Assembly: GCA_902593845.1 (NCBI GenBank) | Contig: CACJJV010000001.1 | Location: 62,001 to 126,000, forward strand | Direction: 5' to 3' | Length of the DNA stretch: 64,000 bases | Origin: an uncultured Pelagibacteraceae bacterium | Lineage (GTDB): Bacteria; Pseudomonadota; Alphaproteobacteria; Pelagibacterales; Pelagibacteraceae | Part shown: one piece after another, positions 1 through 64,000 of the stretch | Layout: every line of letters begins with the position of its first letter | Numbering within the stretch: the stretch's first letter is position 1 | Notes under the pieces: model-generated | The model's input: only the letters and a program-made list of their open reading frames with translations | What the model was told of the DNA's origin: nothing | Database searches by the model: none | Position numbers and translations under genes: made by a program

Positions 1-51
1 TTCAACTTCTCCCCTTATCCTACTTGGGCCTTCAATAGAAAACTTGTCCAT
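1..51 (-). CDS. murA: UDP-N-acetylglucosamine 1-carboxyvinyltransferase, N-terminus only (partial, runs off window)
   Basis: Reverse complement reads ATG GAC AAG TTT TCT ATT GAA GGC CCA AGT AGG ATA AGG GGA GAA GTT (MDKFSIEGPSRIRGEV), resembling MurA N-termini; only 17 codons visible. Confidence 0.6.
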   Translation of the reverse strand, partial: MDKFSIEGPSRIRGEVE

Positions 52-54
52 AAA

Positions 55-615
55 TTATTTTTTAATTTTTGCTACCTGAATTGTAGTTTGCCCCTGATAT
101 TTGCCATTCTTAGACTTATATGTTGTATCCGGTTGGGTATCTGATTTGAAAAATAAAAACTGTGCAATACCCTCATTAGAATATATTTTTGCAGGATTGG
201 GCGTAGTATTGCTTAATTCAATAACTATGTTTCCCTCAAATTCATTTTCTATTGGTGTTACATTACAAATAATACCTGTTCGAGCATAAGTGCTTTTTCC
301 AACACAAATACATAAAACATCTTTTGGTATTCTGAAATACTCAACCGTTTTTGCTAAAACAAATGAATTAGGCGGAATTATACAATGAGGTCCTTTCCTC
401 TCAATAAAATTATCATCAGAAAAATTTTTAGGGTCAACTAAAGAACTATTTACATTAGTAAATATTCTATACTCATCTGAGATCCTAACATCATAACCCA
501 TACTACTAAGGCCATAAGATATTTTACCCTCAGAGATTTGATGATCTAAAAACGGTTCGATCATATTATGTTCTTTACACATTTTTTTTATCCAAGAGTC
601 AGGCTGGATAGACAT
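55..615 (-). CDS. dcd: dCTP deaminase
   Basis: 186 aa; [79 protein letters not shown] is typical Dcd. Confidence 0.95.
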
Positions 616-716
616 TATCGATTTTTCTTCTTTATTTTTTTTTGAAAAAGTTTTCTTTTTTTTAAATTTTTTCTAAGAGCAGAACTCAATCGCTCATTCT
701 TGTCTTTTGTATTCAT
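615..716 (-). CDS. small basic hypothetical protein (33 aa), not in ORF track
   Basis: Reverse strand [37 protein letters not shown] overlap with the upstream 66-aa gene and TAATG overlap with dcd indicate translational coupling. Confidence 0.65.
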
Positions 717-913
717 TCTTTATCTGGATTAGTTAAAAAATCTAGAGTGATTGGTTTCGATGCATCTAATACGTTTTCTTTATCACTCTCCTTTTTTATA
801 CCCTCTTTAGCTAAACGTTTTGCTTTTCTTTCAGCAAGCTTCTTCTCCCTCTTGGCTTGCTTTTCCATAAGTTTAGCGCTTTTTGTAGATTTATAATCGT
901 AGTGAATACCCAT
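713..913 (-). CDS. small Lys/Arg-rich hypothetical protein (66 aa)
   Basis: Intact ORF upstream of and coupled to the 33-aa ORF and dcd. Confidence 0.6.
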   Translation of the reverse strand: MGIHYDYKSTKSAKLMEKQAKREKKLAERKAKRLAKEGIKKESDKENVLDASKPITLDFLTNPDKE

Positions 914-1014
914 AAAATTCCTTTATGTTATATAAATCAAATTGGCCAAAAAATTAAGGCAATAATTTGAAATAATTACAATATAATCAATTATAAATTG
1001 ATTTTAAATAGTCT

Positions 1015-1088
1015 GCCCTGATAGTTAAGTGGTATAACGTATCCATGGTAAGGATAAATCCTAAGTTCAATTCTTAGTCAGGGCACCA
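1015..1088 (+). tRNA. tRNA-Thr(GGT), CCA encoded
   Basis: Acceptor GCCCTGA/TCAGGGC, D-stem GTTA/TAAC, anticodon stem TATCC-(ATGGTAA)-GGATA, T-arm CTAAG-TTCAATT-CTTAG, then A-CCA. Confidence 0.93.
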
Positions 1089-1099
1089 TTGATTTAAAA

Positions 1100-2338
1100 A
1101 TGAATAATACAATTGATGCAAACAAATATCTTAACTTATATATCTTAATACTATTTATTTTTAGTGTTTTTTACTTACACGGTAAATACAACGTTGGCAA
1201 CGACTCGACAGTTTCTGAATGGTTGATTAATTATGAAAGTGGTTTCACTAAAAGAGGGTTAATTGGTCAAATTGCTATTTTTATAAGTGAATTTTTTAAT
1301 TTCAGTTTAAGACAATCAATACTTTTATTACAAATTTTTTCTATTGGTGTGTATTACTTGCTATTAGTAAATTTTTTTAAATCACTTAGATTAAACAAAA
1401 TCATTTTATTAAGTATCTTTACTCCTATATTTCTCTTATATCCTGTAGCAGAAATTGAGGTCTTAGGAAGGAAAGAAATTATAATTTTCTCTTTTTTTTT
1501 AATTTATATCACACTTAAAAATTTCAAACAAAAAAATAATTTTAGAATATTTTTGCTGCCTCTATTAATGCTTATATGGGAGCCCGTAATCTTTTTTTTT
1601 ATCTTTTGGTTAATAGTTGATTATATAGAGGGTGTTTTTGAAAAAAATTATAAATCATTAATTAAATACCTATTAACTTTTACACCTGCAATTTTTATAG
1701 GTGCTTACATTGCTTTAAATCCAATTTCAGAAATTGACCATAAAAACATGGCTATTTTTTTAAAAGAAAATTTTAATGAAAACTGTTATATGTCTTGTGC
1801 ATTATTGTTAAGCAAATCCTCTGTTTATGATCAATTTCAAGCAAACTTTAGTCTCTTTAATTTTGAAATATTCTTAAGATACTTTTTGATTATTTTAATT
1901 GGTTTTGGACCACTATTTATAATGATAAAATTTTCAAAATTTAAAAGGTTAAATTATAGAGTATTTTTATTTTTAATTACGCCACCAATATTTGTCTTAT
2001 TCATGATGATGTCTGATTGGGGCAGGATAGTAAATATATTCTATACTTTTTCTATCATCTCATTCTTATATCTATATAAAAAAAAACTTGTAAAGTTTGA
2101 CAATGAAATTTTGGGGAGCTTTTTTATAAAAGTTTTAAATAAAAAATATATATATACGATTTTTTTTGTAATATTTTGTTTTGGATGGAATCCTAAAACC
2201 AGTCTTACTGGAGATATTGGAACTAATCCTTTATGGAAAATTCCGTATAATGCAAGTAAAAAAATTTTGGGATTTGATAGCCTGAAGTTTTTTCAAGATA
2301 ATCCACTCATAAAATGGCACAAAGAAAATATAGAGTAA
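1100..2338 (+). CDS. polytopic membrane protein, unknown function
   Basis: 412 aa, many hydrophobic TM-like segments; no family recognised with certainty. Confidence 0.6.
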   Translation: MNNTIDANKYLNLYILILFIFSVFYLHGKYNVGNDSTVSEWLINYESGFTKRGLIGQIAIFISEFFNFSLRQSILLLQIFSIGVYYLLLVNFFKSLRLNKIILLSIFTPIFLLYPVAEIEVLGRKEIIIFSFFLIYITLKNFKQKNNFRIFLLPLLMLIWEPVIFFFIFWLIVDYIEGVFEKNYKSLIKYLLTFTPAIFIGAYIALNPISEIDHKNMAIFLKENFNENCYMSCALLLSKSSVYDQFQANFSLFNFEIFLRYFLIILIGFGPLFIMIKFSKFKRLNYRVFLFLITPPIFVLFMMMSDWGRIVNIFYTFSIISFLYLYKKKLVKFDNEILGSFFIKVLNKKYIYTIFFVIFCFGWNPKTSLTGDIGTNPLWKIPYNASKKILGFDSLKFFQDNPLIKWHKENIE

Positions 2339-2339
2339 A

Positions 2340-3062
2340 TCATTTTTTATAAAATATTTTTCTGCCAATAATACTTAACAATACTAAAATAAAAAATCCA
2401 ATCAAAGGAACATAAATATCAGAGGTTAATATTAAATCGAGGAAACCTGGTGCTTCTGTGTTATCATCTATAAATTTTTCTATACCATTTCCGATTGATA
2501 CTGTTAAAAATATTTGTGGGATAATACCAATTAAAGTAGCAAAGAAAAAATTTAAAATTCTAACATTGAAAATTGTTGGTAACAGACAACTAATTACCCA
2601 GGGGATACCACCAATAAATCGATACACTAAAAGATAAAGAAACTCAGATTTTTTAAACTTTATTTCAAGTTCTTGATATTTGTTAAGAAATTTTTCTCTA
2701 ACTAAATCTTTAAGAAAATAATTTCCAAAAATATATAAAAAAGTACCTCCTATACTTAAACCTAAGACTACAACAATAGTGCCAATCCATTTACCTAAAA
2801 TAAAACCACCGATTAAGGCCACTGGCGATCCAAAACCTAAAAAAGGGAATACCCATAATATTGTAAATAACAAAAAAACCAATGTTATAAGAAATAAATT
2901 TGAATTTTTAAGTTCAACGAAATACGATCTATTTTTTTTTATAAATTCATAAGATGTTATTTCTTGAAGACTAAAATGAGAAAAAAACAAATATAGAAAT
3001 ACAACTAATAATACTAAGTAAGATAGACCTATATATAATTTAATCTTTTTAGTTTTTTCCAT
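2340..3062 (-). CDS. TVP38/TMEM64 (VTT-domain) family membrane protein
   Basis: FPFLGFGSPVALIGGFILGKWIGTIVVVLGLSIGGTFLYIFGNYF and YRFIGGIPWVISCLLPTIFNVRILNFFFATLIGIIPQIF match the VTT domain style. Confidence 0.8.
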   Translation of the reverse strand: MEKTKKIKLYIGLSYLVLLVVFLYLFFSHFSLQEITSYEFIKKNRSYFVELKNSNLFLITLVFLLFTILWVFPFLGFGSPVALIGGFILGKWIGTIVVVLGLSIGGTFLYIFGNYFLKDLVREKFLNKYQELEIKFKKSEFLYLLVYRFIGGIPWVISCLLPTIFNVRILNFFFATLIGIIPQIFLTVSIGNGIEKFIDDNTEAPGFLDLILTSDIYVPLIGFFILVLLSIIGRKIFYKK

Positions 3063-3093
3063 TGTTAACTATCGTATTTATAAAATCTTATAT

Positions 3094-3122
3094 TTGCTAT
3101 TTATATATTTAATTACTATAAA
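3094..3122 (+). promoter_or_regulatory. sigma70-like promoter upstream of rpmH
   Basis: TTGCTA - 17 nt - TATAAA, about 30 nt before the rpmH ATG. Confidence 0.5.
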
Positions 3123-3154
3123 GATCGAAAAATTTAACAAATTAAATTCACTTT

Positions 3155-3295
3155 ATGAAAAGGACTTATCAACCTTCTAAAATTAAAAGAGCTAGAAAAC
3201 ATGGATTTAGATCAAAAATGAAAACTAAAGGTGGCAAAAAACTTTTAGCCAGACGAAGGGCAAGAGGCAGAAAATCATTAACTGTATCTGGTTAA
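3155..3295 (+). CDS. rpmH: 50S ribosomal protein L34 (not in ORF track)
   Basis: [46 protein letters not shown], canonical L34, immediately upstream of rnpA. Confidence 0.97.
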
Positions 3296-3298
3296 TAA

Positions 3299-3643
3299 AT
3301 GAAAAGCAAAATAATTGCTCTTTCAAAAAACGAGGAATTTAAAAAATTACTTCAACAAAAAAAGGTATCAAATAAATATGTAACAATTTATTTTGGATAT
3401 CTAAATGAGAAAAATAAAAATAGATTGAATATTTCATTTGTAACTAAGAAAAAAATTGGAAACGCTGTGAGGAGAAATAAAATAAAAAGACGACTAAGAA
3501 ACATAATGAATGATGCGATTAAAAAAATATCAATAAATTTGCATTATTCATATCTTGTTATTGCTAAGCCAACTATGCTAAATAATGAATTTAAATTAAT
3601 AAAAGAAACCTTGTTTCAAGAATTTAATAAAATAAAAAAATGA
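3299..3643 (+). CDS. rnpA: ribonuclease P protein component
   Basis: [23 protein letters not shown] motif and rpmH-rnpA-yidD-yidC synteny. Confidence 0.93.
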
Positions 3644-3879
3644 ATATTTTTACATATACATTAATTATATTTATCAAAATTTATAAATACCTTATTAGTC
3701 CTTTAATTGGTCCGTCATGCAGATTTCTGCCAACTTGTTCTGAATATAGTATTGAAGCTCTAAAAACTTTTGGTTTCTCAAAAGGTCTTTTGCTAATTAT
3801 TAAAAGAATTACATCATGCCATCCTTGGGGAAAAAGCGGTTTTGATCCAGTTAAAAAACAAATAAAATTAAAAAAATAA
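3640..3879 (+). CDS. yidD: membrane protein insertion efficiency factor YidD
   Basis: [31 protein letters not shown] ... [16 protein letters not shown]. Confidence 0.95.
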
Positions 3880-5558
3880 TGGACTCAAAAAATACAATTG
3901 CAGCTATAGCATTATCCTCAGCAGTAATTGTTTTATATTCATTATTTTTTATTCCTGAAAAATCAACTCAAGATCAAAATCTAGTTGAAAAAAAAAAAAT
4001 TGAAAAAAGTACTGATACACCAAGTTTAGAACAAAAAGAGAGTTTTGTTGAAATTTCAAGAGAAGACGCCTTAATCGAAAGTGAGAGAGTAGAGTTCGAA
4101 AATACAAATGTTATTGGCTCAATATCTTTAAAGGGTGCAGCCATAGACGATCTGACTTTTAAAAATTATAATGTTGAACTTGAGGGTAATAAAAAAATAA
4201 CCCTTTTAGGTCCAAAAAATATTAAAGAAGGTTATTTAATTGAAAGTGGATTTGTAACATCAGATAAAAATATAGATATTCCCACATCAGAGACCATTTG
4301 GACTATAAAAGGAAATAAAAAATTAACTGAAAATTCACCAATTCAGTTATCTTGGACTAATAATCAGGGAATTACATTTGAAAAAGAAATTTCTTTAGAT
4401 GATAAATATCTATTTTCAATCAAACAAAAAGTTATTAACAAAACAAATGGAAAATATGACTTTTATTCTTACGGTCAAATTATAAGAAATGAGATCCCAG
4501 ACATAATAGACTTTTTAATTCTTCATGAAGGACTAATTGCAACTTTAGATGATGAATTAATTGAGGAAGATTATGACGATATTCAAGAGAAAAAGTTTAC
4601 TAAAATTGCTAAAAAAGGTTGGTTGGGTATAAGTGATAAATATTGGATTACTTCACTAATACCTCCGCAAAATAAAGAGTTTAAAACAACATTTGATTAT
4701 AAAGATAAATTTAGAGCGAATTTTATTGCAACTGAGCCACTTGAATTGGGCCCAAATAGTTCTATTGAAGAAAATTTACAAATAATAGTTGCTGCCAAAA
4801 GAGTGGATGTCATTGATGGATATGCAAAAAGTTTAGCCATCGATAAATTTGATCTAGTTATTGATTGGGGTTTCTTATATTTCATAACAAAACCCTTGTT
4901 TTTTGGTATTGATTATTTTTTCAAACTACTTGGTAACTATGGATTAGCTATCATAGCTATAACAATTTGTATTCGTCTTGTTTTCTTTCCTTTGGCAAAT
5001 TTTTCTTTTAGAAGCATGGCAAAAATGAAAGCTCTCACTCCAGAAATGGTAAGATTAAAGGAGCTTCATAAAAATGATAAAATGAAATTACAACAAGAAA
5101 TGATGGCACTTTATAAAAAAGAAAAAGTCAACCCGATGTCTGGATGTCTTCCAATTCTCGTTCAAATACCGGTATTTTTTGCTTTGTATAAAGTTTTATT
5201 CGTTACTATAGAAATGAGACATATGCCTTTTTATGGATGGATACATGACTTAAGTGAACGTGATCCAACGAGTATATTTAATTTATTTGGGCTGCTACCT
5301 TATGATGTGCCATCATTTTTAATGATTGGTGCCTGGCCCGTTGCAATGGGAGTTTCTATGTGGGTACAACAGAAATTAAATCCTGCTCCTACTGATCCTA
5401 TGCAAGCTAAAATATTCATGTTCTTTCCACTCTTCTTGACAGTAATATTAGCGCCCTTTCCAAGTGGCTTAGTAATTTATTGGACTGTGAATAATATTTT
5501 AACTATGGCCCAACAAGTATTCATTATGAAAAGGACTACGGTTAAAACTATCACTTAA
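3879..5558 (+). CDS. yidC: membrane protein insertase YidC
   Basis: NYGLAIIAITICIRLVFFPLANFSFRSMAKMKALTPEM ... NPMSGCLPILVQIPVFFALYKVL. Confidence 0.96.
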   Translation: MDSKNTIAAIALSSAVIVLYSLFFIPEKSTQDQNLVEKKKIEKSTDTPSLEQKESFVEISREDALIESERVEFENTNVIGSISLKGAAIDDLTFKNYNVELEGNKKITLLGPKNIKEGYLIESGFVTSDKNIDIPTSETIWTIKGNKKLTENSPIQLSWTNNQGITFEKEISLDDKYLFSIKQKVINKTNGKYDFYSYGQIIRNEIPDIIDFLILHEGLIATLDDELIEEDYDDIQEKKFTKIAKKGWLGISDKYWITSLIPPQNKEFKTTFDYKDKFRANFIATEPLELGPNSSIEENLQIIVAAKRVDVIDGYAKSLAIDKFDLVIDWGFLYFITKPLFFGIDYFFKLLGNYGLAIIAITICIRLVFFPLANFSFRSMAKMKALTPEMVRLKELHKNDKMKLQQEMMALYKKEKVNPMSGCLPILVQIPVFFALYKVLFVTIEMRHMPFYGWIHDLSERDPTSIFNLFGLLPYDVPSFLMIGAWPVAMGVSMWVQQKLNPAPTDPMQAKIFMFFPLFLTVILAPFPSGLVIYWTVNNILTMAQQVFIMKRTTVKTIT

Positions 5559-5585
5559 AAAATTAATTATTACACAATAATAAAA

Positions 5586-6434
5586 ATGGATTTAAAAAAA
5601 ATACTTCCAAAAAATGGACCACCAATTAACGAAGTATCTAAATACATAGAAAAATATAAAAATGATCTCATAGTAATAAAATATGGAGGAAATGTTTTTA
5701 TAGATAGAAATATCTTTGATAATTTTATAACAGATATAAATATACTCAGTAAGTTAGGTATTTCATTTGTAGTCGTTCATGGAGGAGGTCCAAGAATAAA
5801 AAGAGAACTGGACAAATCAAATATTCAATCAAAATTTATTAGAGGTTTAAGAGTAACAGATAAAAAGATAATAAACATTGTTGAGTCAGTGTTGATTGAT
5901 TTTAATAATGATATTGTCGACTCTTTAAAAAGATTTGGTACTGATGCAATTTCAATTCATACGAAAAAAAATAATATAATTGAGGTAACACCAGAAGCAA
6001 AAGAACTGGGTTTTGTAGGAATACCTAAGAAAATTAATAATGATCTTATAGAAAAAATTCTTAATCAAAAGCAAGTTCCAATAGTTTCACCACTGGGTTT
6101 AGGAAATGATAATCATCCATATAATATTAATGGTGATACAGCTGCTGGTGCGATCGCAAAGTCATTAAAATCCAGAAGATTACTATTAATGACCAATGTT
6201 GAAGGAGTTCTAGATCAAGACAAAAAACTAATTAATGAAATTACTTCAACAGAAGTTTTAAAAATGGTTGAAAATAATATTATTACAGAGGGAATGATAC
6301 CTAAAATAAATACTTGTTTAGATGCAGTTAAAAATGGGGTTACAGCAGTCGGAATAATTGATGGAAGAAAGCAACACTCTATATTGTTTGAAATTTTTTC
6401 CGACAAAGGTTCTGGGACTTTGATAAGAAAATGA
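5586..6434 (+). CDS. argB: acetylglutamate kinase
   Basis: IVIKYGGNVFID... VVHGGGPRIKRELDK ... NINGDTAAGAIAKSLKSRRLLLMTNVEGV. Confidence 0.95.
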   Translation: MDLKKILPKNGPPINEVSKYIEKYKNDLIVIKYGGNVFIDRNIFDNFITDINILSKLGISFVVVHGGGPRIKRELDKSNIQSKFIRGLRVTDKKIINIVESVLIDFNNDIVDSLKRFGTDAISIHTKKNNIIEVTPEAKELGFVGIPKKINNDLIEKILNQKQVPIVSPLGLGNDNHPYNINGDTAAGAIAKSLKSRRLLLMTNVEGVLDQDKKLINEITSTEVLKMVENNIITEGMIPKINTCLDAVKNGVTAVGIIDGRKQHSILFEIFSDKGSGTLIRK

Positions 6435-7123
6435 AAAATTTTAAAGAAATGAAATACCTTCTGTTGGATCTTGATGGGGTTTGTTACGGAAAACACAATA
6501 ACTATTCCCTTGAAAAAGTATTTGGTCAAGTTTCCAAAAGAATGACAATGTTTATATCTGAGAGACTAAAAATAAATATGGAGGAAGCAAAAAAATTACA
6601 GACTGATTATTTTTATAAATACAATACTAGTTTAAATGGTTTAATGATACATCATGATATACCTCCAGAAGAATTCTTAAAATATGTCCACACAATAGAT
6701 CTTACATTTATGAAAGAGGACAAAATAATGAGGAGTGAACTTGAAAAATTAGACATGAAAAAATTTATTTTTACTAATGGGAGTGCCGAACATGCTAAAA
6801 ATATTTTAACTCATTTAGGTGTTTATGATCTTTTTGGAAGGGATAAAGTTTTTGATATTAAAGATGCTGGGTATGTGCCAAAACCTGAGGCTAAAACTTT
6901 TGATTTAATGGTTAAAAAATTTGGATTGAATCCAAAAGAAACCATTTATATAGAAGATATCGCAAAAAACCTAAGTATTGGTTATGAGCGGGGCTGTACA
7001 ACTGTTTGGTTAATTAATGATGAACATTTTGGCAAGATAGATTCTGATAAAGATTATATTTCTCATAAAATTGAAAATCTGTCTTTATTTCTCAAGGAAA
7101 TAAGGTTATTAAAAAGTCAATAA
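6431..7123 (+). CDS. HAD-family pyrimidine 5'-nucleotidase-like hydrolase
   Basis: LLLDLDGVCY, FTNGSAEHAKNILTHLGV, YIEDIAKNLSIGYERGCTTVWL; ATGA overlap with argB. Confidence 0.85.
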   Translation: MKNFKEMKYLLLDLDGVCYGKHNNYSLEKVFGQVSKRMTMFISERLKINMEEAKKLQTDYFYKYNTSLNGLMIHHDIPPEEFLKYVHTIDLTFMKEDKIMRSELEKLDMKKFIFTNGSAEHAKNILTHLGVYDLFGRDKVFDIKDAGYVPKPEAKTFDLMVKKFGLNPKETIYIEDIAKNLSIGYERGCTTVWLINDEHFGKIDSDKDYISHKIENLSLFLKEIRLLKSQ

Positions 7124-7126
7124 TCT

Positions 7127-7954
7127 ATGTCTATAGAAAAAATTATAAATGATGCTTGGGAAAACAAAGATCAAGTAAATCCAAATTCGGATCAGTCCTT
7201 AAAGAACGCAATCAATCAGGTAATAAGTGACTTGGATAGTGGTAAATCAAGAGTTGCTGAAAAAATAAATGGTGAGTGGGTTACACACCAGCATTTAAAG
7301 AAAGCAATTATGTTAAGCTTTAGAATTTATCCAATGGAAAATTTAAATGGTCCTTACAGTAGTTGGTACGATAAATCTCACTTGTTAAAAGGTAAAACTG
7401 CAGGTTGGTCAAAAGAAGATCATGAAAAAGCTGGCTTTAGAATGGTTCCTAATTCTCCAGTTAGAAAAGGATCATTTGTTGGAAAAAATGCTGTTTTGAT
7501 GCCATGCTATGTAAATATCGGAGCTTATATCGATGAGGGAACGATGATAGATACATTTGCAAGAGCAGGTAGCTGTTGTCAAATCGGAAAAAATTGCCAT
7601 ATCTCAGCAGGATCAGGAGTTGGTGGAGTTTTAGAACCTGCACAAGCTTTACCTACGATAATCGAAGATAATGTTTTCCTTGGAGCTATGTCAGAAGTTG
7701 TTGAGGGGGTGATTGTTGGGGAAGGTTCAGTTTTAAGTATGGGTATGTATATAGGTCAATCCACCAAGATAGTCGATCGAAAAACCGGTAATATCACTTA
7801 TGGTAAAATTCCACCGTATTCAGTTGTTGTCCCAGGTTCATTGCCAGATAAAAATAACTCGGCTGCACCATCGTTGTATTGTGCTGTAATAATTAAGCAG
7901 GTTGATGAAAAAACAAGATCAAAAACTTCTATAAACGACCTTTTAAGAGACTAA
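7127..7954 (+). CDS. dapD: 2,3,4,5-tetrahydropyridine-2,6-dicarboxylate N-succinyltransferase
   Basis: Left-handed beta-helix repeats and [47 protein letters not shown]. Confidence 0.95.
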
Positions 7955-7955
7955 A

Positions 7956-9113
7956 ATGAAAACTTTAAATGAGCTACAATTAGCTAAAGAGCTAATTAGA
8001 TTTCCTTCAATTACTCCTGTGGATGCAGGTATAATGAAATTTTTAGAAAAAAAATTGAAAAGACTTGGTTTCAAAACAAAAATACTCGAATTTAGAGAAA
8101 GGGGCTTTAAGCCTGTAAAAAATTTATATGCAAAGTTCGGAAGTAAAAGTCCAAACTTTTGTTATGCAGGTCACTTGGATGTTGTGCCTCCCGGAAATAT
8201 AAGGGATTGGACAATAAATCCATTTAAACCATCTATTAAGCGAGGTCACTTAATTGGGAGAGGTGCGAATGATATGAAAAGTTCTATTGCAGCATTTGTT
8301 TCTGCTGTAAGCAAGTTTTTGTCAAAAAATAAAAAATTTAATGGGTCAATTAGTCTGTTGATAACAGGCGACGAGGAAGGTGATGCAGTTAATGGTACAA
8401 AAAAAGTAGTAGAGTTTTTAAGAAAAAAAAGAGAGAAGATTAATTTTTGCTTAGTCGGTGAACCAACTAACCCAAATGTTTTGGGTGAGATGATTAAAAT
8501 TGGTCGAAGAGGCAGTTTAACCGGTAAATTAATTATATTTGGTTTACAAGGCCACGTTGCATATCCTTCTAGAGCAAAGAATCCCTCAACTACAATTGTT
8601 AATATTTTAAAAGAATTAAAGGAAATTAAGTTCGATAAAGGAACTAAAGATTTTCAACCTACAAACTTGGAGGTTACTAAAATAAATATAAACAATACTG
8701 CAGATAATGTTATTCCAGCGACAGCTGAAGCAACATTCAATATAAGATTTAATAATAAACATTCCTCAAATTCTCTTAAAAAAAAACTTAACAAAATTTT
8801 TAGGGTAATAACCAAAAAACATAAATCAAAATTTAAAATTGAGTACAGAGTTTCTGGTGAAGCTTTTTTAACAAAACCTAACAAAACGACATTTATGATA
8901 CAAAATATTATTAAAAAGATAACTAAATTAAAACCAAAATTATCTACAACAGGTGGAACTTCAGACTTAAGATTTATAAAAAGCATATGTCCTGGTCTTG
9001 AATTTGGTTTAGTTGGAAAAACTATGCATAAAATTGATGAGGCAGTATCTCTAAAAGATCTTAAAAATCTAACAAAAATTTATGAAAATATTTTAAAAAA
9101 TTATTTCAAATGA
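7956..9113 (+). CDS. dapE: succinyl-diaminopimelate desuccinylase
   Basis: M20 peptidase motifs YAGHLDVVPPG, GRGANDMKSS, TGDEEGDAVNG, STTGGTSDLRFI. Confidence 0.93.
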   Translation: MKTLNELQLAKELIRFPSITPVDAGIMKFLEKKLKRLGFKTKILEFRERGFKPVKNLYAKFGSKSPNFCYAGHLDVVPPGNIRDWTINPFKPSIKRGHLIGRGANDMKSSIAAFVSAVSKFLSKNKKFNGSISLLITGDEEGDAVNGTKKVVEFLRKKREKINFCLVGEPTNPNVLGEMIKIGRRGSLTGKLIIFGLQGHVAYPSRAKNPSTTIVNILKELKEIKFDKGTKDFQPTNLEVTKININNTADNVIPATAEATFNIRFNNKHSSNSLKKKLNKIFRVITKKHKSKFKIEYRVSGEAFLTKPNKTTFMIQNIIKKITKLKPKLSTTGGTSDLRFIKSICPGLEFGLVGKTMHKIDEAVSLKDLKNLTKIYENILKNYFK

Positions 9114-10033
9114 ATACGGCAATTATAAATTCAGACTCTTATGAAAAACATGACACTGGTAGCGGTCATCCTGAACAACCTAAAAGAGTAATTGCTATAA
9201 AAGAAAAATTAAAAAAAAGAAGTGATCTGATTTGGGAAAAACCAAGCGATGTGCCAGATGATATATTGGCAATGACACATTCAAAAGAATATATTGATAA
9301 TTTAAATAATTCATTCCCTCAAAAGGGTCTAAAATTTTTAGATGGAGATACTGTAATATCACCGGACAGTAAAAAAGCAGTATTTGATGCTGCTGGCTCA
9401 ACAATTAGGGCTATTGATGGAATAGAAAATAAAGAATTTAAGAACGCGTTTTGTTTGGCTAGACCTCCTGGACATCATGCGGAAAAGGATAAAGCAATGG
9501 GATTTTGTTGTATATCAAACGCTGGGGTAGCCACTAATTATTTAATTAAAAATTATAAATATAAGAGGGTTGCATGTGTAGATTTTGATGTGCATTGGGG
9601 TAATGGAAATTATGATGTTATGCGTAATAACAAAAATTCATTATATATTTCAACACACCAATATCCTTTTTATCCTGGAGGAGGTACAGATAAAGATAAG
9701 GGTGATTTTAATAACTCTTTAAATATACCTTTACCAGCAGGTACAAACTCGGAGGAATATTTTAATGCATTCAATAGAGTTTTAGATAGGTTAATTAATT
9801 ATAAACCTGATTTTCTAATATTCTCGGCAGGTTTTGATGCTCATAAAGATGATCCTTTAGCTCAATTTAAACTTGAAACAAAAGACTTCTATGAAATTAC
9901 CAAAAGAACTTTAGCTGCCACTAACGAGTTCACTCAAGGCAAAGTTATCTCTATTCTTGAGGGTGGTTATGATTTGAATGCATTATCTGAAAGTGCCAAT
10001 GAACATGTTAACGCACTTGTAGAATTTAATTGA
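9110..10033 (+). CDS. histone deacetylase / acetylpolyamine amidohydrolase family protein
   Basis: RPPGHHAEKDKAMGFCCISNAGVATNYL, DFDVHWGNGNYDVM, FSAGFDAHKDDPLAQFKL. Confidence 0.93.
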   Translation: MNTAIINSDSYEKHDTGSGHPEQPKRVIAIKEKLKKRSDLIWEKPSDVPDDILAMTHSKEYIDNLNNSFPQKGLKFLDGDTVISPDSKKAVFDAAGSTIRAIDGIENKEFKNAFCLARPPGHHAEKDKAMGFCCISNAGVATNYLIKNYKYKRVACVDFDVHWGNGNYDVMRNNKNSLYISTHQYPFYPGGGTDKDKGDFNNSLNIPLPAGTNSEEYFNAFNRVLDRLINYKPDFLIFSAGFDAHKDDPLAQFKLETKDFYEITKRTLAATNEFTQGKVISILEGGYDLNALSESANEHVNALVEFN

Positions 10034-10063
10034 TTTAAATTAAGTTAATAATAATTCACTCAT

Positions 10064-10555
10064 ATGAAACTTTATAGAATTAAAAGATCTAAAATTGATA
10101 AGAAAGGAAGAGGTCTTTATGCTACCCGTAATATTAAAGAAGGAACAAAAATAATTAATTACGTTGGCAAAATTATTACAAATAAAGAGGTTGATGAGTC
10201 AATTAAGTTTGATAATAAAAAACCCATTTATTTATTCACATTAAATAAAAAATATACTCTCGATGGAGATTTTTCATGGAATATTGCCGGTCTAGTAAAC
10301 CATAGTTGTAATAATAACTGTGATTATAATGGCAAAGGTTTAAAAGTCTGGATTACTGCAATTCGTGATATTAAAGAAGGAGAGGAGTTTACGTGTGACT
10401 ATGGGTTTGGTTATGATGAAGACTATAAACAATTTCCTTGTAAATGTGGTTCAAAAAATTGCTGTGGTTATATTGTTAGAGAAGAGTCAAGATGGAGAAT
10501 TAATAAAAAGTTTGCAATGAGTAACAAAAAAAAATTAATAAATAACTCTCGCTAA
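10064..10555 (+). CDS. SET-domain protein (putative protein lysine methyltransferase) with post-SET Cys cluster
   Basis: KGRGLYATRNIKEGTKIINYVG, GLVNHSCNNNCDY, IKEGEEFTCDYGF, CKCGSKNCCGYI. Confidence 0.9.
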   Translation: MKLYRIKRSKIDKKGRGLYATRNIKEGTKIINYVGKIITNKEVDESIKFDNKKPIYLFTLNKKYTLDGDFSWNIAGLVNHSCNNNCDYNGKGLKVWITAIRDIKEGEEFTCDYGFGYDEDYKQFPCKCGSKNCCGYIVREESRWRINKKFAMSNKKKLINNSR

Positions 10556-11275
10556 ATAAAGACCTTCAGGTGGTGCCGGCGGTGCACACAAAATCCTTTT
10601 TTTTGAGTTCATAACGAAATCGAATTTTTTTAAAGTCCATTTTTTTTCACCTACATATTTTAAACAACCAACCATTGATCGAACCTGTTGTTGTAGAAAA
10701 GATTGAGATTGAAATTCTATCTCTATTTTACTATTTCTAGATTTTATTTTAACAGATCTCATTGTTTTGATCGGACTTTTAGCTCTACAGCTTGAGGCTC
10801 TAAAGGTAGAAAAATCTTTGGTTCCAACTAATTTTTTCACAGCTTTTTTCATTATCTTTAAATCAAGTTTATTAATAATATGCCATCCTCTATTTTTATC
10901 TATTACAGGTCTACTGGGACGATTAATGATTATATACTTATATATTCTCATTCTTGCAGAAAATCTTGCATGAAAATCATTGCCTCTTTTCTTAATTTTA
11001 ATGATTGAAATCATTTCCTTATTTAGAAAATGATTTAAAGAATTGACAAATCTATTCAAATTTTCAATTTTTTTTTTACACTCAAAATGAGCAGATTGTT
11101 CAAGTGCATGCACTCCTTTATCTAATCTTCCAGCGCCAAACAAAATAATTTTTTCTTTTAATAATTTAGAAATTCTCTCTTGAATAAGACCTTGTATAGT
11201 TTTGCCTTTTGTTTGAATTTGCCAACCTCTAAAATTCGTGCCTACATACTCTATCAATATTTGATATCTAAACAT
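10535..11275 (-). CDS. truA: tRNA pseudouridine synthase A (start moved to MFRYQILIEY)
   Basis: YVGTNFRGWQIQTKGKTIQGLIQE, GAGRLDKGVHALEQSAHF; upstream part of the ORF overlaps fmt. Confidence 0.93.
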   Translation of the reverse strand: MFRYQILIEYVGTNFRGWQIQTKGKTIQGLIQERISKLLKEKIILFGAGRLDKGVHALEQSAHFECKKKIENLNRFVNSLNHFLNKEMISIIKIKKRGNDFHARFSARMRIYKYIIINRPSRPVIDKNRGWHIINKLDLKIMKKAVKKLVGTKDFSTFRASSCRAKSPIKTMRSVKIKSRNSKIEIEFQSQSFLQQQVRSMVGCLKYVGEKKWTLKKFDFVMNSKKRILCAPPAPPEGLYLARVIY

Positions 11276-12200
11276 TAGATATAATTGAACCTTTTCTGAT
11301 TTGGGATCCAAGCATAAACTCTCCAATTTTTTGAACTTTTTTCCCCTCTCTCTGTATTTCAAAAACTTTAATGGATTTTTCACCTCCACACGCTATCTCA
11401 AGATCATCTGATATAACCTCACCATTTTTACCAATCCCATTTCCAATTTCTGCTTTTAAAATTTTATATCTTTGTCCGTTAAAATTGAAAAAAGCTCCTG
11501 GGGAGGGATATAAGCCATTAATTTTTCCAATTATCTTTAAAGCATCGCTATTCCAGTCTATTTGCCCTTCATTTTTAGTAATTTTTTTTGCATAAGTAGC
11601 TTTGGAATTGTCTTGATCAACAAAGTTTGATTTACCCTCAAAAATTTCATCTACAACATCTAAAATTTTATCCGCTGCCATTAAAGCGAGTTTTTCTGAT
11701 ACCTCTTTTGCATTGAGACTTTGATCAAGTTTTATTTTGTAAGTGTTACTTACAGGCCCACTATCTAATTCTTCATTAATTTTCATTATACTGATCCCTG
11801 TTTCTGTATCTAAATTCATTATAGCTCTCTGAATAGGTGCAGCACCTCTCCATTTTGGGAGTATAGATGCATGAATATTTATAAAACCTTTTTTTGTTAA
11901 ACTTAAGAATTCTTTAGGAATTATTTGTCCATAGGCTACAACAATTGCAAGATCAGCCTCTATTTTTTTTAAGAATTGATATTCCTCATTGTTGTTTTTC
12001 AAGTTCTGTGGAGATCTGAATTCTATATTTAAAGTTTCTGATATACCTTGAACTGGTGATTTATTTATCTTCTGACCTCGGTGAGATTTTTGGGGTGGTT
12101 GTGTATAAACTAAATTTATTGGAAAACCATTTTGATAGAGTGATTTCAATATTGGAACTGCAAACATGGGTGTACCCATAAAAATGATTTTTTTAGGCAT
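11268..12200 (-). CDS. fmt: methionyl-tRNA formyltransferase
   Basis: IIFMGTPMFAVPILKSL, VVAYGQIIPKEFL, GFINIHASILPKWRGAAPIQRAI. Confidence 0.96.
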   Translation of the reverse strand: MPKKIIFMGTPMFAVPILKSLYQNGFPINLVYTQPPQKSHRGQKINKSPVQGISETLNIEFRSPQNLKNNNEEYQFLKKIEADLAIVVAYGQIIPKEFLSLTKKGFINIHASILPKWRGAAPIQRAIMNLDTETGISIMKINEELDSGPVSNTYKIKLDQSLNAKEVSEKLALMAADKILDVVDEIFEGKSNFVDQDNSKATYAKKITKNEGQIDWNSDALKIIGKINGLYPSPGAFFNFNGQRYKILKAEIGNGIGKNGEVISDDLEIACGGEKSIKVFEIQREGKKVQKIGEFMLGSQIRKGSIISNV

Positions 12201-12202
12201 TT

Positions 12203-12727
12203 TTAAACTAATATTCTGTCAGGATCTTTTTTTGTTTTTGAAATTTTTTTGACTATGATATCTCTTTTTAGCTTTGATAAATGGTCAATTATCAATTTTC
12301 CATCCAAATGATTAATTTCGTGCTGTAAACAAGTTGATAAGAGACCGTCACACCTTAAATTTTTTTTTTCTCCGTTGATATCAATATATTCCACTTCACA
12401 AATTTTTGGCCTTTCAATTTCTATAAATGTATCTGGAATTGATAAACAACCCTCCTCATAAATTGAGGTTTCATCACTAACTTTTTTAATAACAGGATTT
12501 ATGAAACTTAAAGGCTCCCTCTTTTCGTCTTTAGTAGACACATCAATTACTAAAATTCTTTTCAGGATACCTATTTGTACTGCAGCTAATCCGATACCGT
12601 TCGAAGCGTACATAGTATCAAATAAGTCATTAATCAGTTTTTTTTCGTTAGTGCTGACTTTTTCTAATGGTTCAGAAATTTTTTTTAAAGTTTCGTCAGG
12701 AACTGTAATTATATCTTTAATGCTCAT
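12203..12727 (-). CDS. def: peptide deformylase
   Basis: GIGLAAVQIG, EEGCLSIPD, QHEINHLDGKLIIDH. Confidence 0.96.
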   Translation of the reverse strand: MSIKDIITVPDETLKKISEPLEKVSTNEKKLINDLFDTMYASNGIGLAAVQIGILKRILVIDVSTKDEKREPLSFINPVIKKVSDETSIYEEGCLSIPDTFIEIERPKICEVEYIDINGEKKNLRCDGLLSTCLQHEINHLDGKLIIDHLSKLKRDIIVKKISKTKKDPDRILV

Positions 12728-12750
12728 TAGATAAATAGATAAACTAATTT

Positions 12751-14523
12751 TTAAACTTTTAAAGGAAGAACTTTTAATAGAATTTTATTACGTATAGAGT
12801 CTATGTTTAATTGATTAAGTGCACTTATTATAAAAAATAGGGTATCCTCATCTAAAGTGCTCAACTCATCTTGACCAATAACCTCTATAATTCTGAGAAT
12901 TGTTGAAGCTGACTCATTATTATTTACCATGACTTGAATATCTGTTGGCATTTCAGAATCTAGAACTTTATATAAATTGTCATATTTCTTATCAATTTTT
13001 ATGCCATCTGATTTCAATGACTCGATTAAAATAATATCTTTTTTTGAGATAGAATACTTTTTATCCTTCTTTATTTTTTTGAGAAAATTATTGAGATCTT
13101 TTTCTATTTTTGTTTTATTATATTCTCCAATAAAATATTTTATAAGTTTTGATTGATGTAATAGATCATCATTATACTTAATTTTAGTTTGTTTTTTTTC
13201 ATCAGTATTAATATTTTCTAAATAAAAACTAGTATGCTTTGAGGAAATTTGATCTAATTCAATATCTTGTAACAGGTCTTTAAGTTTCTCCTCAAAAGCA
13301 TTACCAATTTTATCTTTGATGAACGCTTCTTTTAGAAGTTTCATTAACTCTATTTTTTTATTGATGTCAGACTCTAACAATACACTTTGATATAAAAGGG
13401 CCCTGCTCTCAATATTAGCTAAAGATTTGAATACCGTTTTGACATTCAAAAATTGATCAATCGTAAATTGAAACCTTTTGTAAATTTGAAATAAATCATT
13501 TTCAAGATAATTCTTGTTATGTGTGGCATACTCAATTAATTCTATTTTTTCTAATTCATTCAAGTCGATTTCATTAGTTTGGTATAATAAATTTGAAGCA
13601 GCCAAATATTTCCATATTAATGGATTAGTATTTTCTTTTGGTTCAAAAAAAAATTCTGGGTTTGTTTTATGGGCCAAATGAAACTCTAGGATACTTTTTT
13701 CAGATACAACTTTATCAATTTGATTTGTATATCCAAAAAGATAATTTAGTTTATTTTCAAAATATTGGTCGTTAAAACCTAATTCTTTTTTTAAGTCAAA
13801 AATTAATTGTGCTTCATCTTTTTTTCCATTGTTTATCAAACAATAGATATTAAATTTAGATAAATAATCATTTTTTATCGGTTCCGAATTACTTAAAAAA
13901 ATTTTGCAAGCTTGGTCAAGCTTAGACTCGGACAAATATTTATCAACTAAATATTTGCTTAATTTAGGGTGTAAATTTAAAATATCATTCTTGATTAAAT
14001 ACTCCTCTATTAGTTCTGAGTTATCATGTTTTATCAACCAATCCGATTTGATTTTTAAAAAATCCTTCTCACTAATATTTTTTTTGGGATAATAAGCATT
14101 AGTTAATAAAACGATGTTCATAAGTTCTGAAGCATCGCTTGATAAGTTTATTTTAGCTAAATTATTGAAAAGGTATTTTAATTGATCACCGTTAGAATTA
14201 GACCACATATCAATTTTTAATCCAAAATCTTCAGGATCGTAGAGACCTATTATTTTAATTTCTTTGGAATTTAAAGTTTCATCAACTTTAATTGAATCTG
14301 ATCTTTTTTTAGTTTGCATATTAAAAACATCAATTTTTTCAGTTCCAAGTTCACTTTCGGTAGTCGAAATTAATTCCTTATTTTCAGAATTTTCTTGTAT
14401 TTGCTCTTTATCAATATTCCATATATCTACGGGTTCATTTTCTGAAAAAGAATTGGCTATCGAAAAAGAAAAAATAATTAGAATTGATAAAAAAGTTTTA
14501 TTTAACAATTTTAAAATTTTCAT
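12751..14523 (-). CDS. exported hypothetical protein, 590 aa
   Basis: N-terminal hydrophobic signal-like segment, long alpha-helical remainder, in the operon upstream of def-fmt-truA. Confidence 0.6.
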   Translation of the reverse strand: MKILKLLNKTFLSILIIFSFSIANSFSENEPVDIWNIDKEQIQENSENKELISTTESELGTEKIDVFNMQTKKRSDSIKVDETLNSKEIKIIGLYDPEDFGLKIDMWSNSNGDQLKYLFNNLAKINLSSDASELMNIVLLTNAYYPKKNISEKDFLKIKSDWLIKHDNSELIEEYLIKNDILNLHPKLSKYLVDKYLSESKLDQACKIFLSNSEPIKNDYLSKFNIYCLINNGKKDEAQLIFDLKKELGFNDQYFENKLNYLFGYTNQIDKVVSEKSILEFHLAHKTNPEFFFEPKENTNPLIWKYLAASNLLYQTNEIDLNELEKIELIEYATHNKNYLENDLFQIYKRFQFTIDQFLNVKTVFKSLANIESRALLYQSVLLESDINKKIELMKLLKEAFIKDKIGNAFEEKLKDLLQDIELDQISSKHTSFYLENINTDEKKQTKIKYNDDLLHQSKLIKYFIGEYNKTKIEKDLNNFLKKIKKDKKYSISKKDIILIESLKSDGIKIDKKYDNLYKVLDSEMPTDIQVMVNNNESASTILRIIEVIGQDELSTLDEDTLFFIISALNQLNIDSIRNKILLKVLPLKV

Positions 14524-14677
14524 TAGGAATTATTTTTTCAATTGTTTTTTTTGGTGCTGGGAAGTCTAATTTATTTAAAAGAAAAATTATGCCAATAAAT
14601 ACAATTGCAATCAAAAATAATTTTATCAATAATCCAATTATACTTTTGCTATAACTTGTTTTTCTAGTAAATTGCAT
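14498..14677 (-). CDS. 59-aa single-TM hypothetical protein, not in ORF track
   Basis: MQFTRKTSYSKSIIGLLIKLFLIAIVFIGIIFLLNKLDFPAPKKTIEKIIPNENFKIVK*; 3' end overlaps the start of the 590-aa gene by 26 nt. Confidence 0.6.
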   Translation of the reverse strand: MQFTRKTSYSKSIIGLLIKLFLIAIVFIGIIFLLNKLDFPAPKKTIEKIIPNENFKIVK

Positions 14678-14733
14678 ATAGATTAATTAATTTCAAATTA
14701 AGACATATTTGTGATTTTTCAATAAAGAAACCT

Positions 14734-15246
14734 ATGAAATCAAAGGAAAATTTAGTTTTTATCGGAATGATGGGGTCTGGAAAGAGTTCTATTGGCTCTA
14801 TGGTATCAAAAAAACTTAATCTTAACTTTTTTGATATTGATCAATTAATTGAAAATGATCAAAAAATGAAAATATCAAAAATCTTTGAAGTTAAAGGAGA
14901 AAACTTCTTTAGAGATATCGAACAAAAAATAACTCTTAATATTTTAAAAAGTAAAAAAGGTGTAGTTGCACTTGGTGGAGGAGCGTTCATTAATCGAGCT
15001 ATTAAAAACGAGGTTCTAGAAAATCACTTATCATTTTGGCTTAATTGGAATATCGATACCTTAGTTAACAGGATAAAAAACAGCAAAAAAAGACCGTTAG
15101 CAGTAAATTCAAGTAAAAATGAACTCATAGAAATCATAAAAAAACGTTCAATTATTTACTCTAAAGCACTATATAAAATAGATTGTGAGAATTTTACAAA
15201 ACAACAAATTGCAAAAAAAATCATAGATATTTATGAAGCCAATTAA
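14734..15246 (+). CDS. aroK: shikimate kinase
   Basis: FIGMMGSGKSSIG, FFDIDQLIE, VVALGGGAF, KKRPLA. Confidence 0.94.
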   Translation: MKSKENLVFIGMMGSGKSSIGSMVSKKLNLNFFDIDQLIENDQKMKISKIFEVKGENFFRDIEQKITLNILKSKKGVVALGGGAFINRAIKNEVLENHLSFWLNWNIDTLVNRIKNSKKRPLAVNSSKNELIEIIKKRSIIYSKALYKIDCENFTKQQIAKKIIDIYEAN

Positions 15247-16339
15247 ACTGATAGTTAAAACTAATTCAGAAAAATATCCTATCATAATTGGGAGAAATTT
15301 AATTTCTAATTTATCACTAATATTTAAAAAAAATTCTATTAACTTTAAAAAATGCTTATTAGTTTTAGATAAAAATATTCCAAATAGATGTGTTAAACAA
15401 ATTTCAAAATCTTTAAAAAGATATGAGGTTTACAAATTTATTTACAATGCGAATGAGAAAAATAAAAACCAGAAAAATGTTAGTAAAATTTTAGATCTTT
15501 TGCTTCAAAAGAATTTTTCAAGAGATGACTGTTTAATATCTATTGGGGGAGGCATTACCGGTGATGTGGCAGGTTTTGCTGCAAGTTTATTCAAAAGAGG
15601 TTTGAAATTTGTTAATATTCCTACAACATTGTTATCACAAGTTGACTCATCGGTTGGCGGAAAAACAGGTATTAACACATCTCAGGGCAAGAATTTAATT
15701 GGAAGTTTTTATCAACCTAAAATTGTTATCAGTGATGTAGACGTTTTGAGAAGTCTACCATTTAGAGAAGTAGTTTGTGGTTACGCAGAGATAGTGAAAC
15801 ATGCATTAATTGCAAATAAAAAGTTTTATAATTTTCTGGATAGAAATATTGACGACGTATTAAAACTAAAGTCTCCAACTATTGAAAAATCCATTTATGA
15901 GAGTTGTAAAGTTAAAAAATCCATAGTTGAAAAAGACGAAAAAGAAAAAAATTTAAGAAAAACTTTGAATTTTGGGCATACTTTTGCTCATGCATATGAG
16001 GCAAGTTTAAATTTTTCAAAAAAATTAAATCATGGAGAGGCAGTAATTCTGGGTATGAAATCTGCGTTTGAATTTAGTAAAAATAAAAAGTTGATTACAT
16101 ATAAAGAATTCGATTCTGCGATTAAGCATTTAAATAATTATCATTTTCCAGCTTCTATTAAAAATTATTTTACAATAAAAAAAATTGATCAGATCATATC
16201 CTTTATGATGAGGGACAAAAAAAATAATTCTAAAAATATTAAGCTTATGTTAATCAAAAAAATCGGAGGTCCAATAATTGAAAAAGAGATTTCAGATGTT
16301 ACTGTCAAACTTTTTTTAAAAAAGAGTTTAATTAATTAA
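15233..16339 (+). CDS. aroB: 3-dehydroquinate synthase
   Basis: ISIGGGITGDVAGFAASLFKRGLKFVNIPTTLLSQVDSSVGGKTGIN, NFGHTFAHAYE. Confidence 0.96.
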   Translation: MKPIKLIVKTNSEKYPIIIGRNLISNLSLIFKKNSINFKKCLLVLDKNIPNRCVKQISKSLKRYEVYKFIYNANEKNKNQKNVSKILDLLLQKNFSRDDCLISIGGGITGDVAGFAASLFKRGLKFVNIPTTLLSQVDSSVGGKTGINTSQGKNLIGSFYQPKIVISDVDVLRSLPFREVVCGYAEIVKHALIANKKFYNFLDRNIDDVLKLKSPTIEKSIYESCKVKKSIVEKDEKEKNLRKTLNFGHTFAHAYEASLNFSKKLNHGEAVILGMKSAFEFSKNKKLITYKEFDSAIKHLNNYHFPASIKNYFTIKKIDQIISFMMRDKKNNSKNIKLMLIKKIGGPIIEKEISDVTVKLFLKKSLIN

Positions 16340-16588
16340 AATTTGTAAAGAGTGAATGTGATTTTTTAATTCCTCATCTAAAATTTTATAAATTTTTTTA
16401 TTACTCTCAATTTTATTTAATTTCTTAAGCTCCTCAGACTCTATAAAGATTTTTAAATGAAATTTATTACTTTCGTGTCCTGGATGATTTTTATGTAAAA
16501 ATGTTTTATCTTCTATCAAAATATTTTTGATATCAATATTTTTTTTTATTTTTTTTTTTACGTTTGTGATTAATTCATCTATATTCAT
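16328..16588 (-). CDS. BolA family protein
   Basis: 86 aa; ESNKFHLKIF...HSLQI, next to dnaJ-cobS-cobT. Confidence 0.78.
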   Translation of the reverse strand: MNIDELITNVKKKIKKNIDIKNILIEDKTFLHKNHPGHESNKFHLKIFIESEELKKLNKIESNKKIYKILDEELKNHIHSLQILIN

Positions 16589-16604
16589 TTAATATAATTA
16601 TATC

Positions 16605-17126
16605 ATGAAAAATATATGTGACTGGAATAATTGCAATGAAATTGGTGAATATAAAGCACCAGTTGAAAAAGATAATAGTAAAAAATTTAGATTATTATGT
16701 TTAAATCATGTCAAAGAATTCAATAAAAATTGGAATTATTTTTCAGGTATGAGTGATGATCAAGTAATTGACTTTTTAAAATCTGATATGGTTTGGCATA
16801 AACCTACGCAAAGTTTTAGTTCTTCAGATAACTTTTTTAAAGTCTTGTGGAGCAATACTTTGAGAGATGATCTTGATAAAGAAAAGTTAAAAAGCGATTT
16901 TAATCATATGGGACAATTTAGATATAATCACAAAGATATTAAAGCATTTGAAATATTAGGTATTTCAGTGGGGTCGAGATGGGAAAAAATTTATAATAAA
17001 TTTAAAATACTTGTTAAAAAATTTCACCCTGATATGAATTCCGGTAATAAAAAATTTGAAGAAAAACTTAAATCAATAACTTTGGCTTATACGCAGTTAA
17101 AAAATACTTATAGAGAAAAAAATTGA
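16605..17126 (+). CDS. J-domain (DnaJ-like) protein
   Basis: C-terminal [54 protein letters not shown] with HPD. Confidence 0.85.
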
Positions 17127-18097
17127 CACCAGATATAAATAACCAACCTGACATAAAACTCTCAATAAAACAGACTTTTGGGATCGACTCTAACATGGAG
17201 GTCGATGCATTTTCTAAAAAAAGCGAGTACGTGCCAGAAATAGATAAAAATTATAAATTTGATCGTGATACTACTTTAGCGATTATCTCCGGTTTTGCAT
17301 TTAATAAAAGAGTCCTTGTTCAGGGTTATCATGGCACAGGAAAATCTACACACATAGAGCAAATTGCTGCAAGATTAAATTGGCCGTGCATCAGAGTAAA
17401 CTTAGACAGTCATATAAGTCGTATAGATTTAATAGGTAAGGATGCGATTGTTTTAAGAGATGGTAAGCAAGTTACAGAATTTAATGAAGGGATTTTGCCT
17501 TGGTCCATACAAAACCCTGTGGCTTTAGTATTTGATGAGTATGATGCGGGAAGACCTGATGTAATGTTTGTTATCCAGAGAGTACTTGAGGCAGAAGGTA
17601 ATTTTACACTTCTAGATAAAAATAAAGTTATTAAACAAAATAAATTTTTTAGATTATTTGCAACCTCTAACACTGTTGGTTTAGGAGATACATCAGGTCT
17701 TTACCATGGAACCCAACAAATAAATCAAGGACAAATGGATAGATGGAATATTGTTACAACTTTAAATTATCTTAGCCTTGATAAAGAAATGGAGATAATC
17801 TTAGCAAAAAATAAAAGCTTGGATAATACAAAAGGCAAAGAAAAAGTTTCAAATATGATTAAGGTTGCTTCATTAACTAGAAAAGGATTTATAGCTGGGG
17901 ATATATCTACAGTAATGAGTCCACGAACAGTTTTACACTGGGCTGAAAATGCAGAAATTTTTAAAGATACAGGTTATGCTTTTCGAGTTACGTTTTTAAA
18001 TAAATGTGATGAAATTGAAAAAAATATAATTGCAGAGTATTACCAAAGATGTTTTGGTGAGGAATTACCAGAGTCCTTATTAAATATTCAAATTTAA
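17123..18097 (+). CDS. cobS: CobS-like AAA+ ATPase (aerobic cobaltochelatase subunit family), TTG start
   Basis: [46 protein letters not shown]; overlaps upstream stop. Confidence 0.88.
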
Positions 18098-19896
18098 TGA
18101 ATAACAAAACTGAGAGTTTAAAAGAAAAGCTTAGACAAGCTCTATCCTCTACAGCAAGAGTAATCTCAGATGATTTGGGTATAAATCCTAAAAAAAATAT
18201 TAAAAATTCTGAAAAACAAGATTTAATCGAATTAGAAAATTTAAATTCAAAAAACGATTTTATTAAGGCTAGAGCTGAAACAGATTCGAAAGCTCTTAAA
18301 AAAAAATTTTCTGACGAGTCAATATTTAAGAAGAATTTACCCTCCAGCTCATCATGTAAATCACTTTATACAATTACAGAAAAAATAAGATACGAAAAAT
18401 TGGGATCAAAAATGTTAAAGGGAATAGATAAAAATTTAAGGGATAATTATGTTCAAATGATTAAACATAAAAGAAAAGATCAAATTAAATCTAAAGATGA
18501 TGTACCTGTAGTTGAGGCTTTTGAATTATATATGCTCAAAAACTTCCACAATATCAAACTCAATTCTATAACATCAAAAATGTTAAACTTCTGGGAAAAG
18601 GATTTTGATAAATCAATTTTTGAACATATAGAATTTTTTAAACAAAATTTAGAAGATCAAAATATTTATAGTTCGAAGTTCTCCCAGATATTACAAGAAA
18701 TGGACATTTTTCAATCAGAGGAAAATCAGGAAAAAAAGGATGAAAACCCAGAAGATTATAAAGAAAATCAGTCAAGTGAAAATGATGATAGTGAAGATGA
18801 GGACAAAAAAGATCCTGATAAGCAGAATGAAACAGAAGCAAGTTTAGACTCAGATTATAATATTGATGAATATAAATTAGATGAACAACTTGTAGATACA
18901 GATTCAGACGAACAAAACTCTGAACAAGTTATTCAAAAGAAAAATTTAAAAGATTTAAATGTAGATTATAAAATTTTTACTACAGAGTTTGATGAAATTA
19001 CTAAAGCCGAAAACCTTGAAAACGCAGATGAAGCAAATAAGCTTCGAAAAACTTTAGATCAACAATTAATTGGTTTTCAAGATGTTATAACTAAACTCGC
19101 TAATAAACTTCAAAGACAATTATTGGCAAAACAGAATAGAGCTTGGGACTTTGATTTAGAGGAAGGATTACTTGATAGCTCTAAGTTACCAAGAATTATA
19201 ATGGATCCATATAATTCTTTATCTTTCAAGAAAGAAAAAGATTTAGACTTTAAAGACACTGTGGTAACACTTCTGATTGATAACTCAGGTTCAATGAGAG
19301 GTAGACCAATTACAATTGCAGCTATTTGCGCTGATATTTTATCTAGAACTTTGGAACGTTGCTCAGTGAAAGTAGAAATATTAGGATTCACTACAAAAAA
19401 TTGGAAAGGTGGGCAAAGTAGAGAACTATGGAATAAAAATAATAAGCCAAAGACACCTGGTAGATTGAATGATTTAAGACATATTATTTATAAAGGCGCT
19501 GATACACATTGGAGGCAGGCAAAAGATAATCTTGGGCTCATGTTAAAAGAGGGTTTATTGAAAGAAAATATTGATGGGGAGGCTATAACATGGGCTTTCA
19601 ATAGAATTAAAAAAAGAAAAGAGGAAAGAAAAATTTTAATGGTAATTTCAGATGGTGCGCCAGTAGATGACTCTACCTTATCAGTAAATTCAGGGGATTT
19701 TTTAGAGAAACATTTAAAAAAAATGGTTAAATTTATAGAAGACAAATCTGAAATAGAAATTTTAGCCATAGGGATTGGTCATGATGTTTCAAGATATTAT
19801 AAAAGAGCAATTAAGATCACTGATGTAAATGAACTTGGTGATGTAATGATTTCCCAATTAAGCTCATTATTTGATAAAAAAGCCAAATTACATTAA
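18097..19896 (+). CDS. cobT: CobT-like VWA protein (aerobic cobaltochelatase subunit family)
   Basis: Acidic central region and [38 protein letters not shown] motif; coupled to cobS. Confidence 0.88.
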
Positions 19897-21173
19897 ATTT
19901 TTTTTAAATCTTGATTTTTCCATCTTATATTCACTTCAGCCCCGGTTCTTGTTTTAGAATTTTGACAATTTAAAGAAGCAAAATTTTTTTCAAGTAAGTT
20001 TTTTCCAATAAATATTCCTAGACCTAATCCCGATTGATTTTTATCTTTATTCTTAAGTGATCTTAAATAAGGTTCGCCTATTTTTGACAATATCTCACCT
20101 GGATATCCTTCACCATCATCTTCGATAGTAATTTCAGTATATTCATTGTTACTTTTAAGAGTTATAAATATTTTTTCTTTAGCAAATTTATTTGCATTTC
20201 CAATAAAATTTCTCAAACCATATATAATCTCTATTGATTTTGGAATTTTTCTCGGACTTGAATCTTGATCAAAATTTAAGATAAATTTTTTATTACTTGT
20301 TTCCTCAAATGAGTTAACAATTTGATTGATATATTTTTTAAAATTCAAATCCTCATCTATAAAATCATCTTCTTCAATAGGATTTAAAGATAATCTTTTC
20401 AAAATTTGGTTACATCTTTCAACTTGACTTGATAACAATTCTATATCCGAGGTCAATTCTTTACGCTCTTTTAATTGATGTTTTAACTCTTGTGAGATAA
20501 TTTTAATCGTTGATAATGGAGTTCCAAGAGAATGGGCTGCTGCTGCTGCTTGACCTCCTAAAGATAACATCTCATGTTCTTGAGCCATTATTTCCTCCAT
20601 TTTACTTAAAGCCTCCTTTCTTTTTCTAGACTCTGAGCCAAATACTATCGCAAAATAATTTAAAAAAATTAAAGCAATAATTAAAGCGATTGGAATTGAA
20701 AAATAATAATAATTAGAAACATGAAAGTGATTATTTAATGGTGCAGGTAAATCTTCTGAATAAAATGTTAAAAAAATAATCATTAGTATTGTTGTAATAA
20801 CTAGAAATAAATTAGTTCTAATACCTAGGTTGGAGGATGCAAATACACTAGGAATCAATAAAAAAATCACGAAAGGGTTTACGACTCCTCCTGTTAAATA
20901 TATTAGTGACCCTAATTGAAAGATATCAATCATCAAAAAAATTAATGCGGATCTATCTGAAAGTTGAGTTTTATTATAAATAAAAATCAGATAAAAATTG
21001 CTCAAAATTCCAATAAAGATAACTAAATTTGATAAAATAAAATTAAAATTGAAATTAAAAAAAAAATAAACAATATAAACTGAAATTAATTGGCCTATTA
21101 TACCAATCCATCTTAAAGCAATATATGTAGATTTTTTTAAAGTATGAAATTTTGAAGTTTCAAAAAACTTCAT
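19893..21173 (-). CDS. regB: RegB/PrrB-type sensor histidine kinase
   Basis: [27 protein letters not shown]-box, [18 protein letters not shown]-box, 6 N-terminal TM-like segments, TGGVVNPF. Confidence 0.85.
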
Positions 21174-21176
21174 GGT

Positions 21177-23237
<2,061 letters not shown>

Positions 23238-23466
23238 TTAAATTAAGGAAAAAAAAATTATAACATTTTTTAATAAAAATTGCTCAATTATAATTGTTAA
23301 AATCTGATAGAGATCTTAAATAAAGTCTGTATTTTAAGGCTTATTTAAAGGAGAGAAGATTGCTATTATAACAAGGGAAAATTTTAACTTTTGTAGCCTT
23401 TCTAAACTCTTAGCTCAATCAAAGTTTTAATAAAACTAGAAACAAAATCACTAAATCAATAGATAA

Positions 23467-24357
23467 TTAGCTTTTATTTTTATGATAGATACTGTCGCCA
23501 ATTTTATCTTTATCTCTAGGCACAAAAATTCCATCAATATTATCTTTTGGAGTTTGTGGAGATATAAAAACATTATTTTCTTTAAGTTTTTGAAAGAAAA
23601 TATCCTTTTTTTTTGACACTTTATAATTTTCAGATCTCCCACGATAGTTCATTTCATAATTTAAAAAAGTTTTTGAATGCATACTATCATCACCATACCT
23701 TGCAATTATAAGTGATCTAAAGCTATCTTTCATATCTTTTTGAACTGCTCTTCCGTGGTAAAGGTTGGCATAAAAAACTATTAAATCACCACTCTCATAT
23801 TTTAAATTCGTACCTATTATTTTTCTAATAAATTCCCTAAAGAAAGTTAAACTTCTAAATTTTCTGAGTCTCAAATGTATAGTTCTTAAAACATTTGAAA
23901 TACTAAATCTATAATTTCCAAAATGACTTTTTTTAATTACATTTAAAGTTGAGTCAGTATTTGTTAGATAAACTGTTGAAGATACAACATTATATTTTTC
24001 TTTTGTGTCCCAGTCTGGGCCATAACCAGTTCTACGGCAAGGGTTATCCCTATGCCACGAATGAAGTTCTTTTTTTAAGTCAATAGAGTCTGATAACATA
24101 TTTGATGAATGCAAATAGTTTATTTTCTTGCCAATTAACAGTCTAATTAGATCTAACATTTTTTTGTGACAAATAAATTCCCAAAAATCTTCGATATCAA
24201 AATATCTATCGACATTTTCACTCTCAATGATTAATTTTTTCTTTTCTATAGCCTGTAGAAAAGTGTCAACTTCTTGTTTATTAAAAAAATTTTTAAGGTG
24301 AATATAACCATCTTTTTTAAAATTATTTATTTTTTCTTCACTGATAATTTCAGACAT
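23467..24357 (-). CDS. phytanoyl-CoA dioxygenase (PhyH) family Fe(II)/2OG oxygenase; start placed at MSEIISEEK
   Basis: KNFFNKQEVDTFLQAIE, metal motif LHSWHRD, distal DLIVFYANLYHGRAVQ...RSLIIARY. Confidence 0.8.
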   Translation of the reverse strand: MSEIISEEKINNFKKDGYIHLKNFFNKQEVDTFLQAIEKKKLIIESENVDRYFDIEDFWEFICHKKMLDLIRLLIGKKINYLHSSNMLSDSIDLKKELHSWHRDNPCRRTGYGPDWDTKEKYNVVSSTVYLTNTDSTLNVIKKSHFGNYRFSISNVLRTIHLRLRKFRSLTFFREFIRKIIGTNLKYESGDLIVFYANLYHGRAVQKDMKDSFRSLIIARYGDDSMHSKTFLNYEMNYRGRSENYKVSKKKDIFFQKLKENNVFISPQTPKDNIDGIFVPRDKDKIGDSIYHKNKS

Positions 24358-24403
24358 ATAATTAATATAATAAATATATTTAATTATGCAATGTTGCAAA
24401 AAA

Positions 24404-24493
24404 TGGCGGAGAGAGAGGGATTCGAACCCTCGAAACGGCTTCCCGTTTACACGCTTTCCAAGCGTGCGCCTTCAACCACTCGGCCACCTCTCC
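24404..24493 (-). tRNA. tRNA-Ser(GGA), CCA encoded
   Basis: Reverse complement GGAGAGGTGGCCGAGTGGTTGAAGGCGCACGCTTGGAAAGCGTG...GGTTCGAATCCCTCTCTCTCCGCCA; anticodon GGA, long variable arm. Confidence 0.96.
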
Positions 24494-24521
24494 AGTCAAT
24501 ATAAATTAAAGAAAATTTGTA

Positions 24522-25319
24522 TCACTTCAACTCAAAAAAATTCCAATACCACTCCAAATATTTTGTATGTTTTTTAAACCAAAAAGATAAATATCTTTCT
24601 GCAAGATATGCATATAAACGTTGCTGGTCATAACCTTTCAATTTTTTAAAACCAAACTCTTTTTCACATTTAAAAAGCCACTTAAAAAGACTTCTAAACC
24701 ATTTATTCATTATCTTTTTTTTTGTAATAAACATAATATGTGGATTAAAACTATAATTTTCATTTACATACCTTTCAAAATCATTTTTATCTTTTTTTTC
24801 AAGATAACTTATAGCTTTATCTAATACTCCATATCCATGATGCATATCAAAATGAAGTTTAATATTTTGTTTTTTTTGGTTAAAAAAAATTGTTGGATCT
24901 TTAATTATATTTTTAAATCCTCTTTTTATTAATTTCATTTTTTTTGGGTTGTCTAATCTGATTGGCTTACAAATTATACTTTCATAATTCTTCCAACTTT
25001 TATGTGGGGTCTTTAAAATATTTTTTTTTAAATCACCCAGGCTTTTTATTTCAGTATCAGATTTCAGCCAAAATCTTCTTTTCTGACAAAAACCAATCCA
25101 AATATTATTATCGAATTTTTCTAATTGATTTTTCCAAAACCAATAATGAAAAGTTAATTCAGAATAATGCTTCTCTTTTTTTTGAATATTCTTACCTTTC
25201 AAACAGGTTATATAATCTCTTTTAAATTTTTTTTTTCCAACACCTGCTAATGAAAGATTTAATTTTTCTAGATATTTAATCTCTTTATTTGTAACACAAA
25301 AAATTCTTAATTTTTCCAT
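24522..25319 (-). CDS. DUF4422-like capsular polysaccharide glycosyltransferase-type protein
   Basis: FCVTNKEIKYL, HYSELTFHYWFWKNQLEKFDNNIWIGFCQKRRFW resembles the ALYWAWKN...IGLCHYRRYF pattern of this family. Confidence 0.6.
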   Translation of the reverse strand: MEKLRIFCVTNKEIKYLEKLNLSLAGVGKKKFKRDYITCLKGKNIQKKEKHYSELTFHYWFWKNQLEKFDNNIWIGFCQKRRFWLKSDTEIKSLGDLKKNILKTPHKSWKNYESIICKPIRLDNPKKMKLIKRGFKNIIKDPTIFFNQKKQNIKLHFDMHHGYGVLDKAISYLEKKDKNDFERYVNENYSFNPHIMFITKKKIMNKWFRSLFKWLFKCEKEFGFKKLKGYDQQRLYAYLAERYLSFWFKKHTKYLEWYWNFFELK

Positions 25320-25330
25320 TTAAATTTTAA

Positions 25331-26056
25331 TTAATTAATAATTTTCTTTTTTAAGAATTTTTTCAAATTTATAATATTCAAAGAAGAGTCAAATGGAATA
25401 TTATGATTCGAATTTTTTTTCAGATAGTCTTTCTTAACTTTTTTATTACTATTTTTTGCAAAATCATAAATATATTGTTTTTTACCACCAATGTTTAATA
25501 CTCCTCTTTTATTTAATAATCTAAACAAATATCCTCTTACATCTTCATGATAAATAAAACTGCTCTTTACATTAGCAAATGCTTTTTTATGAATGAAAGG
25601 CTTTTCGGTCATCGAAACTCTTAATATTAAAGAATTTTTATAGAGTTGCACAGACGACTCACCACCTAATTTTGACCATGCATAATTATTGACTGGTAAT
25701 AATGGGTCAGTTTCTTTATAATTACCTTTTGTACCTGGGTAAACATAATTTGTAGAAAAATAAATTAATTTTATTCCTAATTTTGAGCATACTTTTGTTA
25801 CATTAGCTGTTCCAATAATATTTAAATCGATACTTTTAATAATATTTTTTTCGTGAATTTTCATTGGTCGAGATAACCCTGCCAAATGAATTAAAATATT
25901 AGGTTTATTCTTTTTTAAGTATTTCTCTACACTCCTGAAATTTAAAATATCTAATTCTTTTTTTGTAGGAAATAAAATTTTGTGATTAGTCTTAAAATTT
26001 TTTAAACATTGACCAAATCTGCCAGAGCCACCTGTTACTACAATTTTTTTTTTCAT
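25331..26056 (-). CDS. NAD-dependent sugar epimerase/reductase (RmlD-like SDR)
   Basis: VVTGGSGRFGQCL, YFSTNYVYPG, YAWSKLGGE. Confidence 0.85.
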   Translation of the reverse strand: MKKKIVVTGGSGRFGQCLKNFKTNHKILFPTKKELDILNFRSVEKYLKKNKPNILIHLAGLSRPMKIHEKNIIKSIDLNIIGTANVTKVCSKLGIKLIYFSTNYVYPGTKGNYKETDPLLPVNNYAWSKLGGESSVQLYKNSLILRVSMTEKPFIHKKAFANVKSSFIYHEDVRGYLFRLLNKRGVLNIGGKKQYIYDFAKNSNKKVKKDYLKKNSNHNIPFDSSLNIINLKKFLKKKIIN

Positions 26057-26904
26057 TTCTTTTTAATTATTGCTATCTCGTTATGATTTCCTTTTAAAAT
26101 AAAAATCTTATCAAAATTTTTTAAAAAATAATCCTTTTGATCCTTTGATATAAGAGGATTTTCAAAATTTTCACCAGATTTAATTGACAATAAAATATCT
26201 CTTAAAGTCGGTTTTTCATTATTCAAATTCATATCAGCTCTTGTATCTGGGAAATCTAATTCTTCTGTTATAAAAATCCCTCCAGAACTTAATATTGGGA
26301 ATAACATAAATAAACTAATAATTTGGTCTTTATAAGCATGACATGCATCCTCAATTATTATTTCAAATTTTTTGTCCTTTTTTAGAATATTTTCAGAAAT
26401 AGATATTTCTGAAGAGGAGTCTACGTAAAAATTATTTATCCTATCAGATGTATAGCTAAATAAATCAGGAAAAATATCTGCTGAATATATTTTGGCATTC
26501 TTGAAATAAAAATATAATGCAGCAGCCGCATTACCATAAAAAGACCCAATTTCTAAAATATTTAATTCTTTGTTTTTTTTTTCAAAAAAATATTCATCGT
26601 AAAATTTTGCATAATTATGGCCTTGTATTTTTAATTTAGAGTCTCGCTTTATTGGTTGATTATATTGATTAATGAACTTTTCACCTTTATCACTTTCAAA
26701 AAATTCAAACAAAAAATTCAAATTTTTTTCAAATAAAAATTTTTTATCTTGTGAATAATTATCTAGGTTAATTTTTTTTTTTACATAAGGCAGATTCAAA
26801 AAGTATTTAATTGGGATTACAAAAAGAAGGTAGATCTTTAGTAATAAATTTGCTTTTATGATCCTGTGTTTGTAGTATATTTTGTAAAAAGTTTGAAGTT
26901 TCAT
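26053..26904 (-). CDS. class I SAM-dependent methyltransferase-like protein
   Basis: NILEIGSFYGNAAAALYFYFKNAKIYSADIFPD, FEIIIEDACHAYKDQIISLFMLFPILSSGGIFITEEL. Confidence 0.78.
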   Translation of the reverse strand: MKLQTFYKIYYKHRIIKANLLLKIYLLFVIPIKYFLNLPYVKKKINLDNYSQDKKFLFEKNLNFLFEFFESDKGEKFINQYNQPIKRDSKLKIQGHNYAKFYDEYFFEKKNKELNILEIGSFYGNAAAALYFYFKNAKIYSADIFPDLFSYTSDRINNFYVDSSSEISISENILKKDKKFEIIIEDACHAYKDQIISLFMLFPILSSGGIFITEELDFPDTRADMNLNNEKPTLRDILLSIKSGENFENPLISKDQKDYFLKNFDKIFILKGNHNEIAIIKKK

Positions 26905-26908
26905 GATT

Positions 26909-28021
26909 TTAAATATCTTTTAATTGATCATTTAATACTTTTAAATCTACAAATAAATCACCATTTATATTTTTTTCGCTGAAATACGGAGTAGATAATA
27001 AGCTATAATTTAAGTTATTTATTTCAGATATTCTTTCATACACTTTATTTTGAAATCCGTATCCTGGTTCAGAAGATCTTATCTCAATAACTTTTGTTTT
27101 TTCTTTTGAGAAACATAAATTAGTAAGTCCAGCTCCATGAGCTCCTACTACAATTTTTGCATTACTAAAAACAAATATCTGCTCATCAAAACTCAAATTT
27201 TCAAGTTTAACAATATCAAAATTTTTTTCTTTCAAGAGATTTTGAGTTTCTTCTAAATTAATTATTTGAGAGTGCTTAAAATTAGATAAAGATCTATCGA
27301 TGAATATATTATTTTTAATTTCTATTTTTTTTGATTTTTCTAAAAAACTACCTCTTAGCCATTTTATTATCCAATCAGGTACATACTTTGCTTGATCTAA
27401 AATAAAACCTTTAAAATAACTTGGATGCTGCGTAGCAATTAGTTGATCACACTCTATATGACGATAATAATTAGAATCAATTATCTTTAAATTCTGAAGA
27501 CCTAAAAGTTCCAATGTTTTTTTTTGAAAGGAGTTAAGTTTATTTAAATATAAGTAATCTAAATCATCATATTTAAAAACTTCATTATATAACTTAAGTT
27601 TTGGCAACATATCTAATAGCCAATGAGAAAAATTATAGTGCCCACTTGCGCCCTGAGCTAAATTTAAGACTCTACCTTTAAATTTTTTTTTTATTCTTGG
27701 TGTACCAATATCTAAACATATATTGTTTTTAGCAGTTTTAAGTTCACCTTTAATTTGTTGATATGAGGGCCCATTTATAATTTTATTACTTGATAGCACT
27801 GCAACATTTTCAACATTATCATTATAAATTCTGCCATTTTGAATTTCGTAAACTTTATAATTTTCCTTAAAAAAAGAAATTATTTTGTCATTTTTAATAA
27901 TATGAGTTTTTAGATCTTGAATATTAGAATTTTCTTCAAATTTGATACTACCATAAATAAAAGTAAAAATTTTTCTTACAATTAATTTGAATAAATTTTG
28001 AAAAAATTTTTTGATTTTCAT
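26909..28021 (-). CDS. GT61 (DUF563) family glycosyltransferase
   Basis: GHYNFSHWLLDMLPKLKLY, IVVGAHGAGLTNLCFSKEKTKVIEI. Confidence 0.85.
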   Translation of the reverse strand: MKIKKFFQNLFKLIVRKIFTFIYGSIKFEENSNIQDLKTHIIKNDKIISFFKENYKVYEIQNGRIYNDNVENVAVLSSNKIINGPSYQQIKGELKTAKNNICLDIGTPRIKKKFKGRVLNLAQGASGHYNFSHWLLDMLPKLKLYNEVFKYDDLDYLYLNKLNSFQKKTLELLGLQNLKIIDSNYYRHIECDQLIATQHPSYFKGFILDQAKYVPDWIIKWLRGSFLEKSKKIEIKNNIFIDRSLSNFKHSQIINLEETQNLLKEKNFDIVKLENLSFDEQIFVFSNAKIVVGAHGAGLTNLCFSKEKTKVIEIRSSEPGYGFQNKVYERISEINNLNYSLLSTPYFSEKNINGDLFVDLKVLNDQLKDI

Positions 28022-28077
28022 AAAAGATACTTATATCTATAAAAGATTATTATTGATAATAATATCTAGGTAGATCT

Positions 28078-28857
28078 ATGAAAAATATCGCCTTTTTGGT
28101 TTCTGGAAATATAAGAATTTATGAAAAAAATTTATCATTTCTAGAAAACTTAAAAAAAGAATTTTACAATTATGAAATAATTTTTGTTTGCTCCTTTTGG
28201 CAAAATCAAAAAAATTTAGATGAATTTAATAAAAAATATAAAGTAAAATTTTTTAATCAAATTAAGGAAAAAGACTGGAGTAATGAAATTAGTAGGATAA
28301 AATATGTTACCGGTGGTGAAAATCTCTCATATAAAATTCAAAACGTTTTTCACATGTGGCATTCTATTACCGAAAATATAGAATTTTTAGAGTCAGTTGT
28401 AAAAAAAAACAATCTAAAAGTTGATTATGTTTGTCGTTTTAGGACTGATATTATGACCTTAAAAGAAATAAAACATCTTAAAAAAGATTTAGAGAAAATT
28501 GAAAATAATCAAATATTATTTTCATCTAATAGGCATTTCAGAGGTATAACAGACTTATTTTTTATTGGAAAATATGAAACTTTCTTTAAAATAAAGAATA
28601 TTCTTAACTATTTTCAAAAATTCATAAATGATGAAAGAGTTTTTGATCCGGAATACATATTCTATTCTTTTATAACTGAAAATGACATTAAGATTAAAAT
28701 CGCATATAAATTAGATATTGCTTTAATAAGGATTGAAGAAGCAAAACCAACCAAAAAAGTTTTCGTTCCATTTAAAGATAAAATAAAAATGAAAATTGCA
28801 AAAAGAAAAATTAAGATAAATAAACTTCTGAGTAAATTCAGATATATCTTTGATTAA
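28078..28857 (+). CDS. WavE-like glycosyltransferase-type hypothetical protein
   Basis: NIAFLVSGNIRIYEKNLSFL...SFW...DYVCRFRTDI...FSSNRHFRGITDLFFIGKYE resembles WavE-style proteins; sole + strand gene in the island. Confidence 0.5.
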   Translation: MKNIAFLVSGNIRIYEKNLSFLENLKKEFYNYEIIFVCSFWQNQKNLDEFNKKYKVKFFNQIKEKDWSNEISRIKYVTGGENLSYKIQNVFHMWHSITENIEFLESVVKKNNLKVDYVCRFRTDIMTLKEIKHLKKDLEKIENNQILFSSNRHFRGITDLFFIGKYETFFKIKNILNYFQKFINDERVFDPEYIFYSFITENDIKIKIAYKLDIALIRIEEAKPTKKVFVPFKDKIKMKIAKRKIKINKLLSKFRYIFD

Positions 28858-28864
28858 AACTTAA

Positions 28865-29602
28865 TTATTTCTTTTTTAAAAAAGCAGAAATTTTTTTACT
28901 ATTTTCACCCAATTCTTCTGGTGTATTTATTGAGAAAATTTCAACAATCGGATAATGAAGTATTTTTTTATTATCAAGCAAATATTCATTATAAACTTGG
29001 CTTATATAGAATTCATTATTTATTCTAATATTCTTTTCAATCATTTTATTTGTATAAAATTCAAATTCTGAAGTTTTCTTAAAATAGTAACATCCAGTAT
29101 TTCCAAATGAACTCACAACCTCCTTTTCCTTTGTTCTAGTTACGCTTGACATATCATCCTTTAATTCGACAAATGAAAAACCAGGATTTATTGTTGGGAC
29201 AGTAACTAAAACTCCATCATTTTCTCTTCTTGATATAAATTCAAGAAAGTTTTCTTTCGACCAATTCATTATTTGATCACAATCCTTTACAATCAGTGGT
29301 AAATTTTTGTTTATTGTTTCAAAACCTAGCAATACTGTACATGCTGCACCTTCGGTAATTTTATTAACAGTTATAATCTTATATTTAATTTTTTTTTTTT
29401 TAAAGATTGAGTTAAAATCATTTGAATTTAAGTGATCTTCTCTTATCAAGAAATAAAAGAAAACATCCCCAAGATTAACGCTGTCAATTACATGAGAAAT
29501 AAAAGGTTCAGAATTTATCTCTATTAATGGCTTTGGTGTCTCTATACCTTTATCTAAAAATCTTTTTCCTCTTCCGGCCATTGGTATTACAACATTAATC
29601 AT
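28865..29602 (-). CDS. sugar-phosphate nucleotidyltransferase-like protein with intact GxGxR...PK motif
   Basis: NVVIPMAGRGKRFLDKGIETPKPLIEINSEPFISHVID, EGAACTVLLGFE, DCDQIM. Confidence 0.82.
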   Translation of the reverse strand: MINVVIPMAGRGKRFLDKGIETPKPLIEINSEPFISHVIDSVNLGDVFFYFLIREDHLNSNDFNSIFKKKKIKYKIITVNKITEGAACTVLLGFETINKNLPLIVKDCDQIMNWSKENFLEFISRRENDGVLVTVPTINPGFSFVELKDDMSSVTRTKEKEVVSSFGNTGCYYFKKTSEFEFYTNKMIEKNIRINNEFYISQVYNEYLLDNKKILHYPIVEIFSINTPEELGENSKKISAFLKKK

Positions 29603-30854
29603 CTATAAATCCCCATTTTTCTATAGCCTCATTATATTCATTCAAATCTGACTTATTTGGAGATTTTTGAAATAGTAAATCAAAAGCTTGCCTCATTGCT
29701 TTTGCTCCAGATACAGTACCGCTTGGATGACCATGCATAGAACCTCCTAAGCTCATCATAATATCTATTCCGAAATTCTTTACGGTTGTTTGGACTAACC
29801 CTGGATGACTTCCGCAAGAAAAGGAGGGAACTGTTTTTTTAAAACCAAGATCATTTTTTGAAGTTAATATTGACAACCAATTAGTCAAATCCTCTTTAGT
29901 ATCGGATAAATATCCTCCCCACATTCCAGCATGAATAAAATCAGCTCCTGAGATTCTGGCTAATTTTAGAAGTACATTCCACGATATTGAATAAACATTA
30001 TTCTTATCAGTTATAACTCTATCTCCACTCTTCTGATAAAACATAGCTATATCAAAATCAAAGCTTCTGAGATATTTGTAAGTTTGTAAACCTGTCCAAA
30101 TATTAAGATGATATGCTTTCATTTTATTTTTTACTAAAAATTCAATTCTTTTAATTAAATAAGGTAAATCTGAATTTACACATGGGGCATAAAACACCTC
30201 TTTATTCAATTTTGAGGCTTCATTTTGCACAACATCATTAACTATTTTTACTCTTTCCTCAAAAGGACAACAACTTGGGTTACCTAAAATCTCATCTTCT
30301 TTAATAAAATCTACCCCTCCTCTAACCATTTTAATACACACATCTTTTAAAGTTTTTATATCTAAACCCGTTTTAGGTTTTACGATACCACCTAAAAGAG
30401 GTCTTTTAACTGAGTTTGTTCTTTTTCTTATTTCATCTAACCCTATTTTTGGTCCTTTAAAATTTTTTAAAAAAATATTTGGAAATTCAACATCTAAAAG
30501 TCTGCAACCTAAAATTTCCTCAATATCCATTTGTCCACCCATAAATGTACAAATTAATTGTGTTATTCCATCTTGTTCTAAATCAAAGTTTTTAATTGGA
30601 AAAGCAATCCTAACTGTTGCCTCTTTCTTATTTTTTAAATTATCTGGATGATCTAAAATTATCGATAAATGATTTTCTAATAATTCAGCGGTTTCATTAT
30701 CAAGTCTAACATCTGGATTTCCTATTGATTGGCCAATCGCAACACCCTTGGCAGCTTTAAGCATGTTATTACTTTTGATTAAATACTTCGCAATAAAATA
30801 TTTATCTTTATTAACTGTTGAATTAAAGAGGAAATTATCAAATTCTTTTTTCAT
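29595..30854 (-). CDS. RuBisCO-like protein (type IV-like; RuBisCO large-subunit fold)
   Basis: LLGGIVKPKTGLD, GGVDFIKEDEILGNPSCCPFEERVK, GADFIHAGMWGGYLSD, PSFSCGSHPGL, DIMMSLGGSMHGHPSGTVSGAKAMRQAFD align to RuBisCO catalytic blocks. Confidence 0.93.
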   Translation of the reverse strand: MKKEFDNFLFNSTVNKDKYFIAKYLIKSNNMLKAAKGVAIGQSIGNPDVRLDNETAELLENHLSIILDHPDNLKNKKEATVRIAFPIKNFDLEQDGITQLICTFMGGQMDIEEILGCRLLDVEFPNIFLKNFKGPKIGLDEIRKRTNSVKRPLLGGIVKPKTGLDIKTLKDVCIKMVRGGVDFIKEDEILGNPSCCPFEERVKIVNDVVQNEASKLNKEVFYAPCVNSDLPYLIKRIEFLVKNKMKAYHLNIWTGLQTYKYLRSFDFDIAMFYQKSGDRVITDKNNVYSISWNVLLKLARISGADFIHAGMWGGYLSDTKEDLTNWLSILTSKNDLGFKKTVPSFSCGSHPGLVQTTVKNFGIDIMMSLGGSMHGHPSGTVSGAKAMRQAFDLLFQKSPNKSDLNEYNEAIEKWGFIDD

Positions 30855-31591
30855 TTATATTCTACCAATCTACAGTTTTCGTAAAATGACTCTATGCTTT
30901 TTTTTGTACCAAGCGATGCTATAAAATTACAGTCATACGATTTAATCTTATATCTTTCTTTAATCATCTCGTTATAAACCAGGCTTACCATATATTTACC
31001 ATTTTTAGACACTTTTTTTTTATTTATCATTTGCTCTGCAAAATAGAAAAATAAATTAGCTTCTTTAAAATAACTTACACATCCTGTTGAATTCGTTGAT
31101 ATTGGTTTAGGGTCCTTTTCAGAAATTAATCTTATATTTTTTTTTTTATCAATTAATGAATAACCTCTATCATGATATAAAGATTGAAATGTTGGAACGC
31201 AACCGTCAATATTACTTTTTAAACAAAATTTTAGGTATTGTTTAAAATCAATGTATTGATCTAACAAATCAATAAAAAGGGGTTGGTTTAAATTAACCAT
31301 GTGTTTTACTTTTAAAATACTTTGAGGAGCACCATCGGTATAACCATCCAATAAAAAATAATTTATTTTTTTTCTAAGTAATTTTGAAATTTTTTTAACT
31401 AAATTATATTTTTTTTCATGTTTTTTTTGAAAAATAAAAATTCCATCACCTAATTTATAAGGTCTTGAAATTTGAACCCACTCAATAAGTTTTTTGTCTT
31501 GAATATTAATTAAAAGCTTATGATTTTTAAATTTTTCAAAATTGATGTTTGGCCCTGCCACAGGGATAATAAGTTGATAATTTTTTTTCAT
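30851..31591 (-). CDS. degenerate nucleotidyltransferase paralog (lacks GxGxR...PK signature)
   Basis: LIIPVAGPNINFEKFKNHKLLINI, TDGAPQSILKVKHM, STGCVSYFKEANLFFYFAEQMI, MVSLVYNEMI align to the adjacent 28865..29602 protein; ATGA overlap with the RLP gene. Confidence 0.65.
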   Translation of the reverse strand: MKKNYQLIIPVAGPNINFEKFKNHKLLINIQDKKLIEWVQISRPYKLGDGIFIFQKKHEKKYNLVKKISKLLRKKINYFLLDGYTDGAPQSILKVKHMVNLNQPLFIDLLDQYIDFKQYLKFCLKSNIDGCVPTFQSLYHDRGYSLIDKKKNIRLISEKDPKPISTNSTGCVSYFKEANLFFYFAEQMINKKKVSKNGKYMVSLVYNEMIKERYKIKSYDCNFIASLGTKKSIESFYENCRLVEYK

Positions 31592-32046
31592 CTTTTTTTC
31601 AAATTCAAGATTTTTTTCTTATACTTATCAATAAAGTCAGAACATATACCTTTATAATTAAGACTGTTGTCAAACTTTTTTTGATACTCTGGTAAAACAT
31701 AAATGCTTTTTTTATAGAGTTTTTTCCCTGGAAATGTCCAAATATAACCGCTACTTGTCAAAACATAATCATCATTTTGATGCCAAAAATAATTAGCATT
31801 TATTTTTTTTAGATTTATAAGAGCTTCAAAATTTTTAGCGTGACACCAAAAATGTTTCTTTAATATAAAATTTTTTTTAACTTTATATAAAGGTTTATCA
31901 TGACCTAAATAAAAATTATCTTTGTAAAACCAAACATCTATTTCAACATCAAAACCAAGCTTAATTGCATAATTTATATAATCAATTTTATTTTCTTCAT
32001 TTTTATTTGGTCCAAAAATGTTACCTCTATGAGAAATATAAAACAT
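31588..32046 (-). CDS. short glycerophosphodiester phosphodiesterase/PI-PLC-like protein
   Basis: 152 aa; FYISHRGN, GFDVEIDVWFYKDNFYLGHDKPL gives HRG, ExD and HD residues of the GDPD family. Confidence 0.65.
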   Translation of the reverse strand: MFYISHRGNIFGPNKNEENKIDYINYAIKLGFDVEIDVWFYKDNFYLGHDKPLYKVKKNFILKKHFWCHAKNFEALINLKKINANYFWHQNDDYVLTSSGYIWTFPGKKLYKKSIYVLPEYQKKFDNSLNYKGICSDFIDKYKKKILNLKKR

Positions 32047-32049
32047 TAA

Positions 32050-32847
32050 TTACTGTATCAAAAACTTAGAAAATTTACTTTTATTTTCTATCAAATATTT
32101 TGGTAACTCTTTATCATCATCTATTTTTTTAAACTGAAAATTTCTGCCAAATATGTCTTTTTTTAGGTCAATTTTTTTTTTAATAATCTCTTCATCTGTA
32201 AACTCTGGTTTATCAAACTCCGAATGTGCAAAAGATTTCAACTTTTCACTTATCTCTTTTGGAGACATTACATTAGAAAAATGCCATCCACCATTTTCAA
32301 CTATATTCCAATTTAATTTATCTATTCTATAAAAAGGGTAGTTTTTTACTTTTTTACTTCTAAGCCATTGAGGAGATTTGAGATGTTTAAATTTACACAT
32401 TCTAGAACCATACCAGTTTTTTTCAGTCAAGTTTAATAAGTTAAATTTATAGTAAATCATTTTTTGTTTAAAAGCAGTATATTTTTTTTTATTATTTAGA
32501 ATATCATTTAAGTTTTCTAAATTGGGTAGTTCATCCACATCAGAGATTATTACATAATCATCTTTATTTATATTTGATAGAGCCTTCATAATATAGTTTC
32601 TATGAAAATTTTCTCTCTTCCAATTAGTAAGATTATTTGGGAAATTTTCTATTTGTAAATATTTGATTTTATTTTGAAAATTTTCAAATTTTTTTAAGTC
32701 AAAGTTATATTTATTCTTTTCTTTCCCAGTGTGAGAAAATTTTGCCTCAACTATTACAAAACTATCAACATATGTGTTTAGTGAGTTAAGCCTCAAGTCA
32801 AGAATAAGATCCTCATTATTATAAATAAAACAATCGATAATTTTCAT
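32050..32847 (-). CDS. GT17-like glycosyltransferase
   Basis: IDCFIYNNEDLILDLRLNSLNTYVDSFVIVEAKFSHTGKEK, WKRENFHRNYIMKALSNINKDDYVIISDVDELPN. Confidence 0.82.
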   Translation of the reverse strand: MKIIDCFIYNNEDLILDLRLNSLNTYVDSFVIVEAKFSHTGKEKNKYNFDLKKFENFQNKIKYLQIENFPNNLTNWKRENFHRNYIMKALSNINKDDYVIISDVDELPNLENLNDILNNKKKYTAFKQKMIYYKFNLLNLTEKNWYGSRMCKFKHLKSPQWLRSKKVKNYPFYRIDKLNWNIVENGGWHFSNVMSPKEISEKLKSFAHSEFDKPEFTDEEIIKKKIDLKKDIFGRNFQFKKIDDDKELPKYLIENKSKFSKFLIQ

Positions 32848-32850
32848 TTG

Positions 32851-34656
32851 TTATTCTTTGTTTATTTTTAAAACCCCGATAAATGCTTCTTGAGGAATCT
32901 CTACTCTTCCAAACTGTTTGGATCTCGCTTTACCTTTTTTTTGCTTCTCTAAAAGTTTTCTTTTTCTGTCTGTTGCACCACCACCGTGTATCTTTGTTAA
33001 TACATCTTTTTTAAAACCTTTTATAGTCTCTCTAGCTATAATTTTTCCACCTATTGCTGCCTGAACAGGGATCATAAAATTATGCCTAGGTATTAAATCT
33101 TTTAATTTTTCGCAAACATCTCTTCCAGCTTTTTGAGCAAAATCTTTATGTATCATCATAGCTAGGGCATCTACTGGTTCACTGTTAACCAATATACCTA
33201 ATTTTACTAAATCACCTTCTCTATGAGCAATGATTTCATAATCAAAACTAGCGTAACCACTCGTCATAGATTTAATTCGATCATTAAAATCAAATACTAC
33301 CTCATTTAAAGGTAGTTCATAGTTTAGCACTGCCCTATTACCAGAATAACTTAGATTAGTTTGTATTCCTCTTTTATCCTGACATAGTTTTATAATTGAT
33401 CCTAAATACTCATCAGGAGTAATTATTGTTGCTTTGATCCAAGGTTCCTCAATAAATTTTATAAATGTCGGATCCGGAAGACTCGATGGATTCTGCAAGT
33501 CAATTACATCACCATTATTTAAATGAACTTTATAAACAACCCCTGGTGTTGTTGTAAGTAAATTAACATCAAATTCTCTCTCGAGTCTTTCGGTAATTAT
33601 TTCAAGATGTAGTAAACCTAAAAATCCACATCTAAATCCTAAACCTAAGGCAGATGATGACTCAGCTTCAAAGGAAAAACTTGCATCGTTCAACTGTAGT
33701 TTTGCCAGACCATCTTTAAGTTTTTGATATTCCGAACTATCAACAGGAAATAAACCACAAAATACTACAGGTTTACTAGGTTTAAATCCTGGTAGAGCCT
33801 GAACTATTGGTTTTGAAGCATCACAAATAGTGTCCCCAACTTTTGTTTCTGATAAAACTTTTATTCCTGTTGTAATAAAACCAATTTCACCAGCATTTAA
33901 TTCATTTATGTCTTTAGCTTTGGGTGTGAATACGCCAACTTTTTCGACAATATAATCTTGATTGGTTGATAACATCTTAATTTTCATATTTTTAGTAATT
34001 TTTCCATTAATAACTCTTACTAATATTACCACCCCAAGGTATGTATCGTACCAACTATCTACCAATAAACATTTTAAATCTTGTTCTAAATTCCCTTTTG
34101 GCCCTGGTAACTGGTTTATTATTTGTTCCAATATCTCATCAATACCCTCTCCAGTTTTTCCAGAACAAGGAATGGCATTTTCAGTATCAATACCAATTAC
34201 GTCCTCAATTTGTTTACTGGTTCTCTCTAAATCTGATGCTGGTAAATCAATTTTATTTAAAACTGGAATTATTTCGTGATTTATATCTAAAGCTTGATAA
34301 ACATTGGCTAATGTTTGTGCTTCAACGCCTTGGGTACTATCAACAATAAGTATGGAGCCCTCACATGCATAAAGTGATCTGCTGACTTCATAGCTAAAAT
34401 CAACATGTCCTGGAGTATCTATTATATTTAATACGTATTCTTTTCCATTTTTGGCTTTATAATTTAGTTTAACTGTTTGGGCTTTAATTGTAATTCCTCT
34501 CTCTCTTTCAATATCCATAGAGTCTAAAACTTGAGCTTTCATTTCTCTTTCTGTTAGACCACCACATTTGTGAATTATCCTATCTGCAATTGTTGATTTA
34601 CCATGATCAATGTGCGCAATTATTGAAAAATTTCTTATATTGTCGATAGTGTCCAT
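32851..34656 (-). CDS. lepA: elongation factor 4 (LepA)
   Basis: [49 protein letters not shown]. Confidence 0.97.
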
Positions 34657-34663
34657 TTAAATA

Positions 34664-37069
34664 TTAAGATCGAATTTTTGCGCCAGTTTTATCTTCAACA
34701 TTCTTGATTATCAAATTATTAATTTTTTCTAAATCATTCTCATTTAAAGTTCTTTCAGATGATTGTATCGTTACACTTATTGCTATCGATTTCTGATTTT
34801 CAGGAATATTATCACCCTCATAAACATCAAAAACTTTAATATCTTTTATTAAACTTTCATCTACGTTTGAAATAGTATCTATCAAATCTTGGGCTTTTAC
34901 CTCTTTGTTTACAATAAATGCGAAATCTCTCTCAGATTTTTGAAAGTCAGAAAATGAAAATTTTACTTTTAGATCTTTTAGAGTTTTCTTAGGTAATTCT
35001 AAATTTTCCATAAAGATCTCAAAACCAACTAAAGACTCTGTTTTAATATCAATTTGTTTTAAAATATTTGGGTGAATTTCTCCAAAATATGCAGCTATTT
35101 GATTTTTTTTATTATTTAAAAATAATCTTCCTGATTTCCCAGGGTGATAATAATTGGGTGTTTCATTATCGATAAAAAATTTTTCAGAATTATAACCTGC
35201 TTCAACTAAAGTTTGAACAACATCTCTTTTCACATCAAATACATCTACGTTTCTATCTTTTTCAATCCAAGATAATCTAGATTTTTTACCCGCTGACAAA
35301 CCACAAATTACAGTATTTTGTTCACCAGGATTAGAACCATTAAAAATAGGACCTATTTCAAATATAGATAAATCCTTAAAACCTCTGTCGAGATTTTTAT
35401 TAATATATAATATTAAATTTGAAAAAATTGAATTCCTTAAAACTCCTAATTCTGAACTAATAGGATTAATAATTTTTATCTCTTTTTTTATATCTCTAAA
35501 ATAATCATTATAACGTTTGTCTGTAAACGACCAAGTGATTGCCTCCAAATAACCTTTAGATGCAACTGATCTTTGTAAAAAATGAAATAATTTCTGATAT
35601 TTATTTAAAGTAGATTTTTTTCTTTTTTTAATTGGCTCTATATACTTTATCTTTTCATAACCACTTATTCTAACCAATTCCTCAACTATATCTACTTCCT
35701 GTGAAATATCTGGTCTCCATGAAGGAACAGTTAGTTCGAGTCTTTTCTTATCCTTTTTTACTTCAAAACCAAGATCCTTTAAAATTTTAATCATTTCTTT
35801 TAAAGAAATTTTAAAACCAGATATTTTTTCAAAAATATTTGGGTCAAATTTAATTTTTTTTGTTTTGTAAGTTTCTATTTTTTGAATATCAATTTTGCTA
35901 ATTTCACCACCACAAATCTCTTTTATTAATTTTGCAGCTTTATCTAAACCATCTTCGATTGATAACGGATCTATACCTCTTTCGAATCTAAACTTCGCAT
36001 CAGTATCAAGATTTAATTTTTTTGCTGTATTTCTTATTGATCCCGGTTCAAAATAAGCTGACTCAAGTAATATATTTTTTGTATTGAATTCTGTACTAGA
36101 TCTTGTGCCACCAATAATTCCTCCAAGTCCTAAAACACCTTTATTATCGCTTATAACACACATGCCGCTCTCCAGTTTATAATTTTTATTATCAAGTGCT
36201 GTAAACTCTTCTCCAAACTTAGAATTTCGAACAATTATACCCTTTTCAATTTTATCAGCATCATAAGCATGTAATGGTCGATTAATATCGAGCATAACAT
36301 AGTTTGTAATGTCAACTATTGCTGAAATTGGTTTTTGACCAATAGAAATTAACTTATCCTTAAGCCATTTAGGACTTTCAGAATTTTTCACATTTGTTAT
36401 TAAGCAGCTTCCAAACGCAGTACATCCTTGGCCTCTTTCCTTATTAATTTTTACTTTTAGGGTGTGTCTATTTTTTGAATGAATTTTTTTTTCCCTTAAA
36501 TCTACTAACTTTCCAAAACCTGATGCAGCTAGATCTCTAGCTATTCCCCTGACTCCAAGACAGTCTGGTCTATTAGGTGTAATGGATAGATCAATAAGAT
36601 TTGATTTTGATTTTGAAAAATAACTTTTACCAATATTTTTTTTAAATTCCCTGGTTAATTCAGTAATCCCATCGCTTTCGTCAGACAGATTTAATTCAGA
36701 TTCTGAACATAGCATTCCATAAGAAGTAACACCTCTTATTTTAGCGACTACTAATTTTGTCTTGGTTTTAGGGATAATTGCACCAGGAGGAGCATATATA
36801 GTAAGCAATCCTTTTTTTGCATTTTCTGCACCACATACAACTTTTTTAATTTCATTCTCTCCAATATTTACATCACAAACTTTAAGTCGATCTGCATTTG
36901 GATGTTTTTCAGTTTTTATAATTTCAGCTACTTTGAATAATTCATTATCACCAGAAAGACTTTTTACACTCTCTACTTCTAGACCAATATTGGTAAGTTG
37001 CTCTAAAAGGTTTTTTTCTTTTAGATTTGTCTTTAGATGATCTTTTAACCAATCAAATGTTATTATCAT
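34664..37069 (-). CDS. pheT: phenylalanine--tRNA ligase beta subunit
   Basis: N-terminal tRNA-binding domain ([18 protein letters not shown]), B3/B4, B5 and C-terminal FDX-ACB-like domain; coupled to pheS. Confidence 0.97.
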
Positions 37070-38133
37070 CGACTGAGACCTCTATAATTCGTAGGTACAT
37101 CCAATGGATCAAATCCAAAATGACTTAACCATCTATAATCACAGTCAAAAAAAGCTCTTAAGTCATTTATTCCATATTTCAACATAGCAAGTCTGTCGAT
37201 TCCAATACCAAATGCGTATCCCTGAAACTTTGCTGGATCAACTTTAACATTTTTTAAAACATTGGGATGAACCATTCCACAACCTAAAATCTCTAACCAT
37301 TGATCGCCTTCTCCTATTATAATTTTTCCATCTTTCATCTCGTATCCAATGTCAACTTCAGCAGATGGTTCTGTAAAAGGAAAATGGCTCGGTCTAAATC
37401 TCATCTTAATTTTATCTACTTCAAAAAACTCTTTGATAAAATAATTTAAACATCCTTTTAAATGACCCATGTTTATATTTTTATCTATATGAAGCCCTTC
37501 AACTTGATGAAACATTGGTGAGTGAGTTTGATCACTGTCTGATCTGTAAGTTCTTCCCGGAGCAATAATTTTAAATGGTGGCTTATCTTTCAACATAGTT
37601 CTAATTTGAACTGGAGAAGTATGTGTTCGCAATAGTTTCTGTTTTTTTTCATCTAGATAGAACGTATCATGCATATCTCTAGCTGGATGATTTTCTGGTG
37701 TATTTAACGCTGTAAAATTATTATATTCATTCTCGACATCTGGACCTTCCTCCACGCTAAAACCTATTTCGGAAAAAATTGATGATATTTCATCGATCGT
37801 TTGTGAAACTGGATGAATTTTTCCTCGAACAAATGATCTTTCAGGTAATGTTATATCAATTTTTTCTTTTTCTAATTTCTTGTTAATTTCAGCACTTTCA
37901 AGTTCATTTATTCTTGAACTGATTAAATCCTGGAGTTCATCTTTTATTATGTTCAAGTCAGAAGCAAATTTTTTTCTTTCTGACTCTGCAATTGTCCCTA
38001 TTTTTTTAAATTGAGTTGAAATTAATCCACTTTTACCAAATAGATCAGATTTAATTTGGATTATTTCTGAAATATCTAATTTTCCGCTAAGTTTTGAAAG
38101 AAATTCGTCTTTAATTTTTTTAAGATCTGACAT
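37066..38133 (-). CDS. pheS: phenylalanine--tRNA ligase alpha subunit
   Basis: [52 protein letters not shown]. Confidence 0.97.
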
Positions 38134-38176
38134 TTGAACAGATTATTTCTTCAGAGAAATAAAACAATAGCGAAGA

Positions 38177-38533
38177 TTAATTTAAAGCAGATTGAGCTTT
38201 TTGGACTATAGTTTTAAAGGCTTCTGGACTGTCATAGGCTATCTCAGCTAGAATTTTTCTATCAATTTTTATTCCACATTTATTTAATCCATTAATGAAC
38301 TTAGAATATGTCAAACCTTCTGCTCTAACCCCAGCATTTATTCTTTGTATCCAAAGTGATTTAAAATCTCTTTTCTTATTTCTTCGATCTCTGTACGCAT
38401 ATTGCATAGCTTTTTCCATAGCTTGCTTTGCAACTCTAATAGTATTTTTTCTTCTGCCCCATTGACCTTTAACAGCTTTTAATACTTTTTTATGTTTTGC
38501 TCTACTAGTTACACCTCTTTTAACCCTTGCCAT
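38177..38533 (-). CDS. rplT: 50S ribosomal protein L20
   Basis: [30 protein letters not shown]... [21 protein letters not shown]. Confidence 0.98.
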
Positions 38534-38534
38534 A

Positions 38535-38741
38535 TTAACCTCTTAAACTGTAAGGCATATACGACTTTACAATTTTACCGTCTTGTTTCGACATAGTTGT
38601 AGTGCCTCTTAATTTTCTTATTTGAGAATTTGTTCGTTTTATCATACCATGTCTTTTACCAGCTTGGGCCATTATAACTTTACCTCTTGCAGATATTTTG
38701 AACCTTTTTTTTGCAGAGCTTTTTGTTTTTAGTTTTGGCAT
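38535..38741 (-). CDS. rpmI: 50S ribosomal protein L35
   Basis: [22 protein letters not shown]...KRHGMIKR. Confidence 0.97.
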
Positions 38742-38794
38742 AATTTTGCGAGTTTATACAAAGAATGTTATTAATTTACAACTACTATTAAAGC

Positions 38795-39340
38795 TTATAA
38801 AGGCTGAATTACCATTATCATTTGCTTTCCATCGAACTTCGGATGTAATTCTACCTTACCAATTTCCTTCATATCCTCTTTGATCTTTGTCATTAACTCA
38901 TTACCTAAATGTGAGTGCTGAAGTTCTCTACCTTTAAATCTTATTGTAAATTTTACCTTATCACCTTTAGCAATAAATTTTTTGGCATTTTTTACTTTGA
39001 ACTCGTAATCATGCGTTTCGGTTACAGGTCTCATTTTTATTTCTTTTAATGCAATTATTTTTTGTTTTTTTTTGGCAAGGTTTGCTTTTTTTTGTGCATC
39101 ATACTTATATTTCCCCATGTCCATGATTTTACAAACTGGTGGATTTGCATTTGGAGCTATTTCTATTAAATCTAAACCTTGATTTCTCGCCATCGATATT
39201 GCTTCGTTTGTACCAATGAGACCTAAATTTTCTCCGTCACTACCTATAACTTGAACTTCTGGAGATGAAATTCTATTATTAGATCTTGGACCTCGATCTT
39301 TAGTTCTTCTCTGAAAATAATTTTGCTTAAAATCTGCCAC
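38795..39340 (-). CDS. infC: translation initiation factor IF-3 (GTG start)
   Basis: GTG GCA GAT TTT AAG start; PPVCKIMDMGKYKYDAQKK, KEIKMRPVTETHDYEFKVKNAKKF. Confidence 0.96.
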   Translation of the reverse strand: MADFKQNYFQRRTKDRGPRSNNRISSPEVQVIGSDGENLGLIGTNEAISMARNQGLDLIEIAPNANPPVCKIMDMGKYKYDAQKKANLAKKKQKIIALKEIKMRPVTETHDYEFKVKNAKKFIAKGDKVKFTIRFKGRELQHSHLGNELMTKIKEDMKEIGKVELHPKFDGKQMIMVIQPL

Positions 39341-41260
39341 TTAAATTGAGGATACTTTATTTAAAGCAGAAAATGTTTTTAAAAATTTATTTAATTCCAT
39401 ATTTTCTTGTTTATTAGAATCCAATCTTCTAATAGTTACGGAGTTACTGTCAACTTCTTTTTTACCACAAATTAATAAAATAGGGACTTTTGCAAGAGAA
39501 TGTTCTCTTATTTTATAGTTCAAATTATGATTTTTTAAATCAACTATTGAGCTCATACCAGCTTCTTTTATTTTTTTAGAAACTTTACTTGCATATTCCT
39601 CAAAGTCTTCTGAAATCGGAATTACCACTGTTTGCAGTGGCGATATCCAAAATGGAAACTTGCCAGCATAATTCTCAATTAAAATTCCAATAAATCTTTC
39701 AAGTGATCCAAACAAAGCTCTATGTAACATCACTGGAACTTTTTTTGTTCCATCCTTGTCAACATAAGTAGCATCTAATCTTCCAGGTAAGTTTAAATCT
39801 ACTTGTACTGTTCCACATTGCCAATCTCTACCAATTGCATCTCTTAAAACAAATTCTATTTTTGGACCATAAAAGGCACCTTCTCCCTTATTTATGCTAT
39901 ATTCTAATTTCGTTGCTTTGACTGCCTCTAATAGTGATGCCTCGGCTTTATCCCAAACTTTATCTTCGCCCACTCTTACTTCTGGTCTGTCGGCATATTT
40001 TAACACCACTTTTTCAAAACCTAAATCTTTATAAATATCTAAAATCAAATTTGTTACATTTAAACACTCACTTGTAATTTGATCTTCTGAACAAAAAATA
40101 TGTGCATCATCTTGTGTAAAAGCTCTTACTCTTAGAAGACCATGTAAAGCTCCCGATGGTTCATATCTATGTACTTTACCAAATTCTGTTATTCTTAATG
40201 GTAAATCTCTATAACTTTTTAAACCTTGATTAAAAACTTGTATATGACCCGGGCAATTCATAGGTTTTATTGCAAAAACTTTCTCATCAGGAGTCTCGGA
40301 AGTATACATGTTTTCACCATATTTTTCCCAATGTCCTGATTTTTCCCATAACAATCTATCTAGTACCTCTGGGGTATTTACTTCTTTATATCCTGCTGCA
40401 TCTTGGCGTGCTCGCATATAATTAATTAATTTTTGAAATAATGCCCAGCCCTTCTCATGCCAGAAAACAGATCCTGGACTTTCTTCTCTAAAATGAAATA
40501 GATCCATTTCTTTACCAAGTTTCCTATGATCTCTTTTTTCTGCCTCCTCAATTCTTTTTAAATAATCATCTAAATCTTTTTGAGATGCCCAACCAGTTCC
40601 ATAAATTCTTTGTAACATCTCGTTTTTTGAGTCTCCACGCCAATATGCTCCAGCAACTTTTGTAAGCTTAAATGCTTTACCAATTTTTCCAGATGAAACT
40701 AAGTGTGGACCTCTACACAAGTCATGCCAAGTATCACCATGATGGTAGACTGTTAGCTCCTCACTCTCTGGAATACTCTCTATAATTTCTGCTTTATAGT
40801 TTTCACCAATTTTTTTGAAATGACTTATTGCTTTATCTCTTTTCCAAACTTCTCTTTTTGTTTTTACATCTTTATCAATTATTTCTGACATTTTTTTTTC
40901 TATTTTTTCTAGATCATCCTCTGTAAAAGGCTCTTTCCGAGCAAAATCATAGTAAAAACCATTTTCAATTACTGGTCCTATAGTCACTTGTGTACCAGGG
41001 TATAATTCTTGAACAGCCATTGCCATAATGTGAGCCGTATCGTGTCTTATAACTTCAAGACCCTCTGGATCTTTTGCAGTAAAGATTTTTACTGAACAAT
41101 CTTTTTTAATTGAAAAATACAAATCTTTTAACTCACCATCGACGCTCATTATCAATGCTTGTTTTGATAATGATTTGCTTATTTTTTCTGCAACATCTAA
41201 ACCTGTAACTTCTTTGGGAAATTCAATATTTTTTCCATCTGGTAATGTAATTGTAGGCAT
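39341..41260 (-). CDS. thrS: threonine--tRNA ligase
   Basis: TGS domain, [47 protein letters not shown]. Confidence 0.97.
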
Positions 41261-42415
41261 TTAGTTTAATAGTCTTTTATACTCTGAATATGTAGAAAAA
41301 CACATTTTTTCAACATTAAATTTTTTTATTATATTATTTCTTCCCTCTTTGCCAATTTGATTTATAGCTGTTTCATCCATTGTTAATCCACGGATAATTT
41401 TTTTACTTAAAGATTCTGCGTTTCCTGATTTAAATAAAAAGCCCGTTTTTTCATCATTAATTGTCTCGTTAGATCCTCCAATATTACTAGCTATGATTAA
41501 TTTTTGCATAGATTGTGCTTCTACTGCTACTCTCCCAAAAGCTTCTGGTTCTATTGAAGCTGATACAATTATATCAGAAACTTTATAAGCTAATGCCATA
41601 TCATTACAATGATCTATAAATTTTATTTGATTTGTTAAATGGTATTGCTCAGAAAGACGTATTAGTTTTTTTTTATAAAGGTCTCTTCCTTGATCGTTTC
41701 CAAGTATAACTGCATGGAAAGCTTCATAACCTAATTCAATTTTAACAAGATTAATTGCCTCAATAAATAATTCTTGTCCTTTCCACGAAGTAAGCCTACC
41801 TGGCATTAAAATTATTTTTTTTTCATCATAGATGTTCCATTTTTGAAGTAAATTTTTTTCATCATTTTCTAATTTTGTGGAAGAATCAAAATAGTCAACA
41901 TTTATTCCCCTAAAAATAACTAAAAGTTTTTTTTTACTTGTCAAAAATTCAGAATAATTTTCTTTAATGTGAGAAAAAATAAAATTTGATCCTGCAATAA
42001 TCAAATCAGATCTTACCATCACAGAATTATAAAATTTTTTAAACTTGCCACTAAAATTGTAAGTTCCATGAAATGTGGTAACAAACTTTCTATTAGTTAA
42101 CTTTGTTGCAAATAAACAAGACCAAGCTGGTGCTCTACTCCTTGCATGAACAATTGAGATCTTAAAAAATAAAATTATCCCGATTAATAAAATTGTATTT
42201 ATTAGAATCAATAATGGGTTTTTACTATGAACTGGAAGTTTAATTAGTTTTACTTTTTTTTTATCAACGAATTTTGTTAATTCCCCTCCGCTAGTTACTA
42301 TGAAAGACTCACACCCATTTTCTGGTAAATAATGAGCAATATCATAACATCCTGTTTCTGCTCCTCCGTAACCTAGTTTTGGTATTACTTGCAGGACTTT
42401 TATATTAGACGACAT
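41261..42415 (-). CDS. glycosyltransferase family 4
   Basis: VIPKLGYGGAETGCYDIAHYL, LMPGRLTSWKGQELFIEAI, SASIEPEAFGRVAVEAQSM. Confidence 0.9.
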   Translation of the reverse strand: MSSNIKVLQVIPKLGYGGAETGCYDIAHYLPENGCESFIVTSGGELTKFVDKKKVKLIKLPVHSKNPLLILINTILLIGIILFFKISIVHARSRAPAWSCLFATKLTNRKFVTTFHGTYNFSGKFKKFYNSVMVRSDLIIAGSNFIFSHIKENYSEFLTSKKKLLVIFRGINVDYFDSSTKLENDEKNLLQKWNIYDEKKIILMPGRLTSWKGQELFIEAINLVKIELGYEAFHAVILGNDQGRDLYKKKLIRLSEQYHLTNQIKFIDHCNDMALAYKVSDIIVSASIEPEAFGRVAVEAQSMQKLIIASNIGGSNETINDEKTGFLFKSGNAESLSKKIIRGLTMDETAINQIGKEGRNNIIKKFNVEKMCFSTYSEYKRLLN

Positions 42416-42457
42416 ACAGTTAGATTATATAATAATAGAGATAACTAATAAACTTTT

Positions 42458-43204
42458 ATGAGCAAATTCAATTACTTTAAAATAAATAAATCAAAAAAAA
42501 TCAGATACTTAAAATACAACCAAAAAAATAAAGCTTACATAGTTTTTTTACACGGGTTTATGTCTGATTTAGAGGGAAAAAAACCTAAAGTATTTTTAAA
42601 TTTTGCAAAAAAAAATAAACTTGGTTTTCTTGCACTAGAATATTCTGGTCATGGAAAATCATCTGGTAAATTTACCAATGGGAATATCTCAAAATGGACT
42701 AAAGAGACAACTTTATTAATTAAAAAAATTGTCAAAAAAAATAGAATCATCTTAGTTGGCTCAAGTATGGGGTCTTGGATTGCTTTAAATCAATTTAAAT
42801 TTTTTAAAAAACAAATTGTAGGTTTTTTAGGAATTGGTTCTGCACCTCAATTTTTAGAGGGTTTAATGTGGAACAAATTTTCAAAAAAAATGAAAAAAGA
42901 AATAACAATAAATAGGATTATTAACTTAAAGCATGGAAATTATGAATATCCAATCTCTTTACAACTAATTAAAGATGGCCGGAAAAATAAAGTATTTCAT
43001 AAAAAAATTTATGACAAATTAAAGATTACTATGGTTCATGGACAAAAGGATGAGTCTGTCCCTGTCAGTTATTCCAAAAAAGTTTTAAAAATTTTTGTAA
43101 ATTCAAAAAAAAAATTAGTTATCATTAAAAAGGGCGATCACAGCTTATCTTCACCTAAATGGTTAGGCATATTAAAAAAAGAGTTAAAAATTATAATTAA
43201 CTAA
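42458..43204 (+). CDS. alpha/beta hydrolase
   Basis: VFLHGFMSDLEGKK, LVGSSMGSWIAL, HGQKDESVP, KGDHSLS. Confidence 0.88.
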   Translation: MSKFNYFKINKSKKIRYLKYNQKNKAYIVFLHGFMSDLEGKKPKVFLNFAKKNKLGFLALEYSGHGKSSGKFTNGNISKWTKETTLLIKKIVKKNRIILVGSSMGSWIALNQFKFFKKQIVGFLGIGSAPQFLEGLMWNKFSKKMKKEITINRIINLKHGNYEYPISLQLIKDGRKNKVFHKKIYDKLKITMVHGQKDESVPVSYSKKVLKIFVNSKKKLVIIKKGDHSLSSPKWLGILKKELKIIIN

Positions 43205-46200
43205 CTTCTTTAATCTTAGACTTAAATGTAATTGGATTTTTAAGTTTATTAATCATCTCTTTTGGACAAACCTGAACAAAATTTTTAATTTCAACTTCAA
43301 AATTTTCAAAAATATTTTTTGATATCAATGATCCTGTCTCCTTTGAGTGTTCTAAAATTAATTCTTTTAAATAACTTGTCCAATAATCTGTCTCAACATT
43401 TTGCCAAACAACTGAATCTGGATTTACTTTTTTTTCAAACTCTTTAGATTTATCATAGATAAATGCCATACCTCCGGTCATGCCAGCTGCAAAGTTGTCA
43501 CCGACATTTCCTAAAATGACAACTGTTCCTCCAGTCATATATTCACAACCATTTGAGTCACAACCCTCAATAACTGTAGTTGCACCAGAATTTCTTACAG
43601 CAAATCTATCACCTGCTTGACCCGCAGCAAAAAGTTTACCTGAAGTCGCTCCATACAGAACTGTATTTCCGATGATTGTATTTTCATTAGAGATTAAATT
43701 ACTTTCATCAGAAAGTTTTATCGAGATTGTAGCACCTGACAATCCCTTGCCGACATAATCATTTGCATCACCTTTGAGATTTAATTTTAGTCCTTTTGAT
43801 GAAAAAGCACCAAATGACTGACCCGCAGAGCCTTTGAAATTTAATGTAAGAAAATTTTCATCAAGTTTTTCGTACCCATACTTTTTGTAAAGATGATGTG
43901 AAATTCTTGTACCAACTGCCCTGTTTGTATTTTTGATAATAAATTCTTTCACAACTTTTTCTGAATTATCTAAAGATTTTTCTATTTCTGGCCAAATTTC
44001 CTGGTCTAATGTTTCTGGTACTTTATTGATCTCCAATGACTCGCAGTATCTTTTATTGTTTCCTGGGTCTGCCTGAACAAATAATGGATTTAAATCCAAA
44101 TCATCTAAATTTGGTGACGCTTTATTAACTTGCATTAATAAATCAGTTCTTCCAATTATATCATTTAATGATTTAAAACCTAATTCAGCTAAAATTTCTC
44201 TTACTTCAGATGCAATGAAAGTGAATAAATTTACAACCTTGTCTGGAGTACCAGTAAATTTTTCTCTTAATTTTTCATCTTGTGTACAAACACCTACTGG
44301 ACAAGTATTTGAGTGGCACTGTCTTACCATTATACATCCCATTGCCACTAGAGCTGTTGTTGCAACTCCATACTCCTCTGCTCCCATCATTGCAGCAATA
44401 ACAACATCTCTTCCAGTTTTAATACCACCATCAGTTCTCAATGTAACTTTGTGTCTTAAATTGTTTAATGTTAAAACCTGATTTGCCTCGGTGAGACCCA
44501 TCTCCCAAGGTATTCCAACATATTTGACACTTGTTTGAGGAGTTGCGCCTGTTCCTCCATTATGACCCGAAATTAAAATAATATCTGCTTTCGCTTTAGC
44601 TACACCTGCAGCAATGGTTCCAATTCCTGATGATGCAACTAACTTGACACCAACTCGTGCTTTTGGATTTGTTTGTTTCAAATCATAAATCAGTTGTGCC
44701 AAATCTTCTATGGAATAAATATCGTGATGTGGAGGTGGAGAAATTAATGTTACTCCTGGTGTGGAATGTCGTAGTCTTGCAATCTCCTTTGTTACTTTGA
44801 AGCCAGGTAACTGACCACCTTCCCCTGGTTTGGCACCTTGTGCCATTTTAATTTCTATTTCATTACAATTATTCAAGTAATTTACAGTCACACCAAATCT
44901 AGCAGATGCAATTTGTTTAACTCTAGAATTGGCACTATCACCACTATCCATCACCTTAAATCTTTCTGCATCTTCCCCACCTTCACCACTACAAGAAGCT
45001 CCTTTAATTCTATTCATTCCAATAGCAAGAGTTTCATGCGCTTCTTTAGATAAAGCACCGTGGGACATGCTTCCACTACCAAATCTTTTTAGTATTTTTT
45101 CTATTGGTTCAACTTCAGATAAATCTATTGATGAACCCAATTTTTTTTTTCTAAAATCAATTAGATCCCTCAAATTTATTGGTGGTAAATTATATATACC
45201 TTCAGCATATTTCTTATATGCCTCATATGAATTTGAGCCTACAGCACTTTGTAATAAATGAATTAGCTTTCCTTGATATTGATGTGTTTCACCGTTTTTC
45301 CTGTATCTATAAATACCTCCAATTGGCAATATAGTTTCTGTGCTTTCAAATGCTTCTTTGTGAATTTCTCTTATTTTTTTTTCAATTCCAACTAAACCAA
45401 TGCCTGAAATTTTCGAGGTAACTCCAGGAAAGTATTCATTTACAACTGTTCTGCTCAATCCTACTGTCTCAAAATTACATCCACCTCTGTAAGAACTTAA
45501 AACCGAAATCCCCATTTTTGACATTATCTTCAATAAACCTGCATTAACTGAATTAATGTAGCGTTGTACACATTCATCATAACTAAATTGACCAAAAAGT
45601 TTTTTTTCATATCTCTGATATAAACTATCGAAAGCCAGATATGGATTTACTGTAGTTGCTCCAACTCCAATTAATGTTGCAAACGAATGAGTATCTATTG
45701 CCTCTCCAGACTGAACATTTATAGAAACATAACCTCTTAGTTTTTTTTGTATCAAAAATGTGTTTATGGCTCCGACACATAATAACATAGGCATTGGCAA
45801 TCTTTCAGATGAGAGATTTTTGTCACTTAAAATCAGTTGGGTAATACCTTGTCTTACTGCAATTTCAGATTCTTTTTGGATCCTGTTAATAGAATTTTCT
45901 AAATTATCATTTTGTGAAAATGAGCAATCAATAGTCACTGAACTTTTACCAAAAAAATTAGTGAATTTGTTAAATTGTGAATTTGATAAAATAGGACTAT
46001 TTAAAACATAAATATTCTCTTTGGTTAAAGTATCAAAATCAAGAATATTACCTAAATTTCCAAATCTAGTTTTTAAACTCATCACTTTATTTTCTCTTAA
46101 AGAGTCAATTGGCGGATTGGTTACTTGGCTAAAATTTTGTCTAAAAAAATGGTAAAGTGGTCTATACTTATCAGATAGTACTGCTAAAGGGGTATCATCA

Positions 46201-47702
46201 CCCATTGAACCTGTTGCCTCTTTTGCATCTTCTGCCATTGGATGTAATATAAGCTCTAGATCCTCTAAACTTATTCCGAAAGTATATTGTCTTCTCCTTA
46301 GACTTTCGCCATCAAAATTATGTTTTTCATTGGAGATTGATAATTTTTCATCAAGATCAATTATTTGAGAATTAAAATGTTTAAATTCTTTAGCCAAATA
46401 ATCTTTTATTTGACTATTAGAAAAAACTTTACCTTTTTCAATTCTGACCCCGATAATTTCACCAGGACCAAGTCTTCCCTTGGTTAAAATTTTTTTTTCA
46501 TTTAAATCAATCATTCCTGTTTCTGAACCTGCAAAGATCATTTTGTCTTTTGTAATGGCATATCTCAAGGGTCTAAGACCATTTCTATCATTTGCAGCTA
46601 TAACCCATTCATTGTCTGTAGCAGCAATAGCAGCAGGTCCATCCCATGGTTCCATTGTGCTATTTAAAAAATTAAATAATTGCTGATGACTTTTTGATAA
46701 TGTCTTATTTTTTTTCGACCATGCATCCGGTACTAGCATTAATTTAGCTAATGGTGCAGATTGACCTGATTTATTTAATAATTCAAATACATTATCTAAA
46801 GCTGCAGAGTCAGAGACACCTTTTTGGATTACTGGTTTTAAATTTTCTATGTCCTCGAAAAGTGGGCTACTCATTTCTTGTTCATGAACTTTCATCCAAT
46901 TTTTATTTCCTTTGTAAGTATTTATCTCACCATTATGTGCTATGGCCCTAAATGGTTGAGCTAAGCTCCAGCTTGGTGCAGTGTTTGTTGAAAATCTTTG
47001 ATGAAAAATTGCATATCTTGAAATAAATCTTGAATCTCTAAGATCTAAATAAAAGTCAGATAAAGACTCTGCTAAATATAGTCCTTTGTAAATTATAGAT
47101 TTTGAACTAATTGAACAAATATAAAAATTATTCAATGAGGCATCAAAAGCTTTATTTTCAATTCTCTTTCTTATTTCATAAATTTTTCTCTCTAAGTTTT
47201 TATCTAATAAATTTGGATCATTAGGTTTAAAAAGAACTTGTATGATTTCTGGCATGGTTTGAAGAGCTTTTTCACCTAAAACTTTTGAATTTACTGGTAC
47301 TTGTCGCCAACCATATATACTAAAATTATTTTTAGTTAGTTCACTCTCAACTATTGTTTTGCAACTCTCTTGCGCTGAATAGTCATTTCTAGGTAAAAAA
47401 ATCATTCCTACACAGATTTCAGAATTATCATAATCGTGTCCGGTAACTTGTATTTTTTCTATAAAAAAGTCTTTAGGGATTTCAACATGTATTCCGGCTC
47501 CGTCACCCGTTTTACCATCTGCATCTACGGCACCTCTGTGCCAAACTGCTTTTAAAGCTTCAATTCCATACTCTACTATAGCCCTAGATTTTTTTCCCTC
47601 TGTAGATGCAATTAAACCAACTCCACAAGCATCGTGTTCCATCTCTTTTGAATAAACATGATTTTTTGTGAGTAACTCTAAATTTTTTTTATAATTTTCC
47701 AT
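43197..47702 (-). CDS. gltB: glutamate synthase (NADPH) large subunit; start moved to [11 protein letters not shown]
   Basis: [11 protein letters not shown] Ntn domain, [33 protein letters not shown]; TAATG junction with gltD. Confidence 0.97.
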   Translation of the reverse strand: [1501 protein letters not shown]

Positions 47703-49141
47703 TATGCTACTCTTGTTTTTTTTAGTTGCATATTTTCTAAATAGGTTTTCATAGAAGAAGCCGCATCTCTCCCATCTTTGATTGCCCATACTACTAACGA
47801 CGCTCCTCTTACAATATCTCCTGCAGCAAAAACACCTTTTAGATTTGTTTCCATGGTATTGAAATCAGTTTTAATTGTTCCCCATTTTGTTACTTGTAAC
47901 TCTTGTGCATCAAATAATAATGGTAAATTTTCTGGATCAAATCCAAGTGCTTTGATTACCATATCGGCTTTCACCATATATTCTGAACCTTCTTTAATTT
48001 CTGGTTTTCGTCTTCCTGATTCATCTGGTTCACCTAATTCAATTTGATTAACAACTAAATTTTCAATTTTATTTTTTCCCTTAAATTCTTTTGGACTAGA
48101 AAGCCAAACAAATTCTACACCCTCTTCCTCAGCATTTGCAACTTCTCTAGCAGATCCAGGCATATTTTCTTTATCTCTTCTATATAAACATTTTACCGAC
48201 TTTGCTTTTTGTCTTACTGAAGTTCTTACACAATCCATTGCTGTGTCACCACCACCTATCACAACAACATCTTTTCCCTCAGCGTTTAAAATTCCTTTAT
48301 CAAATAACTCTACTTTATCTCCTAGGCCTTTTTTATTTGATGCTGTCAAAAACTCCATTGCAGGAAAAATATTACCTAAATCATTACCAGGTAATTCAAC
48401 TTCTCTTGGCTTATATACACCTGTCGCTATTAAAATTGCATCATGTTTTTTTCGCAACTGGTCTAGAGTTGCATCTTTACCAACTTCAAAATTTTGAATA
48501 AATTTTATCCCGCCATCCTTTAACAACTTTGTTCTTCGCTCAACTACATGTTTTTCAAGTTTAAAATTTGGAATTCCATAAATTAATAATCCACCTGCGC
48601 GATCATATCGATCATAAACAGTAATTTTATATCCATTTTTCCTAAGCTGCTCAGCGGCTGCTAATCCTGCGGGACCAGCACCAATTATTCCAACGCTTTG
48701 ATCTTTTTCATGTTTGATAGAAATTGGTTTAACCCAGCCTTGTTCCCACGCTTTATCATTTATATATTTCTCAACTGAACCAATAGTAACTGTTCCATGT
48801 CCTGATTGCTCAATAACGCAGTTACCCTCACACAATCTGTCCTGAGGACAAATTCTTCCACACACCTCTGGCATATTGTTAGTGCTTTGAGATAATTCGT
48901 AGGCCTCTTTTAATCTTCCTTCAGCTGTAAGTTTTAACCAATCTGGAATATTGTTGCTTAAGGGACAATGTACTTGGCAAAATGGAACTCCACATTGAGA
49001 ACATCTGCTTGATTGTTCTTCAGCTTTTTTAGTTACAAACTCGTCATAGATTTCATTAAAATCCTCTTTTCTTGTGCCAATCTTTCTTTTAGGTGGAGTT
49101 TGTTGACCTATTTTCACAAATTTTAACATTTTATCAGTCAT
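47702..49141 (-). CDS. gltD: glutamate synthase small subunit
   Basis: SRCSQCGVPFCQVHCPLSNNIPDWL, VGIIGAGPAGLAAAEQLRKNGYKITVYDRYDRAGGLLIYGIP. Confidence 0.97.
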   Translation of the reverse strand: MTDKMLKFVKIGQQTPPKRKIGTRKEDFNEIYDEFVTKKAEEQSSRCSQCGVPFCQVHCPLSNNIPDWLKLTAEGRLKEAYELSQSTNNMPEVCGRICPQDRLCEGNCVIEQSGHGTVTIGSVEKYINDKAWEQGWVKPISIKHEKDQSVGIIGAGPAGLAAAEQLRKNGYKITVYDRYDRAGGLLIYGIPNFKLEKHVVERRTKLLKDGGIKFIQNFEVGKDATLDQLRKKHDAILIATGVYKPREVELPGNDLGNIFPAMEFLTASNKKGLGDKVELFDKGILNAEGKDVVVIGGGDTAMDCVRTSVRQKAKSVKCLYRRDKENMPGSAREVANAEEEGVEFVWLSSPKEFKGKNKIENLVVNQIELGEPDESGRRKPEIKEGSEYMVKADMVIKALGFDPENLPLLFDAQELQVTKWGTIKTDFNTMETNLKGVFAAGDIVRGASLVVWAIKDGRDAASSMKTYLENMQLKKTRVA

Positions 49142-49198
49142 AGAATCTTTAAATTTTCGGCAAATTATACATTGTTTTTAGTAATAAAAGTATTATTT

Positions 49199-49217
49199 AG
49201 GTCAATAATTATGACCT
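49199..49217. promoter_or_regulatory. inverted repeat AGGTCA-ATAATTA-TGACCT in the gltD/uppP divergent intergenic region (possible operator)
   Basis: Perfect 6-bp arms, 7-nt AT spacer, located between divergent gltD and uppP starts. Confidence 0.4.
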
Positions 49218-49324
49218 ATAATAAACTTTATTCAGCATAAAATGTGAGAAATTTATTTTTTGCATACCTATTATGATTAAATCGAATTGTTTAAAATGAA
49301 TATTTTTTAAGTTACGACATCTTT

Positions 49325-50104
49325 ATGCTTCAAGATTTTATAGAAATACTAATTCTTTCTGCAGTCCAAGGAATTTCTGAATTTTTACCTATTAGCTCTT
49401 CAGCCCATCTGATTTTAATATCAAATTTTTATGATTTTAGCTCAAGCTCTTTATTCATTGATATTGGTCTGCACTTAGGTTCTTTATTTGCAATAATCTA
49501 TTACTTTAAAAAAGATTTACTAAATTTAAGAAACAATCAAGAACTATTGGTTTTGATTTTAGTTGGATCAATACCTCTTATAATTTTTGGATATATAATA
49601 TATTCGATCGAAATAATTAATCTTTTAAGAAATATAGAAATTATTGCTTGGACAACTCTATTTTTTGGTTTAGTCCTATTTTTATCGGATAAAAGAGATA
49701 CTGATCAAAATATATCAACCAACTTAAATATAAAATCAATATTATTCATAGGTTTATTTCAAATTTTAGCACTCATACCTGGTGTGAGTAGAGCAGGAAT
49801 AACTTTAACAGCAGCTCGATTTTTGAAATTTAATAGAGTTGACTCAAGCAAAATCGCCTTTTTACTATCTATACCTGCGTTAGCTGGTGCAAGTTTTTTA
49901 GGTCTTCAAGATGCTGTACAACAGTCTACTGAATTTAATTATTTATTATTAATTGCAGTCACTCTTTCTTTTATCTTTTCATTTATCACAGTTAAATATT
50001 TTATAAAATATGTAAGGAATTTTTCTTTAACCGTATTCGTAATTTATAGAATTATTATTGCTTTAGTTTTATTATTGATAATTTATTTTCCTCATCAAGG
50101 GTAA
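49325..50104 (+). CDS. uppP: undecaprenyl-diphosphatase
   Basis: AVQGISEFLPISSSAHLIL, LIPGVSRAGITLTAARFLKFNR. Confidence 0.95.
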   Translation: MLQDFIEILILSAVQGISEFLPISSSAHLILISNFYDFSSSSLFIDIGLHLGSLFAIIYYFKKDLLNLRNNQELLVLILVGSIPLIIFGYIIYSIEIINLLRNIEIIAWTTLFFGLVLFLSDKRDTDQNISTNLNIKSILFIGLFQILALIPGVSRAGITLTAARFLKFNRVDSSKIAFLLSIPALAGASFLGLQDAVQQSTEFNYLLLIAVTLSFIFSFITVKYFIKYVRNFSLTVFVIYRIIIALVLLLIIYFPHQG

Positions 50105-50980
50105 TAATTGAGAAATTAAAACACCACACAATATGAATAAGCACCCTAATATATTATTAAAATCTAAAATTTGACTTAATAAAAACCACGCTGCGATAGT
50201 TGCAAATACACCTTCTAATGAAAAAATTATGGCTGCTGGTGCAGGTGTTATATTTTTTTGAGCGTAAATTTGTAAAACGAATGCAAAACCACCTGATAAA
50301 ATTCCTGCATAGAGTATAGAGTCTATCTCATTGAGAATATTTTCAATTACAAATTCTTCATAAATCAAACCAATGATAAAAGAAAATAAAGCCACTAATA
50401 AAGTTTGAATTGCACCTAATGTTAAGGGTAAGTTATATGTTTTAACAACCATTCCAGTAAATATGATGTGAGTACTCCAGAATAATGCTCCAAGAATGAC
50501 CAATGTGTCTCCAAGTCTAACTGTAGCATCATAAAAATTGGTTAAAAGATACCCGCCAATTAAACATAAAATGACTGAAGGCCATACACTCCAATGCAAT
50601 GAATCTCTCTTAAACATAAAAATAATAATTGGTACCATCGGAACATAAAAAATCGTAAAAAAAGCTGCATTAGCTACATCTGTATAAAGCAGAGCTACTT
50701 GCTGCAATGCCGATCCTAAAAATAATGATAATCCTATTAAAAAAGATAGAATAGCAAAATATCTAAAACCAGTTTTAAATTCTAATTTAAATTTTTTAGT
50801 CTCAAATAACAATGCTAAAGGTAGTATTGCCAAAAAACCCACAAAAAATCTTACTGCATTAAATGTAAACGGACCAATATCATCCATGCCAGTGTCTTGA
50901 GCAATAAATGTAGTTCCCCAAATAAATGTACACAACAAAGCACTTAACAATGAAACGCTTTTAGACATAATTTTTATCAA
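50072..50980 (-). CDS. EamA/DMT-family transporter
   Basis: LLSALLCTFIWGTTFIAQDTGMDDIGPFTFNAVRFFVGFLAILPLAL, duplicated 5-TM pattern. Confidence 0.88.
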   Translation of the reverse strand: MIKIMSKSVSLLSALLCTFIWGTTFIAQDTGMDDIGPFTFNAVRFFVGFLAILPLALLFETKKFKLEFKTGFRYFAILSFLIGLSLFLGSALQQVALLYTDVANAAFFTIFYVPMVPIIIFMFKRDSLHWSVWPSVILCLIGGYLLTNFYDATVRLGDTLVILGALFWSTHIIFTGMVVKTYNLPLTLGAIQTLLVALFSFIIGLIYEEFVIENILNEIDSILYAGILSGGFAFVLQIYAQKNITPAPAAIIFSLEGVFATIAAWFLLSQILDFNNILGCLFILCGVLISQLLPLMRKINYQ

Positions 50981-52242
50981 ACGGCTAACTTATAAGCAAA
51001 ATTTTTACCAAGATTTTCTTTTAAATCATTATTAAATCGTGCTGCCTCCGCACCGTCAATAATTCTATGATCATAAGATAGTGAAAGTGGCAACATAGTA
51101 CGTGTTACAAATTTTCCATTCATGAATACTTGTTTTTTTTCTGCTCTTCCTACTCCTAAAATAGCAACTTCAGGATAATTTATAATTGGGGTAAAAAAAG
51201 ATCCCCCAATTCCCCCTAGGCTAGTTATCGTCATAGAACCTCCGAATAACTCTTTTTTATCAATTTTAAGATCTCTACATTGCTGACTGATATTTTTTAA
51301 TTCTGTGCTTATTAAAGAAATATTTTTATTATCTGCATTTCTTAATTTAGGAACCATCAAACCATGTGGTGTATCCACTGCTATGCCAACATGATAATAC
51401 TTTTTAACAGTCATTTTACCTTTTTCGATTTGATCGATTGAAGTATTAAAATTTGGAAATTTTTTTAATGATGTTGTTAATGCTTTTACGATGAAAGCTA
51501 ATGGTGTAATTTTTTTTTTTTCACCAGTATATACGTCCGTAAGAGAAGTTCTAAATTCTTCTAATTCAGTTATATCAGCTTCGTCATGATTGGTTACATG
51601 AGGAATTTTTGTCCAAGAGTTCATTAAATATTTAGACGATAACTTTTTCACTCTGGGAATGTCTTTAATATCTACTTCTCCAAAATCTGAATGAGAATAC
51701 TCTAGTTCAATTTTTTGTTCAGTTGTATTTTGATCCTTGAAACTTTTATCAGATTTAGTTGCAACAAATAACTTTACATCACTCTCGGTAACCCTGCCTT
51801 GTCTTTCACTACCCGGGACTTTGTTGATATTAACTCCAAGTTCTCTCGCAAATTTTCTAACTTTTGGTGAAGCAGAAGCTATTGTAGAAAAATCTTTAAT
51901 TATTATATTTTCAGACTCATCATTTTTTTTTACATCATTTTTTTTTATTTCTTTTGGTAATTGACTTTTTGGTAATTCTTGAGCACTTGTTCCTTTTATT
52001 TCTTTCTCGCTTTCAATTTCAATAATTTTATCACCTTCAGATACCTTGTCTCCAATTTTAACGTTCAAAGAAATTATTGTTCCATCATCAGAAGATGGTA
52101 TTTCCACACTTGATTTATCACTTTCTATAGTTATCAGTGGATCATTCTTTTTTATTTTTTGACCTTTTTTAATTAAAACTTCGATGACTTCCACATCTTT
52201 GAATTCACCAATATTTGGAACTTTTATATCTTTCTTTGACAT
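50977..52242 (-). CDS. aceF: pyruvate dehydrogenase E2 (dihydrolipoamide acetyltransferase)
   Basis: N-terminal lipoyl domain (TIESDKSSVEIPS), peripheral-subunit-binding domain (SASPKVRKFARELGVNINKVPGS), catalytic SLSYDHRIIDGAEAARF. Confidence 0.94.
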   Translation of the reverse strand: MSKKDIKVPNIGEFKDVEVIEVLIKKGQKIKKNDPLITIESDKSSVEIPSSDDGTIISLNVKIGDKVSEGDKIIEIESEKEIKGTSAQELPKSQLPKEIKKNDVKKNDESENIIIKDFSTIASASPKVRKFARELGVNINKVPGSERQGRVTESDVKLFVATKSDKSFKDQNTTEQKIELEYSHSDFGEVDIKDIPRVKKLSSKYLMNSWTKIPHVTNHDEADITELEEFRTSLTDVYTGEKKKITPLAFIVKALTTSLKKFPNFNTSIDQIEKGKMTVKKYYHVGIAVDTPHGLMVPKLRNADNKNISLISTELKNISQQCRDLKIDKKELFGGSMTITSLGGIGGSFFTPIINYPEVAILGVGRAEKKQVFMNGKFVTRTMLPLSLSYDHRIIDGAEAARFNNDLKENLGKNFAYKLAV

Positions 52243-55200
52243 TATAATTTTGTCGGCATTGGTTTATCTTTATCAATTTGATACTTCTTTATTGCCTCTT
52301 GAGCATATTTAGATGCAATTAATTGTTCTTTAGCTAAAACACTTAGTCCATATGCAACAACATGTTCTTTATCAACCTCAAAGAATTTCCTCAAATTTTT
52401 TCTGGTATCACTTCGACCAAATCCATCTGTTCCTAGCGAGTAAAAGCTCTTGTTAATATAAGGTCTAATTTGGTCTGAATTCATCCTCATATAATCTGAT
52501 GCAGCCAAAATTGGACCTTCAGTTTTGCCTAAACAGCTTTCAACATATGATTTTTTTGGTTCTTTCTCAGGATTTAATAAATTATATCTTTCTACCTCTA
52601 AGCCATCTCTTCTTAATTCATTGAAACTAGTTACGCTCCAAACTTCACTATCAATTTGATATTCCTTTTGTAGAATCTCCGCACCAGCTATCATTTCTCT
52701 TAAAATTGTGCCTGATCCTAGAAATTGAATTTTGGTTTTTTTATATTTATTAAATTCTTTAATTTTATACATTCCTTTTAAAATGCCTTCTTCACATGAT
52801 TTTTCAGTCGGCATAGCAGGATGAGGATAATTTTCGTTCATTGTTGTAATGTAATAAAAAATATTTTCTTTCTTCTCATGCATTCTTTTCAATCCTTCTC
52901 TAAAGATTGTTGCTAGTTCATAATGAAATGTTGGATCATAAGACTTACAGTTTGGAATAGTTGACGCCATTAAATGACTATGTCCATCTTGGTGCTGTAA
53001 ACCTTCTCCCGCTAATGTTGTTCTCCCAGCAGTAGCACCAATTAAAAACCCTCTTGATTGACTATCTGCTCCTGCCCAAGCAAAATCACCTATTCTTTGA
53101 AAACCAAACATCGAGTAAAAAAGATAGATAGGGATCATTTCAATATCATGATTTGTGTATGAAGTGCCTGCAGCAATCCATGAAGACATTGCACCTGCCT
53201 CGTTAATTCCTTCTTCCAAAACTTGTCCACTTTTTTCTTCTCTATATGAACTTAATTGTGCTGAGTCCTCAGGTTCATATTTTTGTCCTTCGTGAGCATA
53301 AATACCAATTTTTTGAAAAAAACCCTCCATACCAAATGTTCTCGCCTCATCAGGAATGATTGGTACTAATCTTGAGGCAACATTTTTATCTCTCAGAAGA
53401 TTAGTAAGCATTCTTACTAATGCCATCGTAGTCGACATTTCTTTTTTACCTGTAGACTCCTTCATATTGTCAAAAATGTTTTTTGGAGGGGCTTTAATAG
53501 GTTTTGCATAAGTAGTTCTCTCAGGGATAAATCCTCCTAATTGAAGTCTTCTTTCTTTAATATATTTTATTTCAGGTGAGTTTTGGTCTGGCTTATAATA
53601 CTCAATATTTTGCACCTGTTTATCAGTTAAAGGAACATCAAACCTGTCTCTGTAATACATCAAATCGTCTATATCTAATTTTTTAGTTTGATGTGTAGTA
53701 TTTACACTCTCACCACTTTTGCCCATCCCATATCCCTTTATGGTCTTGGCAATCACAACTGTTGGGCTTCCAATATTCTTTGAGGCTTTATCATAAGCTG
53801 CAAAAACTTTGTGAGGATCATGTCCACCTCTATTCAATCTCCATATATCTTTGTCTGAAAGGCTTGAGATTAACTCTTTAGTTTCAGGATATTTGCCAAA
53901 AAACTTTTCTCGCACATAAGCTCCATCTCTTGCTTTCATCGCTTGATATTCTCCATCAACAGTTTCGTTCATAACTTTAATTAAATGGCCAGTTTTATCG
54001 TTAGCCAATAATGGATCCCAATAAGAACCCCAAATTACTTTGATAACATTCCATCCAGCTCCTCTAAAAATACCCTCTAGTTCTTGTATGATTTTTCCAT
54101 TACCCCTTACAGGCCCGTCCAATCTTTGAAGGTTACAATTGATCACAAATATTAGATTATCTAATTTTTCTCTAGCTGCTAAACCAATTGCTCCTAAAGA
54201 CTCCGGCTCATCCATTTCCCCATCTCCTAAGAAAGCCCACACTTTTCGTCCTTCATCTTTAATAAGACCCCTGTTAATCAAATATTTCATATATCTTGCT
54301 TGATAAATAGCCAACATTGGTCCTAAACCCATTGAAACTGTAGGAAATTGCCAAAAGTTTGGCATCAGCCAAGGATGTGGGTAAGATGATAAACCTCCTG
54401 GATTAACTTCTTGTCTAAAACTATCTAATTGTTTTTCATTGAGTCTTCCCTCAAGAAATGCTCTTGCGTACATACCTGGAGCACTATGTCCTTGAAAATA
54501 AATTAAGTCTCCTCCAAATTTATTGTTTTTTGCTCTCCAAAAATGATTCATTCCTACATCATAAAGCGTAGCCGCAGATGCAAATGTTCCAATATGTCCT
54601 CCAAGTTCAGGAAATTTTTTATTTGCGCGAACCACCATTGCTGCGGAATTCCATCTTATCAATGACCGGATTCTTCTCTCAATATTTTGATCACCATTTG
54701 ATTTTTTCTCTTCATTTACTGGAATTGTATTTATATAGGGTGTGTTTTGTGTGTAGGGAATATTTGCACCCTCCATATAAGCTTTATTAATTAATTCCTT
54801 TATTAGATAATGGGCTCTTTGATTTCCATCTTTTTCAATTACTGCAGTGAGTGATTCTAACCATTCACCAGTTTCTAAAGGATCAATATCGTTGTCATTA
54901 ACTACTTGAATTATTTCTGGTTTTTTTCTCTCAATATTATTTGTATGGATGATTTGCTCTTGTTTTTTTTCTAATGATTTTTCTGCTTCTTTAATCAAAT
55001 TTTCAGTGTCTTTTGGAATAGTTTTTGTTGTAGAATATTGTTCATTTGACCCTAAAATATTCAAAATTAAATCACCTTTTGAAACTTTATCACCTACTTT
55101 AACTTTTATTGTCTCGATTATGCCTGATAACGTTGAAGGTATTTCAACACTCGATTTATCACTTTCTATAGTAACTACTGGATCATTCTTGGCAATTTTT

Positions 55201-55280
55201 TGCCCTTCTTTGACAAGCAATTCAATGACTTCTACATTTTCAAAGTCGCCTATATCAGGAACTAATAGTTTTTCGCTCAT
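52242..55280 (-). CDS. aceE: pyruvate dehydrogenase E1 (homodimeric AceE type) with an N-terminal lipoyl domain
   Basis: 1012 aa; lipoyl domain (LLVKEGQKIAKNDPVVTIESDKSSVEIPSTLSG), linker, then AceE core (GHIGTFASAATLYDVGMNHFWRA, WAFLGDGEMDEPESLGAIGLAAREKLDNLIFVINCNLQRLDGPVRGN). Confidence 0.96.
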   Translation of the reverse strand: MSEKLLVPDIGDFENVEVIELLVKEGQKIAKNDPVVTIESDKSSVEIPSTLSGIIETIKVKVGDKVSKGDLILNILGSNEQYSTTKTIPKDTENLIKEAEKSLEKKQEQIIHTNNIERKKPEIIQVVNDNDIDPLETGEWLESLTAVIEKDGNQRAHYLIKELINKAYMEGANIPYTQNTPYINTIPVNEEKKSNGDQNIERRIRSLIRWNSAAMVVRANKKFPELGGHIGTFASAATLYDVGMNHFWRAKNNKFGGDLIYFQGHSAPGMYARAFLEGRLNEKQLDSFRQEVNPGGLSSYPHPWLMPNFWQFPTVSMGLGPMLAIYQARYMKYLINRGLIKDEGRKVWAFLGDGEMDEPESLGAIGLAAREKLDNLIFVINCNLQRLDGPVRGNGKIIQELEGIFRGAGWNVIKVIWGSYWDPLLANDKTGHLIKVMNETVDGEYQAMKARDGAYVREKFFGKYPETKELISSLSDKDIWRLNRGGHDPHKVFAAYDKASKNIGSPTVVIAKTIKGYGMGKSGESVNTTHQTKKLDIDDLMYYRDRFDVPLTDKQVQNIEYYKPDQNSPEIKYIKERRLQLGGFIPERTTYAKPIKAPPKNIFDNMKESTGKKEMSTTMALVRMLTNLLRDKNVASRLVPIIPDEARTFGMEGFFQKIGIYAHEGQKYEPEDSAQLSSYREEKSGQVLEEGINEAGAMSSWIAAGTSYTNHDIEMIPIYLFYSMFGFQRIGDFAWAGADSQSRGFLIGATAGRTTLAGEGLQHQDGHSHLMASTIPNCKSYDPTFHYELATIFREGLKRMHEKKENIFYYITTMNENYPHPAMPTEKSCEEGILKGMYKIKEFNKYKKTKIQFLGSGTILREMIAGAEILQKEYQIDSEVWSVTSFNELRRDGLEVERYNLLNPEKEPKKSYVESCLGKTEGPILAASDYMRMNSDQIRPYINKSFYSLGTDGFGRSDTRKNLRKFFEVDKEHVVAYGLSVLAKEQLIASKYAQEAIKKYQIDKDKPMPTKL

Positions 55281-55380
55281 TTAATATTTAGATCTTATAC
55301 ACTATATAATTTTACTTAATTGCTAATTTTAACACATTCTGCTCAATTTTTTGACACTCTTCTGAAGTATCCTTTAAAAA

Positions 55381-55491
55381 ATGATTAAAAAGTTATTAAA
55401 TACACTCTTGCAACCAAAAGAAAGCACTTACATTGATGCTAAAATTTGGATACAAAAAATTCTACTTGAAGAGAAATTCAAAAAAAATTAA
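55381..55491 (+). CDS. 36-aa hypothetical ORF
   Basis: MIKKLLNTLLQPKESTYIDAKIWIQKILLEEKFKKN*; short, no clear RBS. Confidence 0.25.
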   Translation: MIKKLLNTLLQPKESTYIDAKIWIQKILLEEKFKKN

Positions 55492-55494
55492 TTC

Positions 55495-56670
55495 TTAAAT
55501 TCTCTCAACACATATGGCTATGCCCATTCCTCCACCTATGCATAGTGTAGCGCAACCTTTATTCTTTTTCTGTTTTATCATTTCATGAATGAGAGTGACT
55601 AATATTCTAGCACCTGATGCTCCTATAGGATGACCTAAAGCTATAGCTCCTCCATTAACATTAACTTTATTCTCATCAATATTTAACTCTCGTATTACTG
55701 CAATGCTTTGGGCGGCAAAAGCTTCATTAATTTCAAAAAGATCTATATCATTTAAATTCCATTTCGCTTTTTTAACTGCTTCACGCACAGCCTCAATTGG
55801 TCCAAGACCCATCAAAGTTGGATCGACTCCAACTGAGGCCCATGAGATTATCTTTACTAAAGGTTGAATTGATCTTTTTTTTGCCTCTTCAAAGGTTGTT
55901 AATAATAAAGCGGCTGCACCATCATTAATTCCTGATGAGTTTCCAGGTGTCACGGTCCCATCTTTTAAAAATACTGCTTTTAGCTTGCCTAAATCTGATT
56001 TATTAAGATCTTTTCTTGGATGTTCATCTTTCTCAAGATTGATACCAGATTCATTTATTTTAATTAGTTCTTCCTTAAATCTATTGGTATTAATTGCAAT
56101 TTCTGTTTTTTTTTGTGAATTTAATGCAAAGTCATCTTGTTCAACTCGTGAAATATTAAATTTCTTTGCAACATTTTCGGCAGTTACACCCATATGATAA
56201 TTATTAAATGCATCTATCAATCCGTCATTTATCATTGTATCTATCAGATGTTCTTCTAAAATTTTTTTACTATCCCGGTAAAAAATTGAATGTGGGGCTA
56301 ATGACATGTTTTCTTGTCCACCAGAAATTACATTTTTTACCTCTCCTAATTTAATTGATTGATAACCTGAGATTACAGCTCTAAGTCCAGAGCCACAAAC
56401 TTGATTTACTATGTGAGCTGGTTTAGAAATATTTATACCTGCATTTATCGCAGCCTGTCTTGCAGGATTTTGGCCACCACCAGCTGTAAGTACTTGGCCC
56501 ATAATTACCTCATCAATATCATTTTTACCTAATTTATTTTTTCTTAAAATTTCCCTAATAACTATTGATCCCAATTTATCTGCACTTAATTCTTTAAGAG
56601 ACCCTTTATAAGCTCCAATTGGAGTTCTGATAGCTTCTACAATTACAACTTCATTCATTGAATTATTCAT
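55495..56670 (-). CDS. acetyl-CoA C-acetyltransferase (thiolase)
   Basis: VEAIRTPIGAYKGSLKELSAD, NQVCGSGLRAV, NVNGGAIALGHPIGASGARILVTLIHEM, CIGGGMGIAI. Confidence 0.95.
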   Translation of the reverse strand: MNNSMNEVVIVEAIRTPIGAYKGSLKELSADKLGSIVIREILRKNKLGKNDIDEVIMGQVLTAGGGQNPARQAAINAGINISKPAHIVNQVCGSGLRAVISGYQSIKLGEVKNVISGGQENMSLAPHSIFYRDSKKILEEHLIDTMINDGLIDAFNNYHMGVTAENVAKKFNISRVEQDDFALNSQKKTEIAINTNRFKEELIKINESGINLEKDEHPRKDLNKSDLGKLKAVFLKDGTVTPGNSSGINDGAAALLLTTFEEAKKRSIQPLVKIISWASVGVDPTLMGLGPIEAVREAVKKAKWNLNDIDLFEINEAFAAQSIAVIRELNIDENKVNVNGGAIALGHPIGASGARILVTLIHEMIKQKKNKGCATLCIGGGMGIAICVERI

Positions 56671-56742
56671 AATAATTTAAATTTGTCTTAGCATTAAAAT
56701 ACACTAAAAAATGATATACAATAATAAATAAAATTTAAAAAT

Positions 56743-56819
56743 GCGCCTGTAGCTCAACTGGATAGAGCGCTTGGCTACGGACCAGGAGGTTCTGGGTTCG
56801 ACTCCTAGCAGGCGCGCCA
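56743..56819 (+). tRNA. tRNA-Arg(ACG), CCA encoded
   Basis: GCGCCTGTAGCTCAACTGGATAGAGCGCTTGGCTACGGACCAGGAGGTTCTGGGTTCGACTCCTAGCAGGCGCGCCA; anticodon loop CTACGGA. Confidence 0.97.
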
Positions 56820-56834
56820 TTAATAAGATAAATT

Positions 56835-56933
56835 ATGTTGAAATGGTTGATAAAATCTTCACTACAAATGTCTGTTATTTATTTTTTCGTAATTATTCTT
56901 ATAGTTTTAATTATTTTAACTTTTATACTTTAA
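56835..56933 (+). CDS. 32-aa single-TM small protein candidate
   Basis: MLKWLIKSSLQMSVIYFFVIILIVLIILTFIL*, between tRNA-Arg and the thioesterase, 6 nt before the next ATG. Confidence 0.35.
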   Translation: MLKWLIKSSLQMSVIYFFVIILIVLIILTFIL

Positions 56934-56939
56934 CAAATT

Positions 56940-57344
56940 ATGTCTAATTTATTTGAACAAATAAGTTTAAAGCATGGGTTTATGAAACATAATGGTGGTG
57001 TTATGTTTAGAAATATCTCTGAAAACGAATATGAATTTAAATCAGTTATTAATGAAAACCATTTGAATGCAGCAGGTATAACTCACGGAGGATACTTGGC
57101 TGCTTTGATAGATGCTGGGGCTGGAACAGCAGCACACCGTAGTGCTCAAAATGCACCATGTGTAACAATTTCATTAGATCTTAAATATATCGGTGCTTCA
57201 AAAATTGGTGATGAGATTATAGGACATGTAAAAATTTTAAAAAAAACAAAAACTTTAGTATTTTTATTTTGTGAATTAAAATGTAATAACAAAATAATTA
57301 CATCTGCTTCTGGAGTTTGGAAAATTCTTAAAATAAAATCTTAA
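56940..57344 (+). CDS. PaaI-type hotdog thioesterase
   Basis: NAAGITHGGYLAALIDAGAGTAAH...PCVTISLDLKYIGASKIGDEIIG. Confidence 0.88.
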   Translation: MSNLFEQISLKHGFMKHNGGVMFRNISENEYEFKSVINENHLNAAGITHGGYLAALIDAGAGTAAHRSAQNAPCVTISLDLKYIGASKIGDEIIGHVKILKKTKTLVFLFCELKCNNKIITSASGVWKILKIKS

Positions 57345-57518
57345 GACTTTATGTTTGATAGTAATTTGAACAGTTAATCTTATTATGCTAAGCTAAATTT
57401 TTAAAGAATTTGAAATGAGAACTTTTAATAGAACGATTCGGTCATGTTTTAGTCTATTTTTGTTCTTTACGAGTAACTACATCTTGTAGGTAAAATATTA
57501 AATATACCAAAGATAGAA

Positions 57519-59996
57519 ATGAATAAAAATAAAATCACGGCAGTGCTTGGTCCAACAAATACTGGCAAAACTCATTTAGCAATAGAAACTATGCTCTCTT
57601 TCGATACTGGGATGATTGGTTTTCCATTAAGACTTTTAGCTAGAGAAGTCTATGACAAAGTTATTAAAAAAACTAGATATGATGAAGTTGCTTTAATAAC
57701 TGGTGAAGAAAAAATTATACCTTCACATGCAAAATATTTTTTGTGCACAGTAGAGTCAATGCCAATAGATAAAGATTTAGAATTTGTAGGTGTTGATGAG
57801 ATTCAAATGTGTGCAGATCATGAACGAGGTCATATTTTTACAGATAGGTTACTTAATATGAGAGGAAGTAAACTTACAATGTTTATGGGATCCAATACAA
57901 TCAAAGAAATATTTTCAAAATTAAATGATGATATAGAATTCATAGATAGAAAAAGATTATCTAAACTTACTTACTCAGGTCACAAAAAAATTTCACGTAT
58001 TAATAGAAAAACGGCAATTATAGCTTTTTCAACAGAAGAAGTTTATGCAATAGCAGAATTAATACGAAGACAAAAAGGTGGGGCTGCAATTGTTATGGGA
58101 TCTTTAAGTCCAAAAACAAGGAATGCACAAGTAGACTTATACCAATCAGGCGATGTTGATTTTTTAGTGGCAACTGATGCAATAGGAATGGGTATAAATA
58201 TGGATTTAGATCAAGTGTATTTTTCAAATTTAAAAAAGTTTGATGGAAAAAAATTAAGAAAACTAAATCTATCCGAGATAGGCCAGATTGCTGGAAGAGC
58301 AGGTAGATATCTCAATGATGGTAATTTTGGTATCACAGGTGATTGTAAAGAAATTACAGCTGAAGAAGTTGAGCTTTTGGAAAATCATAAGTTTGAAAAC
58401 ATCAGAACGTTATTTTGGAGAAATTCAGATTTAAATTTTAATAACCCCACATTGTTATTAAAATCACTTGAAGAAAAGCCAAATAAAGACTGGCTTAGAA
58501 AGATTCATGAGTGTGAGGATGAGAAAGTTTTAAAGTATTTCTTAAAGAAAATGGACTTATATAATTTTTCAAATTTAAAAGAAAAACTGATGTTATTGTG
58601 GGAATGCTGTCAAATTCCTGACTTTGTAAAGAAAACTTACGGAAACCACATCGATGTCGTTGAAAAAGTATTCAATTTTTTAAACAGTGATAAAGGGAAA
58701 ATACCCGATAATTTTATGCATTTACAGCTTATGAAGTTAGATAAATTGGACGGAAATGTAGATTCTTTAGCGAATAGAATTGCAAATGTGAGAACTTGGT
58801 CATATGTTTCAAATAAAAACAATTGGGTCGAAAACCAAGATTACTGGATTGAAAAAACTAAATTCTTAGAGGATAAACTTTCAGATAGACTTCATGAAGA
58901 GCTTACAAAAACATTTATTGATAAAAGAGCAAGTGTACTTGCCAGAGGTTTAAAACAAGATATGGAGTTTGATACTAAAATTTTAGAAAATAATAATGTT
59001 ATGATTGATGATCAATTTATAGGTAAAATAAATGGACTTAAACTAGAACTAGATCTCAAGAAAGGAGCTTTAGAGACTGATATTAAATCTCTAAAAAAAG
59101 CTGCAAGAAAAACAATAGGACCGGAGCTTGAAAAGAGAATTCAAATTGTGATTGATACAGGTCTTGTTGAGTTAAAAAATGACTCTAGAATATATTGGAA
59201 CAATGCAACAATTGGCAAGTTAATTCCTGGTAAAGATTATTTGAGCCCTAATATAGAATTATTAGTGGATGACATGTTAGAGCAAAACCAAAAAAGTAAA
59301 TTAATTACTTTTTTAGAAAAATGGTTAAAGAATAAAATTTCAACAGTTTTAAAAAGTCTTTACGATTTAAAAGATTTAAAAGATAAGAATTCATCGATAA
59401 AAGCCTTAGCTTATCAACTTTATGAAAATAATGGTGTCATTAAGAGAGATAAAGTAACTGAGTATCTAAAAAAATTAGACCAAAATGATAGAAAAATTTT
59501 AAGAGACCTGGGTGTAAAATTTGGTAGATACCATGTCTTCTTATTTAGATTAATCAAACCAGAGCCAGTTTCGTTAAGAACACTGTTGTGGAAAAATTAT
59601 AATCAAAAATACTTCAATTTAGAACCTCCAACTTTCGGTCTAAATTTCTTAAATGATAACAAAATTCAAAACAAAAATTTTATGCTACTTTGTGGATTTG
59701 AAAAATTTAATAATTTCTATATTAGAATAGACATCTTAGAGAGATTATTTGTACAAATAATAAATTCAGATAAAAAAGATATGAAGGAAATAAAGATGAT
59801 ACCAGAGATGTTAAATTTATTGGGATGTAATAAAGATGACTTTAAAAAACTACTTAAAGCTATGAATTATAAAATTTCAGAAAAAAATAATGAAGTTTTC
59901 TTTAAATATATCCCCAAAAAGAGAGCTAAGTTTCAAAATAAAGAGAATATTAAAGAAAATCCTTTTGGTATTCTAAAAAATTTAAATCTTAATTAA
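57519..59996 (+). CDS. SUV3-like DEAD/DEAH RNA helicase
   Basis: VLGPTNTGKTHLAIETM, GFPLRLLAREVYDK, VDEIQMCADHERGHIFTDRLLNMRG, FLVATDAIGMGINMDL, IGQIAGRAGR. Confidence 0.92.
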   Translation: MNKNKITAVLGPTNTGKTHLAIETMLSFDTGMIGFPLRLLAREVYDKVIKKTRYDEVALITGEEKIIPSHAKYFLCTVESMPIDKDLEFVGVDEIQMCADHERGHIFTDRLLNMRGSKLTMFMGSNTIKEIFSKLNDDIEFIDRKRLSKLTYSGHKKISRINRKTAIIAFSTEEVYAIAELIRRQKGGAAIVMGSLSPKTRNAQVDLYQSGDVDFLVATDAIGMGINMDLDQVYFSNLKKFDGKKLRKLNLSEIGQIAGRAGRYLNDGNFGITGDCKEITAEEVELLENHKFENIRTLFWRNSDLNFNNPTLLLKSLEEKPNKDWLRKIHECEDEKVLKYFLKKMDLYNFSNLKEKLMLLWECCQIPDFVKKTYGNHIDVVEKVFNFLNSDKGKIPDNFMHLQLMKLDKLDGNVDSLANRIANVRTWSYVSNKNNWVENQDYWIEKTKFLEDKLSDRLHEELTKTFIDKRASVLARGLKQDMEFDTKILENNNVMIDDQFIGKINGLKLELDLKKGALETDIKSLKKAARKTIGPELEKRIQIVIDTGLVELKNDSRIYWNNATIGKLIPGKDYLSPNIELLVDDMLEQNQKSKLITFLEKWLKNKISTVLKSLYDLKDLKDKNSSIKALAYQLYENNGVIKRDKVTEYLKKLDQNDRKILRDLGVKFGRYHVFLFRLIKPEPVSLRTLLWKNYNQKYFNLEPPTFGLNFLNDNKIQNKNFMLLCGFEKFNNFYIRIDILERLFVQIINSDKKDMKEIKMIPEMLNLLGCNKDDFKKLLKAMNYKISEKNNEVFFKYIPKKRAKFQNKENIKENPFGILKNLNLN

Positions 59997-60000
59997 AAAT

Positions 60001-60405
60001 ATGTTTTTTAAAAAAGATAATAATGAAAGTAATAATCTATCTAAAGTAGCTGCACTTTTAATTCATGCAGCTAAAATTGATGAAAATTTTTCGAAAAGTG
60101 AAGAAACAATTATAAAACAAGCTCTTTTACAAATAGGTGCGAACGATAAAAATTTAGAAAAAATATTTTTAGATGGAAAAAAAATTGAAGAAAATTCAAA
60201 TCAAATTTTAGAATTTACAAAAGAAGTAAAAAACATGGAGGAAAATGATAAAATAAAAATAGTTGAGACGCTTTGGCGAATAATTTACTCCAATAATGAA
60301 GCAGACATTTATGAGACAAGCTTAATGAGAAGGCTAGGTGGACTGTTATATATTGACAGTAAATTGATGGGCGATATTAAAGAGAGAATTAAAAATAAAA
60401 TCTGA
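60001..60405 (+). CDS. TerB-family protein
   Basis: [30 protein letters not shown]...[31 protein letters not shown]. Confidence 0.8.
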
Positions 60406-60407
60406 TT

Positions 60408-60734
60408 ATGACATACATAGTAAATGATAAATGTATCAAATGTAAATTAATGGACTGTGTTGAAGTCTGTCCAGTAGATTGTTTCTATGAGGGAAAAAAT
60501 ATGCTTGTAATTAAACCTGATGAGTGTATAGATTGTGGCGTTTGTGAACCTGAATGTCCTGTTGATGCTATTAAAGCTGATATAGAACCAGGTAGTGATA
60601 AATGGTTAGAAATCAATAAAAAATATTCTGAGATCTGGCCTAACATAAGCGAGAAAAAAGATCCACCTTCGGATAACGAAAAATATAAAAATGAGCAAAA
60701 TAAGTTTGAAAAATATTTTAAAGAAAACCTTTAA
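60408..60734 (+). CDS. fdxA: 7Fe-type ferredoxin
   Basis: [55 protein letters not shown]. Confidence 0.94.
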
Positions 60735-61560
60735 AAAAAAATCAAGTCAAAAATCAAAAAAAAAAATAAAAAAAGTTAAAAAAACAAAAATTATCAAGTT
60801 AAAAAAAATAAAAAAAATTTCAAAAATTCCAAAAATTTCAAAGAAAGTTGAAAAAAAAAGCAAACAGAAAACTGAGACACAAAGTGAAAATTTAAGAATT
60901 CCTAAAAGTAATGAAATTAAACCTGAAATCAAAAAAGTAAAAAAACAAAATACTGAAAAGAGAGAATATAAAATAAAAGATTATGTTGTATATCCTAAAC
61001 ACGGTGTTGGTCAAATTACAGAATTCAAAAAAATTAATATTGGCGGTATAGACGTTGAAACTTATATTATAAAGTTCGAAAAGGACAAAGCTAACGGTAT
61101 GGTACCAGTTAATAAACAATCTCATTTACGTCCACTTTCAACAATTAATCAAGTTAATAAAAGTATTTCAATTTTAAAAAGTAAACCAAAAATTAAAAGG
61201 TCTATGTGGAGTAGAAGAGCTCAAGAATATGAGGCTAAAATTTCTTCTGGTAAAATTTATGAATTAGCCGAAGTAGTAAGAGATCTTAATAAAGGTGATG
61301 ATCTTATGATTGATCAATCTTATAGTGAAAGACAACTATTTGAGAAAGCTTATGATCGAATTCTTTCAGAATTCCAAATTGTTTTAAATGTTTCAAAAGA
61401 AGATACACAAAAGAAACTCGATAAAGCACTTAGAAGAAATCTTAATAAGGAGATAAAGGAGGAGGATAAAAGTGCTAAAACATCGAGTTCAACCACAAGC
61501 ACAAGTGAATTAACCGTTGAAGAGCCAATTTCAGAGGATGATGAACAAATAGAAGAATAA
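60691..61560 (+). CDS. carD: CarD-family transcriptional regulator with Lys-rich N-terminal extension
   Basis: [48 protein letters not shown]; about 90-residue Lys-rich N-terminus; 44-nt overlap with fdxA. Confidence 0.9.
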
Positions 61561-61563
61561 AAA

Positions 61564-61604
61564 AAAACGCCTCTCACACATAAAGTTATGAGAAGCGTTT
61601 TTTA
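61564..61604. terminator. rho-independent terminator, probably bidirectional
   Basis: AACGCcTCTCA-(12-nt loop)-TGAGAaGCGTT flanked by A-tract and T-tract, between convergent carD and the 25-aa ORF. Confidence 0.8.
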
Positions 61605-61621
61605 TAAAGAATACTAAGTTA

Positions 61622-61699
61622 TTATCTTCTTCTTCTTTTTTTAGCTTTTTTCTTAGCTTTTTTCTTAGCCTTCTTTGCTTTTTTTCTTCTCTTAGGCAT
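61622..61699 (-). CDS. 25-aa polycationic protein MPKRRKKAKKAKKKAKKKAKKRRRR, not in ORF track
   Basis: Reverse-strand ORF with strong SD (AAGGGAG, about 6 nt upstream of ATG), TTGACA upstream and terminator downstream. Confidence 0.6.
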   Translation of the reverse strand: MPKRRKKAKKAKKKAKKKAKKRRRR

Positions 61700-61722
61700 C
61701 TTTAGCTCCCTTTTTAGTTAAA

Positions 61723-61739
61723 CGAATCAAATTGATTCG
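61723..61739. promoter_or_regulatory. inverted repeat CGAATCA-AAT-TGATTCG, predicted 5'-UTR hairpin or operator of the 25-aa ORF
   Basis: Perfect 7-bp arms 24 nt upstream of the start codon. Confidence 0.4.
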
Positions 61740-61749
61740 CTATTAACTT

Positions 61750-61779
61750 ATTTTTATTTTTTTATACACGTTATGTCAA
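61750..61779 (-). promoter_or_regulatory. candidate sigma70-like promoter for the 25-aa ORF
   Basis: Reverse-strand TTGACA (61774..61779) with a TAAAAA-type -10 at about 17-nt spacing; -10 is weak. Confidence 0.35.
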
Positions 61780-61897
61780 TTCTTTAATTGAAGTATAAAA
61801 TTTTGAAAAAAAATTTTTATAAAAATATAATTTTAAATTTTTAAAAGTGTAAAAAAGTTAGTGTTTATGCGCTTTATAATCAAATATTTTTAATAAT

Positions 61898-63598
61898 TTA
61901 ATAAAGTTTTTCTAAATCATCTTTATATTTATCTAAAATTTTTTTTCTTTTTAATTTTAATGTTGGTGTTAACATTCCATTTTCAATTGAAAATTCTTCC
62001 TCAATTAATTTAAATTTTTTAACTTTTTCAACTAAAGATAAAGTTTTATTTATATTTTCTAAAAAAATTTCAATTTCTTTTCTATTTTCGGTACTTTCAG
62101 AAACAATTAACGCAACTAAATAAGTTTTTTTGTCTCCATAAACAAAACTTTGTTTAATTTTTTCATTTAAACATAATAAATTTTCAATTTTAGATGGTGA
62201 AATGTTGTCACCACCAAGATTAACTATTATTTCTTTCTTTCTATCAGTAATTTTTAAATTTCCATCTTCTGTGATCTCTCCAATATCACCAGTATGCAAC
62301 CAGCCATTTCTTATTACATCAGTCGTTTCCTTTTTCATGTTCCAATAACCAAGCATGACATTTTCACCTTTAACTAAGATTTCACCATCCGCAGCTATAT
62401 TTACCTGGTTTGTTTTAAAAGGAGGACCTACTGTGTCGATTTTGATTTTTCCAGGAATATTACAACTTACGACAGGTGAGGCTTCTGTAAGACCGTAGCC
62501 TTGGAGTGTTGGCAATCCTATTGCGTTTAAAAATTCTCCAATTTTTTGATCTAAGGCACCTCCCCCAGATACAAAAGCCTTTAGTTTTCCACCAAACTGA
62601 TTTTTAATCTTTTTTCTTACAAGTTTTTCACAAAAAAAATTAATTAATTTTTCTCTCAATGTTAAATTCTCATTATTTAGTTTTTTGGTACCAAGTGAGA
62701 TAGTGGATAATATCAGTTTTTTCTTAAAACCTTTTTGTTTTGAAAAATTCATTGAAATTTTACTGTACAAATTTTGATAAAATCTTGGGACAGCTGTCAT
62801 AATCGTAGGTTTTGCAACGGACATATTGGATAATAACTTCTCTAGACTTTCAGCATAATAAATTTTTGCACCAAGTGAAATTTGAACAAATTGAACTGCA
62901 TGCTCATATGAATGAGATAATGGTAACCATGTTAAAAAAGTAGGCTCACTATCCTGAACTAGTTGGTTTAATATTTCTTGAGCTCCCTCACAATTTGATA
63001 AAATTCCTCCATGACTAAGCATTACTCCTTTAGGATTACCAGTCGTTCCAGATGTATAAATTATACAGGCAAGATCTTTCCTTTCAAGATTTTGATTAAA
63101 ACTTATATGAATATCTGATTTCTTTTTTTTTAAATATACATCAAATATATTTTCTAGGTTCTCAACTCTTTCATTTATATTTTCAATAGATAAAACTTTT
63201 ATTTCCTCTGAAATATATTTTTGTATTTTTTTTAATTGGATTTCATTAGAGACTATACAAATTTTTGGCTTACAATCATTAATGATGTATTCATAATCTT
63301 TCTCTGAATAAGTTGTAAATAGTGGAACCGTTACTCCACCTGCATTCATAATCGATATATCAGAGATAAGCCACTCTGGTCGGTTTTCAGATAATAGTAT
63401 ACATCGGTCTCCATCAGCTAAATTTGTTCTTAAGTATTCAGACAAAATTTGAATTTTTAACGCAACTTGTTCCCAAGTAAAAAAATTTTTTTCATTTTCT
63501 TTTAACCATTTTAAAAATGGCTTATCGGCAACTGAGTTTATTTCTTTATACTTGGAAAAAAAAAGTTCTACTAAACTGTTTATTCTACTTAATTGCAT
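61898..63598 (-). CDS. long-chain acyl-CoA synthetase (AMP-binding)
   Basis: CIIYTSGTTGNPKGVMLSHGG, LQGYGLTEASPVVSCN, NGWLHTGDIGEITEDGNLKITDRKKEIIVNLGGDNISPSKIE. Confidence 0.94.
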   Translation of the reverse strand: MQLSRINSLVELFFSKYKEINSVADKPFLKWLKENEKNFFTWEQVALKIQILSEYLRTNLADGDRCILLSENRPEWLISDISIMNAGGVTVPLFTTYSEKDYEYIINDCKPKICIVSNEIQLKKIQKYISEEIKVLSIENINERVENLENIFDVYLKKKKSDIHISFNQNLERKDLACIIYTSGTTGNPKGVMLSHGGILSNCEGAQEILNQLVQDSEPTFLTWLPLSHSYEHAVQFVQISLGAKIYYAESLEKLLSNMSVAKPTIMTAVPRFYQNLYSKISMNFSKQKGFKKKLILSTISLGTKKLNNENLTLREKLINFFCEKLVRKKIKNQFGGKLKAFVSGGGALDQKIGEFLNAIGLPTLQGYGLTEASPVVSCNIPGKIKIDTVGPPFKTNQVNIAADGEILVKGENVMLGYWNMKKETTDVIRNGWLHTGDIGEITEDGNLKITDRKKEIIVNLGGDNISPSKIENLLCLNEKIKQSFVYGDKKTYLVALIVSESTENRKEIEIFLENINKTLSLVEKVKKFKLIEEEFSIENGMLTPTLKLKRKKILDKYKDDLEKLY

Positions 63599-63602
63599 AA
63601 TT

Positions 63603-63687
63603 TGGTGGGCGAAGAGAGAATCGAACTCTCACTTCTTGCGAAACACGATTTTGAGTCGTGCGCGTCTACCAGTTCCGCCATTCGCCC
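63603..63687 (-). tRNA. tRNA-Leu(CAA), CCA encoded
   Basis: Reverse complement GGGCGAATGGCGGAACTGGTAGACGCGCACGACTCAAAATCGTG...GAGAGTTCGATTCTCTCTTCGCCCACCA; anticodon loop CTCAAAA. Confidence 0.95.
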
Positions 63688-63745
63688 CGATTGTTTAATA
63701 ATTTATTAAATAGTATAAGAACTAAAATTATATTAAAACCAAAAA

Positions 63746-64000
63746 ATGTTTAAAAATCTTTACAAAAAATGTTTAGATTTAGCAGGTCACAAAAGTTCTA
63801 AATATTACTTAGCAATTGTGTCATTTGTTGAAAGCTCTTTTTTTCCTATTCCTCCTGACGTTATGGTTGTTCCGATGGTAATCTCCAAAAAAGCAGATTT
63901 TAAAAAAATTTTTTTTATAACAACAATATTTTCAGTTTTAGGTGGTATGCTCGGCTATTTTATTGGAGCATTCTTTTTCGAGTTTGGATCACATATCATG
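63746..64000 (+). CDS. DedA/YqaA-like VTT-family membrane protein, partial (runs off window)
   Basis: MFKNLYKKCLDLAGHKSSKYYLAIVSFVESSFFPIPPDVMVVPMVISKKADFKKIFFITTIFSVLGGMLGYFIGAFFFEFGSHIM. Confidence 0.82.
   Translation, partial: MFKNLYKKCLDLAGHKSSKYYLAIVSFVESSFFPIPPDVMVVPMVISKKADFKKIFFITTIFSVLGGMLGYFIGAFFFEFGSHIM

Follow-up and report, generated by a model that had tools for sequence, protein, structure and literature searches.

A clade of RuBisCO-like proteins encoded beside nucleotidyltransferases in phages and SAR11 bacteria, with a probable role in nucleotide-sugar biosynthesis

The window, that is, the whole stretch of 64,000 nucleotides of Pelagibacteraceae DNA analyzed here, harbors between gyrB and lepA an accessory glycan island with a cassette of four genes encoding, in this order, a GDPD-like protein, a nucleotidyltransferase-like protein (NT1), a RuBisCO-like protein (RLP) and a second nucleotidyltransferase (NT2) (Table 1). 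A preliminary description of the locus had named nucleotidyltransferases and a GDPD-like protein among the neighbors of the RLP gene, and the two nucleotidyltransferase genes and the GDPD-like gene indeed overlap with it or with one another, by 4 bp (GDPD-like/NT1), 4 bp (NT1/RLP) and 8 bp (RLP/NT2). Besides the cassette the island codes for PhyH-like, DUF4422, RmlD-like reductase, methyltransferase-like and GT61 proteins and for one protein without assignment; its GC content is 0.249 as compared to 0.303 for gyrB and 0.324 for lepA. The peripheral, convergent gene belongs to a family (c4) found at most 3 kb from the RLP gene in 33 of the 105 loci surveyed below, and a protein related to this family matches DUF7796 (E 4e-7).

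Table 1. Features in and around the cassette, with positions in the window
Feature	Position	Strand	Evidence
Accessory glycan island with the cassette, flanked by gyrB and lepA	23467..32847	.	ORFs, Pfam, GC
PhyH-family (phytanoyl-CoA dioxygenase) gene, gyrB end of the island	23467..24399	-	
Peripheral convergent gene, c4 family	28078..28857	+	profile E 3e-21
NT2, canonical sugar-phosphate nucleotidyltransferase, partner of the RLP	28865..29602	-	Pfam NTP_transferase E 3e-5
RLP, cassette-RLP clade	29595..30854	-	Pfam, PDB and AlphaFold matches; tree; active-site map
NT1, divergent paralog of NT2	30851..31591	-	cassette NT profile E 1e-70
Compact GDPD-like protein, 152 amino acids	31588..32046	-	cassette profile, invariant residues

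NT2 carries the signature of sugar-phosphate nucleotidyltransferases (GxGxRF...KPL, DCDQ; in the protein IPMAGRGKRF, KPL and D109), and the best PDB match of the cassette NT profile is 4evw, a nucleoside-diphosphate-sugar pyrophosphorylase (E 2e-36). NT1 fails this signature, having in the alignment IPVAGPNINF for GxGxRF, together with HKL and without the Arg; its sequence suggests an altered or non-catalytic nucleotidyltransferase fold. A divergent NT1-like copy adjoins the GDPD gene in an archaeal locus (L094), a likeness which suggests that GDPD and NT1 are a conserved pair. The GDPD-like protein retains H6R7, E18N19, E35/D37 and H49, all of them GDPD-type catalytic residues. By sequence its matches to GDPDs are weak, the window copy having no Pfam hit; the best Foldseek match of its model (pLDDT 97) is a GDPD (E 0.027), the TM scores to GDPDs being 0.3-0.4. 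The domain is far shorter than known GDPDs, and no PDB fold fits the confident model well.

The RLP, a protein of 419 amino acids, matches Pfam RuBisCO_large with E 3e-41 and RuBisCO_large_N with E 1e-5, and all of the motifs from which the preliminary description had called the open reading frame RuBisCO-like are present. An AlphaFold model calculated from a 22-member alignment (mean pLDDT 88.9, pTM 0.90) has form III RuBisCO as best PDB match (TM 0.88), with MtnW at TM 0.85 (2oek/2oem); by sequence, too, MtnW and form III are the closest among the solved structures. The RuBisCO_large match and the fold similarity to form III make the protein a member of the RuBisCO superfamily (an RLP, type IV in the broad sense). 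None of the NCBIfam models for RuBisCO and RLPs reaches its cut-off on the protein (MtnW 166 versus 514 bits, OiaX 131 versus 700), the form III model staying far under it. The identity to proteins from six other Pelagibacteraceae genomes is 78-82%, and in the source genome (1.06 Mb, 24 contigs, about 88% complete) no second RuBisCO-family gene was found.

Active-site residues were mapped on a joint family alignment, an assignment by sequence rather than from a liganded structure. Retained are K175/K177 of RuBisCO as K159/K161 (in a KPK motif), the carbamate lysine and the metal ligands K201/D203/E204 as K185/D187/E188, S379/G381 as S346/G348 and G403/G404 as G370/G371. H327 corresponds to the His of FIHAG, in some phage members of the clade to Gln, so that the active site is not uniform within the clade. 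In RuBisCO the counterparts of the kept residues function in metal binding, enolization and C1-phosphate binding, K334 and N123 belong to the CO2-dependent half of the reaction, and R295 and H327 interact with the C5 phosphate. The catalytic set K334/H294/R295/N123 of the carboxylating forms I-III is incomplete in the RLP: K334 is Tyr (Y315), as had been read from loop 6 before, and N123 is Gly (G107). The additional claim that H294 and R295 are lost holds for H294, which is Gln (Q274), while R295 is replaced by Lys (K275). Q-x-S-G is kept in all 22 sequences of the family alignment, from which it follows that the site is rewired rather than decayed. E60 is Gly (G41), as it is in MtnW. The carbamate lysine, the Asp/Glu ligands and KPK are invariant in the same 22 sequences and in the divergent genome members inspected.

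The best reading of this pattern is that the RLP has kept the enolizing half of the RuBisCO site and lost the carboxylating half, and thus would make a sugar-phosphate isomer. Judged by its residues, the protein is probably a Mg2+/carbamyl-lysine enolase or isomerase of a ketose phosphate, the substrate presumably being a ketose monophosphate converted by enolase-type chemistry without CO2. RuBP carboxylase activity is not expected.

Phylogenetic analysis of 83 proteins placed the cassette RLPs, 40 in number, in a single group (bootstrap/SH-aLRT 100/100) apart from MtnW, OiaX, the kinase-linked RLPs and RuBisCO forms I-III; a quick tree with 89 rows gave 0.89 for the stem of the clade. The cassette RLP is therefore outside every characterized group with which it was compared. 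A position outside the MtnW- and apiose-type clades had been predicted, with the tree set beforehand as refutation test, and the prediction stands against the MtnW and OiaX clades. In the 88%-complete source genome neither mtnA, the sole methionine-salvage gene looked for, nor a four-carbon-acid kinase (PF07005) was found. A role of the RLP in methionine salvage was rejected on the basis of the tree and the failure to find mtnA in this 88%-complete genome, and one in apionate/isoapionate catabolism on the basis of the tree and the failure to find the kinase there.

The cassette was surveyed in 105 RLP loci, 80 of them viral and 24 from genomes, the window being the last. A nucleotidyltransferase gene lies at most 3 kb from the RLP gene in 99 of these loci and in 101 after a re-search, which recovered the genes of L091 and L101 that an ORF filter had hidden at first; the remaining four loci are all on contigs cut by ends. 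L101, a locus of Azospirillum oleiclasticum, carries GDPD, RLP, cupin and nucleotidyltransferase genes all together. The orientation is the same for 107 of 109 NT-RLP pairs, and none of 16 control loci with other RLPs (about 6 kb flanks) contains a nucleotidyltransferase, GDPD or cupin gene. In the reciprocal direction, a search with the cupin led to an RLP in 75 of 76 loci and a search with close nucleotidyltransferases in 38 of 41, all misses of the latter being at contig ends. The association expected in the preliminary description thus recurs in other genomes. The IMG/VR loci were taken as best hits by rank, many of them on related contigs; the counts therefore do not represent independent events, and the occurrence in distant cellular lineages carries more weight.

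The small cupin, which has an HxH...E motif, is a usual member of the cassette, the commonest viral order being NT-cupin-RLP-GDPD. The cupin was not found in the source genome, which together with the degraded nucleotide-binding motif of NT1 indicates that the cassettes of SAR11 and of phages may not be alike. A search of viral contigs with a single GDPD protein found seven, four of them without RLP but with a nucleotidyltransferase, so the GDPD occurs also in RLP-less versions. The sole RLP-less cupin locus (L236, 7307-9474) has the order NT-cupin-PMM-GDPD with a phosphomannomutase-family HAD protein (PF03332) in the slot of the RLP, an enzyme swap that may reveal the step catalyzed by the RLP. 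In three loci the nucleotidyltransferase is fused to an N-terminal HAD_2 domain (L325, 5194-6567; L041, 3827-5212; L066, 3247-4620), and a LicD-family gene divergently adjoins RLP-NT in three Legionella species (L104-L106). The swap, the fusions and LicD agree with a pathway in which a sugar phosphate is first rearranged, then activated with a nucleotidyl group and transferred. Around the cassettes lie glycan genes (GDP-mannose dehydratase-like, FkbM, DegT, glycosyltransferases).

Some of the phage contigs with HAD_2-NT fusions have an RLP and some do not. In the Legionella loci a second gene, without assignment and with a weak Wzy_C-like hit, lies beside LicD. In L026 (11214-13231) and its relatives the RLP gene is directly followed by genes for an APH/fructosamine-kinase-like protein and a DHQ-synthase-like sugar cyclase; the latter was set aside as a clue, being limited to one closely related phage group.

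A first scan of IMG/VR found the cassette RLP on 229 viral contigs and a profile search then on at least 340; the cupin is encoded by 525 viral contigs. Among 34 RLP contigs tested, which are up to 190-216 kb long, 14 have a terminase above cut-off and 11 of the 14 also the T4-type Gp23 capsid family, which is absent from all 14 control genomes. It is therefore unlikely, for at least these 14 of the 34, that they are mis-binned bacterial DNA. INPHARED contains no record with a RuBisCO fold and the BFVD structure library no RuBisCO-fold match, and the viral copies thus appear to be uncatalogued there. Among the cellular carriers are SAR11, Azospirillum, Legionella, Elusimicrobia, Verrucomicrobiia, Patescibacteria and DPANN archaea; the cassette is apparently carried mostly by phages, large ones among them. 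In SAR11 the RLP is rare (3 of 397 genomes of the family). The cassette is found there between gyrB and lepA in the window and beside thyX and mrp/hflK in L087 and L089, and thus occupies more than one genomic site, which fits a mobile cassette. The flanks of L087 and L089 are a thyX side and an mrp/hflK-hflC side.

From these results we propose, as the probable reading, that the RLP is the dedicated enzyme of a portable cassette for the biosynthesis of a nucleotide-sugar (or nucleotide-sugar-alcohol), in which an isomerizing step precedes activation by the nucleotidyltransferase and use in surface or virion glycans. The RLP, with K185 carbamylated, D187/E188 as Mg2+ ligands and the lysines of KPK, would bind a ketose monophosphate, its phosphate held by S346/G348/G370/G371, and remove a proton adjacent to the carbonyl; the enediolate would be reprotonated to an isomer or epimer without CO2 being fixed. 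The adjacent nucleotidyltransferase would then join the phosphate of this product to an NTP, yielding a nucleotide-linked sugar. The cupin present in most phage versions probably contributes an isomerization or epimerization, the GDPD-like protein probably supplies a phosphodiester step, and neighboring transferases would put the activated unit on surface or virion glycans. A role of the RLP in sugar activation is well supported by context, given its position outside MtnW and OiaX and its widespread link to nucleotidyltransferases; its reaction and substrate, the individual pathway reactions and the end product are those we infer. Of the new role suggested in the preliminary description, activated-sugar metabolism is thus well supported by context, while decarboxylation and lipid head groups found no specific support; that the cassette is mostly phage-borne, usually with a cupin, apparently mobile and rare in SAR11 goes beyond that description.

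Genomic context cannot tell isomerization from epimerization, aldol or decarboxylation chemistry. The RLP could catalyze another step of an activated-sugar pathway, namely a carboxylation, decarboxylation or retro-aldol reaction whose product would be a sugar phosphate that is branched or acidic. Its metal and carbamate residues are in place for such a reaction, and OiaX, by its NCBIfam name, provides the precedent of an RLP acting as decarboxylase. We consider this unlikely, because the residues of the CO2-dependent half, K334 and N123, are Tyr and Gly and because the clade lies outside OiaX.

The finding of most copies on viral contigs, some near a DnaB-type helicase, could also mean that the phage cassette modifies nucleotides or DNA instead of glycans and that the cellular copies are phage remnants. 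This is improbable: the cellular copies have glycan genes or ordinary chromosomal genes around them, Legionella has the LicD partner, and phage copies have glycosyltransferases, FkbM and DegT nearby. Marginally less probable still is a non-catalytic role of the RLP, as scaffold or regulator of the nucleotidyltransferase: the departures at E60, N123, H294 and K334 would agree with it, but the invariance of the carbamate lysine, the Asp/Glu ligands and KPK argues for catalysis. Least probable, and strongly disfavored, is a catabolic or salvage RLP of the MtnW or apionate type that is in the glycan island by chance, since the closeness in sequence to the solved MtnW and form III structures is outweighed by the separate clade, the failure to find mtnA and the kinase in the 88%-complete genome, and the nucleotidyltransferase association across phages, bacteria and archaea.

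Going one step further than the proposed nucleotide-sugar cassette, we lean, with less assurance, to the view that an undescribed branch of the RuBisCO superfamily catalyzes a committed step of nucleotide-sugar synthesis and that phages rather than cells are its main carriers, which would use it to build an unusual sugar for the glycans of virions or host surfaces. The RLPs of known function compared here serve in the salvage of sulfur or the catabolism of sugar acids; for many RLPs no role is, to our knowledge, known. With one clade tied to one nucleotidyltransferase family the biosynthetic assignment is unusually testable, the sugar-phosphate substrate of the nucleotidyltransferase being the predicted product of the RLP. 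If the proposal is true, the enolization machinery of RuBisCO has been reused to make activated sugars, viral "rbcL" hits should be taken as evidence of CO2 fixation only with caution, and phages and SAR11 cells may exchange a sugar in surface variation. In the literature, as far as covered, we found nothing on point on RLPs with a nucleotidyltransferase, phages or SAR11, and no earlier report tying viral or ocean RuBisCO homologs to nucleotidyltransferases, which points to a RuBisCO-family sugar-activation pathway without a previous description.

The cassette RLP shares with MtnW (2,3-diketo-5-methylthiopentyl-1-phosphate enolase, a type IV RLP) the fold, the exchange of E60 for Gly, the carbamate and metal residues, the C-terminal phosphate glycines and, probably, enolase chemistry; it differs in having KPK where MtnW has KGM or KGV, in forming its own clade, in its nucleotidyltransferase, GDPD and cupin partners and in its occurrence in a genome in which mtnA was not found. 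With OiaX and the four-carbon-acid-kinase-linked RLPs of apionate/isoapionate-type catabolism it would have a phosphorylated keto-sugar substrate in common, but these proteins keep a KPS motif and HR, belong to a separate clade and often have a kinase as annotated partner, the nucleotidyltransferase cassette being present in 0 of the 16 control loci. Of RuBisCO forms I-III, form III is the best fold match and K175/K177/K201/D203/E204 are kept, whereas K334, N123, H294 and R295 are Tyr, Gly, Gln and Lys. Unplaced RuBisCO homologs are also known from the ocean GOS data, presumably those labeled "IV-GOS". Reported in 2007, these 65 homologs outside the known clades (PMC1821046) resemble the cassette RLP, by description, in being marine and metagenomic and in having altered active sites; genomic context and function are absent from the portion of the description available. 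The virus-encoded "RbcL-like" auxiliary gene of landfill viral elements (PMC12607003) is likewise, by description, a viral RuBisCO homolog outside true RbcL, but is listed there as a CO2-fixation gene, and the available part of the report describes no cassette. For the second step of the proposed pathway there is a precedent in the formation of CDP-6-fructose from fructose-6-phosphate, in which a nucleotidyltransferase acts directly on a ketose phosphate, and in the CDP-6-D-glucitol/mannitol pathways of C. jejuni (HS5.18/17) and S. pneumoniae (Mnp1/2) (PMC10918830). These pathways employ an IspD-type cytidylyltransferase (PF01128) and a reductase, with no RLP mentioned in the accessible text, but they resemble our proposal in the direct activation of a ketose phosphate by a nucleotidyltransferase, there as part of capsule synthesis (PMC10918830).
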